DNA from: Lysobacterales bacterium
GTDB taxonomy: Bacteria; Pseudomonadota; Gammaproteobacteria; Xanthomonadales; Rhodanobacteraceae
Assembly (NCBI GenBank): GCA_017305055.1
Contig: JAFKMZ010000011.1
Span: 94,875 to 158,874 of the forward strand
DNA length: 64,000 nt
Direction: 5' to 3'
A program made the position numbers and the translations under genes. This document shows positions 1 to 64,000 of this stretch, piece after piece. Under the pieces are notes generated by a model. The model did no database searches and was not told the origin of the DNA. It was given only the letters and a program-made list of their open reading frames with translations. The first letter of the stretch is position 1. Each line of letters begins with the position of its first letter.

Positions 1-18
1 AAGCCGCCGACGCTGCCC

Positions 19-34
19 GCAGGTCCGGACCTGC
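19..34. terminator. perfect 16-bp palindrome after the thioesterase gene
   Basis: GCAGGTCC is followed directly by its reverse complement GGACCTGC, 8 bases beyond the stop of the minus-strand thioesterase gene. It could fold as a terminator hairpin or bind a dimeric protein. There is no T-run, so the terminator reading is weak. Confidence 0.3.
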
Positions 35-41
35 GCGCCGC

Positions 42-869
42 TTAATTGGCCACGTCCCCTTTGGCCCTGACGGTGAGGCTTTGCGCGGCGGTGCCGACCG
101 GGCCGTGGATGTCGCTGAGCACGGAAAAGGTTTCGCCGAGCCCACTCGGGCCGAAGTTGACCCGGGTGTCGAAACCGACCCAGCCCGCTTCCGGCTGACG
201 AATGAAGTGCACGGTGAGGTCCACGTTGGCGAAAAACACTTCGCCGGGCCGCTCGCGGACGGCCAGCCCGTTCGCCGTGTCGATGAGCTTCAGGAAGCCG
301 GCGACCGGCGGGTCGCCTTCCCCGTCGACGAGCGGACAGCGCGTGCGTATCCAGCTGCGGCCGCGGCCGGGTCTGGCATCCGCGGTCCGGCGTGCTTCCA
401 GCGAAGCCACGAAGCCACCGTCCCAGATTGCCGACATGGTCAAGGCTTGCATCGCCTCTGGCGCCGGCAGCGCGGACCATTCGAGGCCCTGCACCCGCGT
501 GGTGTCCGTGCTGACGAGGCGCCAGATGCGCGCGCGGATGCTGGTCCGCCCGCCGTGCCGCATGCTGGCCTCGACCAGCTCGATGGTGCGACCTGGGCGA
601 ATGACTTGTACGTCGACGGTGAACTCGCCGGACTGGATCACCCCAAGCACGTCGAAGGAGGCGCGGGACACCAGCTTGTCGCCCGGCAGGTGGCGTTCCA
701 CCTCGGCCAGCAGGAGGCCGGATGCCGGCGCTAGGTGCTGCTCGCCAGGCTGCCAGGCACCCTGGGAGTGCAGGGTGGAGATGAAACGGTGGTCGCCCCG
801 TCGCACGTAGAACGCATCGGGGCAGGCTTCACCGGCGTGGCCCAGGTGGTGGTTTTCTGCAGCAGGCAT
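42..869 (-). CDS. acyl-CoA thioesterase-like double-hotdog protein
   Basis: This 275-residue protein resembles the TesB-like thioesterase superfamily (4HBT_3 type), in which two hotdog folds lie in tandem and hydrolyse acyl-CoA thioesters in the cytoplasm. The N-terminal half (about residues 20-115) has the HLPGDKLVSRASFDVLG stretch typical of the first hotdog. The C-terminal half (about 165-270) holds the second, with the DLTVHFIRQP motif near its end. The length is normal for the family. There is no signal peptide. The ATG at 869 is the only in-frame start that keeps the whole first domain. The gene is divergent from SapC and stands alone. The substrate cannot be told from sequence. Confidence 0.72.
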   Translation of the reverse strand: MPAAENHHLGHAGEACPDAFYVRRGDHRFISTLHSQGAWQPGEQHLAPASGLLLAEVERHLPGDKLVSRASFDVLGVIQSGEFTVDVQVIRPGRTIELVEASMRHGGRTSIRARIWRLVSTDTTRVQGLEWSALPAPEAMQALTMSAIWDGGFVASLEARRTADARPGRGRSWIRTRCPLVDGEGDPPVAGFLKLIDTANGLAVRERPGEVFFANVDLTVHFIRQPEAGWVGFDTRVNFGPSGLGETFSVLSDIHGPVGTAAQSLTVRAKGDVAN

Positions 870-946
870 GGGCAGATTCTAACCCGGCAGTGGAGCCCAC
901 AATATTGCCGGCACGTACGCCGGCAACGGTGTGCAGGGGCAACCCC

Positions 947-976
947 CTGACAGCGTTGACCGCGCGCTGATATAGT
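947..976 (+). promoter_or_regulatory. candidate sigma-70 promoter for the SapC gene
   Basis: A CTGACA -35-like hexamer (947-952) and a TATAGT -10-like hexamer (971-976) are separated by 18 bases, about 80 bases upstream of the SapC start. Both match the consensus fairly well in otherwise very GC-rich sequence. This is a by-eye call. Confidence 0.45.
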
Positions 977-991
977 CACGCGCTGACATAG
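963..991 (+). repeat. two 13-bp direct repeats over the SapC promoter
   Basis: CGCGCTGATATAG (963-975) and CGCGCTGACATAG (979-991) match at 12 of 13 positions with a 16-base period. The first copy contains the putative -10 element, so the pair could be a regulator site or a duplicated promoter core. Confidence 0.4.
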
Positions 992-1058
992 ACCCGACGC
1001 TGGGTTTTGGAGGGGTACCGCGCCGGTGGCCCCGGTCTGGCGGGGCAGAGGTAAGGAC

Positions 1059-1850
1059 GTGGCAGAAGTCATTTTCTACGAACATCCGGTGCCGCTCCAT
1101 CGCAACGAGCACAAGGATCTGCGCCTGCGCGGGACGGGCAACGTGAAATTTGCCATGAACACGCATTCGGTACCGCTGACCGGTGCCGAGTTCCCGCTTG
1201 CCGCGCGCGACCTGCTGATCGTGTTTGGCGGCAATACCGTCGAGGATGCCGGTCCCATTGCACTGCTTGGCCTGCGTCAGAACGAGAACCTGTTCATCGA
1301 TGCCGACGGGCAGTGGGAGTCCAACGTGTACATGCCGGCCTTCGTTCGGCGTTACCCGTTCGTGCTGGCCGAGAAGCCCGCCAACGCCGACGGCACGCCG
1401 CAGACCGAAGACCTCACGGTGTTCCTGGACGACAAGTACGAAGGATTCGGCCATGCCGAGGGTGACCGCCTGTTCAACGAGGACGGCAGCGACAGCGAGA
1501 TGCTGACCAACGCGGTGAAATTCCTGGGCGAGTTCCAGCAGAACATCGAGCGCACGCGCTGGTTCATGCGCCAGCTGGCCAAGCACAACCTGCTTGAGCC
1601 ACGCAACGTGCACCTGGAGAAGCCAGGCACGGACGGGGCGGAACCGCGTTCGATCAACCTCAACGGCTTGTTCGTGGTGAACGAGGAAAAGGTGCGTGGG
1701 CTGGACGAGAAGACCGCCCAGGAATTCGCCCGCGATGGCGTGTTTGGCTGGATCTACGCCCACCTGCTGTCGCTGTCGAACATCGACCGCCTGACCCAGC
1801 GCCTGGAGCGCCGCGAGCAGTCCGAGGCGACCAACAGCAGCACGCAGTAA
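1059..1850 (+). CDS. SapC family protein
   Basis: The protein matches the SapC family throughout (263 residues). Hallmarks seen are an N-terminal segment with HKDLRLR, the PLTGAEFPLAARD segment, a central YPFVLAEKP motif and a C-terminal LNGLFVVNEEKVRGL segment. The name comes from a Campylobacter S-layer locus, but the biochemical role is unknown. In Xanthomonadales and Caulobacter relatives the family often sits near TonB-receptor loci. I chose the GTG at 1059, which has AGAGG seven bases upstream. An in-frame GTG at 1026 would add 11 unlikely residues. The gene stands alone and converges on the sensor kinase gene with a 41-base gap. Confidence 0.8.
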   Translation: MAEVIFYEHPVPLHRNEHKDLRLRGTGNVKFAMNTHSVPLTGAEFPLAARDLLIVFGGNTVEDAGPIALLGLRQNENLFIDADGQWESNVYMPAFVRRYPFVLAEKPANADGTPQTEDLTVFLDDKYEGFGHAEGDRLFNEDGSDSEMLTNAVKFLGEFQQNIERTRWFMRQLAKHNLLEPRNVHLEKPGTDGAEPRSINLNGLFVVNEEKVRGLDEKTAQEFARDGVFGWIYAHLLSLSNIDRLTQRLERREQSEATNSSTQ

Positions 1851-1891
1851 GTCTGCCTGGAACCGGCGTGACCCACGCCGGTCGACCCTGG

Positions 1892-3340
1892 TCACGACGC
1901 ACCCGTACCACCCGCATCAGCTGGCCAGCTCAGGATGGCCTGCAGCCGCTGTTTGCCGTCGAGCTGGAACACCAGGCTGAGCTCGAGGACCTGCGCCGCG
2001 GCGCGCGCCAGGGCCAGGCCAAGGCCGGCGTGCGCGGCATGGGGCAACTGCTTGCGCCAGAAACGCTGGCCCAGCTTGGCGAGGTCGGCCACCACCAGGC
2101 CGGGTGCCGCATTGTCGATGCGCACGCAGTCCCGGTCCAGGCGCAGCGTGACCACGTCGCCGGGTGGCGCGTAGCTGCATGCATTGGCCAGCAGGTTGCC
2201 GATGACCACCTCGAGCAAGGCCGGATCGGTGCGCAGACGGCGCGGTTGCGGAAACTCGCCGCGCAGCTGCACGCCACGTGCTGTCGCGGTCGCCTGCTGG
2301 CGTTGCAACTGCCGTTCCAGCCAAGGCACCAGCGCCAGATCCTGCCAGTCCGGAGACTCGATGCGGGATTGCAGCCGTGTCAGCAGCAGCAGCGCGGTCA
2401 CCGTGGCCTCGAGTTCGGCGCCGATGCTGCCGACTTCGCCAAGCACGTCCGGCAGGCTGCGACCGCTCGGATAACGTGCTTCCACTTCGGCCAGTGCGCG
2501 CAGTTCGGCCAGGCGTGTGCGGGTTTGGTGTGCCAGCCCGCTGGCAAACTGCCGTTCGTTGGCCAGGCCCGCGTCCATGCGTGTCAGCACGTCGTTGAAG
2601 CGTGCCACGAGCGGATCGAGCTCGCGCACGCCGGTCGGCGCCAGGCGTTGGCCGGGCACGCTGGGACCGATGCCGCGCATGTGCTCGATCAGTGTCCCCA
2701 TCGGACGCAAGCCATGGCGCACGACAAGCGGCACCGCCACTAGGGCGATGAGCAGGGCCAATGCCGGGCTGAGCAGCAGGATCCAGTCGATGGTTCCCAG
2801 CAGCTCGTCCATGGCGTGGCGGTCCTGGGCAAACAGCATCACGCAAGTGCCCTGCGCGTCGGGGCCAGTGGCGGTGGTGTCCGCTGCCACGGCGATATCC
2901 GTCCCGCCACCTGAATCTGGCGCGGCAGCAAAGCCAAATTGCACGAACACCAGATGGGTGTGCTTGTAGTGCATGGTTTGGAAGCGCGGGGTCAGGGGCG
3001 CGGCGTCCGCCCAGTCATGTGGGCGGGTCGGTAAGGGTGGGCTGCTGCGCAGCGGCGGCATGCCGGGGCATTGCACCTGGTAATAGGTGGGATCGGTGCC
3101 GTTGAGGGCATGGCTGGGCGTCAGCAACTGCTGGTGCAGGGGTGCGTCCGCTTCCATCTGGACGGCCGTGCGCAAGGTCAACGCCTGCGTCAGCAGGTTT
3201 TGCTCAAAGCGGCTTTCCATGGCGTGGTCGATGCGCCGATCCATCCACTTGGAGCCCACGCCCAGGATCACCAGGCTGATCAGCACCAGCAGCAGGGTGA
3301 TCCGTGCCGACAGGGAAGCTGGCCTGGGCAAGCGGCGCAT
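1892..3340 (-). CDS. two-component sensor histidine kinase, atypical H-box
   Basis: This is an inner-membrane sensor kinase of about 482 residues. A membrane segment lies near residues 14-30 and another near 186-207. The periplasmic domain between them is roughly 150 residues. A HAMP-like linker, a phosphoacceptor region and a GHKL ATPase domain follow, with an N-box around residues 382-386 and the G2 motif GLGLALA. The H-box reads AHQTRTRL (His near 271) instead of the usual HELRTPL, and the DxGxG motif is replaced by DNAAPGL. These departures suggest altered kinase or phosphatase behaviour. I prefer the ATG at 3340, just past the regulator stop. A TTG at 3349 would overlap that stop by 8 bases. 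It is the partner of the upstream response regulator. Confidence 0.85.
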   Translation of the reverse strand: MRRLPRPASLSARITLLLVLISLVILGVGSKWMDRRIDHAMESRFEQNLLTQALTLRTAVQMEADAPLHQQLLTPSHALNGTDPTYYQVQCPGMPPLRSSPPLPTRPHDWADAAPLTPRFQTMHYKHTHLVFVQFGFAAAPDSGGGTDIAVAADTTATGPDAQGTCVMLFAQDRHAMDELLGTIDWILLLSPALALLIALVAVPLVVRHGLRPMGTLIEHMRGIGPSVPGQRLAPTGVRELDPLVARFNDVLTRMDAGLANERQFASGLAHQTRTRLAELRALAEVEARYPSGRSLPDVLGEVGSIGAELEATVTALLLLTRLQSRIESPDWQDLALVPWLERQLQRQQATATARGVQLRGEFPQPRRLRTDPALLEVVIGNLLANACSYAPPGDVVTLRLDRDCVRIDNAAPGLVVADLAKLGQRFWRKQLPHAAHAGLGLALARAAAQVLELSLVFQLDGKQRLQAILSWPADAGGTGAS

Positions 3341-3341
3341 G

Positions 3342-4007
3342 TCACGCAATCAGGTAGCCGGCGCCGCGACGATTCTCGATCACGGCGGGCAACCCGGCTG
3401 CATCCAGTTTGCGGCGCAGGCCGAAGACCAGCACCTCAACACTGCGGTCGGAGACCTCGGTGTCGCTGCCGGCGGTGCGTTCGAGCAGCTCGAGGCGGCT
3501 GAACACGCGTCCGCGATGCCGCAGCAGCACGCCGAGCAGGGAAAATTCGCGGGGGGTGAGCGGCAAGGGATGGCCGTCCACCAGCGCGCTGCGGGCACGC
3601 GGATCCCACACCAGATGGCCGTGGCGCAGCACCTCGGCCTGGACCTCCTGCGGACGCCGCGCCAGTGCATGCAGGCGTGCCACCAGTTCGTCGAAGGCGA
3701 ACGGCTTGACCAGATAATCGTCCGCGCCGGCATCCAGTGCACCAATGCGATCGGCGACGCGGTCGCGTGCCGACAGCACCAGCACACGCGGGCGCCGGCC
3801 GCCGACCGGCAGTTGGCGCAGCACGGCGAGACCGTCACGCCTGGGCAGCATCAGGTCCAAGACCACGAGCTCGTATTCGTAGGCGTCCAGGAAGTTGCAG
3901 GCCAGCACCCCGTCGGCGGCGGCGTCGACAAGGAAGCCGGCACCTTGCAGGCCATGCTGCAGGGTCTGGCGCAAACGCTCGGAGTCTTCTACCAGCAACA
4001 GTTTCAT
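3342..4007 (-). CDS. OmpR/PhoB-family response regulator
   Basis: A complete 221-residue response regulator. The receiver domain has acidic residues in LLLVEDSE near the N-terminus, the phosphoacceptor Asp near residue 51 in LDLMLPRRDG, and Lys101 in LVKPF. The C-terminal half is a winged-helix DNA-binding domain with LTPREFSLL and the final RGAGY motif. The start is the ATG at 4007 giving MKLLLVEDSE; upstream codons in the frame do not belong to the fold. It is transcribed together with the sensor kinase and diverges from the RND efflux operon 105 bases away, so control of that operon is a natural guess. Confidence 0.93.
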   Translation of the reverse strand: MKLLLVEDSERLRQTLQHGLQGAGFLVDAAADGVLACNFLDAYEYELVVLDLMLPRRDGLAVLRQLPVGGRRPRVLVLSARDRVADRIGALDAGADDYLVKPFAFDELVARLHALARRPQEVQAEVLRHGHLVWDPRARSALVDGHPLPLTPREFSLLGVLLRHRGRVFSRLELLERTAGSDTEVSDRSVEVLVFGLRRKLDAAGLPAVIENRRGAGYLIA

Positions 4008-4034
4008 GCGTGGCGTTTCCAGGTGGAAGGCCCA

Positions 4035-4074
4035 GTGTCGCGCACCCGGGGCGCCGCGGATACAGCCGCGACAC
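4035..4074. promoter_or_regulatory. 8-bp inverted repeat between regulator and efflux operon
   Basis: GTGTCGCG (4035-4042) and its exact reverse complement CGCGACAC (4067-4074) are separated by 24 bases in the 105-base divergent spacer. The position suits an operator that serves both directions. No strong -35/-10 pair is evident nearby. Confidence 0.3.
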
Positions 4075-4112
4075 AAAAGCCGGACCTAAGCAAGCTTGGC
4101 TAGACTGCCTGC

Positions 4113-5546
4113 ATGTCCCGGCATGCTCCCTACCGCGCCATGTTCCGCGTGCCGGCCAGGCTGGCCGTCCCTATTGCCACGTCATGGCGTGGCGCGCGGC
4201 TGGCTGTCACCTTGGCAGTGGCATCTGGACTCGGCGCCTGCGCCACCTACACTCCGCTGCCGCTCAGCCATGCTGCCGGTGCGGCATCGGTCGGCGAGCT
4301 CACCGCACCGGTCGCGGACATGGTGCTGCCGGGGCTGCCGCCGCACCGCTTCGACCCCGCCGACGGGCTGGACGTGACCGAGGTCGCCATGCTCGCGGTA
4401 GCCAACAATCCCGGGCTCAAACTGGCACGGGACAACCTGGGGGTCGCACGGGCGCAGGCGTTCGCGGCCGGCCTGCTGCCCGACCCGCAACTGAGCCTTG
4501 GCGAGGACTTCCCGCAGCATTCCGGGCCGGGCCTGACCACCGCGTTCAACCTCGGCATCAGCGAGGACATCACGGCGCTGCTCACGCGCTCCGCGCGCAA
4601 GGCCGAGGCGCACAGCCACGTCGAGCAGGTCAACCTGGACCTGCTGTGGGCGGAATGGCAAACGGTGACGCAGGCGCGCCAGCTGTTCGGCCAGGTCGTC
4701 TCGCTGCGCGCGCAACAACATCGACTGCAGGCGGAAGCCGACGCGCTGGCGCCGATGGATCGCTACGTGCAGATGGCACTGCAAGGGGGCAACCTCACCT
4801 ACGACACCGCCAGCGCCGGGCTCAACGCCGGCGCCGACGTGCGCAAACGCCTCGGCGACACGGCGGTGCAACTGCACCAGGCCGAGAGTGACCTGCACGT
4901 ATTGCTGGGCCTGGCTGCCAGCGCTCCGATCGAGCTGGTAGGCAGCGCTGACCCGATGCAGCCCACCGCCGCGCAGATTGAGCAGGCCCTTGCCGACCTC
5001 CCTGCGCGGCGACCAGACCTGCTCGCGCTGCAGGCTGGCTATGCCGCGCAGGATGCCGCCCTGCGCGGAGCCATCCTGGCGCAGTTCCCGGCGCTGACGC
5101 TGGGCTTCAACACAGCGCGCGACACCAGTGCGATCTACACCAAGGGCCTCAGCATCGGCATCAACCTGCCGCTGTTCAACCGCAACCGCGGCAATATCGC
5201 GATCGAACGTGCCACCCGCGTGCAGCTCAAGGACGCCTATGGCGAACGCATGCTGACCACCCGCAGCGACGTGCAGCGGCTGCAGGCCGACCTGGCCACG
5301 CTGGATCGCCAGCGCGTGCAGCTCACCGCCCACGTACGCCAGCTTGACGCCGCTCTCCGCTCGGCCGAGCAGGCGTGGCGCGGGCAGTTGCTGGACTGGC
5401 CCACGTACCTGGCCATTCGCAGCAACGTGCTCAGCGCCGATCTCGACTTGCTCGACTTCCACCAGCGGCAAGCGACGGCAATCATTGCGCTGCAGGCGCT
5501 GCTTGGCAATACCGACCTTCCCGTCGCCAGGAAACCCCAACCATGA
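4113..5546 (+). CDS. TolC-type outer-membrane efflux lipoprotein
   Basis: This 477-residue protein is the outer-membrane channel of a tripartite efflux pump. It has an N-terminal hydrophobic stretch ending in the lipobox SGLGAC (Cys43). Two outer-membrane-efflux-protein repeats rich in alpha-helical coiled coil follow, with the typical ALADLPARRPDLLA motif at the start of the second repeat. The first 25 residues before the signal peptide look long, and an internal ATG at 4140 is possible. No good ribosome-binding site precedes either one. Its stop overlaps the start of the membrane-fusion protein gene (ATGA), so the three genes form an operon. Confidence 0.85.
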   Translation: MSRHAPYRAMFRVPARLAVPIATSWRGARLAVTLAVASGLGACATYTPLPLSHAAGAASVGELTAPVADMVLPGLPPHRFDPADGLDVTEVAMLAVANNPGLKLARDNLGVARAQAFAAGLLPDPQLSLGEDFPQHSGPGLTTAFNLGISEDITALLTRSARKAEAHSHVEQVNLDLLWAEWQTVTQARQLFGQVVSLRAQQHRLQAEADALAPMDRYVQMALQGGNLTYDTASAGLNAGADVRKRLGDTAVQLHQAESDLHVLLGLAASAPIELVGSADPMQPTAAQIEQALADLPARRPDLLALQAGYAAQDAALRGAILAQFPALTLGFNTARDTSAIYTKGLSIGINLPLFNRNRGNIAIERATRVQLKDAYGERMLTTRSDVQRLQADLATLDRQRVQLTAHVRQLDAALRSAEQAWRGQLLDWPTYLAIRSNVLSADLDLLDFHQRQATAIIALQALLGNTDLPVARKPQP

Positions 5547-6685
5547 CCAGCCGCCACCTGATCCCGTGCCTCGGCACCCTGGTCGTGTCTGGCTTGCTCG
5601 TGGGCTGCGGTGGCGGCGCGGACACGCCCACGGCCACCGACGACAGCAACACGGTAACCGTCAGCACCGTGCTGCCGCAGCGCCAGACCTTCCACGACAC
5701 CATCGAGGCCGTCGGCACGGCACTGGGTGACCCGCATCGCGCACGAATTTTGAGCCTGGCCTATGGCGGCCAGATCGTGAGCGTGACCACCAGCGCGGGG
5801 CAGAGCGTGCGACGCGGCCAGCCGCTGCTGACGGTCAGCGCCGACCCGTCCACCCAGCAAGCATACGAACAGGCACAGGCGGCCCTTGGGCTGGCGCGTG
5901 GCGATCTGCAGCGCACCGAGAAGCTTGCGGCGCAGCGCCTGGCCACGCAGTCCCAGGTCGCCGCCGCACGCAAGAGCCTGGCCGATGCGCAGGCGGCACT
6001 GCACGCACAGCAAGCGATCGGCGGCGGCACCGGCAGCCACGCGGTCACGGCACCCAGCGACGGCGTGGTGACTGCGTTGCGGGTGGGACTGGGCGAGCGC
6101 GTGGCGGCAAACGCGCCGCTGCTGGACTTCACGCCGGCGCACGCGCTGGTGGCGCAACTCAGCGTGCAGCCTGAGAGCGGTGGCAAGCTGCATGCAGGCA
6201 TGCCGGTGCAATTGAAGAGCGTGTACGGGCCGGGTGCGGGCCTTACGGGCACGCTGCAGATGATCGGCCAGTCGATCGATCCGCAGACGCACCTGCTGCC
6301 GGCGCAAGTCGAACTGCCGGCCAGCGCGGGCGCCAGGCTGGTGGCCGGTGCCGCCGTGACGGCACGGATCGACGCCAGCGATTTCCAGGCGTGGGCCGTG
6401 CCGCGTGACGCGGTGCTGCATGACGACCAGGGCGATTACCTGTTTCAGGTCCACGACGGCCACGCCAGACGCGTCGACGTGACGCTGCCCAGCCCCGACG
6501 GCACCACCGTCGGCGTGCAGGGGGCGATCGACCCGCAGGCGCCGATCGTGGTGCTGGGCGTCTACGAACTCGCCGACGGCGACGCGGTAGCGGTCAGTAC
6601 GCGGAAGACCGATGCCAGTCGGCCAGTCGCGGCGCCGCCGCCTGCCGCGACGCAGGCTCCGTCCAGCGCGGGTTCGGCGCGGTGA
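5543..6685 (+). CDS. RND efflux periplasmic adaptor (membrane fusion protein)
   Basis: A 380-residue HlyD/AcrA-type adaptor lipoprotein. The signal peptide ends in the lipobox LLVGC (Cys22). The barrel-sandwich (lipoyl-like) halves are visible near GGQIVSVTTSAGQSVRRGQPL and around residues 160-190 (TAPSDGVVTALRVGLGE), separated by a short helical hairpin. The beta-barrel and membrane-proximal domains follow to about residue 350. The C-terminal 25 residues are a Pro/Ala-rich tail. The ATG at 5543 overlaps the upstream stop, and the stop overlaps the GTG start of the RND gene. The substrate is unknown. Confidence 0.87.
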   Translation: MTSRHLIPCLGTLVVSGLLVGCGGGADTPTATDDSNTVTVSTVLPQRQTFHDTIEAVGTALGDPHRARILSLAYGGQIVSVTTSAGQSVRRGQPLLTVSADPSTQQAYEQAQAALGLARGDLQRTEKLAAQRLATQSQVAAARKSLADAQAALHAQQAIGGGTGSHAVTAPSDGVVTALRVGLGERVAANAPLLDFTPAHALVAQLSVQPESGGKLHAGMPVQLKSVYGPGAGLTGTLQMIGQSIDPQTHLLPAQVELPASAGARLVAGAAVTARIDASDFQAWAVPRDAVLHDDQGDYLFQVHDGHARRVDVTLPSPDGTTVGVQGAIDPQAPIVVLGVYELADGDAVAVSTRKTDASRPVAAPPPAATQAPSSAGSAR

Positions 6686-9600
6686 ACTTCAGCGTATGGA
6701 TTCAGCGGCACCGCCGCTCGCTGCTTTTCCTGGCCTTCATGCTGGCCCTGGGCGGCGTCGCCAGCGCGTTTCTCATGCCGGTGGCGTTGTTCCCCAATGT
6801 CGCGTTCCCGCGGGTGCAGATGAGCATCGATGCCGGCGACCAGCCGGCCGACCAGATGGCGATCCAGGTGACCACGCCGGTCGAGGTGGCGGTGCGCCGG
6901 GTGCGTGGCGTGCGCGACGTCAAGTCCACCACCAGCCGCGGCAGCGCCGAGATCGAGGTGAGCTTCGACTGGGGCTTCGACATGAACGCGGCTCTGCAGG
7001 AGATCAACGGCGCCGCCGGCCAGGTGCTGACGCAGTTGCCGGCGGGCACGCAGCTGACTACCCGACGCATGGATCCCACCACCTTTCCCGAGCTTGGTTA
7101 CAGCCTGCGTTCGCATACGCTCTCGCCGAGCGACTTGCACGATCTGGCCCAGTACCGGCTGCGGCCGCTGCTCAGCGCCATCACCGGCGTCGCGCACGTC
7201 GACGTGCAGGGTGGCGAGGTTGCCGAGTTCCACGCCGACGTGGATCCGGGCAAGTTGCGCGCGCGCGGCCTGAGCCTGGCCGAGGTCACCCAGGCCGTCA
7301 GCAGCGCCGCCACGATCCAGGCGATGGGCCGCATCTCGGACCATTACAAGCTGTACCTGCTGCTGGCCGACAACCAGCCGACCACCCTTGCCGCCTTGGG
7401 CGACATCGTGGTGCGGGCGTCGCCGGGCGGCGTCATTCGCCTCAAGGACGTCGCGCGACTCAGCCTGAGCCATGTGCCGCAGTGGATCCGGGTCAACGCC
7501 GACGGCCAGAATGCGGTGCTGCTGCAGATCTACCAGCAGCCCGGTGGCAACAGCGTGCAGATCGCCAGGGATGTGAAGCAGAAGCTCGCCGACTATGCGC
7601 CGCAGCTGCCTGCGGGCGTGCACATTGCCAACTGGTACGACCAGACCGAGCTGGTGACGGCGGCGGCCAGCAGCGTGCGCGACGCGATCCTGGTCGGGAT
7701 CGTGCTCGCCGGGCTGATCCTGCTCGTGTTCCTGCGCAACACGCGGGTGATCCTGATCGCGCTGATTGTGGTGCCTTCGGTACTGGCGATCACCGTGCTG
7801 CTGCTGTCCGTGCTTGGCATGAGCTTCAACATGATGACGCTGGGCGGCATGGCGGCAGCGGTCGGCCTGATCATCGACGACATCATCGTGATGCTGGAAC
7901 ACATCATGCGTCGCGTCGGCGGTGGCAGCGGCGAAATCCACGAGCGCGTGGCCGCGGCGGCGTGGGAATTCACCCGGCCGCTGACCGGCTCCAGCGCTGC
8001 CACCGTCATCATCTTCCTGCCGCTGGCGTTCCTGACCGGCGTCACCGGCGCCTTTTTCAAGGCGCTGTCGCTGACCATGGCCAGCGCGCTGATCATTTCC
8101 TACCTGCTGACCTGGGTCGCGGTGCCATTGCTGGCCGAGCGCTTCCTCGACCGAAAGCATCTCGCCGAACCCGGACAGGGCCGCTTCACCCGCCGGATGA
8201 TGGCCGGCTACCAGAGCGCGCTGGCACGCGGACTGCGGCGGCCGTGGCTGGTGCTGGTGATCATCGTCCCGCTGCTCGCGCTCGGCGGCCTGGCTTATAC
8301 CCAGGTCGGCTCTGGCTTCATGCCGCACATGGACGAGGGTGGTTTCATCCTCGACTACCTGTCGCCGCCGGGCACCTCGCTGGAGGAAACCGACCGCCTG
8401 CTGCGCCAGGTCGAAACCATCATCCGGGCCAATCCCTACGTCGACACCTATTCGCGGCGCACGGGCCTGCAGCTCGGCGGCGGCCTGACCGAGGCGAACA
8501 ACGGCGACTTCTTCGTGCGTCTGCGGAACGGCTCCCGGCCCTCGACCGAACAGGTCATGGAAACGGTGCGCAGCCAGGTGGAGAAGCAGGTGCCGGGGCT
8601 GGATGTCGACGTGGCGCAGTTGATGGAGGACCTGATTGGCGACCTGGTTGCGGTGCCGCAGCCGATCGAGGTGCAGCTCTCCGGCGCCGATGCCGCCACG
8701 CTGAACGCCACCGCGAAAAGGGTCGCGGCGAGAATCGGCAAGATCGACGGCGTGGTCAGCGTGCTCGACGGCATCAACCCGGCCGGCGATGCGCTGACCA
8801 TCAAGGTCGATGAAACGCGGGCCGCACTCGAGGGCCTCGACCCGGTGGGCGTCACTGACCAGGTGGCGGCGGCGGTCGATGGCACGGTCGCCGCCCGCAT
8901 GCCCGAGGGCGACAAAGTGGTGGGTGTGCGCGTGCGGCTGCCGGACAGTGCGCATCAGCGCATCGAGCAGATCGAGCACCTGTTGATCCGCGCGCCCGAT
9001 GGCCACGTCCTGCCGCTGTCGCGGGTGGCCACCATCACCCAGGTACAGGGCCAGCCGGAGATCACGCGGATCAACCTCAAGCGCACGGTCTCGGTGACTG
9101 GCCGCCTCAGCGGCCGCAGCCTGGGTGCGGCCGTCGCGGATGTGAAAAGGGCGATGAACACGAGGGGGCTGCTGCCCAAGGGCGTGGTCTATCAGTTGGG
9201 TGGTACCTACCAGCAGCAGCAGCAGGCGTTTCGTGGCCTCATGATCGTGATGGCGGCGGCCATCGCGCTGGTATTCACCCTGTTGCTGTTCCTGTACGAG
9301 AGTTTCCGCGTGGCGATCGTCGTCCTGCTCATGCCCTTGCTCGCCGTTCCCGCCGTGTTCGTGGGGCTGTGGGTGACCGGCGTCGAGCTCAACATCTCGG
9401 CGATGATGGGCATGACGATGATCGTGGGCATCGTCACCGAGCTGGCGATCTTCTTTTTTTCCGAGCTGCAGCAGGCCGAGCGGGGGATGACGCTGCATGA
9501 TGCCCTGCATGCGGCTGGCGAACACCGGACGCGGCCGATCCTGATGTCGACCCTGGCGGCGATCCTGACCCTGTTGCCGCTCGCGCTCGCCATCGGCCAG

Positions 9601-9762
9601 GGTTCGCAGATGCAGCAGCCGCTGGCTATCGCGATCATCTCCGGCATGCTGGTGCAGCTGCCGCTGGTGCTGCTGGTGATGCCGGTGTTGTACGCGCTGC
9701 TGCGCCGAGGTCCGGCTGCCCGCGGGTCCGCACCCACCACGCCGCCGTCGGCGCACGTCTGA
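6682..9762 (+). CDS. RND family inner-membrane efflux permease
   Basis: A full-length RND transporter (1026 residues) with the two-fold repeat of one membrane helix, a large periplasmic loop and further helices. TM4 carries the paired aspartates D399-D400 (GLIIDDIIVMLEH) needed for proton coupling in the drug-efflux (HAE-like) branch. The helix preceding the second porter domain gives the conserved GSGFMPHMDEGG motif. Translation starts at a GTG that overlaps the adaptor stop (GTGA). Together with the OMF and MFP it forms a complete pump. Lack of a typical metal motif argues for organic substrates, but this is inference. Confidence 0.92.
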   Translation: MNFSVWIQRHRRSLLFLAFMLALGGVASAFLMPVALFPNVAFPRVQMSIDAGDQPADQMAIQVTTPVEVAVRRVRGVRDVKSTTSRGSAEIEVSFDWGFDMNAALQEINGAAGQVLTQLPAGTQLTTRRMDPTTFPELGYSLRSHTLSPSDLHDLAQYRLRPLLSAITGVAHVDVQGGEVAEFHADVDPGKLRARGLSLAEVTQAVSSAATIQAMGRISDHYKLYLLLADNQPTTLAALGDIVVRASPGGVIRLKDVARLSLSHVPQWIRVNADGQNAVLLQIYQQPGGNSVQIARDVKQKLADYAPQLPAGVHIANWYDQTELVTAAASSVRDAILVGIVLAGLILLVFLRNTRVILIALIVVPSVLAITVLLLSVLGMSFNMMTLGGMAAAVGLIIDDIIVMLEHIMRRVGGGSGEIHERVAAAAWEFTRPLTGSSAATVIIFLPLAFLTGVTGAFFKALSLTMASALIISYLLTWVAVPLLAERFLDRKHLAEPGQGRFTRRMMAGYQSALARGLRRPWLVLVIIVPLLALGGLAYTQVGSGFMPHMDEGGFILDYLSPPGTSLEETDRLLRQVETIIRANPYVDTYSRRTGLQLGGGLTEANNGDFFVRLRNGSRPSTEQVMETVRSQVEKQVPGLDVDVAQLMEDLIGDLVAVPQPIEVQLSGADAATLNATAKRVAARIGKIDGVVSVLDGINPAGDALTIKVDETRAALEGLDPVGVTDQVAAAVDGTVAARMPEGDKVVGVRVRLPDSAHQRIEQIEHLLIRAPDGHVLPLSRVATITQVQGQPEITRINLKRTVSVTGRLSGRSLGAAVADVKRAMNTRGLLPKGVVYQLGGTYQQQQQAFRGLMIVMAAAIALVFTLLLFLYESFRVAIVVLLMPLLAVPAVFVGLWVTGVELNISAMMGMTMIVGIVTELAIFFFSELQQAERGMTLHDALHAAGEHRTRPILMSTLAAILTLLPLALAIGQGSQMQQPLAIAIISGMLVQLPLVLLVMPVLYALLRRGPAARGSAPTTPPSAHV

Positions 9763-9878
9763 ATCCCTGCGCCGGGTATCAGGCGCCGGCGGTCGATGCA
9801 TGCTGCGGCCAAGGAGTCGATGCCGCAGAAGCCGTCGCGTCCGCAGGTCCTTGGCAGGCCTGTTGCTTGGCTCACGGT

Positions 9879-10136
9879 ATGAATGACACCGCCTACGACA
9901 TTTCCCACCTGCTGGCACTCGATTCCGAGTCGCTGGTTGCGGGGCCCTCAGCCAAGGCCGGGCAATTGGCGCCACCGGCGCGGACGGTACCGCGGCAGTT
10001 TACGAAGGTCGAAGTGCAGGATGCGCTGTCGCGCGAATTGATGTGCACCGCGGAAATCCATGAAGCGCTGATCCGGCAATACCTGCGCAGCAAGGACAAG
10101 CCGTTTCAGGACATTCCTGGCGTGGATGGCTCATAG
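9879..10136 (+). CDS. small hypothetical protein downstream of the RND gene
   Basis: An 85-residue reading frame whose codon use (mostly G or C in third positions) resembles its neighbours. It has no signal peptide, membrane segment or recognisable domain. The C-terminal half, with KVEVQDALSRELMCTAEIHEAL, looks helical and charged. I do not recognise a family. The ATG at 9879 has no strong ribosome-binding site, and a TTG at 9867 is an alternative. It lies 116 bases after the RND gene and ahead of a strong terminator. Confidence 0.45.
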   Translation: MNDTAYDISHLLALDSESLVAGPSAKAGQLAPPARTVPRQFTKVEVQDALSRELMCTAEIHEALIRQYLRSKDKPFQDIPGVDGS

Positions 10137-10440
10137 CGGTGCATCGAAGCCAGGTCCTGCCTGGCCTTCGTCCAACCGGATTCGTGATCCAGGCTCCCCG
10201 CGTCACTCTGTGCTGCCGCGGATGGGCCAAAGTTGCCGTTTTGTGACACGGCGCACATTTTGGCAAGCTGGATGGCTGATTGCCGCTGGCTGCGGGGGCA
10301 GAGGCCGCGGTGAAGGGTGGCGAACACGAAAAACCCGGGCTGGCCCGGGTTTTTCGTGTTGCATTGCCGCAGCGCTTGCCGCTGTCGGCTGGTCCCGCCC
10401 GGATCCCTGTCGCGCAGGTACCGGTGTGGCCGTCAGCCGG
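10137..10440. other. 304-base intergenic region holding one terminator
   Basis: Between the small hypothetical gene (+) and the OmpA-like gene (-) I see only the bidirectional terminator at 10323-10360. Open frames here are short and lack codon bias. Confidence 0.6.
10323..10360. terminator. bidirectional intrinsic terminator, 18-bp perfect arms
   Basis: AACACGAAAAACCCGGGC is followed by TG and then the exact reverse complement. The core CCCGGGC stem is flanked by AAAAA on the left and TTTTT on the right, so it gives a hairpin plus U-run in both directions. It sits between convergent genes and should end transcription from both. Confidence 0.92.
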
Positions 10441-11058
10441 TCAGGATGACTGGCCCATGCCGTTGCTGGAGCTGGACGCGCCTGTGGAATCCACCGTCAA
10501 GGCAACACGGCGGTTGTCTGCGCCCTGATCGCGGGTGCCGCCCTTGGTGACCTGGCGATTGGTGTCCTTGCCGTAGCTGACCGCGCGGACCTGGTCGGCG
10601 TTCAGCCCGCTGCTCACCAGGAACTCACGCACCGCGTTGGCGCGCTCCATTCCCAGCTTCTTGTTGTAGCTGCTGGAGCCTGCCGGGTCGGTAAAGCCTT
10701 CCACGGTGATCAGCACGTTCGGGTGGTATTTGCTGATGGTCTGGGCAAAGTCCTGCAGTGCCGGCTTGTCCTGCGCGTTCAGTTCGGCGCTGTCGAACGC
10801 GAAGTGCGCCACGGTGTCGACATTGACGCGCCCCTGCATGGCCGTGATGGCCGCGTCATACTTGGAGAATTGTGATGCCATTTGCTGCTTGATCGCGTCG
10901 ATCTCGCCCTGCTGGGTCTTGAGGGTGTTGCCCTGCTCCTGCACCGTCTGCTGCAGTTGCTGGAAATCGGTCTGCTTCACATACTGCGAGCAGCCAGCCA
11001 GGCCCAGCGCGGCGAAACCTGCCGCCAAGACCGCCATGCGTGTCATTTTCATGTTCAT
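10441..11058 (-). CDS. OmpA-family peptidoglycan-associated lipoprotein
   Basis: A 205-residue lipoprotein with signal peptide and lipobox LGLAGC (Cys23). A Gln-rich coiled coil (about residues 28-70) and a C-terminal OmpA-like peptidoglycan-binding domain follow, with the signature TVEGFTDPAGSSSYNKKLG and ERANAVREFL. It probably tethers the outer membrane to the cell wall. The start is the ATG at 11058 with GGAG six bases upstream; the TTG four codons earlier lies inside that ribosome-binding site. A serine-rich tail ends the protein. The gene has its own terminator at 10323-10360. Confidence 0.9.
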   Translation of the reverse strand: MNMKMTRMAVLAAGFAALGLAGCSQYVKQTDFQQLQQTVQEQGNTLKTQQGEIDAIKQQMASQFSKYDAAITAMQGRVNVDTVAHFAFDSAELNAQDKPALQDFAQTISKYHPNVLITVEGFTDPAGSSSYNKKLGMERANAVREFLVSSGLNADQVRAVSYGKDTNRQVTKGGTRDQGADNRRVALTVDSTGASSSSNGMGQSS

Positions 11059-11324
11059 CGTGCTCTCCAAGCTGTTTGCTCACGTGGCTGACAGCACGGC
11101 GCAAGCGGGAGGATGGAAATCGTCAAGGTGCTGTCGGGTTCGAACCTACCGTATTCGGGCCCTCAGCACACCCCGGGTTTGAACTCCCGTCGTGCCCTCG
11201 TTCAGCTTCGGCGAACTGTACGCGGGAGCACGTGGCCTGGCTGTGCAGGTGATGTGCAGACAGTGTGAAGGGTACCCAGGCGTTTGACGTGCGCGCCCGT
11301 GCGGCACACGCATGGGTGCGCGCC

Positions 11325-13115
11325 TCAGTCGATGTCGGGCAGGCTGTCCACCCCGGCCTCGATGGCTGCCTGATGGCCGAGGCAACGCGGCAGGATGCGC
11401 GTGAAGTAGAAGCGCGCCGTGTCGCGTTTGGCCTTCCGGAACGCAGCGGCCTGTCCACCCGACTCGGCGGCCGCCACGCTGCGCGCCCACAGGTAGGCCA
11501 GGGTGAGATAGCCGGAGTAGTAGAGGTAGTCGACGGCGGCGGCGCCGACTTCCTCGGCGTTGGCCTGGGCCCGTGCCGCCAGGCTGGTGGTGAGGCCCAC
11601 CCATTTCGTGCTCATGTCGGCGAGCACGGTGGTGAAGGCTGCGAGCTGCGGGTCGTCCTGGTGGCGGGCGCAGAAAGCGCCGATCTCGCCGACCAGGCGC
11701 TTGAACCCGGCGCCCTGCAGCTTCAGGATCTTGCGCCCCAGCAGATCCTCGGCCTGGATGCCGGTGGTGCCTTCGTACAAGGTGATGATGCGTGCGTCGC
11801 GCACGAATTGCTCCATGCCGTTCTCGGCGATGTAGCCGTGACCGCCGTAGATCTGCAGAGCTTCCTTGGTGGATTCCTGGGCCAGCTCGGTGGCCAGCGC
11901 CTTGGCGATGGGGATGAGGAACGCCACCAGGTCGCCAGCGGCCTGACGCGCCGCCTCGTCTTCGGCGCGCGCCTCGATGTCCCGCTGCAGCGCCGTATAC
12001 AACACCAGCACGCGCGAGCCTTCCACAAACGCGCGCTGGGTCAGCAGCATGCGTCGTACGTCCGGTTGCGCCAGCAGGTTGTCGGCCGGCAGGTCGGGGA
12101 AGCGTGGGCCGGATGCCGCCCGCGACTGCAGGCGTTCGCGTGCATAGGTGAGGCTGTTTTGCCATGCCCGTTCGGACAGCGCCAGGCCCTGTACGCCGAC
12201 CGAGAGCCGCGCCGCATTCATCATGGTGAACATGGCCGCCAGACCCTTGTGCGGTCGGCTGATCATGTAGCCCACTGCGCCGTCGAAATTCATCACGCAG
12301 GTCGAGCAGGCATGGATGCCCATCTTGTGTTCGATGGCGCCGGCGGTGACCGGGTTGCGTTCGCCCAGGCTGCCGTCGGCATTCACCTTGAACTTGGGCA
12401 CGATGAACATGGAGATGCCGGCGCTGCCAGGCGGTGCATCGGGCAGGCGGGCCAGTACCAGGTGGACGATGTTTTCCGTCAGGTCGTGCTCACCGGCACT
12501 GATGAAGATCTTGGTGCCGCTTAGCCGGTAGCTGGCGTGGCCTTCGGCGTCGGGACCGGCGGGATCGGCCCGGGTCTTGAGCAGGCCGAGGTCCGAGCCG
12601 GCCTGCGGCTCGGTCAGGCACATGGTGCCGGTCCAGCGGCCCTCGATGATGGGGCGCATGAAGCGTTCGCGCTGCCACTCCTCGCCATGCATTTCCAGTG
12701 CGTGCGTGGCGCCTTCGGAAAGCAGCGGATAGAGGCTCCAGGCGAGATTGCCCGACTGGAAGATTTCCGTTGTGGCGATGCCGAGTACCAGGGGCAGGGC
12801 CTGGCCACCATAGCGCTCCGGATTGGTCAGGCTGGTCCAGCCGCCCTCGGCGAACTGGGCGAAGGCGTGCTTGAAGCCGCGCGGGGTGGTGACGGTGTGG
12901 GTCTGCGGGTCGAAATGGCAGCCCTCGGCATCTGCCGGGGCATTGGTCGGCGCCAGAACCTGTTCGCTGAGTTGTGCGGCGCCTTCCAGCACCGCGTCGA
13001 AAATGCCGCGCGTATGCTCCTCGCCTCCGCGCAAGCCGTGCAGGATCTGGTCTGCGCCAAGTACATCGAACAGGACGAAGCGCAGGTCGTCGAGTGGGGC
13101 GGTGTAGGCAGTCAT
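11325..13115 (-). CDS. acyl-CoA dehydrogenase, long (about 600-residue) type
   Basis: This FAD-dependent acyl-CoA dehydrogenase (596 residues) belongs to the long subgroup with an extra C-terminal domain, which includes fatty-acyl and DmdC-like 3-methylmercaptopropionyl-CoA dehydrogenases. The N-terminal helical domain contains ERYGGQALP, the middle beta domain has CLTEPQAGSDLG, and the C-terminal helical domain has YGGHGYIAENGMEQ. The catalytic base is probably Glu448 in LYEGTTGIQAEDLLGRK. It would introduce the alpha-beta double bond in fatty-acid oxidation. Automatic pipelines often call such proteins DmdC, but nothing here supports sulfur chemistry. It lies 40 bases downstream of a small lipoprotein gene on the same strand. 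Confidence 0.92.
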   Translation of the reverse strand: MTAYTAPLDDLRFVLFDVLGADQILHGLRGGEEHTRGIFDAVLEGAAQLSEQVLAPTNAPADAEGCHFDPQTHTVTTPRGFKHAFAQFAEGGWTSLTNPERYGGQALPLVLGIATTEIFQSGNLAWSLYPLLSEGATHALEMHGEEWQRERFMRPIIEGRWTGTMCLTEPQAGSDLGLLKTRADPAGPDAEGHASYRLSGTKIFISAGEHDLTENIVHLVLARLPDAPPGSAGISMFIVPKFKVNADGSLGERNPVTAGAIEHKMGIHACSTCVMNFDGAVGYMISRPHKGLAAMFTMMNAARLSVGVQGLALSERAWQNSLTYARERLQSRAASGPRFPDLPADNLLAQPDVRRMLLTQRAFVEGSRVLVLYTALQRDIEARAEDEAARQAAGDLVAFLIPIAKALATELAQESTKEALQIYGGHGYIAENGMEQFVRDARIITLYEGTTGIQAEDLLGRKILKLQGAGFKRLVGEIGAFCARHQDDPQLAAFTTVLADMSTKWVGLTTSLAARAQANAEEVGAAAVDYLYYSGYLTLAYLWARSVAAAESGGQAAAFRKAKRDTARFYFTRILPRCLGHQAAIEAGVDSLPDID

Positions 13116-13155
13116 GCGGCGTTCTCCGGATAACGAGGGAGCCCGGCCAACGAGC

Positions 13156-13638
13156 TCAGCGATAGGTGTTGGCGATACCCGGCACCGGCGACAGCCAGTC
13201 GGTGCCGTGGAAAGGGAAATCCTGCGGCTTCTTGGCCTGTTCGGGCGTAGCCGTCACGCTGCCGCTTATCTGGTATTCCAACGCGCCGGCGCTGCCCTTG
13301 GCCGCGATTGCCTGCAAGGCCTGCGACATGTTCGCGGTGGGCAACACGACCAGGCTGATGACGTCGCCGGCCAGCTCCGGTATCGAGCGCTTGAACGTGG
13401 CGTGCAGCCGTACCGGGATCTCTTTGCCGATGCGCAGTTGTCCGCTGAGCGCGGTGAAATCCATCCCGGCATAGCTGTTGTTCTGGATGCGCAAGGTGAG
13501 TTGCCACTGCCCATCCGGCTGCACCATGAGCTGCTGGATGCTCACCTGCGGTGGAAATACACTCTTGCGCGGCGGCCCACAACCCAGGATCGCGCCGCCC
13601 AGGAGCACCAGCAGCAGGCATTGCAGCAGTCGTCGCAT
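13156..13638 (-). CDS. small lipoprotein, LEA14-like fold suspected
   Basis: A 160-residue protein with a clear signal peptide and the lipobox GAILGC, so it is an envelope lipoprotein. The mature part is mainly beta, with LTLRIQNNSY and the LSGQLRIG segment, which recalls the LEA type 2 (desiccation-related) immunoglobulin-like fold. No catalytic residues are apparent. The ATG at 13638 is preferred over an in-frame TTG two codons earlier. It is transcribed with the acyl-CoA dehydrogenase and is divergent from the PhzF gene. Confidence 0.62.
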   Translation of the reverse strand: MRRLLQCLLLVLLGGAILGCGPPRKSVFPPQVSIQQLMVQPDGQWQLTLRIQNNSYAGMDFTALSGQLRIGKEIPVRLHATFKRSIPELAGDVISLVVLPTANMSQALQAIAAKGSAGALEYQISGSVTATPEQAKKPQDFPFHGTDWLSPVPGIANTYR

Positions 13639-13769
13639 GGCCAAGTCTCGAGCAATGCATCGATACTAGCCGAGGCGGCCACGCACTGTCATATGGACGC
13701 CGCCATGCTCGTGGCGGCCAGCGGTAGCCTGGATGACTCGGGGCGAGTCCTGTCGATTGGGAGTTGGCG

Positions 13770-14660
13770 ATGTCTTTGCAGTTGCCCTGGTTGCAGCTGG
13801 ACGTGTTTTCGGACCGCCTGTTTGCCGGCAATCCGCTGGCGGTGGTGCTGGATGCCGGGACCCTGGATGCGGTGCAGATGCAGCGCGTCGCACGCTGGAC
13901 GAATCTTTCCGAGACCGCGTTTCTGCTGCCGGTGACCGATCCGGCGGCGGACTATCACGTGCGCATCTTCACTCCGCGCCAGGAGCTGCCGTATGCGGGT
14001 CACCCCAGCGTCGGTGCCGCGTATGCCGCGCTGGATGCCGGCATGGTCGGTGCCGGCAAATCCCGCCTGGTGCAGCAGTGTGCCGCCGGCTTGCTGCCGG
14101 TGCAGGTCGAGGGCACGGGCGCAGCGTGCATCATCCACGTGCAGGCGCCTGCTGCGCGGCTGCGCGAACATGACACCACCGCCATGCAGCGTCTGGCCGC
14201 GTCCCTGGGCGCGCCGCTCGAGCCGGGCCGCTGGCGCGAGGTGGACAACGGGCCGCGCTGGCTGGTCTGCGACCTGGGCCAGGCGGCCGTGGTGCGGGCG
14301 CTGCATCCCGACATGGCGGCGTTGGCGGCACTGAGTATGGACTGGTCGGTGATCGGTGCCTGTGTCTTCGGCCGTGAGCCGGAGGGCGCGGTGGCGATGG
14401 CGGTGCGCGCGTTCTGCCCGGCCGACGGCATCCCCGAGGATCCGGTGACCGGCAGCGCGAATGCGGCGATCGCCGCCTACCTGCAGGCCACCGGTGGCCT
14501 GGGCCTTTATGGCCGGCAGTGGCGGGCGAGCCAGGGCCGCGAGGTCGGTCGCGATGGCTACCTGGAGGTGCGTGTCGACGGGGACGGCGGCGCGATCAGC
14601 GTGGGTGGCGCCTGCTGCATCGGTGTGCGTGGCATGTTGCGGCTCGACGCAGCTTCCTGA
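13770..14660 (+). CDS. PhzF family isomerase
   Basis: A 296-residue PhzF-type protein with the two-fold diaminopimelate-epimerase-like fold. Seen are the N-terminal DVFSDRLFAGNPLAVV, the putative acid/base Glu48 in NLSETAFLLP, RIFTPRQELPYAGHPS, and the C-terminal EDPVTGSANAA motif. PhzF itself isomerises a phenazine precursor, but most homologues have unknown substrates and no other phenazine genes occur here. The start is the ATG at 13770 with GGGAG six bases upstream. It is monocistronic and is followed by a 149-base gap before the molybdenum-hydroxylase genes. Confidence 0.88.
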   Translation: MSLQLPWLQLDVFSDRLFAGNPLAVVLDAGTLDAVQMQRVARWTNLSETAFLLPVTDPAADYHVRIFTPRQELPYAGHPSVGAAYAALDAGMVGAGKSRLVQQCAAGLLPVQVEGTGAACIIHVQAPAARLREHDTTAMQRLAASLGAPLEPGRWREVDNGPRWLVCDLGQAAVVRALHPDMAALAALSMDWSVIGACVFGREPEGAVAMAVRAFCPADGIPEDPVTGSANAAIAAYLQATGGLGLYGRQWRASQGREVGRDGYLEVRVDGDGGAISVGGACCIGVRGMLRLDAAS

Positions 14661-14809
14661 GCGATTGCGGAGCGGCCGCGGCCCACGCCGGCGTCGCCGG
14701 ACGTGGCCATGGTCGCGGCATCGGCGTGCCACCGCCGTTCAGCCGCGCCTATACCTTGCACGGCAGGTGCAATGCGACAATGTGCGCAGAGTTTCCGGAG
14801 GAGACACGC

Positions 14810-15346
14810 ATGCTGGCCGCGCAAGCACAGGTCCTGCCGATTGCACCAGAGGACACGATCGTCCCCGACAAGGTGCGCGCGGCCATCGACGTGCTGATCA
14901 ACGGCGAGCATTTCCGCCACACCGGCGACCCGAAGCTGCCCCTGCTCTGGTACCTGCGTGATGTGCTGCGCCTGACCGGCACCAAGATTGCCGGCGAGCT
15001 GGCCAGCAGCGGCGCCGACCTGGTGCTCGTGGCTGGCAAACCCGTTCCTGCCGCGGGTGTGACCATCGAGCAGCTGGCCGGGCGCGAGGTACTCACCGTG
15101 GAAGGCCTGGCGGCCAACGACGGCACCCTGCATCCGCTGCAACAGGCCTTCATCGACGAGGACGCGATCGGCTGCGGCTATTGCACGCCGGGGTGGCTGA
15201 TCTCCGGTGTCGCCCTGCTCCAGCGCAAGCCGCAACCCACCGACGACGACATCGACCAGTTGCCGAACGTATGCCGTTGTGGCTGCCAGACGCGCGTGCG
15301 CCGCGCGATCAAGCGTGCCGCCGCGGGCAAGGCCAACGTGGCATGA
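14810..15346 (+). CDS. IorA-type iron-sulfur subunit lacking the N-terminal cluster
   Basis: A 178-residue homologue of the small subunit of isoquinoline 1-oxidoreductase-type molybdenum hydroxylases. The C-terminal half keeps the helical [2Fe-2S] domain that contacts the molybdenum cofactor: CGYC (Cys122, Cys125) and CRC (Cys155, Cys157). The N-terminal half still has the ferredoxin-like scaffold (LLWYLRDVLRLTGTK) but contains no cysteine before residue 122. The usual CGxxxCGAC ligands are replaced by the stretch AGELASSGAD, so the surface cluster that normally passes electrons outward cannot form. It also has about 25 extra N-terminal residues. The ATG at 14810 has GGAGGAG upstream. The stop overlaps the start of the large subunit (ATGA). 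Confidence 0.85.
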   Translation: MLAAQAQVLPIAPEDTIVPDKVRAAIDVLINGEHFRHTGDPKLPLLWYLRDVLRLTGTKIAGELASSGADLVLVAGKPVPAAGVTIEQLAGREVLTVEGLAANDGTLHPLQQAFIDEDAIGCGYCTPGWLISGVALLQRKPQPTDDDIDQLPNVCRCGCQTRVRRAIKRAAAGKANVA

Positions 15347-17613
15347 GCGTGGTGGATGGACCGCTGCCGTATCTGCGCCTGTCACGCCGGCGCTTCCTGC
15401 AGGTGCTGGCCGGTGGCGCCGGCGTGCTGATGGTCGGCATCGGCCAGGCGCGTGCCGATGCGCCGCCGCTGCCTCCCGGCCTGCTCGGCGACAACTTCCA
15501 TGCCCTCGGTGCCTACGTGCGCATCGATGCCGAGGGCAACGTGCTGATCGGTGCGCGCGATCCGGATACCGGCACCGGTGTGGCCACCTCCCTGCCGCTG
15601 ATCATTGCCGAGGAGATGGATGCCGACTGGAACCGCGTCAGCGTGGTGCCGCTGGGCCTGGACGTCAGCGACGCCAACGGCCAGCCGCGCTGGACGTATG
15701 GCCGCCAGCTTGGCGGCACCGGTACCTCGATTCCCGCGGCGTGGGCCGACCTGCGCCCGGTCGGCGCGCTGGTGCGCTGGATGCTGCTGCAGGCGGCAGC
15801 GACCCGGTTGGGCGTGAAGGCCGAGCGCCTGCGTTGCGAATCGGGGACGGTCATTGCGCCGGACGGCCGCCGCGTCACCTATGGCAGCCTGGCCGGCGCC
15901 GCGAGCGATGTGGCCTTGCCCGGCCAGGTGCCGCCGCTCAAGTCGCCACAGCAGTATCGACTGATCGGCCGCGATGCCGGGGATGTCGATGCCCGCGCCA
16001 TGGTGACCGGCCAGCTGCGCTTTGCCATCGACGAGCGTCCGGGTGATTTCCTGGTAGCCGTGCTGGCTCAATGCCCCTGGCCTGACGGCACGCTGGCCGA
16101 ACTCGACAGCAAGGAGGCGCTGGCCGTCGACGGCGTGGCCAAGGTGCTCCGTATCACCCCCGAGCCCGGCCTGCCCTGGGGCAGCACGGCAATCGCGCCA
16201 GCCGTCGCCGTGCTGGCCACGAGCACCTGGTCTGCGCTGCAGGGCCGGAGCAAGCTCAAGCTGACGTGGCACCCTGGCCCCAGCGCCAGCGAGGACAGCG
16301 GGGTGCTGGAGCAGCAGGCGTCCAAGCTGCTGGACGGCCAAACCGATCCGACCATGCGCGTGCGCAACGACGGCGACGTGGACGCCGCCGGCAAGCACGC
16401 CGCGCGCCGCTTCGATGCCACCTACTTCCAGCCTTGGCTGGCACACGCCACCGCCGAGCCGATGAACTGCATCGTGCGCCTGGACAAGGACCAGGCCCAG
16501 CTCGTGGTCCCGACACAGGCGCCGCAGCAGGCCTGGTCGGTGGTGCGGCGCCTGACCGGCCTGGCACCGGCGCAGATCGACATCCAGGTGCCACGCGTGG
16601 GCGGTGGCTACGGACGCCGCCTGGATCACGACTACGTGGCCGAGGCGGTGATGCTGGCCAAGGCGGTCGACAAGACCGTGTGCCTGTGGTGGTCGCGCGA
16701 GCAGGACCTGGCCCACGACTACTACCAGCCCGGTTGCGTGCACCGGCTGGAGGCGATCGTCGACCGCAAGCGCGACGTGATTGCCTGGACCCAGCGCATG
16801 GCCAGCGCTTCGGCCACGGCGCGCCGCGGGGTTCCCGACGCCCGCCTGTGGGCCTCCGAGCTGCGTGCCACGCAGATGCCTGCCGCGCTGGTCCCCAACT
16901 ACCGCAGCGACTGGTATGCGCTCTCCAGCGCCGTGCCGCGTGGGCCCATGCGCGGCGCGCCCGACGTGGCCAACGCCTTCGTGGTGGAGAGCTTCATCGA
17001 CGAGATCGCGCACCAGCTGCGCGAGAATCCATTGGCGTTCAAGCAGCGCCTGCTGGGCGAGCCGCGCCAGCTGCCGCTGGGCGACGGCAGCACGCTCGAC
17101 ATCGGCCGCCTGCGCAACGTGCTGGAGCTGGTTGCCGAGCGCATCGGCTGGAAGGACTGGCTGCACAGCGTGAATGGGCTCGGGCTTGCCTGCTGGCATC
17201 TCGGTGGCGCCTACGTGGCGCACGCAGTGGAGGTGGCCGTGGATGGCGAGCGTTTGGTCATTCAGCGCGTGGTCTGCGCGGTGGACGTCGGCCGTGTCAT
17301 CAACCGATTGGGATTGGCCGACCAGGTCGCCGGCGCGACGCTCGATGCGATGTCCAACGCCTTGAACCTGGCGATCACCTTCAAGGGCGGGCGCATCCAG
17401 CAGCAGACCCTGGCCGACTACCCGCTGGCCAGCATGGCGCAGCTGCCCAATGACGTCGAGGTCATCACCGTCCCGGGCGACCGTCCACCAACGGGGGCGA
17501 GCTTCCTCGCCATGCCGAGCGCGGCGCCGGCCCTGGCCAACGCAGTGTTCCGCGCCAGCGCCGTGCGCGTGCGCCGCCTGCCGCTGCTGGCGGAATGGGA
17601 GCGCTTGCGCTAG
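15343..17613 (+). CDS. IorB-type molybdopterin subunit, Tat-exported, catalytic Glu replaced
   Basis: A 756-residue large subunit of the xanthine-oxidase superfamily, IorB branch. A twin-arginine signal (LSRRRFLQVL, about residues 12-25) predicts export of the folded complex to the periplasm. Cofactor-binding motifs include RVGGGYGRR (residues 418-426) and RGPMRGAPDVANAF. Near the C-terminus the family motif GVGEPGVPP, which carries the catalytic glutamate, is replaced by GASFLAMPS, with Phe721 at the Glu position. The flanking APALANA is intact, so the alignment is firm. Activity as a normal hydroxylase is doubtful. No cytochrome, FAD subunit or XdhC-type maturation factor is adjacent. The gene is coupled to its small subunit. 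Confidence 0.86.
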   Translation: MSVVDGPLPYLRLSRRRFLQVLAGGAGVLMVGIGQARADAPPLPPGLLGDNFHALGAYVRIDAEGNVLIGARDPDTGTGVATSLPLIIAEEMDADWNRVSVVPLGLDVSDANGQPRWTYGRQLGGTGTSIPAAWADLRPVGALVRWMLLQAAATRLGVKAERLRCESGTVIAPDGRRVTYGSLAGAASDVALPGQVPPLKSPQQYRLIGRDAGDVDARAMVTGQLRFAIDERPGDFLVAVLAQCPWPDGTLAELDSKEALAVDGVAKVLRITPEPGLPWGSTAIAPAVAVLATSTWSALQGRSKLKLTWHPGPSASEDSGVLEQQASKLLDGQTDPTMRVRNDGDVDAAGKHAARRFDATYFQPWLAHATAEPMNCIVRLDKDQAQLVVPTQAPQQAWSVVRRLTGLAPAQIDIQVPRVGGGYGRRLDHDYVAEAVMLAKAVDKTVCLWWSREQDLAHDYYQPGCVHRLEAIVDRKRDVIAWTQRMASASATARRGVPDARLWASELRATQMPAALVPNYRSDWYALSSAVPRGPMRGAPDVANAFVVESFIDEIAHQLRENPLAFKQRLLGEPRQLPLGDGSTLDIGRLRNVLELVAERIGWKDWLHSVNGLGLACWHLGGAYVAHAVEVAVDGERLVIQRVVCAVDVGRVINRLGLADQVAGATLDAMSNALNLAITFKGGRIQQQTLADYPLASMAQLPNDVEVITVPGDRPPTGASFLAMPSAAPALANAVFRASAVRVRRLPLLAEWERLR

Positions 17614-17687
17614 TCCTTTGCGCGCGGTACCGGGTCGCCGGTGTGGCCCGTTCCACGGCAATCTCGTCCACCCTGGGCCTCGCCTCG

Positions 17688-18431
17688 TCAGCGCAGGCGC
17701 AGGACGAGTTGGGTGACGCTGAGTGCAATGATCAGGCTGCCCACGGCCACCAGCATCACCCGCTCCGGCAGGTGGCGCACCAGCCAGGCGGCAAATGGGG
17801 CGGCGATCGTTCCGCCGACGAGCAGGCCAAGCACGATCGACCAGTGGCCGATGCCGATATGCCAGGCCAAGGCGCCCGCCACACAGGTGGTGACCACGAA
17901 TTCGGCGGCGTTCACCGAACCGATCGTGCGGCGCACATTGCCGCCCCGGGCCACGAGGGTGCTGGTGGCGATCGGCCCCCAGCCGCCGCCGCCCATCGCA
18001 TCGAGCGCGCCGGCAACCAGGCCGAGCCACCCGGGATGACGCACCCGATGGCGTGACAGACGCTTGCCGAATGCGCGCGACAACACCATGACGCCGAGGA
18101 TCAGCAGGTAAATGACGACGAGTGGACGGATCGTCTCGCCAGGCACGTTGGCGAGCACCGTCGCGCCGAGGATGCCGCCGATCGCGCCCGGGATGGCCAG
18201 TTGCCGGAACAGCTTCCAGCTGACGTTGCCGAACCAGGCATGGGCGGCGCCGGAGGCACCGGTGGTGAAGACCTCGGCCGTGTGCACCGTGGCGCTGGCC
18301 ACCGCGGGCGGCAAGCCGAGCGCCAGCAGGATCGAGCTGGACACCAGGCCGTAGGCCATGCCCAGCGCACCGTCGACCAGTTGCGCGAACAGGCCGATAC
18401 CCACGAAAAGGAAGAAATGAGCCAGGTCCAT
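17688..18431 (-). CDS. TSUP family (TauE/SafE-like) membrane permease
   Basis: A 247-residue integral membrane protein with about eight hydrophobic segments in two homologous halves. Each half has a Gly-rich motif: GALGMAYG near residue 21 and GALDAMGGGGWGP near 140. This is typical of the TSUP family, which exports sulfite, sulfonates or related organic anions. The start is the ATG at 18431 giving MDLAHFFLF; the 27 codons before it are Arg/Pro-rich spacer. It is convergent with the IorB gene and divergent from dgcN, with a 10-bp inverted repeat in its 5' region. The substrate is unknown. Confidence 0.85.
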   Translation of the reverse strand: MDLAHFFLFVGIGLFAQLVDGALGMAYGLVSSSILLALGLPPAVASATVHTAEVFTTGASGAAHAWFGNVSWKLFRQLAIPGAIGGILGATVLANVPGETIRPLVVIYLLILGVMVLSRAFGKRLSRHRVRHPGWLGLVAGALDAMGGGGWGPIATSTLVARGGNVRRTIGSVNAAEFVVTTCVAGALAWHIGIGHWSIVLGLLVGGTIAAPFAAWLVRHLPERVMLVAVGSLIIALSVTQLVLRLR

Positions 18432-18454
18432 ATTGCGTCTGCGTGCACTGCCAC

Positions 18455-18483
18455 CAGGCGGTCCCGGCGTGCCGGACCGCCTG
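18455..18483. promoter_or_regulatory. 10-bp perfect inverted repeat in the TSUP/dgcN spacer
   Basis: CAGGCGGTCC (18455-18464) and GGACCGCCTG (18474-18483) flank a 9-base loop in the 210-base divergent spacer, 24 bases from the TSUP start. It could be an operator for one or both directions or a hairpin in the TSUP leader. There is no T-run. Confidence 0.4.
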
Positions 18484-18641
18484 CGTGATGGATCGGTCGG
18501 GTCAGGCGCCACTTTGCCACGCCAGGCTGGCGCTGCCTATCCGCGCCGGCAGCACCCCTTACTTCGCACCTGGCGCAGGCCTAGACTGACGGACTTGCGC
18601 CGCGCGACCGCGCCAGGCGCCATCGACCCAGGAACGATCCC

Positions 18642-19676
18642 ATGCCTGTTGCCCTCCGTGCACCGTACCTGTTGTTTCTCGGCGACGTACCCGCGGCATC
18701 CGATGCCAAGACCGCGGCCGGTATCGCGCATTGGCGCCGTGAGCTGTGCTGTGGGCAGCTGCGGCTTCCGGGATGCCAGGCCGACGTCGGATTGCCCGAT
18801 GTCAGCCTGGCGCAGGCCAGGGAGCGTGGCGCGCAAAGCCTGGTCATCGGCATTGCGCCGGTCGGCGGTGCGTTTGCCCCGTCGTGGCTGGAGACCATGC
18901 GCGAGGCCGCGCGCCTGGGCCTGGACATCGTCAGCGGCATGCACGCCCCGCTGCGCGAGGTTCCGGGGCTGGCGGAACTGGCGGCGGCCTCTGGCGCCCG
19001 CCTGGTCGACGTGCGCGTACCGCCGGAGCATTTGCCGGTGGGCACGGGCGCCAAGCGTTCCGGCCATCGCCTGCTGACCGTGGGCACCGACTGCGCGGTG
19101 GGCAAGAAATACACCGCGCTGTCGATCGATCGCGCCTTGCGCGCGCGCGGTCGCGACTCCACCTTCCGCGCCACCGGGCAGACCGGCATCATGCTTGCCG
19201 GTGCCGGCATCCCGATCGATGCGGTGGTCAGCGATTTCGTCGCCGGTGCGGCCGAGGTGCTGTCCCCGGCCAACGCGCCCGGGCACTGGGATGTCGTGGA
19301 GGGACAGGGCTCGCTGTTCCATCCGGGCTTTGCCGCGGTCACGCTCGGCCTGCTGCACGGTACGCAGCCGGATGCGCTGGTGCTGTGCCACGACCTGGCG
19401 CGCAGCACGATCGAGGATCTGCCGGACTTCTCCATCCCGCCGCTCGCGACCTGCATCGCGCGCTACGTGGAGGCGGCGCGGCTGACCAATGCCGTGGTGC
19501 GCTGCATCGGCGTGGCGGTGAACGCTTCGAGCCTGGGCACGGCCGAATATGCGCGACGGCGCGCGGCAATCGAGGCCGAGACCGGCCTGCCTTGCGTCGA
19601 CCCGATCCGGGACGGCGTCGAGGTCCTGGTGGATGCACTGGATGCCGCCTTCGGCACCGCCGGAGCGGCGGCATGA
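18642..19676 (+). CDS. dgcN: DUF1611 family protein, DgcN (D-glutamate N-acetyltransferase) type
   Basis: A 344-residue DUF1611 protein. The N-terminal half is a Rossmann-like domain. The C-terminal half is P-loop-like with GTDCAVGKKYT (residues 148-158), then GQTGIM and the VEGQGSLFHPG motif. In marine proteobacteria DgcN acts with DgcA in D-glutamate catabolism: D-Glu is N-acetylated, then racemised to N-acetyl-L-Glu. The gene overlaps dgcA by four bases (ATGA), the same pairing as in that pathway, which is the main support for the function. It is the first gene of a two-gene operon. Confidence 0.85.
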   Translation: MPVALRAPYLLFLGDVPAASDAKTAAGIAHWRRELCCGQLRLPGCQADVGLPDVSLAQARERGAQSLVIGIAPVGGAFAPSWLETMREAARLGLDIVSGMHAPLREVPGLAELAAASGARLVDVRVPPEHLPVGTGAKRSGHRLLTVGTDCAVGKKYTALSIDRALRARGRDSTFRATGQTGIMLAGAGIPIDAVVSDFVAGAAEVLSPANAPGHWDVVEGQGSLFHPGFAAVTLGLLHGTQPDALVLCHDLARSTIEDLPDFSIPPLATCIARYVEAARLTNAVVRCIGVAVNASSLGTAEYARRRAAIEAETGLPCVDPIRDGVEVLVDALDAAFGTAGAAA

Positions 19677-20683
19677 GCGCGCCACGCCTCGACGCACTCA
19701 GCGTGCAGGTCGCGATCGAGAACTTTCCCCTGCGCGAACCCTTCACCATCACCGGCAGCACCATGTGGGACACCGACGTCGTGGTGGTCACTCTGGGCAA
19801 GGACGGGCAGCTGGGCCGCGGCGAAGCTTCCGGCGTCTCCTACCATGCCGGCGACGATGCGCCGGGCATGCTCCGGCAGATCGAGGCGGTGCGTGGCAAG
19901 CTGGAGGCGGGATTGGATCGCGAGGCATTGCAGGCCCTGCTGCCCGCCGGCGGTGCGCGCAACGCGGTGGATTGCGCACTGTGGGACCTGGAGGCCAAGC
20001 TGGACGGCCGGCCGGCATGGCAGATCGCCGGGCTCGAAACCCCGCGCGCCCTGCTCACCACGTTCACCGTGGGCGCGAACGTGCCGGCGAAGATGGCTGC
20101 CGATGCGCGGGCCTACGTCCAGGCCAGGGCGATCAAGATGAAGCTGACCGGCGAGGCCGAGGATGCCGACCGCGTGCGCGCCGTGCGTGCCGCGCGCCCG
20201 GAGGTGTGGCTCAGCATCGACGCCAACCAGGGCTTCGACCGCGCCTCGCTGGCCCGCCTCATGCCGGTGCTGGTCGAGGCCCGCGTGCAGCTGGTCGAGC
20301 AGCCGTTCCCGATCGGCCAGGAGGCCCTGATGGATGGCCTGGACTGCCCCATCCCGTGTGCCGCGGACGAAAGCGCGCAGGGCCTCGCCGACTTGCGTGG
20401 CCTGGTCGGGCGCTTCCAGGTGGTCAACATCAAGTTGGACAAGTGCGGCGGCCTCAGCGAGGGCCTGGCCATGGCGCGCGAGGCACGCCGGCTGGGCCTC
20501 GAGGTCATGGTCGGCAACATGATCGGCAGCTCGCTGGCCATGGCCCCGGCGTTCCTGGTCGGCCAGCTGTGCTCGGTGGTGGATCTCGACGGGCCGGTGT
20601 TCCTGCAGCGCGACCGGCCACACCCTGTCAGCTACGTGGACGGCAAGGTGTCGTGCCCGGATGCGTTGTGGGGCGGCGCCTGA
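19673..20683 (+). CDS. dgcA: enolase-superfamily racemase/epimerase, DgcA type
   Basis: A 336-residue member of the muconate-lactonising/dipeptide-epimerase branch of the enolase superfamily. Metal ligands are Asp183 (SIDANQG), Glu209 (VEQPFP) and Asp232 (CAADES). The acid/base lysines are Lys157 in KMK and Lys254 in NIKLDKCGG. This lysine pair fits 1,1-proton transfer, that is racemisation or epimerisation. The two candidate substrates are N-acetyl-D-glutamate (DgcA) and L-Ala-D/L-Glu dipeptide (muropeptide recycling). Coupling to dgcN favours the first. It is cytoplasmic and complete. Confidence 0.85.
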   Translation: MSAPRLDALSVQVAIENFPLREPFTITGSTMWDTDVVVVTLGKDGQLGRGEASGVSYHAGDDAPGMLRQIEAVRGKLEAGLDREALQALLPAGGARNAVDCALWDLEAKLDGRPAWQIAGLETPRALLTTFTVGANVPAKMAADARAYVQARAIKMKLTGEAEDADRVRAVRAARPEVWLSIDANQGFDRASLARLMPVLVEARVQLVEQPFPIGQEALMDGLDCPIPCAADESAQGLADLRGLVGRFQVVNIKLDKCGGLSEGLAMAREARRLGLEVMVGNMIGSSLAMAPAFLVGQLCSVVDLDGPVFLQRDRPHPVSYVDGKVSCPDALWGGA

Positions 20684-20697
20684 GCCATGCCTCCGGT

Positions 20698-20725
20698 GGC
20701 CGCCGCCGGCTTCTCGGCGGCGGCC
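20698..20725. terminator. 10-bp GC-rich hairpin between convergent genes
   Basis: GGCCGCCGCC and GGCGGCGGCC flank an 8-base loop in the 63-base gap between dgcA (+) and the TonB receptor (-). Stem strength and position suit a shared terminator, but no U-run follows on either strand. Confidence 0.55.
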
Positions 20726-20746
20726 GGATGCAGGCCGGCCAGGCTT

Positions 20747-23662
20747 CTAGTCGAACTTGTACTCGGCCATCAGGTAGTACGAACGGCCGCGCGGGTCGGC
20801 TACGCGCGGCTCCCAGGTGGCACCGGAGGCAAAGTCCACCTGGTGGGCGGTGAACGGCGGGTCCTCGTTCAGCAGGTTGCGTACCGCGAAGGTGAGCGTG
20901 GTGTTCTTCAGGCCGGACCAGCTCGTGCTGTAGTTGTACACGAGGTAGTCGTCCACGTCCGGGTTCCAGTTCGGCGGAATGTAGCTGTCGTTGGCGACGC
21001 TGATCGGCAGCTCATCCTTGTAGCCCGCGCGGTAGATCTGGGTGAGCGTGTGGGTCCAGTCGCCCTTGGCCCAGCTCAGGTTGAGGGTGTGCTTCCACTT
21101 CAGCGGCAGGTTGTAGAACTGGACGTACTCACCGACCTCGTTGTGGCTGTAAGGCTGGTTGGCCAGCGATTTTTCCTTGAAGCTGGCGATGTAACTGCCG
21201 TTGAGGTTGATGTGCCAGCGGCCACCGGCCAATTCGCCGAACAGGTTGGCGTCCAGCTCGACACCGCTCATCAGCGTGCCGCCGGAGTTGATGAAGCGGC
21301 GGTCGATCTCGACCACCTTGCCACTGGCATCGCGGATCCAGTTGGCGGAGAACAAGGCGTAGTTTTCGATCAGCGTAGGCAGGTCCGGCGAGCGGATCGT
21401 GTTGGTGCGCTCGATTTCCCACCAGTCGACACTGGCATTGAAGTTGGCCACCGGCGAATACACCAGGCCGAAACTCTTCTGCTTGGCCTTCTCCGGCTGC
21501 AGGTCGGTCTTGCCGCCGGTGACGATGGTTGGCTGGATCAGCGCGCAACCCGCCACCGTTTCACTGACCACACCCGAAGGGCAGCTGGCTGGATCCACCA
21601 GGTCACGGCCGAAGTAGTCGACCCGGTTAACCCCGGCAAACAACTTGGTGAACTCGGGCACCTTGAACCCGGTGCTGTAGGCGCCGCGGAACGCCAGGCT
21701 CTCGATCGGCTGCCACTTGAACGAGTACTTGGGATTGACCGTGCTGCCGAAGGTGTCGTACTGGTCACGGCGTCCGGCCAGGGTCACGTCCAGCGTCTTC
21801 ACGATGGGCAGGTAGAGCTCGGCGTAGACGGCCTTGACGTCACGGTGCACCTCAGGCAGCTCGCTGGTCTCGTCGAACGGCGCCTGGTAGATGGTGTCGT
21901 AGTTGAGCGGCAAGCCGTTCAGCACCTGGACGCCGCCAAACTTGAAACCTTCGCGCCGCGCCTCCACGCCGGCCGCCAACTGCGCCTCGCCACCCCACAG
22001 GTTGAAGCCGAGGCCGCCATTGACGCTGGCGTCCAGGGTGGTCACGGTGGAATCGCCGCCATACAGGTTGATGCCGGTGGCGGAGGCATGGCGCAATCCA
22101 TCGAGGGCCGCTGTGCTCTGCGCCTGGTCCGGCATGAGGAACGGGTTCAGCGTGCCGCTGCCGAGCAGATCCTGCAGCCCGCTGGAGAAGTAGTAACCTC
22201 CGGCCAGCGTCGAGGTGGCCCTGCTGGATGCGTGTGACAGGCCGACGTCGTAGGTCCAGGTGCCGATCGTGCCATCGGTGCCGACCAGCACCCGGTAGGC
22301 CTTGGTGGTGGTCTCGATCTGTTTCGGGCCGCAGGCCATGCAGCGCCAGCGATAGGGGATCTTGTTGCCATACACCAGGTTGCTGGTGCCAAAGTAGTTG
22401 GCCATGGCGTCGTAGATCTTGTCGTAGGTGGCCTGGGTGTCCGGGGTCAGCGGGTACCAGGTTGTCGGGTTGAGCACGGCGGTCGCCGAGGCGCTGGAAC
22501 TGAGCTGCAGCGGTTCGTACTCGCGTTCCACCTTCACCCGTGAGCCCATCGCCTCGGCGTAGACCTTGTGGTCCTCGTCGATCTTGAAGGTGGCGTGGCC
22601 CATGAACTGGAGGCTGTCCTGCGGTTGCTGCAGCGCCTGTGCGGCCGGGTAGTCCCAGGCGCAGGCGTATTTCAGGCTGGCGCTGTCCCACAGCCGGTAA
22701 TCGTATGGCCCCATGTTCGGGCCACCGCTGGCGCAGCCGGAGGCACCAGGCAGGTTGAGGATGTTGACGTTGCCGGCGTTGGCGCCGCCGGCGGGATCGG
22801 GCAGCGAGCCGTTGATGATGCCGCCGGTGACGTTGGTCACCGTGGCAAAAGGCGTGCCCCGGGTATCCGGCGACACGCCGCGGTCGGGCTGGAAGCTGTT
22901 GGCGAAGTCGCGCTGGCCGCTGCGCAGGATCTGGGCGTGGCGGTAATTGAGCGTGCCCCACGCGTTCCAGCCCTGGCGGTCGAGGTCGCCGATGCCACCC
23001 AGCACGCTGTAGGTCGAGATGTTGCCGCCACCGTCCTCGGTGGCGTCGATGCCGGCGTTGACCGTGGCACCCTGGTAGTCGGTGCGGGTGATGAAGTTGA
23101 TCACGCCACCGATGGCGTCGGTACCGTACATGGCCGAGGCGCCGTCGCGCAGCACCTCGACGCGTTCGACCGCGGCAAACGGAATGGAGTTGAGGTCCAC
23201 GGCCTGGCCGCGCAGGCCATGCGTGGCGACGCGGCGTCCGTTCAACAGCACCAGCGTCGCGTCCGAGCCCTGGCCACGCAGGTTGGCACCGGACACGCCG
23301 GCCGTGCCGCGCAATTCACCCAGATCCATGTCCACCGCGGCCGAAGTGAGGCCGTCGGCGCCGTTGCCGGCGATGTTGAGGAACTGCAGCAGTTGTTCGG
23401 CCGAGACGATGCCCTCGGCGTCGATGGTCTGCCTCTGGATGACAGTGATCGGCAGGGCCTGCTCGATGTCGACGCGCTTGATGCGCGAGCCGGTGACGGT
23501 GACTTCCTTGAGCGTCGTGGCCGCCGTCGGCTGGGTCTCGGCCGAGGACGACTGGGTCGCCTGCTGGGCTGCGGCCGGCACGGCGAGGGCAGCGAGCAGC
23601 GCCGCACAGAGAAGATTCAAGGAGATGTCGCGCCGACTGTGTGGGATTTGCGTGCTATGCAT
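20747..23662 (-). CDS. TonB-dependent outer-membrane receptor
   Basis: A complete 971-residue TonB-dependent receptor. The signal peptide ends around residue 33 (AAAQQ). The plug domain (about 50-180) contains LKEVTVTGSRI, LRGQGSDATLVLLNGRR and the RVEVLRDGASAMYGTDAIGG motif. The beta-barrel runs to the C-terminal YYLMAEYKFD, ending in the aromatic residue needed for barrel assembly. It lacks an STN signalling domain. Long extracellular loops carry several cysteines, including CMACG. The ATG at 23662 has GGAG upstream. It is the last gene of a co-directional series, 65 bases after the serine hydrolase. The ligand is not predictable; a peptide or amino-acid-derived compound is suggested by neighbours. 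Confidence 0.92.
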   Translation of the reverse strand: MHSTQIPHSRRDISLNLLCAALLAALAVPAAAQQATQSSSAETQPTAATTLKEVTVTGSRIKRVDIEQALPITVIQRQTIDAEGIVSAEQLLQFLNIAGNGADGLTSAAVDMDLGELRGTAGVSGANLRGQGSDATLVLLNGRRVATHGLRGQAVDLNSIPFAAVERVEVLRDGASAMYGTDAIGGVINFITRTDYQGATVNAGIDATEDGGGNISTYSVLGGIGDLDRQGWNAWGTLNYRHAQILRSGQRDFANSFQPDRGVSPDTRGTPFATVTNVTGGIINGSLPDPAGGANAGNVNILNLPGASGCASGGPNMGPYDYRLWDSASLKYACAWDYPAAQALQQPQDSLQFMGHATFKIDEDHKVYAEAMGSRVKVEREYEPLQLSSSASATAVLNPTTWYPLTPDTQATYDKIYDAMANYFGTSNLVYGNKIPYRWRCMACGPKQIETTTKAYRVLVGTDGTIGTWTYDVGLSHASSRATSTLAGGYYFSSGLQDLLGSGTLNPFLMPDQAQSTAALDGLRHASATGINLYGGDSTVTTLDASVNGGLGFNLWGGEAQLAAGVEARREGFKFGGVQVLNGLPLNYDTIYQAPFDETSELPEVHRDVKAVYAELYLPIVKTLDVTLAGRRDQYDTFGSTVNPKYSFKWQPIESLAFRGAYSTGFKVPEFTKLFAGVNRVDYFGRDLVDPASCPSGVVSETVAGCALIQPTIVTGGKTDLQPEKAKQKSFGLVYSPVANFNASVDWWEIERTNTIRSPDLPTLIENYALFSANWIRDASGKVVEIDRRFINSGGTLMSGVELDANLFGELAGGRWHINLNGSYIASFKEKSLANQPYSHNEVGEYVQFYNLPLKWKHTLNLSWAKGDWTHTLTQIYRAGYKDELPISVANDSYIPPNWNPDVDDYLVYNYSTSWSGLKNTTLTFAVRNLLNEDPPFTAHQVDFASGATWEPRVADPRGRSYYLMAEYKFD

Positions 23663-23727
23663 GATGGGTTCTCCAGCAGATGGGATGGCGGATCAAGCGG
23701 GGCAACTTTCTGTTGCGGAAAGCGGAG

Positions 23728-24807
23728 TCAGTGGGGCTCGGCCTGGGCGTCGGCCTGGAACAACCTGCCGATTGAGATCGCCAGGTCGTGTGGGGTCGGG
23801 TCGTTGCGGTTGCTCAGCACGACCACGGTGAGGTGCTGCTTCGGCCAGCGCACGATCGCGTTGCGGAAGCCGATGCTTTCGCCGGAATGCCACATCACGT
23901 CGCCCATGAGGCGCCAGCCGAAGCCGTAGTACTGCGGCGGCGGCCCAGGGCTGACTTCCACCTGGTGGCCGAAGGCCAGGGCGCGTGAGGCATCGCTGAG
24001 CAGGCGGTTGTCGTACAGCGCGGCATCCCACTTGGCCATGTCGTCGATGGAGGAGTAGATGCCGCCGTCGCCGCGCAGCGCGCTGGCGGGGCTCTGGTCG
24101 GTGCGCACCCAGGTCCCGTTTTCCTCGCTGTAGCCGTAGGCCCGGTCGCTCACCTCGGGGCCGCCGCCGGCCACGTACATCAGGGTGTGCGTCATGTGCA
24201 GCGGCTTGAAGATGCGCTGTGCGAGAAAGGCCTGCAGGCTGGTGCCGGAGGCGCGCTCGATGACCAGGCCCAGCAGCACGTAGCCGGCGTTGCTGTAGCG
24301 GTACTTGCTGCCGGGCGCAAAGTAGTGCTCGTCGGTCGAGGACAGCATGCGCAGGACATCCTCGTCGTCGAGTTGTTTGCTGCTGCCTGGCGGGATCCGA
24401 CCTTCGTACTCGGGCAGGCCACTGGTATGGTCAAGCACCTCGTGCAGCGTGATCGCGGCATCGGACTCCGGCAGCGACGGCAGCCACTTGCGCAGGGAGT
24501 CATCCAACGAGAGCTTGCCGTCTTCGGCCAGCAGCAGGACGGCCGCGGCGATGAACTGCTTGGTCACCGAGGCCAGCCGGTAGTTCGTCGCCGGCGTGGC
24601 GGCCACGTGTCGCTCCAGGTCCGCCATGCCGTAGCCACGGCTGATCACGGCGCGACCATCCTTGACCACCAGCAGCGAGGCGCCGGGTACCGCGCCCGTA
24701 TAGCGCTGCATGAGCGCGTCGGCCTGCTGCGCCGGGGTGAGGGGCGGCGTGCTGGCGCAGCCGCCGAGCAGGCTCAAGGCAAGGATGGCAAGGGCGGGAA
24801 TGCGCAT
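23728..24807 (-). CDS. serine hydrolase lipoprotein, class C beta-lactamase/DD-peptidase fold
   Basis: A 359-residue lipoprotein (lipobox LLGGC, Cys17) of the beta-lactamase-related family. The active-site motifs are S80-V-T-K83 (SxxK), Y171-S-N173 (YxN) and a C-terminal HSGES that replaces KTG. This HxG form is usual in esterases, D-aminopeptidases and PBP4*-like proteins of this family, rather than true beta-lactamases. It acts in the periplasm or on the outer-membrane surface, on D-amino-acid peptides or esters. The start is the ATG at 24807; the 42 codons before it are not signal-like. It lies 52 bases after the APC permease and 65 before a TonB receptor. Confidence 0.87.
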   Translation of the reverse strand: MRIPALAILALSLLGGCASTPPLTPAQQADALMQRYTGAVPGASLLVVKDGRAVISRGYGMADLERHVAATPATNYRLASVTKQFIAAAVLLLAEDGKLSLDDSLRKWLPSLPESDAAITLHEVLDHTSGLPEYEGRIPPGSSKQLDDEDVLRMLSSTDEHYFAPGSKYRYSNAGYVLLGLVIERASGTSLQAFLAQRIFKPLHMTHTLMYVAGGGPEVSDRAYGYSEENGTWVRTDQSPASALRGDGGIYSSIDDMAKWDAALYDNRLLSDASRALAFGHQVEVSPGPPPQYYGFGWRLMGDVMWHSGESIGFRNAIVRWPKQHLTVVVLSNRNDPTPHDLAISIGRLFQADAQAEPH

Positions 24808-24859
24808 GGTGTGCTCCGCAAGGGAAGGAAGATTCGTTCCGCCACGACGGCTTCGGGAT

Positions 24860-26212
24860 TCATTGGCCGTCGCGCGGACTTGGCGTGGCATGGCGCCCCG
24901 ACCACCAGCGCCAGATGTAGTAGACCGGGACACCCATGGCGGTGATGAGCAGGCTCATGCCGGCGTTGCCCGGGGAATAGATGGCGCTGGCCACGATCAC
25001 CGCGAACACGGTGAGCACGAACAGCAACGGCAGCAGCGGGTAAAACGGCACACGGTACGGTGCCGGCTGGTCGATGAAATGCTTGCGGTACCAGAACAGC
25101 GTGCCGACACCGAACATGTGCCCCAGGTATTCACCCACGGTGGTGTAGTTGAGCAGGGCGTTGAAGCTGCCTGACCACGCCAGGACGATGGCCCACGCAC
25201 CGAGCACGGCCAGGGCGACCTGTGGTGCACGGGTGCGTATTTCGACCCGCCCCACCGCGCGGAAGAACAGGCCATCGGCAGCCATGGTCTGCAGCACGCG
25301 GGCCCCCCCGGCAATCGCGATGGTGCAGTAGCCGAAGGTCGAGCAGGCGATGCCGACGGCAATCACGGTGGCGCCGTGGTCGCCAAACAACTTGCGCATC
25401 AGGTCCGCGGCAGGCGCCGTGCTGGCGGCAAGGCCGGCGTGCCCCAGTCCCGCCAGGTAGGCGAAATTGGCCAGCACGTAACAGGCCATGACGCCGCCTA
25501 TGCCCAAGGCCAACGCGCGAGGAAGCGTGACCTGCGGGTTGCGCACCTCGCCGGCCAGGTCGTTCAAGTAGTGGAAGCCGCTGTAGGTGAACAGCACCGG
25601 CATCAGCGCGCCGACGAAGCTCCAGCGTGACAGCGGTACCGCGGGATCCGCCATCCAGGCCAGGCCAAGGTGGTCGTGTCCGATGACCAGCCCGGCGACG
25701 ACCAGCAAGGTAATGGCGACCAGCTTCAGCATGGTGAAAATGTTCAGCATCCAGGCGCCGGCGCGGATGCCGAACAGGTTGATGCCGACGATGAAGACGA
25801 TCGCGCCGACCGCGAGCGGCTTGGCATAGAGCGGCGAGGGCAAGCCAAGCGCGGCGCACAGGTATTCGGCAAACACCGTGGCGACGGCGGCGATGCTGCC
25901 CGGGTAGTTGACCAGGGCCATGGTCCAGCCGAACAGGAAGGCCGGCAGCAGGCCGAACGCCTCGCGCAGGTAGATGTAGATGCCGCCGGTCTCCGGCCGC
26001 CGCGCGCCAAGTTCGCCGTAGCACAGCACGCCGGCCAGGGTCAGCAGGCCGGCAATCACCCACAGCGAGAGGTCCACCACCGGCGAGGCGTGCTGGGCGA
26101 CGCTGGCGGGGGTGAGGAAGATGCCGGCACCGATGATGCCGCCGATGACGATCATCGAGGCATCCCACGTGTTCAGCCGACGCAGATAGCTCGGTGTGGT
26201 CATTGCGGGCAT
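24860..26212 (-). CDS. APC superfamily amino-acid permease
   Basis: A 450-residue inner-membrane transporter with about 12 hydrophobic helices. TM1 holds the glycine-rich unwound motif GGIIGAGIF for substrate binding, and a conserved RPETGGIYIYLREAFG follows TM2. The family imports or exchanges amino acids. A TTG at 26233 is possible, but the ATG at 26212 has GGGGGA upstream and fits better. It is followed within 52 bases by the serine hydrolase gene, which suggests uptake of that enzyme's products. Confidence 0.88.
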   Translation of the reverse strand: MPAMTTPSYLRRLNTWDASMIVIGGIIGAGIFLTPASVAQHASPVVDLSLWVIAGLLTLAGVLCYGELGARRPETGGIYIYLREAFGLLPAFLFGWTMALVNYPGSIAAVATVFAEYLCAALGLPSPLYAKPLAVGAIVFIVGINLFGIRAGAWMLNIFTMLKLVAITLLVVAGLVIGHDHLGLAWMADPAVPLSRWSFVGALMPVLFTYSGFHYLNDLAGEVRNPQVTLPRALALGIGGVMACYVLANFAYLAGLGHAGLAASTAPAADLMRKLFGDHGATVIAVGIACSTFGYCTIAIAGGARVLQTMAADGLFFRAVGRVEIRTRAPQVALAVLGAWAIVLAWSGSFNALLNYTTVGEYLGHMFGVGTLFWYRKHFIDQPAPYRVPFYPLLPLLFVLTVFAVIVASAIYSPGNAGMSLLITAMGVPVYYIWRWWSGRHATPSPRDGQ

Positions 26213-26340
26213 GGCAGCCGGTCCCCCATCCAATGCCTGGGAAGGTTTGGTTTCTTGCTGGCCCCCGGCAACGCGTAGCGACAGCGGGTGCCTAACGGCG
26301 CGACATCGGACGCGCCACGATCAAATGCACGCCCGCGCGG

Positions 26341-27204
26341 TCAAAGCGCCCGCTCGGGAATGGGCCATTCCCCCTCGAACACGAAGGCCGCCGGGCCCGT
26401 CATCCACACCGGCTCGCCGACACCCGGCCAGCTGATGCGCAATGCGCCGCCGGGCATGCGCACTTCCACCTCGGCGTCGACCTCGCCGCGCTGGCGCAAG
26501 GCGACCACGGTCGCGCACGCGCCGCTGCCGCAGGCCTGGGTCCAGCCGGCGCCACGCTCGTGCTCGTGCATGCGCACGTGGCTGCGGTCCAGTTTCTGCA
26601 CCACGGCGATGTTGGCCTGCTCGGGGAAGCGCGGGTGCATGGTCAGCAGGGGGCCAAGCCGCGCCACGCGCGGATCGTCCAGGTCGTCCACGCTGAGCAC
26701 GCCCTGCGTATTGCCCATGGACAGCGCGCTGATCTGCACCTCCTCGCCACCGACGTCCACGGTGTACAGCGGCGCCACGGCGTCGGCCAGGAACGGGATG
26801 CGCGGCAGGTCGAACACCGGCTCGCCCATGTCGACGGTCACCTCGGTCGGACCGAGCAGGCGCACCGACACCGGGCCGGAAGGACTCTGCAGTCGTACCG
26901 TGGTATCCAGCGCCAGCAGGCCGGCACGGTGCAGCCACGCGGCCACGCAGCGCACGCCGTTGCCGCATTGGCCGACCAGGGAGCCGTCCGCGTTCCAGAT
27001 GCCATAGGCAAACGCACAGGCCGGATCGCGCGCGGGCTCGATGCTGAGCAGCTGGTCGAAGCCGACGCCGGTGCGCCGGTTGCTCAGTGCACGCAGTTGC
27101 ATGGTGTCCAGCGGCATCAACCGCTCGCGGCAGTCGAGCATGACGAAGTCGTTGCCCAGGCCGTGCATCTTGCTGAAGCGCAGGACCGATTGCGTGTTCA
27201 ACAT
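26341..27204 (-). CDS. dapF: diaminopimelate epimerase
   Basis: DapF interconverts LL- and meso-diaminopimelate, giving meso-DAP for peptidoglycan and for lysine via LysA. The 287-residue protein has the N-terminal FSKMHGLGNDFVMLD and both catalytic cysteines, Cys80 (GQCGNGVRC) and Cys225 (QACGSGACA), one from each half of the two-fold fold. The start is the ATG at 27204 with GGAGGA six bases upstream. It is only 48 bases downstream of the STN-bearing TonB receptor. The lysA gene lies 7 kb upstream on the same strand, separated by the signalling and receptor genes. In Pseudomonas the two are neighbours. Confidence 0.96.
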   Translation of the reverse strand: MLNTQSVLRFSKMHGLGNDFVMLDCRERLMPLDTMQLRALSNRRTGVGFDQLLSIEPARDPACAFAYGIWNADGSLVGQCGNGVRCVAAWLHRAGLLALDTTVRLQSPSGPVSVRLLGPTEVTVDMGEPVFDLPRIPFLADAVAPLYTVDVGGEEVQISALSMGNTQGVLSVDDLDDPRVARLGPLLTMHPRFPEQANIAVVQKLDRSHVRMHEHERGAGWTQACGSGACATVVALRQRGEVDAEVEVRMPGGALRISWPGVGEPVWMTGPAAFVFEGEWPIPERAL

Positions 27205-27252
27205 GCTGTGTCCTCCGCCGAGGTGCATCGGACCAGCCCTGCCCACTCCGTC

Positions 27253-30060
27253 CTACCAGCTGTATCTGACTTTTCCGTACACATAGGAGCCCTCGAAGCC
27301 GAATGGTGAGTCCTGCCAATAGCGCAGAATGCCGTGCTCATTCTGGCCAAAGGCGGTATTTTGCTTGTCCGGGTAAGTGTTGAGCACGTTGTTGCCGCCA
27401 AGGGTGAACGTCCAGCGGTTCACCTTGTAGCTGGCGGCAAGGTCGAGCAGCCACTTGCCGGGGTAGACCTGATCCATGCCCGGATCGGACTGGAACTGGG
27501 TGACCTTGCCGTAGCGGGTCAGTACACCGTCGAGTTCCCACCGACCCAGGCCATACGTTTCCGCAAGGATGATCTTGCTGCGCGGGGCAGAGTCGGCAAG
27601 CAGGCCAAGGATCTTGACCCGGCTCAGGCGCTGGAAGCTGAGTCCCAGAGCATCCAGCACGGCCGGGTTCGGCATCACGTTGGTGACCTTGTTCGCGTGG
27701 TACCCCATGCTGAGCGTGGTCAGCGACGTGCCGCCGTTGACGGACAAGTGGCGATAGCTGGAAACCAGGTCGGCGCCCCGCGTACGTACCGTGCCGGCGT
27801 TGGTGAAGTACGAGACACCGCGGTAGTTGAGGTTGCCGATACCGTTGGCGGTGAGGTAGGCGCGCACATCCGGAGTGCTGGTGGCGATGGTGGTCGATTG
27901 CGAGATGGTGTCGTCCACCGTGATCTGGTACAGGTCCAGGCTCATGGTCAGCGCGTTGGTGGGGCTCCATACCGCGCCGAACGTATAGCTGCGCGACTTT
28001 TCCGCCTTGAGTGGCTTGGCGCCAAGCAGTACGGCCACGGGGTTGTTGGTCGGGACCAGGCCACGCAGGTAGGGGCCGGGCGGTAGACCCAGCGAGTTGC
28101 CTTCGCCGAAGAAGCCGGACGCGGTCTCGGAATAGAATTGCTGGCCAAGGGTCGGCGCGCGGAAGCCGGTGGAGAGCGTCCCACGCAAGGCGAAGCTGTC
28201 GGTAAAATCGAAGCGGCCGGACAAGGCCGCGGAGTTCGCCGTGCCGAAGTCCGAATAATGCTCGTGGCGACCGGCCAGCGAAACGCCAAGCTTGTCGGTC
28301 AGGTTGGTTTCCAGCTGGATGTATTCGGCCAGGTTGGTGCGCGCCACGTTGACCTCGTCATACGGCCCCCAGCCGGCAAAACCCTGGGCACCACCGCTGA
28401 CGCCCGAGGTACCCACGTAATACGAGCCCAGGTCGCCCGCCCTGACGTTGTAGGCGTCGCGTATCCATTGGGTGCCGAAAGAGACGGTCAGCGGGCCCTG
28501 CAGCCAGCCGACCGCCACGGGCTTGGATATATCGATGTTGATCGTCTGCTGCGACGACTTCAGTGTGCCGTCGTGGAAGCGGCTTGGGCTGCTGCCGAAA
28601 TCGTTGATCAAGGCGTAGTTGGCGGTGTTCGTGGTCGCGTACGACAGCCGGTTCTGCCCGCTGCTGCCGCCGACGTCCCAATGCCAGCCAGCCACCGTCC
28701 CGCGCAGACCCGCGGTGAGCGAGCGGTCGAGCGAGTTGCCGTGCTCGATCGGCAGGAAGCCATCGGGGTACATCTCCACCATCAGCGGGTTGCTCGGCTC
28801 CGGGGTGTTGCTGCCGTAGCGGAAGTAACCGGATGGTTCACCAATCCGTTGTCCGAAGTGACTGAACGCGTACACCTGCACCCCGGGGGTGATGGCGTAC
28901 TGCATGTTGAGCATGACGTTGCGGTCGGTGAAGGGCACCACACCAAGGCGGAAGGTCTGGCCGAGGTGGCTGAACCCAGGACGGTCATCGACGCCCGCGC
29001 GGTTGGTCGCGTTCTGTTTGCCATTCTGTGCGGAGATGCGCAACCACCCCTGGTCGTTGCCCAGTGGCGCGCCGAAGTCGCCGGAAAGCTGCCAGCCCAT
29101 GCCGTCGCCGGCGCTGTACTTGCCACCGTCGAGGGCCACGGTGCCGCCCGTCCCGTCCTTCTTGAGGATGATGTTGATGACGCCGGCCACCGCGTCCGAG
29201 CCGTACTGCGCGGATGCGCCATCGCGCAGGACCTCGATGTGGTCGATGGCTGCCACCGGTATCGTATTGAGGTCGACGGTCTGCGAGCCTTGGCCGATGT
29301 CACCGGAGGTGAACACGATGGCTCCCGGATGCCAGCGCTTGCCGTCGACCAGCACCAGTACCTGCGAGGCGGCCATGCCGCGCAGCTGGAATGGACGCTG
29401 GAACGCCATGAGGTCCGAGTCGGTGGCAAGCGGCATGTTCAGGGATGGAATGAAGCGTTCGATCGCCGTGCTCAGGTTGGTCGCGCTGCTCTTCAGCAGC
29501 AGTTCCTGCGGGATCACATCGATGGGCGTCAGCGCCGAACTCGCGGTGCGGTCTCCAGTGCGCGTGCCGGTCACGATCACCGTGCCCAGGTTCTTCGTCC
29601 GCGGTGCCACCTGGCCCGGCGTGCCGGTGGACTGGGCCATGGCTGCAGCCGCTGGCGTGAGGATGGCGTGGCCGGTCATGGCGATGGTCGGGGTCGAGCC
29701 AACGCCATCCGCGCGGGAGCCATCCCCGACCGAGATCGTGGTGCCGTTGATTTTCTGGATGTGCAGGTCCGTACCTGCCAGCATGGCCTGCAGGCCCTCT
29801 AGCGTCGTGTAGTTGCCCTGCAACGGATGAGTGGTGATGCCCTGCACCCGATCCTGCGAGAACACCAGGGTGATGTCGGCCTGTTCGGCAAAGGCATTCA
29901 ATGCCGCGGTTGCAGGTTGCGCGGGTACATTGAAGCTCTTCCTGCCGGAAGCCTCCTGCGCCAGAACGTTCGGTATGGCCACCCAGGTGCCGATCGCGAT
30001 GAACAGGGCGCCACAAACTGTGTGGCGCTGGAAACGGTTCATCGCAAGATGACCTCGCAT
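27253..30060 (-). CDS. TonB-dependent transducer with N-terminal STN domain
   Basis: A 935-residue TonB receptor. After a signal peptide (about residues 1-35) comes an STN domain (about 42-109, KSFNVPAQPATAALNAFAEQ), which signals to a FecR-type anti-sigma factor in the periplasm. A Ser/Ala-rich linker, a plug (about 165-290; IEVLRDGASAQYGSDAVAG) and a beta-barrel ending GSYVYGKVRYSW follow. This architecture with FecI and FecR upstream is a complete cell-surface signalling system: ligand binding outside activates the sigma factor inside. The start is taken as the ATG at 30060 (GGGGAG upstream); the ATG at 30042 is possible. The ligand is unknown. Confidence 0.9.
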   Translation of the reverse strand: MRGHLAMNRFQRHTVCGALFIAIGTWVAIPNVLAQEASGRKSFNVPAQPATAALNAFAEQADITLVFSQDRVQGITTHPLQGNYTTLEGLQAMLAGTDLHIQKINGTTISVGDGSRADGVGSTPTIAMTGHAILTPAAAAMAQSTGTPGQVAPRTKNLGTVIVTGTRTGDRTASSALTPIDVIPQELLLKSSATNLSTAIERFIPSLNMPLATDSDLMAFQRPFQLRGMAASQVLVLVDGKRWHPGAIVFTSGDIGQGSQTVDLNTIPVAAIDHIEVLRDGASAQYGSDAVAGVINIILKKDGTGGTVALDGGKYSAGDGMGWQLSGDFGAPLGNDQGWLRISAQNGKQNATNRAGVDDRPGFSHLGQTFRLGVVPFTDRNVMLNMQYAITPGVQVYAFSHFGQRIGEPSGYFRYGSNTPEPSNPLMVEMYPDGFLPIEHGNSLDRSLTAGLRGTVAGWHWDVGGSSGQNRLSYATTNTANYALINDFGSSPSRFHDGTLKSSQQTINIDISKPVAVGWLQGPLTVSFGTQWIRDAYNVRAGDLGSYYVGTSGVSGGAQGFAGWGPYDEVNVARTNLAEYIQLETNLTDKLGVSLAGRHEHYSDFGTANSAALSGRFDFTDSFALRGTLSTGFRAPTLGQQFYSETASGFFGEGNSLGLPPGPYLRGLVPTNNPVAVLLGAKPLKAEKSRSYTFGAVWSPTNALTMSLDLYQITVDDTISQSTTIATSTPDVRAYLTANGIGNLNYRGVSYFTNAGTVRTRGADLVSSYRHLSVNGGTSLTTLSMGYHANKVTNVMPNPAVLDALGLSFQRLSRVKILGLLADSAPRSKIILAETYGLGRWELDGVLTRYGKVTQFQSDPGMDQVYPGKWLLDLAASYKVNRWTFTLGGNNVLNTYPDKQNTAFGQNEHGILRYWQDSPFGFEGSYVYGKVRYSW

Positions 30061-30145
30061 CGCTGCACTTTCTCCCCTGGGATTGATGCAGATCCCCGGC
30101 ACGGCCGCCGGCTCCAACTGAAGACGGCTCGGCGATGGATTTCCA

Positions 30146-30553
30146 CTATTCCGCACGCGGCTGCGCCGGTTCATGGACACCCGGCTTCTCCGCGTCGCCT
30201 GGCCCGCCTGGCCCACAGGACTTCCGCAGGCAAATGAGATAGGGGCCATCTGCGGTATGCCGATAGCCCAGCTGGGTTCCGCTCAGCAGGAGAGTCAGCC
30301 CCGCGTCCACGGTGAAGCGGCCTTGCAGCGAATAGGTATTTTCGCCGGCGACAAGGTCATAGGAGAAGATCAGTGTGATATCCGCCTGCTTGGCAAACTC
30401 GTTCAATGCCGACGCAGCCGGCTGCGCCGGAATGTCGAAGAGCATGTCTTTGGCGCCTGCGGCGACGCATGCCGACATGCCGGGTAAGGCGAGCAGCAGC
30501 GCCAGCAAGAGCGGGCCACGCGAAAGCCATGTGGTCTTTCCCATCCGCTGCAT
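30146..30553 (-). CDS. free-standing STN-domain periplasmic protein
   Basis: A 135-residue protein made of a signal peptide (about residues 1-34, with a near-lipobox MSAC at 26-29), one STN domain (about 37-107) and a Pro/Gly-rich tail. The domain (MLFDIPAQPAASALNEFAKQ, then QADITLIFSYDLVAG) closely resembles the STN domain of the receptor that follows 85 bases later. No plug or barrel is attached. It may be a duplicated receptor N-terminus kept as a soluble modulator of FecR, or a remnant of a broken receptor gene. The intact signal peptide and clean stop favour a working gene. FecR ends 98 bases upstream. Confidence 0.75.
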   Translation of the reverse strand: MQRMGKTTWLSRGPLLLALLLALPGMSACVAAGAKDMLFDIPAQPAASALNEFAKQADITLIFSYDLVAGENTYSLQGRFTVDAGLTLLLSGTQLGYRHTADGPYLICLRKSCGPGGPGDAEKPGVHEPAQPRAE

Positions 30554-30651
30554 CTACCGGGGTGACGGCGCACGCGCCTGGCATTACATAGACGGGGTTC
30601 ATGGTGTTTTCCGCCATCGGCGCGCCACTGGCGCGGACCACCAAGCCTGGA

Positions 30652-31725
30652 CTATCGCCGCACTGGCTGCACAGGCGCCCTGGCCTGGATGTAGACCAGG
30701 TGATCGGAGGTGCGGCGTATCGTTACCGGAAAGGCCTTGGTCAAGGCCTCGAGGAAGCCATCGATATCGCCGGTGCGGAACCGTCCGCCGACCTTCAGGT
30801 CGTCGATGTCCGCATCGGCCACCACCAGTCGCGTGTCGGTGTAACGATTCAGTTCGGCGATCGCCCGCGCCAGCGGAACCCCGTCGAAGATGATCGCGCC
30901 TTCATGCCACGCCAGCGTGTCCGACACCGTCGTCGGCGTGACCCGTCTCACCGGGGTGACGGACGAGGCGTCGAAGCGTTCCCCCGCAGTGAGGTCACGG
31001 CGGAGCATCGGGCCGGACCCCGGTGGCGCCGCGCCAGGATCGGCCGCTGTCGCTGCATCCCGCTGCGGCGCGACTTCGACCACGCCTTCGGTGACGATGA
31101 CCTCCACATCGCGCGCGTCATGCAGCCGCACGTTGAACGCGGTGCCGACCGCGCGCACCACCGTATTTCCGGCGTGCACGTAGAACGGGCGATTGGCGTT
31201 GTGCGCCACCTTGAACGAGGCCTCTCCCTTCTTCAGCCAGATGTCACGCCGGTCCTTGCTGAAGTGCGTCTCCAGGATGGTGTTGGTATTGAGCTGCACC
31301 ACCGAGCTGTCGGCCAGCGTGGCGCTGAGCCGCTGGCCCACTGCCGTGGCCAGGGTCCGCGACTCGTTGCCGCGCTGGTACCAGGACAGGCCGCCGATGA
31401 CGAGCAACAAGGATGCCGCCACGGCCCAGGGCGCCCAGCGGCGCAGCCATCCATGGGCTGACGTCGGTTTGGCATGCAGACGCCGCTCGTGCGCGGTGAA
31501 GGTGGCGACCCGCTCGTCGCGCTTGGCCTCGGCGAGGTCATCCAGCGACTGCCAGATACCACCCAATTCCTCGAATGCACGGCGATGGCGTGGGTCGCGC
31601 ACCAGCCACTGCTCGAACTCCGCGCGCAGCTGCGGGGAGACGCCGTCATCGTCCAGGCGCCACACCCAGGCGGCGGCCTCCTCCTCCACCTCGGCCAGGC
31701 TGCGGAATTTCAGCACGCCGCTCAT
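30652..31725 (-). CDS. fecR: FecR-type anti-sigma factor / sigma regulator
   Basis: A 357-residue inner-membrane regulator. The N-terminal cytoplasmic DUF4880 part (about 12-55) contains WLVRDPRHRRAFEEL. One membrane helix lies at about 98-115. The periplasmic FecR domain (about 120-220) has VVRAVGTAFNVR. A C-terminal DUF4974/STN-like domain (about 285-350) includes FDGVPLARAIAELNRYTDTR. It holds or activates the adjacent sigma factor according to the state of the TonB receptor. Its ATG overlaps the sigma-factor stop by four bases, so the two are translationally coupled. Confidence 0.93.
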   Translation of the reverse strand: MSGVLKFRSLAEVEEEAAAWVWRLDDDGVSPQLRAEFEQWLVRDPRHRRAFEELGGIWQSLDDLAEAKRDERVATFTAHERRLHAKPTSAHGWLRRWAPWAVAASLLLVIGGLSWYQRGNESRTLATAVGQRLSATLADSSVVQLNTNTILETHFSKDRRDIWLKKGEASFKVAHNANRPFYVHAGNTVVRAVGTAFNVRLHDARDVEVIVTEGVVEVAPQRDAATAADPGAAPPGSGPMLRRDLTAGERFDASSVTPVRRVTPTTVSDTLAWHEGAIIFDGVPLARAIAELNRYTDTRLVVADADIDDLKVGGRFRTGDIDGFLEALTKAFPVTIRRTSDHLVYIQARAPVQPVRR

Positions 31726-32318
31726 CGGAGGTCTCCTTCAACCGCCAGGCAACTGTCGGCGCCATCATCCGTCGGCGCGGATCGGGTCGCCATGGAGTGA
31801 CCCACCAGATCATGGCTGCGCAGGTGATCCCGGCAGCGCACCAGGCCCTTGGCGACATGCTTCTCGATGGTGCTCTGCGAGATGCCCAACACGGCACTGA
31901 TTTCCGCCTGCGACAATTTGTAGACCTTCCTCAGCACGAACACCCGCCGGCAGATCGGCGGCAGGCTGTCCACCGCCGAGCAGAACGCCTCGAAGCGGCG
32001 GCGCGCGTCGAGCTGCTCTTCGAGATGGGGGTTGCCGGAAGAGACGCCCAGTGTGTCGAAATCCGCCACTGCGTCGGTGGCACGGCTGACCCGACGACGC
32101 CCGAGTTCCACCGCCAGGTTGTGGGCAATGGTGATCAGCAGCGCCTTGGGCGATTCGACCGTGGTGTAGTCCTGGATGCCGTAGATGCGCAGGTAGGTGT
32201 CCTGGATGACGTCTTCGATGTCCTCGTCGGCGGACAGGTATCTGCGCAGGTAGGCGCGCAGCATCCGCCGGTGGCAGAACACCTGGTTGAGGAACCACTC
32301 ACGGCGGTCGGATGGCAT
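31722..32318 (-). CDS. FecI-type ECF sigma factor
   Basis: A 198-residue extracytoplasmic-function sigma factor. Region 2 spans about residues 12-75, with the core-binding SADEDIEDVIQDTYLRIYG. Region 4 spans about 115-170, with LSQAEISAVLGISQSTIEKH as the -35-recognising helix-turn-helix. The start is the ATG at 32318 (MPSDRREWF); upstream codons are not conserved sigma sequence. It heads the cassette sigma factor, FecR, STN protein, TonB transducer, and probably drives the receptor gene. I could not see a convincing own promoter in the 212 bases upstream. Confidence 0.92.
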   Translation of the reverse strand: MPSDRREWFLNQVFCHRRMLRAYLRRYLSADEDIEDVIQDTYLRIYGIQDYTTVESPKALLITIAHNLAVELGRRRVSRATDAVADFDTLGVSSGNPHLEEQLDARRRFEAFCSAVDSLPPICRRVFVLRKVYKLSQAEISAVLGISQSTIEKHVAKGLVRCRDHLRSHDLVGHSMATRSAPTDDGADSCLAVEGDLR

Positions 32319-32530
32319 GTGGCACGGCCCTTGGCGTCCAGCCAGCCTGTATGGGACGCCTCGGGTGCGGCGTTGTAAAGTGAAAAAGCCGAGTCCGCGA
32401 GGTCTTTGGCGCATTTCGCGGACGCAGTGGTGGAATCCGGGCGTTCGCCCGTCTTCACCAGATCATGCCTTGGGGTCTGGACCCGTTCCCAGGCCTGGAA
32501 CCGCGCTTGCGGCTCCTCATTCCAGGTGCG

Positions 32531-34237
32531 TCACCGGTGCCCGGCACCGGCATACCCAGGCCCCAGCAGGACCTGCCCCGGAAGCGCGCCGGTCAGCTGG
32601 CCGCCGGCGATCACCGGCACGCCGTTGACCAGCACGTAGCGCATGCCCATGGCAAGCCGGTTGGGATCCTCGTAGGTGGCAACGTCGTGGACCGTGTCGG
32701 GATCGAACACGACCAGGTCGGCCCACATGCCGCGCTTCAGCACGCCGCGATCGGCCAACCCCATGCGCTGCGCGGGCAGGGCAGTGAACTTCCGGATCGC
32801 GTCGGGCAGGGTGAGCAGTTTGCGCTCGCGCACGTACCTGGCCAGTATCCGGGGGAAGGTGCCGTAGGCGCGCGGATGCGAGTGATCCCTGCCGAGCAGG
32901 CCGTCGGGTGCCGTGCCGTGGTAATCGGTGTCGAACGACACCCACGGCTGGCGCAAGGCCAGATCCACATCGGCATCCTGCATGCCGAACACCACCACAT
33001 CGGTGGCGGCGTGGTCCCGGACCAGGAAGTCGAAGACCGTATCCAGCGGATCGGTGTGCCACTCCGCGGCGATGCTGCTGACGCGCTGGCCAACGTACTT
33101 CTGCAGCTCGGGGTTGCTGACGCTGGAGATGAGGATGTCCTGTGGCCCGTTGATCGCCAGCCAGGTGTTGTCCCAGGCGTCGCTGGGTGTCTGCATGTCC
33201 TTGCGGATGCGTGCCCGTGTGGCTGGGTCCTTGAGTCGCTCCAGCAGTTTGGAGTCGCCGCCGTCGTGCGCCCATGGCGGGATGAACGAGGAAAAGTTGT
33301 TCTGCCACGCCGTGTACGGATAGGCGTCGGCGGCGACATCGATGCCGCTGGCGCGTGCCGCCTCGATGCGTGCAACCACCTTGGGCATCGTGCCCCAGTT
33401 CGGTTTGCCCGAGACCTTGAGGTGGAAGATCTCCACGCCGATGCCGGCTTCCCGGCCGATGCGGAAGGTCTCGTCGAGCGCCGCTATCTCGGCGTTGCCC
33501 TCGCTGCGCATGTGCGTCGCGTAGATGCCGCCGTGGCGCGCCGCACTTTGGGCCAGGGCGACGAGCTCCGGCGTCTGCGCATAGGTCGCCGGGGGATACT
33601 GCAGCGCGGTAGACAGGCCAAAGGCGCCCTGCCGCATCGCATCCTCCACCAGCCCCTGCATCTGGCGCAGCTCGGCAGGCGTGGGTGCGCGGTCGCCGTA
33701 GCCGATCACCATCTCGCGCACGCTTGCCGCGCCGACATAGGTGCCCAGGTTGATGCCCATGCCCTGCTTGCGCAGGCGTGCAAAGTATTCCTGGAAATTG
33801 CGCCAGTCGGGATGGATGTGGAAGTGGTCGTAGCCCGGCTGGCGCTGCTCGATGATCGCCGCGTTCAGCGGGGCCACCGATTCGCCCTCGCCGGTGATTT
33901 CCGTGGTGATGCCCTGGAACACTTTCGATGGCAGGCGCGGATCGACCAGGATCGAGGTCTCCGACTGTCCGAGCATGTCGATGAAGCCCGGGGCCACGAC
34001 CATGCCGTGCGCGTCGATCACGTTCGTCGCCTGCCCGGGAGCGAAATGGCCGATCGCGGCAATCCGCCCGTCCTTGATGGCGACATCTGCCGCATACCAT
34101 GGCGAGCCGGTCCCATCGATGATGTGCCCGTTGCGCACGATGGTGTCGTAGGCGGGTGTGGCGCTGGCCGCTGGCGCCAGCATGAGCAGGGCGACGGCGG
34201 CGAAGGCGGACCGGCACACGTGGCGTACGGACATCAT
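32531..34237 (-). CDS. secreted amidohydrolase, N-acyl-D-amino-acid deacylase family (divergent metal site)
   Basis: A 568-residue protein with a signal peptide (cleavage near residue 27) and the amidohydrolase layout of D-aminoacylases: an N-terminal beta part with DTIVRNGHIIDGTG, a TIM barrel, and a C-terminal ADLVVFDPDTV segment. D-aminoacylases remove the acyl group from N-acyl-D-amino acids. The usual metal motif DxHxH after strand 1 is replaced by DMLGQ (residues 87-91), and the bridging Cys position reads GEGE. The later histidines in YATHMRSEG and EIFHLKVSG remain. This form is, to my knowledge, a recurring subfamily rather than damage. The ATG at 34237 has AGGGGA five bases upstream. 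Confidence 0.82.
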   Translation of the reverse strand: MMSVRHVCRSAFAAVALLMLAPAASATPAYDTIVRNGHIIDGTGSPWYAADVAIKDGRIAAIGHFAPGQATNVIDAHGMVVAPGFIDMLGQSETSILVDPRLPSKVFQGITTEITGEGESVAPLNAAIIEQRQPGYDHFHIHPDWRNFQEYFARLRKQGMGINLGTYVGAASVREMVIGYGDRAPTPAELRQMQGLVEDAMRQGAFGLSTALQYPPATYAQTPELVALAQSAARHGGIYATHMRSEGNAEIAALDETFRIGREAGIGVEIFHLKVSGKPNWGTMPKVVARIEAARASGIDVAADAYPYTAWQNNFSSFIPPWAHDGGDSKLLERLKDPATRARIRKDMQTPSDAWDNTWLAINGPQDILISSVSNPELQKYVGQRVSSIAAEWHTDPLDTVFDFLVRDHAATDVVVFGMQDADVDLALRQPWVSFDTDYHGTAPDGLLGRDHSHPRAYGTFPRILARYVRERKLLTLPDAIRKFTALPAQRMGLADRGVLKRGMWADLVVFDPDTVHDVATYEDPNRLAMGMRYVLVNGVPVIAGGQLTGALPGQVLLGPGYAGAGHR

Positions 34238-34396
34238 CGGCGTCCCCTGAGGCATGGCAGGCAGCGCCGAGTATAGGCACGCGTGCTACGCACCGGGCAA
34301 GCCGCGGGCCGATCGATACGTCTCATGCGGCGCGCCTGGTGCCGCGCCATGGCCGCTTCGTTCACCGCGGGGCGGCGGGTGCCATGCCGCCCGCGC

Positions 34397-35680
34397 TCAC
34401 GCGGTCTGCCAGTGGTCCGCTGCGAGCTCATCGGTCACCATGCTCTCCAGGCGCTGGCGGCGGCGGATGATGGCGTAGCGGCCGCGGTCCAGCAGCACCT
34501 CGGCAGTCAATGGCCGTGAGTTGTAGGTCGAGGCCATGGAGCTGCCGTACGCGCCCGCGGACTTGATCATCACCAGTTCCCCGGCGCGGCATTCGGGCAG
34601 CTCGCGCCCGCGGGCGAAGGTGTCGCCGGTCTCGCACACCGGGCCGACGATGTCGTAGGTGACCGGTGCGCGATCGCCGTGGGATACCGGCACGATGTCG
34701 TGCCAGGCGTCGTACATGCTTGGGCGGATCAGGTCATTCATCGCCGCATCCAGCACCAGGAACCGGCGCTCGTCGCCGTGCTTGACGCGGATCACCCGGG
34801 TCAGCAGGACGCCGGCTTCGGCCACCAGATAGCGCCCGGGCTCGAGCAGGATCTGGCCGTTGAAGCCGGCCAGCGCCTCGCGGATCGCACCGACGTAGTC
34901 GGCCGGTGCCACCGGATGGTCATGGCCGGCGCGGTAGCACACGCCCAGGCCACCGCCGACATCGATGCTGCCAAGGGCATGGCCGCCGACGGCCAGCTCA
35001 CGCCAGAACGCGGCGACGCGTTGCAAGGCCTGGCGGAACGGTTCGACACTCAGTATCTGCGAGCCGATGTGCACGTGCAGGCCGTCCAGCCTGACCTGCG
35101 GGAACGCCGCCTGCTGGGCAAACCAGCGCCGCGCCTCATCGATGCTCACCCCGAACTTGTTCTCCGCCTTGCCGGTGGAAATTTTCTCGTGCGTGTGCGC
35201 GTCGACGTCCGGGTTGATGCGCACGGCCACATGGGCCACGGTGTCCTGCGCCTGTGCCACCTGCTGCAGCAGCTCGAGCTCCTCGAACGACTCGACGTTG
35301 AGGTGCAGGATGCCGGCGCGCAGGGCCGCGGCCATCTCCTCGGCGGTCTTGCCGACGCCCGAGAACACGATGCGTTCGGGCGGCATGCCGGCATTGAGGC
35401 AGCGCCACAATTCTCCCCCAGAGACAGTATCGGCACCGACACCGGCGTCGCGCATCAGCTGCAGGATGGCGAGGTTGCTGTTGGCCTTCACCGCATAGCA
35501 GATCAGCGCATCGAGCCCGTGCAGCGCGTGCTGCAGTCCGCTGATGCGCTCGCGTATGGCACTCGCCGAATAGGCGTAGAACGGCGTGGGGACCTGCTGT
35601 GTCAGGCGCTCCAGGTCGACGCCGTCGAACACGGACACCGCGCCGCCGGCCGCAGGCGATCCATCCACCACGTTGATCAT
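34397..35680 (-). CDS. lysA: diaminopimelate decarboxylase
   Basis: LysA converts meso-diaminopimelate to lysine with PLP. The 427-residue protein shows the PLP lysine Lys65 in CYAVKANSN, HVHIGSQI, the phosphate-binding GGGLGVCY, EPGRYLVAEAG, and the substrate-binding region GPVCETGD. The C-terminal Y-containing segment SMASTYNSRP matches the family. The start is the ATG at 35680 with AGAGGAG seven bases upstream. An in-frame ATG at 35704 lies before that site. It is the first gene of the 15-kb minus-strand run and is divergent from a TonB receptor gene. Confidence 0.95.
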   Translation of the reverse strand: MINVVDGSPAAGGAVSVFDGVDLERLTQQVPTPFYAYSASAIRERISGLQHALHGLDALICYAVKANSNLAILQLMRDAGVGADTVSGGELWRCLNAGMPPERIVFSGVGKTAEEMAAALRAGILHLNVESFEELELLQQVAQAQDTVAHVAVRINPDVDAHTHEKISTGKAENKFGVSIDEARRWFAQQAAFPQVRLDGLHVHIGSQILSVEPFRQALQRVAAFWRELAVGGHALGSIDVGGGLGVCYRAGHDHPVAPADYVGAIREALAGFNGQILLEPGRYLVAEAGVLLTRVIRVKHGDERRFLVLDAAMNDLIRPSMYDAWHDIVPVSHGDRAPVTYDIVGPVCETGDTFARGRELPECRAGELVMIKSAGAYGSSMASTYNSRPLTAEVLLDRGRYAIIRRRQRLESMVTDELAADHWQTA

Positions 35681-35982
35681 GCGCTTTCTCCTCTGCTGAT
35701 TCATTGTAGGCGTGACATGGGCGTTCAACGAGTGGCGTTCGCTGCGGCAACACTCGCCACGAGCCATGGCGGGGACTCCGCTTGCCGACCACGGTTGGAC
35801 GGCAAGCCAGACATCATATGGACATCCGTCGCGCATGCGGGCTACTCTCCGGTACACACGGCGCGCACCTGGTGTGGGGACACCGCAGCGGCGAAGAGGG
35901 ACGGGGCTCCGCAACACGGGGAGTACCCATAAAGGATGCGCGCAGTGCCGCAGGCCGAATCTCACCAGCCAAGGGGATCCCA
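35681..35982. other. 302-base divergent region between lysA and a TonB receptor
   Basis: No gene is supported. A short hairpin GGTGT-GGGG-ACACC lies at 35871-35884, in the probable leader of the receptor gene. I saw no lysine-riboswitch-like architecture and no clear sigma-70 promoter. Confidence 0.5.
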
Positions 35983-38817
35983 ATGAAGAGCGATCGCAAT
36001 CACCTGTCGGTGGCCATCCAGGTGGCTTTGGCCGTCAGCATGTTCGTCGCGGCCGGGGCCAGCGTCCAGGCCCAGGAGACTTCCGCGAACCAGGCATCAT
36101 CGTCGGGCCAGTCGGCGCCGGCGCAAACCCAGAACCTGAAAGGGGTCGTCGTCACCGGATCGCTGATCCGGCGTGTCGACATCGAGACGGCCAGCCCGGT
36201 CGTCACCATTGGACGCCAACGTATCGAGGATTCCGGGTCGGTCACCCTGGGGGATGTGTTGCAGGAATTGCCGAGCATCGCCGGCAATGCCATCAACCCG
36301 CAGATCACCGGCAATGGCGGCGGCGTGGCCAACGCGTCAACCGAAGGCGGGTCGGGAGCCTCAAAGCTCTCCCTGCGCGGACTTGGCGATGGCCGCACCC
36401 TGGTCTTGATCAACGGGCAACGCCTGGTGAACTCGGACATCAACCTGATTCCGCAGGACATGGTTTCCCAGGTGGATACCTTGGCCGAGGGCGCCTCGAC
36501 CACGTATGGCTCCGATGCCATCGGTGGCGTGGTCAACATCCTCACGCGCGACCGCTTTGAGGGCGCCCAGGTCTCCCTGAATGACGGCATTTCCGGCCAC
36601 GGTGACGCCAAGCGCAAGGGTGCCACCCTGGTCCTGGGGCACATTGGCGACAGTTACCAATTGGAGGGCGGCCTGGGCATCAACCAGACGGGCACCGCCG
36701 TGGGGCCTGACCGGAAATTCTCACGCACCTCCTATTCACTGCGCAACGGGGTGATTACTCCGTCGAGCGGATCCACCTTCGTGCCGAACATGCGGGTCCA
36801 ACTGCCCGCCAACCTGGCCAGCACGTTCGGCTGCCCCTATGTGACCCTGGCCAAGCCGGATGGCAGCCATTTGAGTGACTACGAGTGCTTTTCCAATACC
36901 AAGTCCACCTACAACCAATTCCCCAAGTACAACTATCTGCAGACCAAGTCGCTGCGGCGCAATGCGTTTTTCATCGGCAGCTATGACTTCAATCCGAATA
37001 TCACGGGATTCGTCAACGCCTTTTATACGGACACGACCTCCACCGGCCTCAACGCGCCCGACCCCACGTACACGGCAGACGGCTGGTCGGTCCCGGCCGA
37101 TGCCCCATACAACCCATTCGGAGTGACGTTCAGCGGCACCGTATTGCCTGGGCAGCCCAACAGCGGCTACGAGATCCGCACGCGCGTTGCCGGCAACTCT
37201 CCACGCGTCAACGCCTACGACACCCAGACCGAACAGATCATTGCCGGTCTGCGTGGCAGTTTTGGGCAAAGCAGCTGGTTGTGGAACGCGACCGTCAACT
37301 ATGGTCATTCGGAGCGCAACCAGACCAATAAGAACGAAATCCTGGTATCCGGTCTGCAATCGGTCATTGACGGCAGCAACTTCTTCAATCACGCGAATGT
37401 CCCGGGTGGCCTGGAGGGCGGGCTGGTGAATCCGACCTACAGCAGATACGACATCCTGCGCCAGATCGAATTCACCACCAACGGCAATCTCTGGGAGTTG
37501 CCGGCCGGAACCATGCAGGCGTCCGTGGGGGCCCTGTACCGCAGCCAGGCGTACAACTTCACCGTGCCGAAGATCGTGGTGCTCGACACTACGAGCATGA
37601 CCTGTCAAACCGTGCAGGAGGCATGTGCCTCGCCAGGTCGGGGCAGTGACAGCGTCAAGGAGATCTTTGCCGAAACCCTGATTCCGCTGCTTTCCAACCT
37701 GCCCGGCATCCATTCCCTCGATGTCGATCTGGGCATCCGCACGTCAAAGTACGATTCGCTCAACAGCAGCGCCACCAACAAGAAGGTGGCGATTCAATGG
37801 CGGCCGATCGAGAACCTGCTCGCGCGGGGAACCATTTCCGAGGTGTTCCGGGCTCCGAACCTGAACATGCTTTACGACGGGCCTTCGCTGTCACAGCCTG
37901 GCTTCGTGGATCCCTGCACCGCGCTGACGGCGGCCGAACTCAGCCAGCACGCTGCCGCCTGCCAGTACGTGCCGCCAAACTTCGACTCCACTGCGGAGGC
38001 GCAGATCAACGCGCTCAGTGTCGGCTCGAAGACGGTGAACGCAAACCTCAAGCCCGAGCACGGAAAGTCGGTTGACCTGGGCCTGGTCTATGCCCCCGGC
38101 TGGGCTCCAGGGCTGAATACGAGTATCGATTTTTGGCACGTCTTCCTGCGCGACACCCTGGTCGGGATTTCCCCGACCACGATCGTGCAGCAGTGCTTCA
38201 ACAACAACAGCAGCCCGTACTGCCCGCTCATATTCAGGTACGACAACAGCACGCGGAATCCCGGCAACATTTTCCGCGTCGATGCCCCCACGGTGAACCT
38301 TGGCAGCCTGAGCACCAGTGGCATCGATGTAACCCTCAACTACGACATTCCGCATTTTGATTTCGGCAGCGTCGATGCAGGCGACTTCCGCATCGGGGTC
38401 AATGGAACCTATGTGTCGACGTTCAAGAACAGCCCGACACCAGGCATTGCCGGCGCCACGGTGTCTGAATACGTCGGTACGCTCAATGCGCAGTTTGGCA
38501 ATATCGCCCGTTGGCGGGCGACCGGGACCCTTGGCTGGAAGCTGGGCAATTGGAGTGCACAGTGGCGGAGCCGCTACATCAGCTCGATCGAGGCACTCAA
38601 CGCCGATTCGGTGACGGGGGCGAGTTGGCCACTGACGTCGGTGGTATACCACTCGCTGCAGGTTGGCTACGCCGTGCCGCGGATCCGCACACGGTTCTCC
38701 CTCGGTATCGACAACATCTCCGACCGGCAGCCGCCGTTTGCGCCCTCCGGTCGGGGCAACCAGTACGATTTGATCGGGCGCTACTTCTGGTTGCAGGCGA
38801 CGGTGAAACTGTTCTGA
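35983..38817 (+). CDS. TonB-dependent outer-membrane receptor
   Basis: A 944-residue TonB receptor without STN domain. The signal peptide ends near ASVQAQE (about residue 34). A TonB-box region with LKGVVVTGSLIRR follows, then a plug (about 60-185) with DTLAEGASTTYGSDAIGG and a barrel ending FWLQATVKLF. Cysteine pairs occur in the predicted loops. The ATG at 35983 has AGGGGA five bases upstream; the 67 codons before it lack a signal. It is monocistronic, with a long hairpin after the stop. The two secreted propeller proteins downstream may process its ligand. Confidence 0.92.
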   Translation: MKSDRNHLSVAIQVALAVSMFVAAGASVQAQETSANQASSSGQSAPAQTQNLKGVVVTGSLIRRVDIETASPVVTIGRQRIEDSGSVTLGDVLQELPSIAGNAINPQITGNGGGVANASTEGGSGASKLSLRGLGDGRTLVLINGQRLVNSDINLIPQDMVSQVDTLAEGASTTYGSDAIGGVVNILTRDRFEGAQVSLNDGISGHGDAKRKGATLVLGHIGDSYQLEGGLGINQTGTAVGPDRKFSRTSYSLRNGVITPSSGSTFVPNMRVQLPANLASTFGCPYVTLAKPDGSHLSDYECFSNTKSTYNQFPKYNYLQTKSLRRNAFFIGSYDFNPNITGFVNAFYTDTTSTGLNAPDPTYTADGWSVPADAPYNPFGVTFSGTVLPGQPNSGYEIRTRVAGNSPRVNAYDTQTEQIIAGLRGSFGQSSWLWNATVNYGHSERNQTNKNEILVSGLQSVIDGSNFFNHANVPGGLEGGLVNPTYSRYDILRQIEFTTNGNLWELPAGTMQASVGALYRSQAYNFTVPKIVVLDTTSMTCQTVQEACASPGRGSDSVKEIFAETLIPLLSNLPGIHSLDVDLGIRTSKYDSLNSSATNKKVAIQWRPIENLLARGTISEVFRAPNLNMLYDGPSLSQPGFVDPCTALTAAELSQHAAACQYVPPNFDSTAEAQINALSVGSKTVNANLKPEHGKSVDLGLVYAPGWAPGLNTSIDFWHVFLRDTLVGISPTTIVQQCFNNNSSPYCPLIFRYDNSTRNPGNIFRVDAPTVNLGSLSTSGIDVTLNYDIPHFDFGSVDAGDFRIGVNGTYVSTFKNSPTPGIAGATVSEYVGTLNAQFGNIARWRATGTLGWKLGNWSAQWRSRYISSIEALNADSVTGASWPLTSVVYHSLQVGYAVPRIRTRFSLGIDNISDRQPPFAPSGRGNQYDLIGRYFWLQATVKLF

Positions 38818-39169
38818 GGCAGGGCCGTGGCCGCCCATACACCGCGGTCCGCACAGGGCCGCGGTGCATGGGGCGGCAGCCAGCCACGGGCTGTGACACC
38901 GGGACGCTGCCGCGCCGGAGCAGCAGCGTCGACTGTGGCACCGGTGGTCGCGCGCCTCGCTGCGCCACTGCGCAGCCGGTACTTTTGGCATACGGGTTGG
39001 GCGCGGGCATACGTTACGCTTTGTGGGAGGCTGCGGGCGGTCCGTGACGTGCACGGCCCGGACGCCCTCGGTGGTGTTCTGGTGTTCGGGTGAAGGTCGC
39101 GGCCGGGTCGGCATCAGGGTGAAATGGATGTCCGGCCATGCCCTCGTTTGATCGACGTCGGGAGTGCCA
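38818..39169. other. 352-base intergenic region before the propeller genes
   Basis: Apart from the hairpin at 38831-38876, I see no gene, repeat or clear promoter. Open frames on both strands here are arginine- and proline-rich noise. Confidence 0.5.
38831..38876. terminator. long imperfect hairpin after the TonB receptor gene
   Basis: CCGCCCAT and CACCGCGG on the left pair with CCGCGGTG and ATGGGGCGG on the right, with a one-base bulge and an 11-base loop. It starts 14 bases after the stop codon. No U-run follows, so it may slow or stabilise the transcript end rather than terminate alone. Confidence 0.45.
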
Positions 39170-42100
39170 ATGAATATGCGCCGGTGGTTGTGCTGCTCGC
39201 CCCTGGTCCTGCTGGTTGCCGCGGCCCCGCTGCTGGTGCGGGCCGAGACGGTGGACCCGGGGATGTACTCCGCGCTGCAATGGCGCTCGATTGGCCCGTT
39301 CCGCGCGGGCCGCGTGACGGCGATCACCGGAGTGCCAGGCCAGCCCAACCATTTCTACTTCGGTTCCGTGGGCGGCGGGGTGTGGGAGACGCACGATGCG
39401 GGCCGTACCTGGAGCCCGATCTTCGACTCGCAGCCGGTGGCGTCGATCGGCGCGATAGCAGTGGCGCCGTCCGACCCCAACGTGGTCTACGTGGGCTCGG
39501 GTGAAGCGTCCATCCGCTCCAGCTTCAGCACCGGCAACGGCATGTACAAGTCCACCGACGCCGGCAAGACCTGGAAGCACATCGGGTTGGAGGACACGTT
39601 CCAGATCGGCGCGGTGCTGGTGGATCCGCAGGATCCGGATACGGTGTACGTGGCGGCGCTGGGGCATGGCTACGCCGCGAACCCCGAGCGCGGGGTGTTC
39701 AAGAGCACGGACGGCGGCCGGACCTGGAAGAAGGTGCTGTACAAGAACGCCGACACCGGCGCGGTGGACCTGAGTTTCGGCAGCGATTCACGGACCGTCT
39801 TCGCCGCCCTGTGGCAGACGCGGCGGCCGCCGTGGAGCGTGTATCCGCCGTCGGACGGTCCCGGCAGCGGGCTGTACACATCCACCGATGCCGGCGCGAC
39901 GTGGCAGCAGGTCAGCGGACATGGTTTTCCCAGCGCCGGCCTGGGCCGCATCGGCGTGGCGGTGGCGCCGGGCAATCCGCGGATCGTCTATGCGAACGTG
40001 AGCGCCAAACAGGGGCAGGGCGGCCTGTACCGCTCGGACGACGGCGGCAGCAATTGGAAGCACGTCACTGACGACGCGCGCATCTGGTCGCGCTGGTGGT
40101 ATTTCGGCCGGGTGCGCGTGGATCCGCGCAACGCCGACATCGTCTACATTCCCAATACCGCGCTGTACAAGTCCACCGACGGCGGCCACAGCTTCCTGCC
40201 GATCAAGGGGGCGCCCGGTGGCGACGACTACCACATTGCCTGGATCAGTCCGGACAACAGCGCGCACATCATGCTCGGCGTGGACCAGGGCGCCACCATC
40301 ACCCTGGACGGTGGCAAGACCTGGAGCTCCTGGTACAACCAGCCGACCGGGCAGTTCTACCATGTGACCACGGACAACCAGTTCCCCTACAACGTGTATG
40401 GGGCGCAGCAGGATTCGCTTTCAGTCAAATGGCCGAGCCGTACCGATTACGGTGATTACACCAACGGCATCAGTTTCATGGATTTCCTGCCCATTCCCAC
40501 GGGCGGGGAGAGCGGCTATATCGCGCCGGACCCGTTGAATCCCCGCTATATCTACGGTCCAGCCATCGTGCGGCCCTTCGATGGCGACGTGACCCGATTC
40601 GACACCGTGACCAAGCAGGTCGAGGACGTCAGCCCGACGCTCGAGTATCCAGGCGTCACGTACCGCCGGACGTGGACATTGCCGGTGGTGTTCTCGCGTC
40701 TCGATCCGCACGTGATGTACTCGTCGCACCAGATGATGTTCCGCACGGACAATGGCGGGCAGAGCTGGTCGGTGATCAGCCCGGACCTGACGCGCGAGAA
40801 TCCGGGCGTGCCGTCGAATCTGGATGCGGTCACAGCGAAGGACACGGAGATCCAGGGGCCGCGGCGCGGCGTGATCTACACCATCGCACCCTCGCCGATC
40901 CAGAAGGGGCAGATCTGGGCCGGCACGGACGATGGCCTGATCTGGCTGACTGGCGACGAAGGCGGGCATTGGCAGAACGTCACGCCCAAGGGCCTGGGCG
41001 CCTGGTCGAAAGTGGGAATCATCGAGGCCTCGCACTTCGATGCGAAGACCGCATACGCGGCGGTGGACCGGCATCGGCTGGACGACTACAAGCCGTACAT
41101 CTACGTGACCCACGATGCGGGCAAGACGTGGACGCTGTCGGTGCATGGCATCGCTGACGGCGACTTCGTGAACGTGGTGCGGGAGGATCCGGAGAAGCCG
41201 GGACTGCTGTACGCCGGGACGGAGAAGCGGGTCTACGTGTCGTTCGACGGGGGAGCGGACTGGCAGAGCCTGCAGCAGAACCTGCCGGTGACGTCGATGC
41301 GCGACATCGACGTGCACGGCGACGACCTGGTGCTGGCCACCTTCGGTCGCGGCTTCTGGATCCTCGACGACATCAGCGCGCTGCGGCAGATGGATGAAAG
41401 CGCCCGCCAGCCCACCGCCACCCTGTTCAAGCCCGCGGTTGCCTATCGGGTCCGGCCAGGCGGCTTCCTCAGCACGCCGTTTCCGAAGGATGAACCCCAG
41501 GCCAGCAACCCTGCCTATGGCGCCCTGATCGACTACTACCTGAAAGCCGATGTCCCGACGCCGGTGACGCTGGAGATCGTCAACGCGCAGGGCCAGTCGG
41601 TAAGACGTTTCTCCAGCGCGGACGTACCGCCAAAGGACAACGAGCAGACTTCGCGCACGGGCCCGGGCTGGGAGCCGAAGACTTTTGCCCTGTCCAACCG
41701 GGCCGGCATGCACCGCTTTGCGTGGAACCTGCACTACGCCTTGCCCGAGGCCCTGGCGGGCAATGGCATGTACCGCTTCACCAACGGCGACGGGCTGTGG
41801 GCGCTCCCTGGCCAATACACCGTGAAGCTCACCGCCGGCGGCCAGACCTACAGCCAGCCGCTGCAGATCAAGGCCGATCCGCGGGTGCAGATTTCGCCGG
41901 CGGCGCTGCAGCAGCAATTCGACCTGGGACGGCGCATCGAGAGCCAGCGGATGGACATCGCCAGGGTATCCACCCAGGCCGCCGGCTTGCGCTCCCGGCT
42001 GACCGCGGTGCGCGGCACGGCATCCGGCGGCGTCGCCAGGTCGATCGATGCGCTGATCAGACAGATCGATGCCGTGGCTGGCGTCAAGCCCGAAGACAAC

Positions 42101-42358
42101 CCTGCCAATTCCATAGGTACGCCTGCCACGGACTTTTCCAGCCTGCTGTTCCTGCAGGGCGCCTATGCCAACCTGGCCGCCTCGGTGGAGAGCGCAGATG
42201 CCGCGCCTTCCAGCGGCAAGCTGCAGACGCTGGCCAAGTACCAGCAGATTCTCGACGCCGCGCTGGCCAAGTGGGAGAGCGTGAAAACCACCGGCCTGCC
42301 GCAGCTGAATTCCGAACTGAAATCAGCCGGCCTGGGACCGATCGCACTGGCCGACTGA
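39170..42358 (+). CDS. secreted VPS10/BNR beta-propeller protein (copy 1)
   Basis: A 1062-residue exported protein (signal peptide about residues 1-26, ending VRAE). It contains many BNR/Asp-box repeats such as STDAGKTWKH, STDGGRTWKK and SDDGGSNWKH, which build one or two sortilin (VPS10)-like beta-propellers through about residue 730. An immunoglobulin-like part and a C-terminal helical region (about 920-1060) follow. Automated pipelines call such proteins glycosyl hydrolases or sialidase-like, but no sialidase catalytic set is visible and the true role is unknown. The ATG at 39170 has GGGAG five bases upstream. A homologue follows 76 bases later. Confidence 0.83.
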   Translation: MNMRRWLCCSPLVLLVAAAPLLVRAETVDPGMYSALQWRSIGPFRAGRVTAITGVPGQPNHFYFGSVGGGVWETHDAGRTWSPIFDSQPVASIGAIAVAPSDPNVVYVGSGEASIRSSFSTGNGMYKSTDAGKTWKHIGLEDTFQIGAVLVDPQDPDTVYVAALGHGYAANPERGVFKSTDGGRTWKKVLYKNADTGAVDLSFGSDSRTVFAALWQTRRPPWSVYPPSDGPGSGLYTSTDAGATWQQVSGHGFPSAGLGRIGVAVAPGNPRIVYANVSAKQGQGGLYRSDDGGSNWKHVTDDARIWSRWWYFGRVRVDPRNADIVYIPNTALYKSTDGGHSFLPIKGAPGGDDYHIAWISPDNSAHIMLGVDQGATITLDGGKTWSSWYNQPTGQFYHVTTDNQFPYNVYGAQQDSLSVKWPSRTDYGDYTNGISFMDFLPIPTGGESGYIAPDPLNPRYIYGPAIVRPFDGDVTRFDTVTKQVEDVSPTLEYPGVTYRRTWTLPVVFSRLDPHVMYSSHQMMFRTDNGGQSWSVISPDLTRENPGVPSNLDAVTAKDTEIQGPRRGVIYTIAPSPIQKGQIWAGTDDGLIWLTGDEGGHWQNVTPKGLGAWSKVGIIEASHFDAKTAYAAVDRHRLDDYKPYIYVTHDAGKTWTLSVHGIADGDFVNVVREDPEKPGLLYAGTEKRVYVSFDGGADWQSLQQNLPVTSMRDIDVHGDDLVLATFGRGFWILDDISALRQMDESARQPTATLFKPAVAYRVRPGGFLSTPFPKDEPQASNPAYGALIDYYLKADVPTPVTLEIVNAQGQSVRRFSSADVPPKDNEQTSRTGPGWEPKTFALSNRAGMHRFAWNLHYALPEALAGNGMYRFTNGDGLWALPGQYTVKLTAGGQTYSQPLQIKADPRVQISPAALQQQFDLGRRIESQRMDIARVSTQAAGLRSRLTAVRGTASGGVARSIDALIRQIDAVAGVKPEDNPANSIGTPATDFSSLLFLQGAYANLAASVESADAAPSSGKLQTLAKYQQILDAALAKWESVKTTGLPQLNSELKSAGLGPIALAD

Positions 42359-42434
42359 CGACGCGCTGCGCGACAGCGCTACCTGGTGGCCGGACATCGA
42401 TCCGTCCGGCTCGCCATCCACCCGGGGAATGCCC

Positions 42435-45400
42435 ATGTTCCGATCCTTGCTTGCCGGAGCCCTGTTGTTTGCCGCCGGTGTCGCGGCTGCCCAACCGGTT
42501 CCGCCGTCACTGCTGGACTCGCTGTCCTGGCGCGAGGTTGGTCCCTATCGCGGCGGTCGCGTCGACTCGGTCGACGGAGTGGCCGGCAAGCCCAATGTCG
42601 CCTATGCCGGCGCGGTGGGCGGGGGCATTTTCAGGACCACCGATGCAGGGGTCACCTGGCAGCCGCTGTTCCAGCACGAGCCGGTGTCGTCCATCGGCGC
42701 GATCGGCGTCGCGCCGTCCAACCCGCAGATCGTCTACGTCGGCACAGGGGAAACCTCGATCCGCTCCAATGCCACCTACGGCAACGGCGTGTACCGTTCC
42801 GACGACGGCGGCCAGACCTGGCGTCATCTTGGGCTGGACGATACGCGGCACATCGGTCGCCTGCTGGTCGATCCGCAGGACCCAGACCGCGTGGTCGTTG
42901 CGGCCCTGGGCCACGTTTGGGGCCCGAACAAGGAGCGCGGAATCTACCTCACCGTGGACGGCGGCAAGAGCTGGAAGCAGACGCTCTTCGTGGATGAGCA
43001 CACGGGCGCGGTGGACCTGGCCCGTGACCCCGCACGGCCGGCGAGCCTGTATGCGACGACCTGGAATGCCGAGCGCACGCCATGGTTCCAGTATTCGCCG
43101 GTGGACGGTCCGGGCAGTGCGATCTACCACTCCACCGACAATGGCGCGACCTGGCGCAAGCTTTCACTGCAGGGGCTGCCCGCGAACATGGGCCGCATCG
43201 GCGTGGCGGTGACGGACACGGCCACCGGCCCACGACTGTATGCGGTCGTCAGTGCCGGCAGCCCGCAGGGTGGGGCGAACCAGTCGGGACAGGGCAGCGG
43301 CGTGTACCGTTCTGACGATGCCGGCAAGAGCTGGCACCTGATCAACGGCGAACCCCGTTTGTCGGGGCGGGGCTGGTACTTCGGGCGCATCTATGCCGAC
43401 GCGAAGAATCCCGACCTCGTCTACATCCCGAACACCTCGCTGTACCGGTCGCGCGACGGCGGCACGCATTTCGAGGCCATCAAGGGTTCGCCCAACGGCG
43501 ACGACATGCGCGCGTTGTGGCTGGATCCGGAAAACGCGGAGCACTTGATCCTGGTGGCCGACCAGGGGGCCTCGATCAGCCTCGACGACGGCGCGCACTG
43601 GTCGAGCTGGTTCAACCAGCCCAGCGCGCAGATCTACCACTTTGGCGTGGACGACCAGGTGCCGTACAGGCTGTACGGCACGCAGCAGGATTCGGGAGCG
43701 CTGGTGATTTCCTCGCGCGGCCACACCGGCATCATCAGCAACGACGACTGGAGTCCGGTCGGCGGCGGCGAATCGGGATATCTCTTCCCGCGCAAGGGTG
43801 ACCCCTCGGTCATCTATGGTGCCGGCTCGGGCGGCACCATCACCAGCTACGACACGCGCACGCACGTCACCACCAACATCTCGCCATCGCCGCTGCGCGG
43901 GTTCGGTGCCAGGCCCACGGCCGACAGCTCCTACTATCCCTGGAACACCGCGTTCGCGCCGTCGCCGTTCCAAGCCGACACCTTGTACATGGGTGGCCAG
44001 AAGGTGCTGCGGACCACCGATGGCGGCGCGCGCTGGCAGGCGATCAGTCCGGTCCTGACCTACAAGGAGGCGAAGGCGAAGTGCGAGGGCGAGCCGACCC
44101 GCAAGACGGGCGCCGCCTGCGGCTATTCGGTCATCTACGCGCTGGCGCCTTCCCGGGTCAAGGCAGGTGTGCTGTGGGCCGGCACCGATGACTCGCGGCT
44201 CTGGCTCACCCAGGACGACGGCGCGCATTGGGACAACGTGACGCCACCGGGCCTCGGGCCATGGAGCCGCGTGGACGCGATCGAGGCCGACCCGCACGAC
44301 GCGACCAGCGCCTATGTGGCCGTCGACCGCCACCAGATCGACGACGCCAGGCCGTACATCTACATCACCCATGATGCCGGCAAGACCTGGCGCCTCGCCG
44401 TGCAGGGCATCCCGCCGGGCAACTATGTGCGCGTCGTGCGTGCCGATCCGGAGCGCAAGGGCCTGCTCTACGCCGGCACCGAGCTTGGCATATTCGTCTC
44501 CTTCGACGACGGCCATGCGTGGCAATCGCTGCAGCGCAATCTGCCGACGACGGCGGTGCACGATCTCGCCGTGCACGATGGCGACCTGATTGCCGGCACC
44601 AGCGGCCGCGGCTTCTGGATCCTGGACGACATCACACCGCTGCACACGGTCGATGCGGCCATCGCCCAGAGCCCGGTGCACCTGTATGCGCCCAAGCCCG
44701 CGCTGCGCCTGCGACTCGGCACCTATGAAGGCGAGGCACGGCCGCCGGAAGTGCCGCACGCGGCGAATCCGCCGACCGGCGCCATCATCGACTACTGGCT
44801 GGCAGGCGCCAGCAGCACGCCGGTGACCTTGGCGGTCTACGACAGCGCCGGCAAACTCGTGCGCCGGTTCTCCAGCGCGGACCAGCCGGCGGCCATGCCG
44901 ACGCCGGGCTGGCCCGACTATTTCATGTCGCCGCCAACCGTCCTGCCGGCCAGCGCCGGTGCGCATCGCTTCGTCTGGGACCTGCGCTACACGCCGCCCG
45001 CCGGTGCACCGCGCTGGGGTGAGCCGGCCGTGCTGGGACGCACGCCCCGTGCACCCCTGGGGCCGCTGGTACTGCCCGGACAGTACCGCGTGGTGCTCAC
45101 GGCGGACGGCAAGCAATACACCCAGGCGCTCACCGTGCTCGCTGACCCGCACGCCGGCGGCGCCGGTCCGGCGCTGGCGGCCAATGTCCAATTGTCGCTG
45201 GACCTGGGCGCCGCCATCGACCGCAACAGCAAGCTGCTGGCCGACGCCAGGACCGCCGCCGCAGCCGCCATCGCAGCGGGCGACCGCGCCAAGGCAAAGC
45301 GTATCGAGGATCAGGTGGGCAGGAGCGGCCTGGGCCGCAGCACCATGCAGCTGACCATGCTGATGAACCAGGTCATGGACACCGACGTCGCGCCCAGCCC

Positions 45401-45488
45401 CACGGTGGTGGACGCCGCCAACGGCCTGAAGGCAGCGAGCGACCAGGCGCGTGCCGCGGTGGGCGACGCCCTGACTGCCACACGCTGA
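42435..45488 (+). CDS. secreted VPS10/BNR beta-propeller protein (copy 2)
   Basis: A 1017-residue paralogue of the preceding protein with the same order of parts: signal peptide (cleavage near AAAQP), repeated Asp boxes (TTDAGVTWQP, SDDGGQTWRH, STDNGATWRK), the FGRGFWILDD-like end of the propeller (SGRGFWILDD here), an Ig-like part, and a helical tail. The two proteins match at landmark after landmark, so they arose by tandem duplication, but they are clearly diverged. The ATG at 42435 is preferred because GGGGA lies six bases upstream. The ATG at 42429 is too close to it. The gene converges on an M28 peptidase gene. Confidence 0.83.
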   Translation: MFRSLLAGALLFAAGVAAAQPVPPSLLDSLSWREVGPYRGGRVDSVDGVAGKPNVAYAGAVGGGIFRTTDAGVTWQPLFQHEPVSSIGAIGVAPSNPQIVYVGTGETSIRSNATYGNGVYRSDDGGQTWRHLGLDDTRHIGRLLVDPQDPDRVVVAALGHVWGPNKERGIYLTVDGGKSWKQTLFVDEHTGAVDLARDPARPASLYATTWNAERTPWFQYSPVDGPGSAIYHSTDNGATWRKLSLQGLPANMGRIGVAVTDTATGPRLYAVVSAGSPQGGANQSGQGSGVYRSDDAGKSWHLINGEPRLSGRGWYFGRIYADAKNPDLVYIPNTSLYRSRDGGTHFEAIKGSPNGDDMRALWLDPENAEHLILVADQGASISLDDGAHWSSWFNQPSAQIYHFGVDDQVPYRLYGTQQDSGALVISSRGHTGIISNDDWSPVGGGESGYLFPRKGDPSVIYGAGSGGTITSYDTRTHVTTNISPSPLRGFGARPTADSSYYPWNTAFAPSPFQADTLYMGGQKVLRTTDGGARWQAISPVLTYKEAKAKCEGEPTRKTGAACGYSVIYALAPSRVKAGVLWAGTDDSRLWLTQDDGAHWDNVTPPGLGPWSRVDAIEADPHDATSAYVAVDRHQIDDARPYIYITHDAGKTWRLAVQGIPPGNYVRVVRADPERKGLLYAGTELGIFVSFDDGHAWQSLQRNLPTTAVHDLAVHDGDLIAGTSGRGFWILDDITPLHTVDAAIAQSPVHLYAPKPALRLRLGTYEGEARPPEVPHAANPPTGAIIDYWLAGASSTPVTLAVYDSAGKLVRRFSSADQPAAMPTPGWPDYFMSPPTVLPASAGAHRFVWDLRYTPPAGAPRWGEPAVLGRTPRAPLGPLVLPGQYRVVLTADGKQYTQALTVLADPHAGGAGPALAANVQLSLDLGAAIDRNSKLLADARTAAAAAIAAGDRAKAKRIEDQVGRSGLGRSTMQLTMLMNQVMDTDVAPSPTVVDAANGLKAASDQARAAVGDALTATR

Positions 45489-45508
45489 CTCCCGCCGGGT
45501 GGTGGGAG
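45489..45508. terminator. small hairpin directly after the second propeller gene
   Basis: CTCCC (45489-45493) and GGGAG (45504-45508) pair, with an inner CC/GG pair. It abuts the stop codon in the 120-base convergent gap. There is no U-run and the call is weak. Confidence 0.3.
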
Positions 45509-45608
45509 CCCGCCCGCGGCCGCAGGGAGTCCCTTGCGCGCGGGCGGTGCTCCCGCTATCGCGCGCCCGGGGTGCGGCCGTCGCCGGCCAACGCAGTGGA
45601 GCGGCCGC

Positions 45609-47267
45609 CTACTTGCGCGCGGCGGCGCTCTGGTCGCGGGCGGCGCGGAATTCGGAATCCTGGCTCCAGTTCGGCCACTCCTGCGAATTCGCGAGCTGGC
45701 TGCCCAGCGTGTACAGCAGCTGCAGGTCGCGGGCCATGCCGGTGAACGGCCAGCTCGCCTGCCATTCGTCGCCGGGCTGGTGGTAGCGCTTGGCGGTGTA
45801 GTCCGCAGCTGCGGCCCGGCCGGCGGCGACGCCACCGTCCACCAGATCCTCGCCCGAACCGAACGAGATCGCGGGTACGCCGCGCTTGGCGAACGAGAAG
45901 TGGTCGGAGCGGAAGAAGTAGCCGGCCTCCGGATGCGCGTCCGGCGTGTAGCGCAGGCCGAACTGCTTGCCGACCGCGATCAGGTCGTCCAGCAGGCCCA
46001 GCTTCGCCGTGCCGGAAATGGTGAAGTCGCGCGCCGGGCCACCCGGGTCCAGCGCGTCCATGTTCAGCACGCCTGCGGTCGTGGCCAGCGGATACAGCGG
46101 ATTGGCGGCGTAGTACTCGGAGCCGAGCAGGCCGCGTTCCTCGGCGGTGACGGCCAGGAACACCACCGAGCGCCCGGGCTGCGGTGCCTTGGCGAACGCA
46201 CGTCCCATCTCGATCAGTGCCGCCACGCCGGTGGCGTTGTCCACCGCGCCGTTGTAGATGCGGTCGCCGCTGGCGTCAGGCGCGCCGATGCCGAAATGGT
46301 CCCAGTGCGCGCTGTAGATCACCGTCTGCTGTGGATACTCGCTGCCGACGATGCGGCCGACGACGTTGTGCGAGGTGATCACCTGCGAGTCGACCTTGAA
46401 GTCTGCCGAGAAGGTCACGCCTTTGAGCGTCACCGGCTTGAACACACGCGTCTGTGCCTCCTTCTTCAGCGTGGCGAAATCCAGCCCGGCCTGCTTCAGC
46501 ATGGACACCGCGAGATCGTGCTGGATCCAGCCTTCCAGCTTGGGATGTTCCGCCGACGGGTCCTTGCGCACGATGTCGAACATGGTGCTGGCGTTCGAGT
46601 TCTTCACCGTCGCCCAGCCGTAGGACGCCGGCGCCGTTTCGTGCACGATCAGCACACCGACCGCGCCGCGCCGCGCGCCTTCCTCATACTTGTAGGTCCA
46701 GCGGCCGTAATAGGTCTCGGCCTTGCCGCCGAAGTCGCCCTTGCCTGCCTCGAAATCCGGGTCGTTGACCAGCACCACGGCGATCTTGCCGTGCAGGTCG
46801 ACACCCTTGTAGTCGTCCCAGTGGCGCTCCGGCGCATCGACGCCGTAGCCGACGAAGACCAGCGGCACGTCCTTGACGTCGACGGCCTTGGAGCCATCCA
46901 TTGGCGAGCGCATGGCGATTTCCTGGCCCTGTGCCAGGCTGCGCGCCTGGCCGTGTTCGGTCAAGGTGAACTTGGGCGTGCCGGCGATATCGCTGCGCAG
47001 CAGCGGCACGTCCTGCGTCCACGCGCGCTTGCCGTCCTTCAGGTCGCCGCCGGGTTGCAGGCCCGCGGCCTTGAACTGCGCGATCAGGTAATCGATGGTC
47101 CTGGTTTCCGCCGGGGTCGCCGGCCCGCGACCCTCGAACGCGTCCGACGACAGGGTCTTCACCTCGCTGGACAGGCGTTCGGGACTGAACGTCGGCGTCG
47201 TGGCGGCGAACGCAAGCGGGCAGGCAGACAGGACCAGCGCGGCAAGCAGCAGTCTTTTCACGGGCAT
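45609..47267 (-). CDS. secreted M28 family metallopeptidase
   Basis: A 552-residue zinc aminopeptidase-type enzyme. The signal peptide ends at PLAFA (about residue 21). A protease-associated insert lies between the N-terminal part and the catalytic core. Zinc ligands and catalytic residues are seen in SAHWDHFG (His, Asp), VDNATG (bridging Asp), TAEERGLLGSEYY (Glu-Glu), the NMDALDPGG aspartate, and YHQPGDEW (His). It would cleave N-terminal residues from peptides in the periplasm or outside the cell. The ATG at 47267 gives a clean signal peptide; the 32 codons upstream do not. It is convergent with the propeller pair and single-gene. Confidence 0.92.
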   Translation of the reverse strand: MPVKRLLLAALVLSACPLAFAATTPTFSPERLSSEVKTLSSDAFEGRGPATPAETRTIDYLIAQFKAAGLQPGGDLKDGKRAWTQDVPLLRSDIAGTPKFTLTEHGQARSLAQGQEIAMRSPMDGSKAVDVKDVPLVFVGYGVDAPERHWDDYKGVDLHGKIAVVLVNDPDFEAGKGDFGGKAETYYGRWTYKYEEGARRGAVGVLIVHETAPASYGWATVKNSNASTMFDIVRKDPSAEHPKLEGWIQHDLAVSMLKQAGLDFATLKKEAQTRVFKPVTLKGVTFSADFKVDSQVITSHNVVGRIVGSEYPQQTVIYSAHWDHFGIGAPDASGDRIYNGAVDNATGVAALIEMGRAFAKAPQPGRSVVFLAVTAEERGLLGSEYYAANPLYPLATTAGVLNMDALDPGGPARDFTISGTAKLGLLDDLIAVGKQFGLRYTPDAHPEAGYFFRSDHFSFAKRGVPAISFGSGEDLVDGGVAAGRAAAADYTAKRYHQPGDEWQASWPFTGMARDLQLLYTLGSQLANSQEWPNWSQDSEFRAARDQSAAARK

Positions 47268-47715
47268 GACCTGGTGGCGGCGGGACGCACTCCATACTAG
47301 TCGGCGTGACGGCCGAAACCAATTCGTGGTCGTGGCCGATGCCGGTACCTGACGCTCCAGCACCGAGGGGTACGCAGGCGATGCCAGCCGGCGAGCTGAC
47401 GCCAGTCAACGACAAGCAGCGCGTCCGCGGTTATTCCTGTGTCTCAAGCCCGCGGCGTGGAGAGCAGCCCGTGCCGGATGCGCGATACGATCTGGTGACT
47501 TCCCATGCATGATCCGGCAACTGCTGTCCGCCCACTGCGCCCCGCCGCGGGCGATCGAGACAACCCTCGGCACGCGAAGCCGATGGCGCTGGCGCCGAGT
47601 GCACCGCGCCTGCCGTTGTGGAAATGTCCACGCTGCGGCGCGCGCAAGCGCCTGCGCCGCAGGCAACCCGGCTGAGGCTGTTGCCGCATGATGCGGCGGA
47701 TGGCTGGGTTGCCCG
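47268..47715. other. 448-base region between the M28 peptidase and mrfB
   Basis: The only candidate gene is the 56-codon frame at 47505-47675. The rest holds no clear promoter or repeat. Confidence 0.5.
47505..47675 (+). CDS. possible 56-residue protein with a CxxC knuckle
   Basis: This short frame begins ATG CAT GAT and ends in TGA. It encodes a Pro/Ala/Arg-rich leader, then LPLWKCPRCGARKRLRRRQPG. The LWKCPRCG element looks like one half of a zinc ribbon, as in DUF5655-like proteins, but the second Cys pair is absent. There is no obvious ribosome-binding site. It may be a real small basic protein, the remnant of a longer gene, or chance. Confidence 0.22.
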   Translation: MHDPATAVRPLRPAAGDRDNPRHAKPMALAPSAPRLPLWKCPRCGARKRLRRRQPG

Positions 47716-48567
47716 CTATCCAGCGCGGTCATCCATGCCGGCGAGGCAGGCCAGGATACCGGCCAGGCTCTTCAGGTCCTGGGCGTTGTGCTGCAGGACG
47801 CGGCGCAGGTTTGCGGCCGAGCCGCCGCGCAGGTAATGCAGCCAGGCCGCGGGCGCCTGCGCGCCGGGCAGGTCGTCCTCGCGCACCACACCGAGCAGGC
47901 GATGCTCGGCCGTGGCGAGGCGGCAATTCGCCCACACGCCCTTCCAGTGGCGGCGCACGGGGTGCAGCAGGTCCAGATGCCGCAGGCCGATGAGTGGATT
48001 TGGCAGGCGCGCCAGGCGATAGCGTGTGGCCAGCAGCGGCGCGTCGTAGCTCTTGCCGTTGTAGCTCACCAGCACGGATTGCGTGTGCAGCCAGCCGGCA
48101 AACATGCGCAGCATGGTCGTCTCGGCAGCCATGCTGGTGATGGTGAGCTGGCGGACGCGCAGGCGCGAATCGATCCAGTCCGCGGCACCGATCATGAAGG
48201 CGCGCGTGCCGGTGCCGCCGGCCAGGCCGGTGGTCTCGGTGTCGAAGTGCAGAAGGTGGGCGCGCGCAACTGGTTCCCCGACGCGGGCGAAGCGGGCGTC
48301 GATGCTCGCCGCCGGCGGGGGCCAATCCATCCATGCCTCCGTGTAGTGCAGGCCGGGGGCGATCTCCTCGCCGGGCACCTCGCGGTCGGTTGATGGCGGC
48401 GTGCCGAGGGTGCCGCTGCGGTGGGTGCGCAGCTGCAGCAGCCGCTGCAAGTGGGCCGGCAGTGACGGCGATGGCATCGGCGCCCACGGTATCGAAGCCG
48501 GGGCGGTCGTGTGTCGCGCACCGGCCTCGCGGCGCAGCTCGCGCAGGTGGTTGGGCAGCGGACTCAT
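47716..48567 (-). CDS. RNase H-fold 3'-5' exonuclease, MrfB (YprB)-like
   Basis: A 283-residue protein with an RNase_H_2/DEDD nuclease domain. The acidic residues are D109-T-E111 (HFDTETTGL), D175 in YNGKSYDAP, D199 in HLDLLH and D264 in HNAQDL. In Bacillus subtilis the homologous YprB (MrfB) exonuclease works with the helicase YprA (MrfA) to repair mitomycin-type DNA damage outside nucleotide excision repair. Here its ATG overlaps the helicase stop (ATGA), matching that pairing. It is shorter than the Bacillus protein and lacks room for a large C-terminal repeat domain. The N-terminal 65 residues are Pro-rich and variable. Confidence 0.83.
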   Translation of the reverse strand: MSPLPNHLRELRREAGARHTTAPASIPWAPMPSPSLPAHLQRLLQLRTHRSGTLGTPPSTDREVPGEEIAPGLHYTEAWMDWPPPAASIDARFARVGEPVARAHLLHFDTETTGLAGGTGTRAFMIGAADWIDSRLRVRQLTITSMAAETTMLRMFAGWLHTQSVLVSYNGKSYDAPLLATRYRLARLPNPLIGLRHLDLLHPVRRHWKGVWANCRLATAEHRLLGVVREDDLPGAQAPAAWLHYLRGGSAANLRRVLQHNAQDLKSLAGILACLAGMDDRAG

Positions 48568-50975
48568 CCGTGGGCCAGCAGGTTCAGCACCTGCAGCGCG
48601 AGCATCTTTGGCGTGTGCGTGGCGCCCTCGTCCATGGCCAGCACCGGTCCGACGCAGGCCGGGCAGCCGCCGCGGCAATCGCAGCCTTGCACCAGCTCGA
48701 GCGCGCGTGCAAGCAGCTCGTCGCGCCTGTCGAACAGCGGCGCGCTCAGGCCCACCCCGCCGGGAAACGCGTCGTACAGATAGACCGTTGGCGTGAATGC
48801 CGGCTCGGCGCCCGGTGTTGCGCGTTGTCCATCGTCGCTGCCGTGGACCCGACTGTGCCCACGCGGGTTGGTGCTGGCAAACCAGGCACCGTCGCTGCTG
48901 CCGACGGACTTCTGCAGGTCGCGGCTCTCGGCCATGACGGTGACGGTGGCGACCAGGTGCAGCGCACTGGCAGCGCCCATGAAGCCATCCAGTGTCTGCT
49001 GGCGGTCGGCGAAGACAGCATCCAGCAGGACCTGCGGCAGTTGCCACCAGACGGCGGTGGTGTGCAGTTCCTGGTCAGGCAGGTTGACCGGGCCGTAGCC
49101 GATGTTCTCGTGGGTGTAGTAGCGGATCTTCTTGTAGCCTGCGACGTGGCGCACCACGTGGACCTCGCCGTGCCCGGCCTGGCCGGCGCCGCAGGCGGCG
49201 TGGTCGAAGCAGTCCAGGACCTTGAGCCTGCTGTAGTCGATGGCGTCGGTGTAGTAGTCGACGTGGGTGCGCGTGACATAGGCCTTGCGGCCTTCCCAGT
49301 CCAGACGCTCCACCTGGTAGGGTACGGACTGCACCATGTGGATCGCGCCCTCGTACAAGGTGACTGCGGCCGCGGTGAAATCCACCTCGGCGATGATGTT
49401 CTGCCTGCCGGCGCTGCGGTCGACCACGACGAAGTTGCCGTCGGCGACCGAGCGCAGCGAGACCGCGCCGGCTGGGTAGCTGTCGGCGATCCACTCCCAG
49501 CGTTCCCCCTCGCGGTGCAGCACGCCTTCCCCGGCGAGGACCTCGAGCCACGGCACGGCGTCGACGGGACCGAAATTTTCGCCATCGCCAAATGGCAGCT
49601 CGAACGCGGCGCAGCGGATGTGGTCGAGCAGGATCAGCGCCTGGTCAGGCGCGATGCGCGCATGCTCCGGCGTGGCGTCGCGGAAGAATTCCGGATGGCG
49701 CACCAGGTACTGGTCCAGCGGGTCGGAACTGGCCACCAGCACGCCGAGCGCGGCGCGCTGGCGCCGGCCGGCGCGGCCCAGCCGCTGCCAGGTGCCGGCC
49801 ACGGAACCGGGGTAGCCGTTCAACACCACGACGTCGAGCGCGCCAATGTCGACGCCGAGCTCCAGCGCCGAGGTGCTGACGATGCCGTCGACGTGGCCGG
49901 CACGCATGTCGCGCTCGGCGGCGCGGCGCTCGCGCGGCAGGTAGCCACCGCGATAGGCGCGGATGCGCGGCAGCTTGCGCGGGTCGTGGTCGAAGACGTC
50001 CTTGAGGTACTTGGTGAGCACTTCCACCAACGTGCGGCTGGAGGCGAAGACCAGGGTCTTCAGCCCGGATTTGATGGCCAGGCGAGCGATGCGGTTGGTC
50101 TGCGAACGGGCCGAGGCGCGCAGCCCCAGGTCGGCATTGACCACCGGCGGGTTCCACAGCAGCACATGCCGCTCGCCGCTGGGCGCGCCGCTGGCGGTGA
50201 TGCAATGCACCGGCCGCTCGATCAGCGCCTCGGCATGCCCGCGCGGATTGCCGATGGTGGCCGAGCACAGGATGAATTGCGGACTCACGCCGTAGAACGC
50301 GCACACGCGCTGCAGGCGCCGGATCACGTTGGCCACGTGCGAGCCGAACACGCCGCGGTAGCTGTGCACCTCGTCGATCACCACGTAGCGCAGGCTCTCG
50401 AAGAACTGCGCCCACTTGGTGTGGTGCGGCAGGATCGCCTGGTGCAGCATGTCCGGGTTGCTGATCACGATGTCGCCATGCACGCGTACGGCCTGGCGCG
50501 CGTCGCCCGGCGTGTCGCCGTCGAAGGTGAAGGCCTTGACGCCGAGTTGCCCGGCGGCGTTGAGCTCGAGCAGCTCGGCCAGCTGGTCCTGGGCCAGCGC
50601 CTTGGTCGGGAACAGGTACAGCGCCTTGGCCCGCTCCTGCAGCGCGGCGGCCAGCACCGGCAGCGTGTAGCACAGCGTCTTGCCTGAGGCCGTGGGCGTG
50701 ACGATCGCCACGTGCTCGCGCGCCTGGCTCGCCGCCCAGGCCTCGGCCTGGTGGCTGTACAGCCGGGTGATGCCGCGCTGGCGCAAGGCCGCTGCCAGCA
50801 CGGGCGGCAGGTTGTCGGGGAGGGGCACATAGGAACCGGTCGTGGCCGGCATGACGATGCTGCCGGTGATGCGGGCGGCATAGCGCCGCGACAGGCGCTC
50901 GGCCAGGATCCGGCCATCGCCGGGCGGGCTGAGGGAGGCACCCTCGGGGCGAAAGCGATCGGGCAGGGCATTCAT
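48564..50975 (-). CDS. DEAD/H-box helicase with DUF1998 domain, MrfA (YprA)-like
   Basis: An 803-residue superfamily 2 helicase. Walker A is TPTASGKT (93-100) and Walker B is DEVH (201-204). SAT is motif III, and motif VI is QRLGRAGRR. The C-terminal MZB/DUF1998 domain ends in a zinc site with Cys765, 767, 771 and 774 (CDCRGGCPAC). This layout is that of MrfA, a 3'-5' DNA helicase of mitomycin repair. The start is the ATG at 50975 (MNALPDRF). It is coupled to the exonuclease gene by a four-base overlap. Confidence 0.92.
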   Translation of the reverse strand: MNALPDRFRPEGASLSPPGDGRILAERLSRRYAARITGSIVMPATTGSYVPLPDNLPPVLAAALRQRGITRLYSHQAEAWAASQAREHVAIVTPTASGKTLCYTLPVLAAALQERAKALYLFPTKALAQDQLAELLELNAAGQLGVKAFTFDGDTPGDARQAVRVHGDIVISNPDMLHQAILPHHTKWAQFFESLRYVVIDEVHSYRGVFGSHVANVIRRLQRVCAFYGVSPQFILCSATIGNPRGHAEALIERPVHCITASGAPSGERHVLLWNPPVVNADLGLRASARSQTNRIARLAIKSGLKTLVFASSRTLVEVLTKYLKDVFDHDPRKLPRIRAYRGGYLPRERRAAERDMRAGHVDGIVSTSALELGVDIGALDVVVLNGYPGSVAGTWQRLGRAGRRQRAALGVLVASSDPLDQYLVRHPEFFRDATPEHARIAPDQALILLDHIRCAAFELPFGDGENFGPVDAVPWLEVLAGEGVLHREGERWEWIADSYPAGAVSLRSVADGNFVVVDRSAGRQNIIAEVDFTAAAVTLYEGAIHMVQSVPYQVERLDWEGRKAYVTRTHVDYYTDAIDYSRLKVLDCFDHAACGAGQAGHGEVHVVRHVAGYKKIRYYTHENIGYGPVNLPDQELHTTAVWWQLPQVLLDAVFADRQQTLDGFMGAASALHLVATVTVMAESRDLQKSVGSSDGAWFASTNPRGHSRVHGSDDGQRATPGAEPAFTPTVYLYDAFPGGVGLSAPLFDRRDELLARALELVQGCDCRGGCPACVGPVLAMDEGATHTPKMLALQVLNLLAHG

Positions 50976-51149
50976 GGCGTATCCGCGTATGGCCGCCCAG
51001 CAGTACACCGCGCCGCCGTCTCACCCATTGCGACAGCACCCCGCCCCGCAGCCGCCGCCCAGGACGGGAGGCATGACTTCCGGCACGCACGGGCAGAGAT
51101 GCAACGTTATAAGGTTTCCTGCTGCTGCTCCTCGAGAAGTCGCGCTCGC

Positions 51150-52808
51150 ATGAACAAGTCGTGGATTCGCGGGCTGAACCACATGGCAAGCGGGAACGAC
51201 CATGCCGTACTCCACCATGGAGGCCGGCGTGCCGTGTCGTGCGTGCGGACCTTGGGCGCCGTCGTGGTCGTGCTGGCGCTGGGCGCCTGCACTGTGGGGC
51301 CGGACTTCGAACGGCCGCCCGCGCCGAAGGTCGATACCTATACCGCGCATGCGCCTGAAACCACCGCGGCCACCGCGGACGTTGCCGGCGGCGAGGCGCA
51401 GCATTTCACCACCGGCAGCGACATCCCCGGTGACTGGTGGACCCTGTTCCACTCCAAGGCACTCAATGCGCTGATCGCCGATTCGCTGGCGAACAATGCC
51501 GACCTGGAGACGGCGAGCGCCGCGCTGGCGGTGGCGCGGGAAACGGCCCTGGCGCAGCGCGGGGCGCGCTATCCGTCGGTCACTGCGGGTTTTTCCGCCA
51601 GCCGTCAGCAGGACCCATCCGGCGCGCTGGCTCCCGTGCCCAGCAACAACGCATTCCTGTACAACCTGTTCACCCCACAGGTCAGCGTTTCCTATGTGCC
51701 GGACGTATTCGGCCTGAATCGGCGCACAGTGGAGTCGTTGCAGGCACAGGCGCAGTCCGTGCGCTTCCAGATGATTGCCGCGCAGGTCACGCTGAGCACC
51801 AACGTGGTCGCCGCCGCCGTGCGGCAGGCATCGCTGCGGGCCCAGATCGCGGCGACGCTGAAGTTGGTCGACATCAACAACAAGATGCTGCAGGTGTTGC
51901 GTGATCAGCTGGCACACGGTTACGTCGGACGTCTGGACGTTGCGGCGCAGGAGACGCAGATGGCCCAGGTTGCCGCTACGCTGCCGCCACTGCGCACCCA
52001 GCTCGCCCAACAGGACCACCTGCTTGCGGTGCTTTCCGGGCAGTTTCCCGGTCAGGCCCAGGCCGAGGCGTTTGACTTGGCCAGTCTGACCTTGCCGCAG
52101 GACTTGCCCCTGAGCCTGCCCTCGGTCCTGGTGGCGCAGCGCCCGGACGTGCGTCAGGCCGAGGCCAACCTGCATGCCGCCAGTGCGCAGGTCGGCGTTG
52201 CCACCGCGAACCGCCTGCCTAACATCTCACTGACGGCGAACGTCGGCAGCACCGCAGTGGCGATCGGCCAGGTGTTCAAGGCGGGTACCGGCTTCTGGAG
52301 TGTGGGCGCCGATCTGGCCGCCCCCATTTTCGCGGGTGGTGCCTTGCTCCATCAGCAGCGCGCCGCCAAGGCCGCCTATCGGGAAGCTGCCGCGCAGTAC
52401 CGCAGCACGGTGCTGACCGCCTTCCAGAACGTCGCCGATACCCTGGCTGCGCTCGAACAGGATGCGCTGGGCCTGCAGCAGGCCGCCAAGGCTGCGGTGG
52501 CGGCCCAGGTCACGTTGGACTTGTCGCAACGGCAAGTGAAGGACGGTTACGCGGGTTACCTGACCTTGTTGAGTGCGGAGCAGGCCTACCAGCAGGCGCA
52601 GATCACCCTCGTCGAGGCGCAGGCGAACCGCTACAGCGACACCGCGGCCTTGTTCCAGGCGCTCGGCGGCGGCTGGTGGCACGACGCGGAGGCAGGGCAG
52701 CCCATGGCGAAGCCTGCCGCGACCGGATCGAATGGGGCGGGACTGGCCGATACCGCGCATGCCGTGGTCCGCGCGCCCGACCACAACCAGGCCGGCCCGA
52801 AGCCATGA
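51150..52808 (+). CDS. NodT-type RND outer-membrane efflux lipoprotein
   Basis: A 552-residue outer-membrane factor. The signal peptide ends in the lipobox ALGAC (Cys47), followed by TVGPDFERPPAP, the typical N-terminus of NodT/OprM-type lipoproteins. Two OEP repeats follow, with SVSYVPDVFGLNRR, VLVAQRPDVRQAEANL and the paired strand/helix pattern. The start is uncertain. The ATG at 51150 gives a 30-residue n-region; the ATG at 51183 or GTG codons at 51234 and 51243 would give a more normal signal peptide. It opens the second RND operon. A Pro/Ala-rich tail of about 45 residues ends the protein. Confidence 0.86.
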   Translation: MNKSWIRGLNHMASGNDHAVLHHGGRRAVSCVRTLGAVVVVLALGACTVGPDFERPPAPKVDTYTAHAPETTAATADVAGGEAQHFTTGSDIPGDWWTLFHSKALNALIADSLANNADLETASAALAVARETALAQRGARYPSVTAGFSASRQQDPSGALAPVPSNNAFLYNLFTPQVSVSYVPDVFGLNRRTVESLQAQAQSVRFQMIAAQVTLSTNVVAAAVRQASLRAQIAATLKLVDINNKMLQVLRDQLAHGYVGRLDVAAQETQMAQVAATLPPLRTQLAQQDHLLAVLSGQFPGQAQAEAFDLASLTLPQDLPLSLPSVLVAQRPDVRQAEANLHAASAQVGVATANRLPNISLTANVGSTAVAIGQVFKAGTGFWSVGADLAAPIFAGGALLHQQRAAKAAYREAAAQYRSTVLTAFQNVADTLAALEQDALGLQQAAKAAVAAQVTLDLSQRQVKDGYAGYLTLLSAEQAYQQAQITLVEAQANRYSDTAALFQALGGGWWHDAEAGQPMAKPAATGSNGAGLADTAHAVVRAPDHNQAGPKP

Positions 52809-52848
52809 ATCCAACCAGGATGCCGATGAACACCAGGGAACCTTTCCT

Positions 52849-52977
52849 CCGTCATTCCCGCGAGGCGCTTTACAACAGCGAATGCTGGTCAAGCGGGAAC
52901 CCAGTGCCCTGGATGGAAACAGCTGAAATACCAAGGCGCTGGATCCCGGGTATCGCTACGCGATTCCGGGATGACGG
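52849..52977. repeat. REP-like repeat between OMF and MFP genes
   Basis: The 129-base element starts CCGTCATTCCCGCG and ends in GGGATGACGG, the inverted form of its start. In between are the words AAGCGGGAACCCAGTGCC and CTGGATCCCGGG, typical of REP/BIME-like repeats in Xanthomonadales. Both ends face inward as a large imperfect stem. It sits inside an operon, in the 209-base gap between the outer-membrane factor and adaptor genes, and could affect mRNA processing or expression ratio. Confidence 0.75.
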
Positions 52978-53017
52978 GCAAGATCAGCGCCGCGCTGGAT
53001 CAGCCGGGGAAAAAGTG

Positions 53018-54178
53018 ATGGTGACGTGGGTGCGCCAGGCCGGGCGCTGGCCGTTGCTGGCCGCGCTGGCGGCGGCGCTGGTGCTGGGCGGCTGCTCGTC
53101 CGGCGGCAGCGCCGGCAAGACCGCGGCGGCCGCCAGCGCGCCGCACAACGTGAGCATGACGGCCGAGCAGCTCAAGCACATCCAGCTGTACACGGTGGAG
53201 CCGGTGGCCTATCACCGCACGGTCCAGGCCAACGGCACGGTCGACTTCGACCAGAACCAGGCCACCAGCGTGGTCGCGGCCTTCTCCGGCCCCGTGACCC
53301 GCCTGCTGGTGGCGCCGGGCGACCAGGTCAGGCAGGGCCAGGCGCTGGCGACCGTCGATTCGCCCGATTTCACGCAGGCCATCGGCAACTATCGCAAGGC
53401 CCTGGTTGCAGCGAAGAACGCGCGTCGCGTGGCGGACATGGACCAGGACCTGGTCAAGCACGACGGCATCGCCGAGCGCGAGGCGGCGCAGGCCCAGACC
53501 GACGCGGTCGGCGCCGAGGCCGACCGCGATGCGGCGCTGCAGACCCTGAAAAGCCTCAATGTGGATGCGCAGACCATCCGCGACCTGCAGGCCGGCCGTC
53601 CGGTCGGGCACGTGCAGGGCACGATCCGCTCGCCCATCGCCGGCACCGTCGCCGAGCGCCTGATCACCGTCGGGCAGCTGCTGCAGGCCGGAAGCACGCC
53701 GTGCTTTACCGTCGCCAATCTCTCCCAGGTCTGGGTGCTGGCACAGCTCTTCGGCAGCGACCCGGCCAGCCTGCGCGTCGGCGACCCGGCCGATATCGAG
53801 ATCGGTGACGGCAGCAAGCCGTTGACCGGCAAACTCACCAATATCTCCGCCGTGGTCGATCCGGACACGCGGGCGGTGACGGCACGGGTCTCGGTGGACA
53901 ATCCCGGCGGGGTGCTGCGCAAGCAGATGTACGTGCGCGTGAGCATCCAGTCGCAGCGCGAGCAGCACGGGCTGCTGGTGCCGGTCTCGGCAGTCCTGCG
54001 CGATGACGAGAACCTGCCCTTCGTGTACATCGTCCAGGCCGACGGCAGCTTTGCCCAGCATGGCGTGACCCTCGGCTACCGCAGTGGCGACCGCTACGAC
54101 ATCACCGCAGGTCTCCAGGCCGGCGACCGCGTGGTGACCGATGGCGCCATCTTCGTCCGCTTCATGCAGACACAATGA
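53018..54178 (+). CDS. RND adaptor (CzcB/CusB-like membrane fusion protein)
   Basis: A 386-residue periplasmic adaptor lipoprotein (lipobox VLGGC). The mature protein starts with a Ser/Gly/Ala-rich linker. It has the barrel-sandwich halves around PVTRLLVAPGDQVRQGQAL and RSPIAGTVAERLITVGQ, an alpha-hairpin with many charged residues, a beta-barrel (VWVLAQLFGSDPASLRVGD) and a membrane-proximal domain. It is nearest to heavy-metal-efflux adaptors but lacks an N-terminal His- or Met-rich metal site. The ATG at 53018 has GGGGA seven bases upstream. Its stop overlaps the permease start (ATGA). Confidence 0.87.
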   Translation: MVTWVRQAGRWPLLAALAAALVLGGCSSGGSAGKTAAAASAPHNVSMTAEQLKHIQLYTVEPVAYHRTVQANGTVDFDQNQATSVVAAFSGPVTRLLVAPGDQVRQGQALATVDSPDFTQAIGNYRKALVAAKNARRVADMDQDLVKHDGIAEREAAQAQTDAVGAEADRDAALQTLKSLNVDAQTIRDLQAGRPVGHVQGTIRSPIAGTVAERLITVGQLLQAGSTPCFTVANLSQVWVLAQLFGSDPASLRVGDPADIEIGDGSKPLTGKLTNISAVVDPDTRAVTARVSVDNPGGVLRKQMYVRVSIQSQREQHGLLVPVSAVLRDDENLPFVYIVQADGSFAQHGVTLGYRSGDRYDITAGLQAGDRVVTDGAIFVRFMQTQ

Positions 54179-57100
54179 CGACCGCAGCGCTGCCACCAAC
54201 GGGATCGCCGCCGCGGGCGTCGGTGATCAACCGCATCGTCGCCTTCGCGCTCGAGCAGCGCATGCTGATCGTGCTGCTTACGGTGTTGCTGGTGGGCGCG
54301 GGCGTATGGGCGCTGAAGCGTTTGCCGCTGGACGCCTACCCGGACCTCTCGCCGCCCATGGTGGACATCGTCACCCAGTGGCCCGGGCATTCGGCCGAGG
54401 AGGTGGAGCGCCTGATCACCATCCCGGTCGAGCTCGGCCTGAGCGACGTGCCGCAGCTGACGGTCAAGCGCTCGGTCTCGCTGTACGGCCTGTCCGATGT
54501 CACGCTGACCTTCACCGACGGCACCGACCGCTACTTTGCCCGCCAGCAGGTCTTCAACCGGCTGGGCGGTATCACCTTGCCCGGCGGGGTGAGTCCATCG
54601 GTGTCGCCGATGTCCTCGCCCTCCGGCCTGATCTACCGCTATGTCCTGCAAAGCAGCGACCGCACGCCGATGCAGCTCAAGACGCTGGACGACTGGGTGG
54701 TGGCGCCGCAATACCGCTCGGTGCCTGGCGTGGCGGACGATTCGGGCTTTGGCGGCGGCACCATGCAGTACCAGGTGCTGCTCGACCCGATGAAGATTGC
54801 CGGCGCCGGCCTGTCGGTGTCGCAGGTCGAGTCCGCGCTGGGCGCGAACAACAGCAACGGCGGCGGCGGCTTCTACTCGCAGGGCGGCCAGTTCTTCTAC
54901 GTGCGCGGGATCGGCCGCATCGAGACACTCGAGGACATCGGCAACATCGTGCTCGCCGTGCACAACGGCAACCCCGTGCTGGTGAAGGACGTCGGCCGCG
55001 TGCGCATCGGCATCGCGCCACGCCTCGGCGAGTTCGGCTACATGGGCCAGAACGACGCGGTGGAAGGCGTCATCCTGATGCGCACGGGCGAGAAGACCCA
55101 GGATGTGCTGACCCGGATCGAGGCCAAGACGCGCCAGCTCAACGACGAGCTGCTGCCCAAGGACGTCAAGGTCCATCCGTTCTACGACCTGAGCAACCTG
55201 ATCGCCGAAACCACGCACGTGGTCGAGCGCAACCTCGTGCTGGGCATGGTGCTGGTCATTGCCGTGCTGATCTTCTTCCTGTTCGACATCCGCGCCGGGC
55301 TCATCGTCGCGGTGACCATTCCGCTCGCCCTGCTGTTCGCGTTCCTGTGCATCGACCTGCAGGGCGCGTCGGCCAACCTGCTCTCCATTGGCGCGGTCGA
55401 CTTCGGCATCCTGGTCGACGGCGCCATCTTCATGGTCGAGAACGTCTTCCGCGAGCTGGCGAAGCGGCGCGGTACGGACTACGACATCCGCGAGGTCATC
55501 CGCGTGGCGGCCTCGGAAGTGGACCGCCCGCTGGTGTACGCGGTGGCGGTGATCGTGGCCAGCTTCCTGCCGATCTACGTGCTGACCGGGCCATCGGGCA
55601 CGCTGTTCAAGCCGATGGCCGACACCATGATCTTCGCCCTGATCGGCTCGCTGCTGGTCACGCTGACCCTGCTGCCGGTGCTGTGCGCGCTGCTCATGCG
55701 CAACGGCGTGCGCGAGCGGCGCAACGCGATGATGGAGAAAGTGCAGGCCTGGTACACGCGCTGGCTCACGCGCTGCCTGGCCTGGCGCTGGCGGGTGACC
55801 GGCATCTCGGCGGCCCTGCTGGTGCTGTGCCTGCTGCTGGTGCCGAGCATCGGCGCCGAGTTCATGCCGCACCTGGACGAGGGCGCGCTGTGGGTGCGCG
55901 CGACCATGCCGTATTCCATTTCCTATGACGAGGCCTCGAAGATCACCCCGCAGATCCGCGACATCCTGCGCTCGTTCCCGGTGGTGACCACCGTCACCTC
56001 CGAGCTTGGCCGGCCGGACGACGGCACCGATTCCACCGGCTTCTTCAACGTCGAGTTCTTCGTCGGCCTCAAGCCGTACTCGCAGTGGGGCGGCAAGTAC
56101 CGCAGCAAGCAGGATCTGATCAACGCCATCAACGCCAGGCTCGACGCCTTCCCCGGCATCGACTTCAACTACACGCAGCCGGCCGAGGACGCCGTCGACG
56201 AGGCCGAGACCGGCCTGAAGAGCGCGCTGGCGGTCAAGATCTACGGGCCCGACCTGGCCACCCTGCAGGAGAAGGGCAAGGCCATCAAGGAGGCGATGGA
56301 GCAGGTACGCGGCATCACCAACGTGACCCTGGTGCACGAGCTCGGGCAGCCCAGCCTGACCGTGCAGGTCGACCGGGCCAGGATCGCGCGCTACGGGCTG
56401 AACGTCGACGACATCAACAGCCTGCTCGAGGCTGCGGTCGCCGGCGGCGTGGCGACGCAGGTGGTGCAGGGCGAGAAGCAGTTCGACCTGGTGGTGCGGC
56501 TGGACCAGCAATACCGCGACAACCCGCAGGAGATTGGCGACATCCCGGTGGCCACCCCAGGTGGCCAGCAGGTCCCGCTGAAGGAGCTGGCGAAGATCCA
56601 GGTCAGCAACGGTGCCTCCTTCATCTATCGCGAGGACGATTCGCGCTACATCGGTGTGCAGTTCTCGGTCACCGGCCGCGACCTGGCCAGCGCGGTGAAC
56701 GATGCCATGGGGCAGGTCGCCGGCAAGGTGAAGCTGGGCCAGGGCTACCGCCTCGACTGGGGCGGCGAGTACAAGGAATACACCGCGTCGCGGGCGCAGA
56801 TGCAGGTCATCCTGCCGCTCACCGTGCTGCTGATCTTTGGCCTGCTGTTCGTGCTCTACGGCAATTTCAAGTTCCCGTTCATCACCGTGCTGAGCGTGCT
56901 GCTGACCGCCCCGATCGGCGCGATCCTCGCGCTGTGGGTCACCGGCACGCCGTTCTCGGTGTCCTCCGGTATCGGCTTCATCGTGCTGTTCGGCGTCTCG
57001 GTGCTGACCTCGGTGGTCTACATCTCCTGCGTCAACGAGCTGCGGCGCAACGGCATGGCGATGGACCAGGCGGTGTACGAGGCGGCGCTGCTGCGCCTGC

Positions 57101-57300
57101 GGCCGATCATGATGACCGCGCTGGTTGCCGCGCTCGGCCTGCTGCCGGCCGCGCTCGCCACCGGCGTCGGCACCGATTCGCAGCGCCCGTTCGCCCTGGT
57201 CATCGTCAGCGGCATGATCGCGCGCCTGGTCATCGGCATCTATCTCATGCCGGTGCTGTACGCCATGGTGGCGCGGCCCGACGATCGGCTGGAGGTGTGA
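54175..57300 (+). CDS. heavy-metal-efflux (CzcA/CusA-like) RND permease
   Basis: A 1041-residue RND permease. TM4 carries the HME signature GAVDFGILVDGAIFMVEN with Asp409 and Asp415. That pattern is typical of Czc/Cnr-type divalent-cation exporters rather than the drug-efflux DD motif. The N-terminus has FALEQR followed by LPLDAYPDLSPP, and the second-half start is GAEFMPHLDEGALWVRAT, both family hallmarks. The methionine triad of Cu/Ag pumps is not evident. Together with the NodT-type OMF and the adaptor it forms a complete export system, probably for Zn, Co, Ni or a small organic molecule. Confidence 0.92.
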   Translation: MTTAALPPTGSPPRASVINRIVAFALEQRMLIVLLTVLLVGAGVWALKRLPLDAYPDLSPPMVDIVTQWPGHSAEEVERLITIPVELGLSDVPQLTVKRSVSLYGLSDVTLTFTDGTDRYFARQQVFNRLGGITLPGGVSPSVSPMSSPSGLIYRYVLQSSDRTPMQLKTLDDWVVAPQYRSVPGVADDSGFGGGTMQYQVLLDPMKIAGAGLSVSQVESALGANNSNGGGGFYSQGGQFFYVRGIGRIETLEDIGNIVLAVHNGNPVLVKDVGRVRIGIAPRLGEFGYMGQNDAVEGVILMRTGEKTQDVLTRIEAKTRQLNDELLPKDVKVHPFYDLSNLIAETTHVVERNLVLGMVLVIAVLIFFLFDIRAGLIVAVTIPLALLFAFLCIDLQGASANLLSIGAVDFGILVDGAIFMVENVFRELAKRRGTDYDIREVIRVAASEVDRPLVYAVAVIVASFLPIYVLTGPSGTLFKPMADTMIFALIGSLLVTLTLLPVLCALLMRNGVRERRNAMMEKVQAWYTRWLTRCLAWRWRVTGISAALLVLCLLLVPSIGAEFMPHLDEGALWVRATMPYSISYDEASKITPQIRDILRSFPVVTTVTSELGRPDDGTDSTGFFNVEFFVGLKPYSQWGGKYRSKQDLINAINARLDAFPGIDFNYTQPAEDAVDEAETGLKSALAVKIYGPDLATLQEKGKAIKEAMEQVRGITNVTLVHELGQPSLTVQVDRARIARYGLNVDDINSLLEAAVAGGVATQVVQGEKQFDLVVRLDQQYRDNPQEIGDIPVATPGGQQVPLKELAKIQVSNGASFIYREDDSRYIGVQFSVTGRDLASAVNDAMGQVAGKVKLGQGYRLDWGGEYKEYTASRAQMQVILPLTVLLIFGLLFVLYGNFKFPFITVLSVLLTAPIGAILALWVTGTPFSVSSGIGFIVLFGVSVLTSVVYISCVNELRRNGMAMDQAVYEAALLRLRPIMMTALVAALGLLPAALATGVGTDSQRPFALVIVSGMIARLVIGIYLMPVLYAMVARPDDRLEV

Positions 57301-57388
57301 GCGGAACGTGACAGCTTGAAACAGGGGCAAAGGCTCGGCAGCCGCCGGGACCGGTGCATCCAGCGGGTTCCTGCGGGGGATACCAACC

Positions 57389-58900
57389 ATGGCAAGCAGT
57401 GAGGCACGCGACGTCGAAACAAAGCGCCCGGTCCGCGGAGACCGGGGACTGGTGCGCACCCTGGGCGCCGTCGCGGTGGCGCTGTCGGCGGTCGCCCAGG
57501 AATACGGCAGCGGCATCAACTTCGTGATGCCGCGCAGCCTGGAAAGCTACCCGGCCGCCGAAGGGCTGGTGCCGCTGGCGATGCTCGTCGCCGGCCTCGT
57601 GCTCATCCCCGAGGTCGTACTCTTCGCCCGCTACTCGGCGGTGATGCCGCGCGCCGGTTCCACCTATGTGTGGTTGACGCGCGGGCTCGGCCCGTACGCC
57701 GGGTTTGCCATCGCCTTCCTCTGGTTCATCGGCATCTGCGGCGCCATCGGCTTCCTGGCGTTTGCCGCCGGTACCTTCATCGACGATGCCGCCCAGGCCA
57801 GCGGCCTGGCCACGCACTGGTTCACGACGCGCAGCGGGCATCTGCTCACGGGCCTGGCCGCGATCTGGCTGATCACGGCGCTGCACCTGAGCGGAGTGAG
57901 GAACTACGGCTATCTGCTCTATGTCGCCGGCGCCCTGGTGGTGCTGGCGGCGGCGATCGTGATCGTGACCGGCTTTGCGACGACGCCCGAGAGCGCCATG
58001 CTGCGGCTCACCGACGCGGTCGGCTTTCGTCCCGAACCGCGGCCGTCGCAGCCCTCGTGGGCGGCGTTCGTGTCAGTGATCGGCCTGTTCATGTTTGCCT
58101 ATGGCGGGCTGGAGGCCTCCACCTCGCTGGGCGGGGAAGTGGCCGACGCGCACCGCAACATGCCGCGCGGCATCGTGGCCGGCTGGGCCATTGCCCTGGT
58201 GCTGTACACCCTGGTCTCGTATGCGCTGTTCCACGCGGTACCGTGGTGGAGCGCCATACCCATCCTCGAATCCGGGCACGGCGACCTGCTGACGACGCCA
58301 GCCCTGATCGGGCTGCTGGCGCCGCGCGCCATCGCCGTGTTCCTCAACATCCTGGTGGCGGTCATCGTGGTCAAGACCATCGCGCCGCAACTGCTCGACG
58401 CCAGCCGCTTCCTGTTTGCCTGGGCGGAGGACGGCTTCATCCCGCATCGGTTCGCCAGCACCAATGCCGCCCGTGCGCCGGCGTCGGCCATCGTGCTGGC
58501 CGCCAGCCTCAGCTGCCTGTTCCTGATCGATGCCGTATTCGGCGGCTGGCAGATCGGCGTGACTCTGCGCGCGGTGAGCATCGCCATCGTGTTCTCGGCG
58601 CTGGGGCTGGCGACCGCGCTGCTGGCCTGGTGGCCCAGCTGGCGGCGGGCGCGCGCGTTCGCCGCCGACTGCACACGCGGCGGCTGGGTGAAAGGCATTG
58701 CCGTGTGCGCGGTGCTCATCGGCGTGGTCCTCATCGCATCCGTCGTCCATGAGCGCGGTACCGCGTGGTATTTCCAGCCCTGGTTCCAGCTTGCCGTGGC
58801 CGCGCTGGTTTCCGTCCTGCTGGCCATGCTGGCCAACCGGCGTGCCATCTCGCGTGGCGAGGACTTTTTTGCCCGTTTCCGGATACCGCCGCCACAATGA
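57389..58900 (+). CDS. APC superfamily amino-acid permease
   Basis: A 503-residue inner-membrane transporter with about 12 helices. It departs from the usual TM1 GxGIF motif (EYGSGINFVMP here) but keeps AVMPRAGSTYVWLTRGLGP after TM2, typical of the APC family. A cytoplasmic loop of about 25 residues precedes the last helices. The gene lies 88 bases after the RND permease and 29 before a threonine-synthase-like gene, with which it is probably co-transcribed. Transport of an amino acid related to that enzyme is plausible but unproven. Confidence 0.84.
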   Translation: MASSEARDVETKRPVRGDRGLVRTLGAVAVALSAVAQEYGSGINFVMPRSLESYPAAEGLVPLAMLVAGLVLIPEVVLFARYSAVMPRAGSTYVWLTRGLGPYAGFAIAFLWFIGICGAIGFLAFAAGTFIDDAAQASGLATHWFTTRSGHLLTGLAAIWLITALHLSGVRNYGYLLYVAGALVVLAAAIVIVTGFATTPESAMLRLTDAVGFRPEPRPSQPSWAAFVSVIGLFMFAYGGLEASTSLGGEVADAHRNMPRGIVAGWAIALVLYTLVSYALFHAVPWWSAIPILESGHGDLLTTPALIGLLAPRAIAVFLNILVAVIVVKTIAPQLLDASRFLFAWAEDGFIPHRFASTNAARAPASAIVLAASLSCLFLIDAVFGGWQIGVTLRAVSIAIVFSALGLATALLAWWPSWRRARAFAADCTRGGWVKGIAVCAVLIGVVLIASVVHERGTAWYFQPWFQLAVAALVSVLLAMLANRRAISRGEDFFARFRIPPPQ

Positions 58901-58929
58901 TGCAGCTTTCAACCACCCAGGAGTTCCCC

Positions 58930-60147
58930 ATGCGCTACAGCTACCTCACCGATCTCGAATGCCCGAAGGATGGGCGCCGCTACGATGCCGGCGTGCCGCA
59001 AAAGCTGTGTGCATGCGGTTCCCCGCTGCTGGCCCGCTACGACCTGGCAGCGCTCCGCGCGGAGGTGGCGCGCGATGACATCGGCGCCGGCTCGCCCACG
59101 CTGTGGCGCTACCACGCGCTGCTGCCGGTCGGTTCCAGCGACGCCGTCGTTTCCTTCGGCGAGGGCATGACGCCGATCTTCGGCCTGCCGCGGCACGGCC
59201 GGAAGATCGGCGTGCCCGGCCTGGTGGTGAAGGACGAGGGCACCCTGCCGACCGGCTCGTTCAAGGCGCGCGGTGCGGCAGTGGGCGTTTCCCGCGCCCG
59301 GGAGATCGGCATCCGGCGGATCGCGATGCCGACCAACGGCAACGCGGGCGCGGCCTGGTCCACCTACGCGGCGCGGGCCGGCATGGCCTCGCTCATCGTC
59401 ATGCCCAGGGCGGCGCCGGAAATCGCCCGCAAGGAGTGCGCCGTCACCGGCGCCCGGCTGTACCTGGTCGATGGCCTGATCGGCGATGCCGGCGCCATCG
59501 TGGGCCGGGCCGTGGCCAACAGCGACTGGTTCCCGGTGTCGACGCTGAAGGAGCCGTACCGGCTCGAAGGCAAGAAGACCATGGGCTTCGAGATCGCCGA
59601 GCAGCTGGGTTGGCGGGTGCCGGACGTGATCGTCTACCCCACCGGCGGTGGCGTCGGCCTGATCGGCATCTACAAGGGCCTGCGCGAGCTGCAGGAGCTG
59701 GGCTGGATCGGCGCCAAGCTGCCGAAGCTGGTCGCGGTGCAGGCAGAGGGCTGTGCGCCGATCGTCCGTGCCTTCGAGGCCGGAGCGGAGCATGCGGAGC
59801 CCTGGCAGGACGCCGAGACCGTGGCCTTCGGCATCAACGTCGCCTCGGCCATCGGCGACTTCCTGATCCTCGAGGCGATCCGTGCGACCGGCGGCTGCGC
59901 GGTGGCCGTGAGCGACACCGAGATCCTGCAGCAACTGGCCGACGTGGGCCGCCGCGACGGCGCCTTCTTCTGCCCCGAGGGCGCGGCCACCCTGGCGGCC
60001 GTGGCCAAGTTGCGTTCCGGCGGATGGCTGGATGGCAGCGAGGAAGTCCTGGTGCTCAACACCGGCACCGGCCTCAAGTACCCGGACACGGTGAGCGCCA
60101 ACCCGCCCGTGCTGCCGATCGGCGGCAGCATCCCCATGCTGGACTAG
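58930..60147 (+). CDS. threonine-synthase-like PLP-dependent enzyme
   Basis: A 405-residue fold-type II PLP enzyme of the threonine synthase/dehydratase group. An N-terminal zinc-ribbon-like element (LECPKDG and LCACGSPLL) precedes the catalytic domain. The PLP lysine lies in LPTGSFKARGA. Other motifs are PTNGNAGAAW (substrate carboxylate loop) and the phosphate-binding YPTGGGVGLIGI. This subgroup often lacks confirmed threonine synthase activity, and no thrA or thrB genes are near. The ATG at 58930 has GGAG six bases upstream; longer frames reach back into the permease gene. Confidence 0.85.
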   Translation: MRYSYLTDLECPKDGRRYDAGVPQKLCACGSPLLARYDLAALRAEVARDDIGAGSPTLWRYHALLPVGSSDAVVSFGEGMTPIFGLPRHGRKIGVPGLVVKDEGTLPTGSFKARGAAVGVSRAREIGIRRIAMPTNGNAGAAWSTYAARAGMASLIVMPRAAPEIARKECAVTGARLYLVDGLIGDAGAIVGRAVANSDWFPVSTLKEPYRLEGKKTMGFEIAEQLGWRVPDVIVYPTGGGVGLIGIYKGLRELQELGWIGAKLPKLVAVQAEGCAPIVRAFEAGAEHAEPWQDAETVAFGINVASAIGDFLILEAIRATGGCAVAVSDTEILQQLADVGRRDGAFFCPEGAATLAAVAKLRSGGWLDGSEEVLVLNTGTGLKYPDTVSANPPVLPIGGSIPMLD

Positions 60148-60239
60148 GTCTGGACGCCAGTGCGGCTGGGGCGCGCGCCACAACAAAGGGGCAGACATTG
60201 GTACCGCATTGGTTCATTCAGTCACGTACTGCAAGGATG

Positions 60240-60252
60240 CATTACAGTAATG
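60240..60252. promoter_or_regulatory. 13-bp palindromic operator candidate for the TA pair
   Basis: CATTAC-A-GTAATG is a perfect palindrome, AT-rich against the background, 26 bases upstream of the antitoxin ATG. AbrB-type antitoxins commonly autorepress through such sites. Confidence 0.6.
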
Positions 60253-60278
60253 AGGCATGCATGAGACGAGGCCTAATC

Positions 60279-60509
60279 ATGAACGCCGTCGCGAAGATCA
60301 CCACCAAGGGCCAAACCACGATCCCGGCCGGCATCCGCGAAGCCTTGCAGGTTACCCCCGGTGATTCACTGGTGTGGGAGATGCAGCCTGACGGTACTGC
60401 GCGCGTGCGCCGCCTGCATCCGCTGGACGTCGAATACCTGAAGGCCGTCGAGGGCACGCTCACCGAGTGGGCCACGCGTGAGGATGAGGAAGCCTACGGT
60501 GGGCTTTGA
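60279..60509 (+). CDS. AbrB/MazE-type antitoxin
   Basis: A 76-residue swapped-hairpin AbrB-fold protein: AKITTKGQTTIPAGIREAL is the DNA-binding half. The C-terminal 35 residues are acidic (EGTLTEWATREDEEAYG), as expected for the toxin-neutralising tail. The ATG at 60279 has GAGG seven bases upstream; an ATG at 60261 is in frame but would precede it. It overlaps the toxin gene by 11 bases. It probably binds the palindrome at 60240-60252. Confidence 0.88.
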   Translation: MNAVAKITTKGQTTIPAGIREALQVTPGDSLVWEMQPDGTARVRRLHPLDVEYLKAVEGTLTEWATREDEEAYGGL

Positions 60510-60843
60510 ACGTTGGCAGGTGGTGCGGGTGCCGTTTCCCTTCACCGACCGCGCCGCCAGCAAAATCCGGCCGGCACTGGTGCTCTCCGCTGCGGACTCA
60601 TTCAACAACCTGGCGGGCCATGTGGTGCTGGGCATGCTCACCTCGGCTGGTCACGCACCATGGCCGCTGGATTGCCCCATCGGGGACCTTGCCGCTGCCG
60701 GCCTGCCCGTCCCGACGGTGTTGCGCATGAAATTGTTCACGCTCGATGCGCGCTTGATCCGCGCACCGCTCGGGCAACTGGCCATGCCCGATCGCACCCG
60801 CGTCGCGGGCGCTCTCGCGCAACTGTGGGGTGAGGACAAGTAA
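60499..60843 (+). CDS. MazF/PemK-type toxin
   Basis: A 114-residue PemK/MazF-fold protein, expected to be a ribosome-independent or -associated mRNA endoribonuclease. The motifs are WQVVRVPFPFTD at strand 1, KIRPALVLS with the catalytic Arg region, and a C-terminal LFTLDARLIRAPLGQL. I chose the GTG at 60499 (GAGGAA seven bases upstream); GTG and ATG codons at 60478 and 60484 would add seven and five residues. Overlap with the antitoxin gives the usual coupling. Confidence 0.87.
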   Translation: MGFERWQVVRVPFPFTDRAASKIRPALVLSAADSFNNLAGHVVLGMLTSAGHAPWPLDCPIGDLAAAGLPVPTVLRMKLFTLDARLIRAPLGQLAMPDRTRVAGALAQLWGEDK

Positions 60844-60875
60844 GCGCACCCTGTGGGATGACACTGTGCACGCGG

Positions 60876-62441
60876 TCACTGCGTTGCGGAATCACGCACG
60901 GCCGATGCGACGAGATCTGCGACCTGGTGCCACGGCACCGGGCCCTGGTGCATCGCGAAAACGGTATCGACGTGCAGATGCTCGCGGTCGACCGCTTCCA
61001 TCACCTCCCGCATGAGCTCCAGGTCGTACAGCTTGTGCGGGGACTCGAGCACGAGGGTGTCACTGGCGTACAACAGCTTGCGGGCCGGGAAATAGACCAT
61101 GTATTGGCGACCCGTCGACGCGCCGCGCAGCGGGTACAGGACGGCCCGGTTCGGTCCACGACCCACGACGCGCTTGCCGGAAACGGTGATCCAGCGGGCT
61201 GGCGTCGGGTGGGTTTGCAGAGCGTCAGGGCGCAGGGTGTGCGGCGCTGCCACCATGCGCTGGAGAATCGGCAGGTTCAGGTCGAGCGCGTACACGGGCA
61301 AGCCGTCGGCCACGGCCTCGCGCACCCCGGCAAGGTGCGGCCATGAATCCGATGTGGTCAGCACGCCATTGACCGGCAAGGCTGGATACAGCTCGTGCGC
61401 CTTGTCCAGCACGCCCTTGACGAAGGCGGGGCCGATCGGTGCTTCCAGTACCAGCACACCGTCGTCCTGCTTGATCAGCGTCACGTTCCACGGGCCCTGG
61501 AAGAGATCGATGCCAGGCGCCAGCTCGACGTGCCTGGTGACACCGAACGCCATGTACCGGAAGCCACGCCGGGCGCTTTCTTTGGCGGCGGTGGCGTCCA
61601 TGGCGAAGAGCTTGTCGTCCAGTTTCGGGTTGAAGGTCGCGTCGAGCACCTGGGCGGATGCCCATGGCAGGCCGTTGCGCTCCTCGACCCAGCCGGTGGG
61701 ACGCACGCCGCCGTGCACGACCTTCCAATTGCTGAAGTACACGCGCTGCGTGACATCGCCCCATGCGTACCAGAAGTCATCGAACGTCCGCGTGCTCTCC
61801 ATCGCGTCAGGCAGATGGTTGAACCGGTTGAGCAGGACCTTGACCGGGCGCCCGTGCCAGTCGAACGCCACCACCGCATGCGGCGTGGCGCGGATGACCT
61901 CGTCGGGCATGAAATGCAGATCGCCCGCTGCCGCGGCGTTGAGCAGCAGGCGTTCAGGACCCAGGGCCAGGATGGCGCGCGCCTGATCGATCGCGGTGAG
62001 CGGGCCGGGCTTGTCGCCGCCCGGCGTGCGCACCACCGCGGCCTCCGGCGTTGCGACGACTGTCGTTGTCGAGTTTGCCTGGTTCGGGCCGGTATCGCTC
62101 TGTGGCCAAATGCTGTGCGTGCCGGTGACGACAAACCCCTTGTCGAAATCCACCGTGCGTTGAACGCGCGCGTAGGCGGTCAGGAACGGTTCCTGTCGAT
62201 AGGACTGCTCGGCGAGGGAACGATGCTCGATGATGTCCAGGCGTTCGCTATGGATCCCCGCAAGCTTCCCGGCCCCTCCCATCGCGGTGATTGCCAGCGC
62301 GACGCATTGCTGTGGGGTGGCCTGTTCGCAGCCTGGATGGATCGATCCGGTGGTGGCGGCACTGGGCGCGGCGTTCGCGGGCAGTTGCACAGCCAGGGTG
62401 GCAGCGACGGCGACGGCGGTCAGGCGAATCAGGCGGCTCAT
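60876..62441 (-). CDS. secreted metallo-beta-lactamase-fold protein with degenerate metal site
   Basis: A 521-residue exported protein (signal peptide about residues 1-25, ending ANAAP). The first half is a helical/beta lipoprotein-like region. The second half follows the metallo-beta-lactamase order with IDLFQGPWNVTLIKQDDGVLVLEAP, VNGVLTTSDSWPHLAGVREAVADGLPVYA, and a YFPARKLLYASDTL segment. The zinc motif HxHxDH is reduced to SDSWPH, so only the last His is kept and normal hydrolase activity is doubtful. The ATG at 62441 follows GGAGCCGGAAC. It converges on the toxin gene with a 32-base gap. The role is unknown. Confidence 0.72.
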   Translation of the reverse strand: MSRLIRLTAVAVAATLAVQLPANAAPSAATTGSIHPGCEQATPQQCVALAITAMGGAGKLAGIHSERLDIIEHRSLAEQSYRQEPFLTAYARVQRTVDFDKGFVVTGTHSIWPQSDTGPNQANSTTTVVATPEAAVVRTPGGDKPGPLTAIDQARAILALGPERLLLNAAAAGDLHFMPDEVIRATPHAVVAFDWHGRPVKVLLNRFNHLPDAMESTRTFDDFWYAWGDVTQRVYFSNWKVVHGGVRPTGWVEERNGLPWASAQVLDATFNPKLDDKLFAMDATAAKESARRGFRYMAFGVTRHVELAPGIDLFQGPWNVTLIKQDDGVLVLEAPIGPAFVKGVLDKAHELYPALPVNGVLTTSDSWPHLAGVREAVADGLPVYALDLNLPILQRMVAAPHTLRPDALQTHPTPARWITVSGKRVVGRGPNRAVLYPLRGASTGRQYMVYFPARKLLYASDTLVLESPHKLYDLELMREVMEAVDREHLHVDTVFAMHQGPVPWHQVADLVASAVRDSATQ

Positions 62442-62794
62442 GTTCCGGCTCCAATGGCAATGCTTCCGTGGCAGGCAGCGTTGCTGACGCGGTGTGCCGT
62501 TTGCGCCTGCGCCAGCGCCGGACCGAACCCGAAACCCTTCAGCTCCTGTTGCCAGGTCCGAGGCCGCCCCGGCGCCTTCGCGTGTCCGTTGGTGCCGGTC
62601 GGCCTGGCAACAACCATTCGGGCGATGCTGCTGCCGATGTGGCAGCCGAGGAAGATCGGGCGCAGCGACCCGCCGATGTCCCAGGGCTTCCACTCGAATT
62701 CGCGCTGGAAGTACGGGATCGCATGGCGTCCCCCACGAAGGCGGCGCACCAGGGTGGTGAGGCTGGCGTGATCCGGCTCCTGCGCATCCGTCAT
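62438..62794 (-). pseudogene. N-terminal fragment of a DUF262 protein
   Basis: Residues 10-52 (LTTLVRRLRGG, IPYFQREFEWKPWDIGG, LRPIFL) match the start of DUF262 proteins, nuclease or defence proteins of the GmrSD/BrxU type, usually 350-600 residues. After about residue 55 the homology ends and the frame runs into unrelated Pro/Ala/Gly-rich sequence to residue 118, so the catalytic core is missing. Its ATG overlaps the type ISP stop by four bases and its stop overlaps the start of the next gene by four. It was probably once part of the restriction locus. Confidence 0.7.
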
Positions 62795-63908
62795 GCCTTG
62801 CTCCCTTTCGGTGCACCCGACGCCACCGCTTCAAGAATGTCGAGTTCGGGCAGGGCGCGGACGATCTGCATGGTTTCGAGGCTGACGGTGATGACGCGCA
62901 GGAAGAGTTCCAGCGGGTAGCGCGGGTTGTGCATGGTCTCGGTGGCCCAGGCGTTGGCGTCGTTGACGATGCCGCTGTCCTTGTCGGTCTTGACGCACTG
63001 GCGCTCGATCACCCAGTCCAGCGCGGGCTTGCCGTTGACGACGTAGTCGTAGGCTTCGGCTGGGATGCCGGTGACGGTGATGTGGGCGTTGTAGACGAGG
63101 CGGGTGAGGTCCTTGTCCTTGCCGGATTTGGGCACCTTCATCTTTTCGACGCGCCAGAACTTCTCCCGCTCGTCATTCCCGCCACGCCCCCGCTCGTCAT
63201 TCCCGCCACGCCCTCGCTCGTCATTCCCGCGAAAGCGGGAATCCAGTGCCTTGGGGTTGCCCAGATCCAGCGGCTTGCCACCATCGCTGATCACTTCGGC
63301 CTTGGCGTACATCGCCACGCTTTCGTAATTGAGGTGCAGGTTGGCCAGCGCGCGGCCGGCCTTGGAGAACGCCCAGAAGTCGGCGGCCGTCTTCACGCGC
63401 GGGATGCGCGGCAGTTCCTTGGCCAAGTTGTCGGCGTAGCGCGCGCGGTAGTCGGGCGAGTGCAGCAGGCCGTAGATGTAATAAAACAGGTCTTCCTTGC
63501 TGATCTTCTCGCCGAGGTAGGCGGACGCGAAGTGCGCGAGGCCGGCATCGGTGATGGCGTCGCGACGGTTGCGCGTGACCGGCTTGGCCGCGTGCTGGTC
63601 GAACAGGCTGGACTGTGGTGCGTCGGCGTCGGCTGATTCGGGTTCGTCGTAGAGGTACAGCGGGAAGCATTGAGTTCCACCGTCTCCGATGAATTTCAGT
63701 CCGGGAATTGCATCGGTAATGTAGACACTGAACGCAACTGTGCCACCGCTTGTTGGAACGCAGATAGAAAAATTATCCAGGCGCGCAGCAGGAAAAATGC
63801 GCGGCATCTGGTACACCATTTCGTTGAAGCGGCGATTGAAGTAAAGCCACTGCTTGGCGAAAGGACGGAATGTGCTTATCGCTAGGCAGTCGGGTTCTAC
63901 CCCGATTC
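62791..63908 (-). pseudogene. C-terminal part of a type ISP restriction-modification enzyme, 5' end cut by an IS
   Basis: The sequence encodes about 370 residues that match the C-terminal target-recognition region of type ISP enzymes (LlaBIII-like; full proteins are about 1600 residues with nuclease, helicase, methylase and specificity parts). Landmarks are FRPFAKQWLYFNRRFNE, YYIYGLLHSPDYRARYADNL and FWAFSKAGRALANLHLNYE. The open frame continues upstream only into the IS end, which supplies the first 10 codons from an ATG at 63933. A REP-like insert adds the tandem octapeptide GNDERGRG near the middle. No nuclease, helicase or methylase part is in the window. Confidence 0.82.
63167..63249. 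repeat. three 24-bp tandem units running into a REP hairpin, inside coding sequence
   Basis: The unit CGCTCGTCATTCCCGCCACG (plus four bases) repeats at 63167, 63191 and 63215. The third copy continues into ATTCCCGC-GAAA-GCGGGAAT (63223-63242), a perfect 8-bp stem with a GAAA loop, then CCAGTGCCTT, a REP core. The 24-base period equals eight codons, so the frame of the type ISP gene is kept. Confidence 0.85.
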
Positions 63909-64000
63909 TGCGGACACTTTCACTAAGCCCCATACTGGGCCAAAGGAGTGTCCATGTCGAAGCGCAAGCGTTACAGCCTTGAGTACAAGCGGGAGATCGT
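63909..64000 (+). mobile_element. left end of an IS3-like insertion sequence (continues past the window)
   Basis: The element begins near TGCGGACACTTTC, consistent with the TG...CA ends of IS3-family elements, and carries a transposase start 45 bases in. GGACAC (63912-63917) is complementary to GTGTCC (63948-63953) just before the start codon. Transcripts entering from outside could therefore hide the translation start, a known protective device in insertion sequences. The exact end is a by-eye call. Confidence 0.6.
63954..64000 (+). CDS. IS3-family OrfA-like transposase, partial
   Basis: Only the first 15 codons are in the window: MSKRKRYSLEYKREI, the usual beginning of an OrfA helix-turn-helix protein. 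AGGAG lies five bases upstream of the ATG. The rest lies beyond the right edge. Confidence 0.65.
   Translation, partial: MSKRKRYSLEYKREI

Follow-up and report, generated by a model that had tools for sequence, protein, structure and literature searches.

A putatively exported IorAB-type protein pair of the Rhodanobacteraceae that has probably given up the molybdenum cofactor

The closest described systems are the IorAB hydroxylases (isoquinoline 1-oxidoreductase type, which we take to be the family name of the pair) and the membrane-bound aldehyde dehydrogenase of Gluconobacter oxydans (8gy3). The pair described here shares with them a Tat-like motif, the MoCoBD_1 and MoCoBD_2 domains, the organization as a two-gene unit and a C-terminal [2Fe-2S] domain, and 8gy3_C is the top PDB match of its large subunit by sequence as well as by fold. 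Unlike these enzymes, however, the pair has neither the catalytic glutamate nor the N-terminal [2Fe-2S] cysteines, several residues of its cofactor motifs are changed, and it is kept in genomes in which the genes for molybdenum cofactor (Moco) synthesis were not found.

Proteins of molybdenum enzyme families that do without Moco have been described before. One example is NuoG, which according to PMC10609526 has a molybdenum-enzyme-family fold without Moco. The parallel lies in a conserved descendant of such a family that kept the fold and not the cofactor. NuoG has the DMSO-reductase fold, belongs to another superfamily and is a cytoplasmic complex I subunit of known function. A second parallel is the G1269R variant of human AOX1 (hAOX1; 6q6q), in which the residue just before the catalytic Glu is changed and the protein, according to PMC6487702, is folded yet free of Moco. 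It is a single inactive variant with Arg, whereas the pair represents an evolved family with Ser at this place. Finally, orphan genes of the XO (xanthine oxidase) and DMSOR families occur in genomes without a complete Moco pathway, and a Mo-independent form was suggested for them (PMC6147048, 2018). That survey reportedly found no sequence feature and did not distinguish missing genes from true Mo independence; compared with those orphans, a signature in both subunits can be given here. Full-text literature searches led to no report that we recognised as describing this branch.

Table 1. Positions of the gene pair, its altered motifs and neighboring genes in the window, the whole stretch of 64,000 nucleotides that was analysed
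Feature	Position	Strand	Basis
PhzF-family gene, directly 5' of the pair	13764..14660	+	domain match
Small subunit, 178 aa	14810..15346	+	profile match to Fer2_2
Large subunit, 756 aa, IorB-type molybdenum-hydroxylase scaffold	15343..17613	+	MoCoBD_1, MoCoBD_2 matches
GTG, residues 77-79, replacing GQG; Thr78 in 39/39 of Phe clade (tree set)	15571..15579	+	alignment
G-T-G, residues 125-127, replacing G-G-S loop; Gly127 in 39/39	15715..15723	+	alignment
GGGYGRR, residues 420-426; F423Y, remaining motif intact	16600..16620	+	alignment
Trp618; His in 38/40 Glu-type orthologs and paralogs (tree set)	17194..17196	+	alignment
GASF, residues 718-721, replacing GxGE; G720S and E721F	17494..17505	+	alignment
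AA_permease_2 protein, paralog of the partner permease	24863-26233	-	~57% identity

The two genes overlap by ATGA in the window. A domain profile search matched Fer2_2 as the only domain of the small subunit and did not match Fer2: the C-terminal Fer2_2 domain carries the pattern CxxC...CxC (C122, C125, C155 and C157), and the N-terminal ferredoxin-like domain is without its [2Fe-2S] cysteines. The large subunit starts with the Tat-like motif SRRRFLQVL. This signal and the adjoining small-subunit gene point to an exported pair of the IorAB type. High-confidence predictions place the two chains in XO-family folds (small subunit: pLDDT 90.5, top PDB match 5y6q_A; large subunit: pLDDT 90.0, top PDB match 8gy3_C, TMq 0.80). 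By fold and lineage (MoCoBD_1, MoCoBD_2 and the XO-family fold) the large subunit thus belongs to the molybdenum hydroxylase (xanthine oxidase) family. Two features of the enzymes of this family are missing, namely the catalytic Glu of GxGE in the large subunit and one of the two [2Fe-2S] clusters in the small subunit.

The earlier note on this DNA had claimed that the GVGE motif is replaced by GASF, with Phe721 in the place of the catalytic glutamate. This proved correct: the codon is TTC (17503-17505), GASF aligns with GxGE free of gaps, and among the best 80 of 577 loci the column holds Glu in 70, F in 9 and I in 1, the 10 non-Glu loci being close orthologs. A misaligned motif was rejected, because there are no gaps and Glu stands in the same column in those 70 loci. 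All 14 orthologs read outside the family and all 8 paralogs have Glu as well. The orthologs read in the genus (30 out of the 44 genus genomes with a match) have GASF in 29 cases, the window's included, and GASL in one, so that a local mutation or sequencing error was rejected as well. Within the family, Glu is otherwise replaced by V, I, T, D, A, S, H, L or an alignment gap. The altered gene occurs in many genera and is under purifying selection, which argues against chance. Judged by the alignment, no compensating Glu appears at the cofactor motifs; the glutamates that are newly invariant in the Phe clade (323, 506 and 561) all lie outside them.

A few orthologs look unusual in other ways. 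In genus g2, which is otherwise Glu-less (D, A or S read), the G052 gene, split between two frames, encodes GAYE. The orthologs at G065:C4:100604-102842 and G052:C36:97940-100158 each appear as two overlapping matches in different frames, resembling a frameshift. In four genus g5 orthologs (L065, L153, L090 and L092), both Arg537 and the Glu site fall in alignment gaps. These orthologs are thereby altered more drastically than the Phe clade.

The partner had been said to have lost a redox cluster, and indeed the four N-terminal [2Fe-2S] cysteines are gone and the other four are kept. This pattern is found in 39 of 39 partners of Phe/Leu type in the tree set. The loss is limited to the Phe/Leu clade: all other partners in the tree set are complete except that of the Glu paralog L076, which has a gap at one of the four N-terminal cysteines. 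The earlier note saw two independent losses in a coupled pair. Both losses are real, but they were not simultaneous: some lineages without Glu still have all eight cysteines, which places the loss of Glu before that of the distal cluster in the window's lineage. The Moco-less orthologs read retain C122, C125, C155 and C157 as well as the RR (Tat) motif in 48 of 48 cases. An extra cysteine at residue 159 of the small subunit (15284-15286, in CRCGC) occurs in 31 of 39 Phe-clade small subunits; this residue is Thr in 32 of 32 Glu-type orthologs.

The changes extend to the cofactor motifs. At least 93% invariance in the Glu-type proteins (32 orthologs and 8 paralogs) is reached by 111 columns, of which the Phe clade (39 proteins in the tree set) kept 83 and changed 28; for the Glu column this comparison is circular, as it served to define the groups. 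The changed columns include Q78T, P105G, G126, S127G, F423Y, W536, H618W, F621, A660G, G720S and E721F. In the Phe clade, T78, G105, G127, Y423 and S720 are found in all 39 proteins and F721 in 38; L158, a further named Phe ortholog outside this count, has Ser78. The 70 Glu-bearing named loci (from the best 80 of 577) have Gln78 in 69 cases and Ser127 and Phe423 in all 70. Position 618 varies in more distant Glu-bearing relatives, where His618 is not conserved. In the small subunit, Gln121 is present in 32 of 32 Glu-type orthologs and in none of the 39 Phe-clade proteins; the window has Gly there, and G121, T126 (38/39) and W129 are markers of the Phe clade.

For comparison, the pterin of hAOX1 is held by Gln113, Gln776, Phe807, Arg921 and Gln1203, according to PMC6487702. 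The Phe clade keeps Gln392 (39/39), Gln661 (39/39), Arg537 (38/39) and GGG.GRR. Matching by motif rather than by superposition, we take hAOX1 Gln113 to correspond to Gln121 of the small subunit (lost), Gln776 to Gln392 (kept), Phe807 to Phe423 (now Tyr), Arg921 to Arg537 (kept), Gln1203 to Gln661 (kept) and Gly1269 to Gly720 (now Ser).

The large subunit is nearly universal in its family, which we take to be the Rhodanobacteraceae. Of 45 genomes in the genus, 44 have a match (E 0.001), as do 225 of 233 in the family (E 1e-60). Among good family assemblies (completeness of 90% or more, contamination of 5% or less) the figure is 190 of 192, the exceptions being G136 and G171. The weakest best match among the listed family genomes is 7.7e-114, and most other IorB-type genes that we saw score 1.5e-100 or weaker. 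G062 and G224, however, also contain a second type, with Glu, that matches at about 1e-170, so that a few presence calls could rest on it. The named matches without Glu include Rhodanobacter, Dyella, Frateuria and Oleiagrimonas.

Many of these genomes seem to lack Moco synthesis. MoaC was found in 177 of the 233 family genomes and not found in 56. Among the latter, MoaA was not found in 55 (G212 is positive) and MoeA_N not found in 51; those with MoeA_N (G050, G056, G212, G221 and G230) are all fragmented assemblies. The 51 family genomes without matches to MoaA, MoaC and MoeA, subsequently referred to as Moco-less, are presumably incapable of making Moco, and seven of them are single-contig assemblies (G038, G044, G061, G124, G137, G140 and G206). 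The large subunit has a match in 49 of the 51 (the exceptions, G141 and G176, are both less than 90% complete) and in 42 of 42 good assemblies among them. It therefore does not occur only together with Moco synthesis and XdhC, the window genome being XdhC-negative in addition. This retention in genomes without detected Moco genes goes beyond what the earlier note had seen. PF00174 gave no match over the cut-off in the 51 Moco-less genomes (one sub-threshold match in G006). PF00384 gave one match in 50 of them and none in G173; in the three inspected (G044, G038 and G140) this match is NuoG. The window genome (G000) has MoaA, MoaC and MoeA; its Moco can be explained by a gene for formate dehydrogenase alpha, present as two pieces at contig ends.

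In 45 of the 49 Moco-less genomes with a match the large subunit is the sole MoCoBD_1 gene. G029, G188 and G204 have a second one, and G134 has a fragment of one. In G188 this additional gene (L120, G188:C12:21500-27500) has a canonical GxGE although the genome has no matches to MoaA, MoaC and MoeA; it is a true orphan, a contamination or the sign of a gap. Orphan genes, contamination or missed Moco genes thus do occur.

We compared the residue at position 721 with the Moco status of the genomes. The 48 Moco-less orthologs read have F in 37, D in 6, a gap in 2 and I, H and T in one each, and never Glu. The 60 Moco-bearing ones have F in 33, E in 15 (G052 included), V in 4, D in 2, a gap in 2 and L, A, S and T in one each; four genomes of unsure Moco status have D (2) and E (2). 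Since 34 of the 60 Moco-bearing orthologs read are of the Phe/Leu type, Glu loss does not require Moco loss. The seven orthologs read in genus g18 have Glu in the Moco-bearing G174 and Asp in six Moco-less genomes. Glu loss and Moco loss were also compared by a paired sign test, which with its three pairs had no power.

XdhC_C was searched in 80 genomes and found in 47; the profile search did not find it in the window genome. In the 67 of these genomes with the residue read, XdhC accompanies 13 of 13 Glu-bearing and 23 of 54 Glu-less orthologs (Fisher p 1e-4, kinship ignored). It was not found in 21 of 44 Moco-bearing Glu-less genomes, nor in any of the 10 Moco-less genomes searched. In genus g5, XdhC is present in G072, G078 and G081 (Glu) and absent in G075, G077 and G082 (no Glu, MoaC present). 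It may serve other XO-type enzymes; G013 has two MoCoBD_1 genes and G151 has three. An E. coli aldehyde oxidoreductase made without its XdhC-like chaperone contained FAD and Fe-S, but no Moco, according to PMC10609526.

The earlier note had proposed a phylogeny of Glu-less IorB-like proteins as a check. In a tree of 102 proteins with and without Glu, the Glu state requires three changes, a number that well-supported branches also force, and this result persists when the pocket columns and two long-branch paralogs are removed (100 rows). Grouping all Glu-less proteins in one clade is rejected (p-AU 3e-80; 48 rows, again minus the two paralogs; LG+G4). The 102-protein set excludes most genus g1 orthologs (seven kept), the split or short L066 (G052, GAYE), L067 (G053, Ser) and L068 (G065), second-copy fragments and rows shorter than 600 aa. 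We read the result as three Glu losses; fewer losses and a regain are formally possible. The MoaC state changes 17 times on the same gene tree, which need not equal the species tree; the fragmented G212, G230, G050 and G056 were excluded from the Moco labels. In 11 pairs, all from Moco-less genomes, dN/dS was 0.10-0.29 for the large subunit and 0.06-0.42 for the small subunit. The large subunit is under purifying selection even in Moco-less genomes.

Taken from the sequences, it is likely that the pair descends from a periplasmic molybdenum hydroxylase of the IorAB type and no longer uses Moco. Several observations stand against this, among them the putative pterin-contact residues Gln392, Gln661, Arg537 and GGG.GRR, which are kept, MoaA, MoaC and MoeA in the window genome, the Phe/Leu-type orthologs of Moco-bearing genomes, the additional MoCoBD_1 genes or fragment of four Moco-less genomes and the GAYE of G052. 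The first two of these favor a pair that still binds Moco in strains that make it and catalyzes a reaction without need for Glu as general base. We regard this as very unlikely, for the Phe type is the same in 37 of the 48 Moco-less orthologs read, so that the shared pocket residues are not kept for Moco in those genomes, and XdhC is wanting both in the window genome and in nearly half of the Moco-bearing Glu-less ones. It is highly improbable that Moco-less genomes acquire or make the cofactor by means of unknown genes, with the protein being a molybdenum enzyme of unusual chemistry: MoaA, MoaC and MoeA are jointly missing from 51 genomes, XdhC from all 10 searched, and sulfite-oxidase-type domains and PF00384 genes beyond one copy are missing too. 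The option itself was raised for orphan molybdoproteins in PMC6147048.

Could the gene be a decaying relic, its function lost and the gene on its way out? Active-site residues were lost in several lineages, four g5 orthologs are gapped at two of these sites, and in G052 and G065 the gene is spread over two frames that overlap. A gene in decay is nevertheless very unlikely given the matches in almost all good family genomes, the low dN/dS of the 11 Moco-less pairs, the near invariance of the replaced pocket residues across the Phe clade and the inner-cluster cysteines in 48 of 48 Moco-less orthologs read. A further proposal, compatible with the loss of Moco use, is that the pair works with an APC amino-acid permease as a periplasmic substrate binder or regulator. 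Such a permease, closest to L-type transporters but below curated cut-offs, immediately precedes the pair in 58 of 70 Phe-clade loci (counting those with at least 500 bases upstream), in 13 of 23 other Glu-less and in 7 of 17 Glu-bearing family loci. It gives a hint to the function of the pair. The partnership still seems unlikely, as the permease adjoins the pair neither in the window nor in 11 other Phe-clade loci, nor in any of the 14 loci outside the family.

The permease of the window was rejected as the usual partner, being a paralog (Table 1). In its vicinity, a DUF1611 protein followed by an MR_MLE enzyme (18642-20680, plus strand), which we presume to be dipeptide-epimerase-like, lies near two TonB receptors (20750-23662 and 27256-30249, minus strand). 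This region is possibly a cluster for peptide or amino-acid use.

We return to the pair as a probable Moco-independent descendant. Its ancestor would be an IorAB-type enzyme; the sequences show that the catalytic Glu and cofactor-motif residues of both subunits were lost, with the Tat-like motif and the inner [2Fe-2S] ligands retained. The two chains would still fold and pair, the small subunit would still carry the inner [2Fe-2S] cluster, and the folded heterodimer would be exported by Tat. The vacated pterin pocket might then bind another small ligand or cofactor beside the remaining cluster; it would be lined by the newly fixed Thr78, Gly127, Tyr423, Trp618, Ser720 and Phe721 together with the kept Gln392, Arg537 and Gln661. 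The protein would thereby be a one-cluster redox or ligand-binding unit, for sensing or electron transfer. That the rebuilt pocket holds a different ligand or cofactor is a tentative proposal. Perhaps, too, the Mo-free branch with its rebuilt pocket constitutes a new kind of exported redox protein or enzyme, one that evolved more than once following the loss of Glu. Structure prediction of the heterodimer with Mo-MCD, as the earlier note had advised, is probably the wrong model, because the gene persists where Moco synthesis genes were not found. Its suggestion of an enzyme family re-used for something else is well supported by the near-universal presence, the purifying selection and the cofactor-motif residues that were remodelled and then nearly fixed.

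The conserved exported pair thus seems to have taken on a new role. Within a single family there are a sequence signature, recurrent losses of Glu and close natural pairs that differ in whether the synthesis genes are present, which makes molybdenum independence testable at the bench. If our reading is true, then for most of the family it would be a mistake to annotate this near-core gene as a molybdenum-dependent dehydrogenase or to infer Moco use from it.
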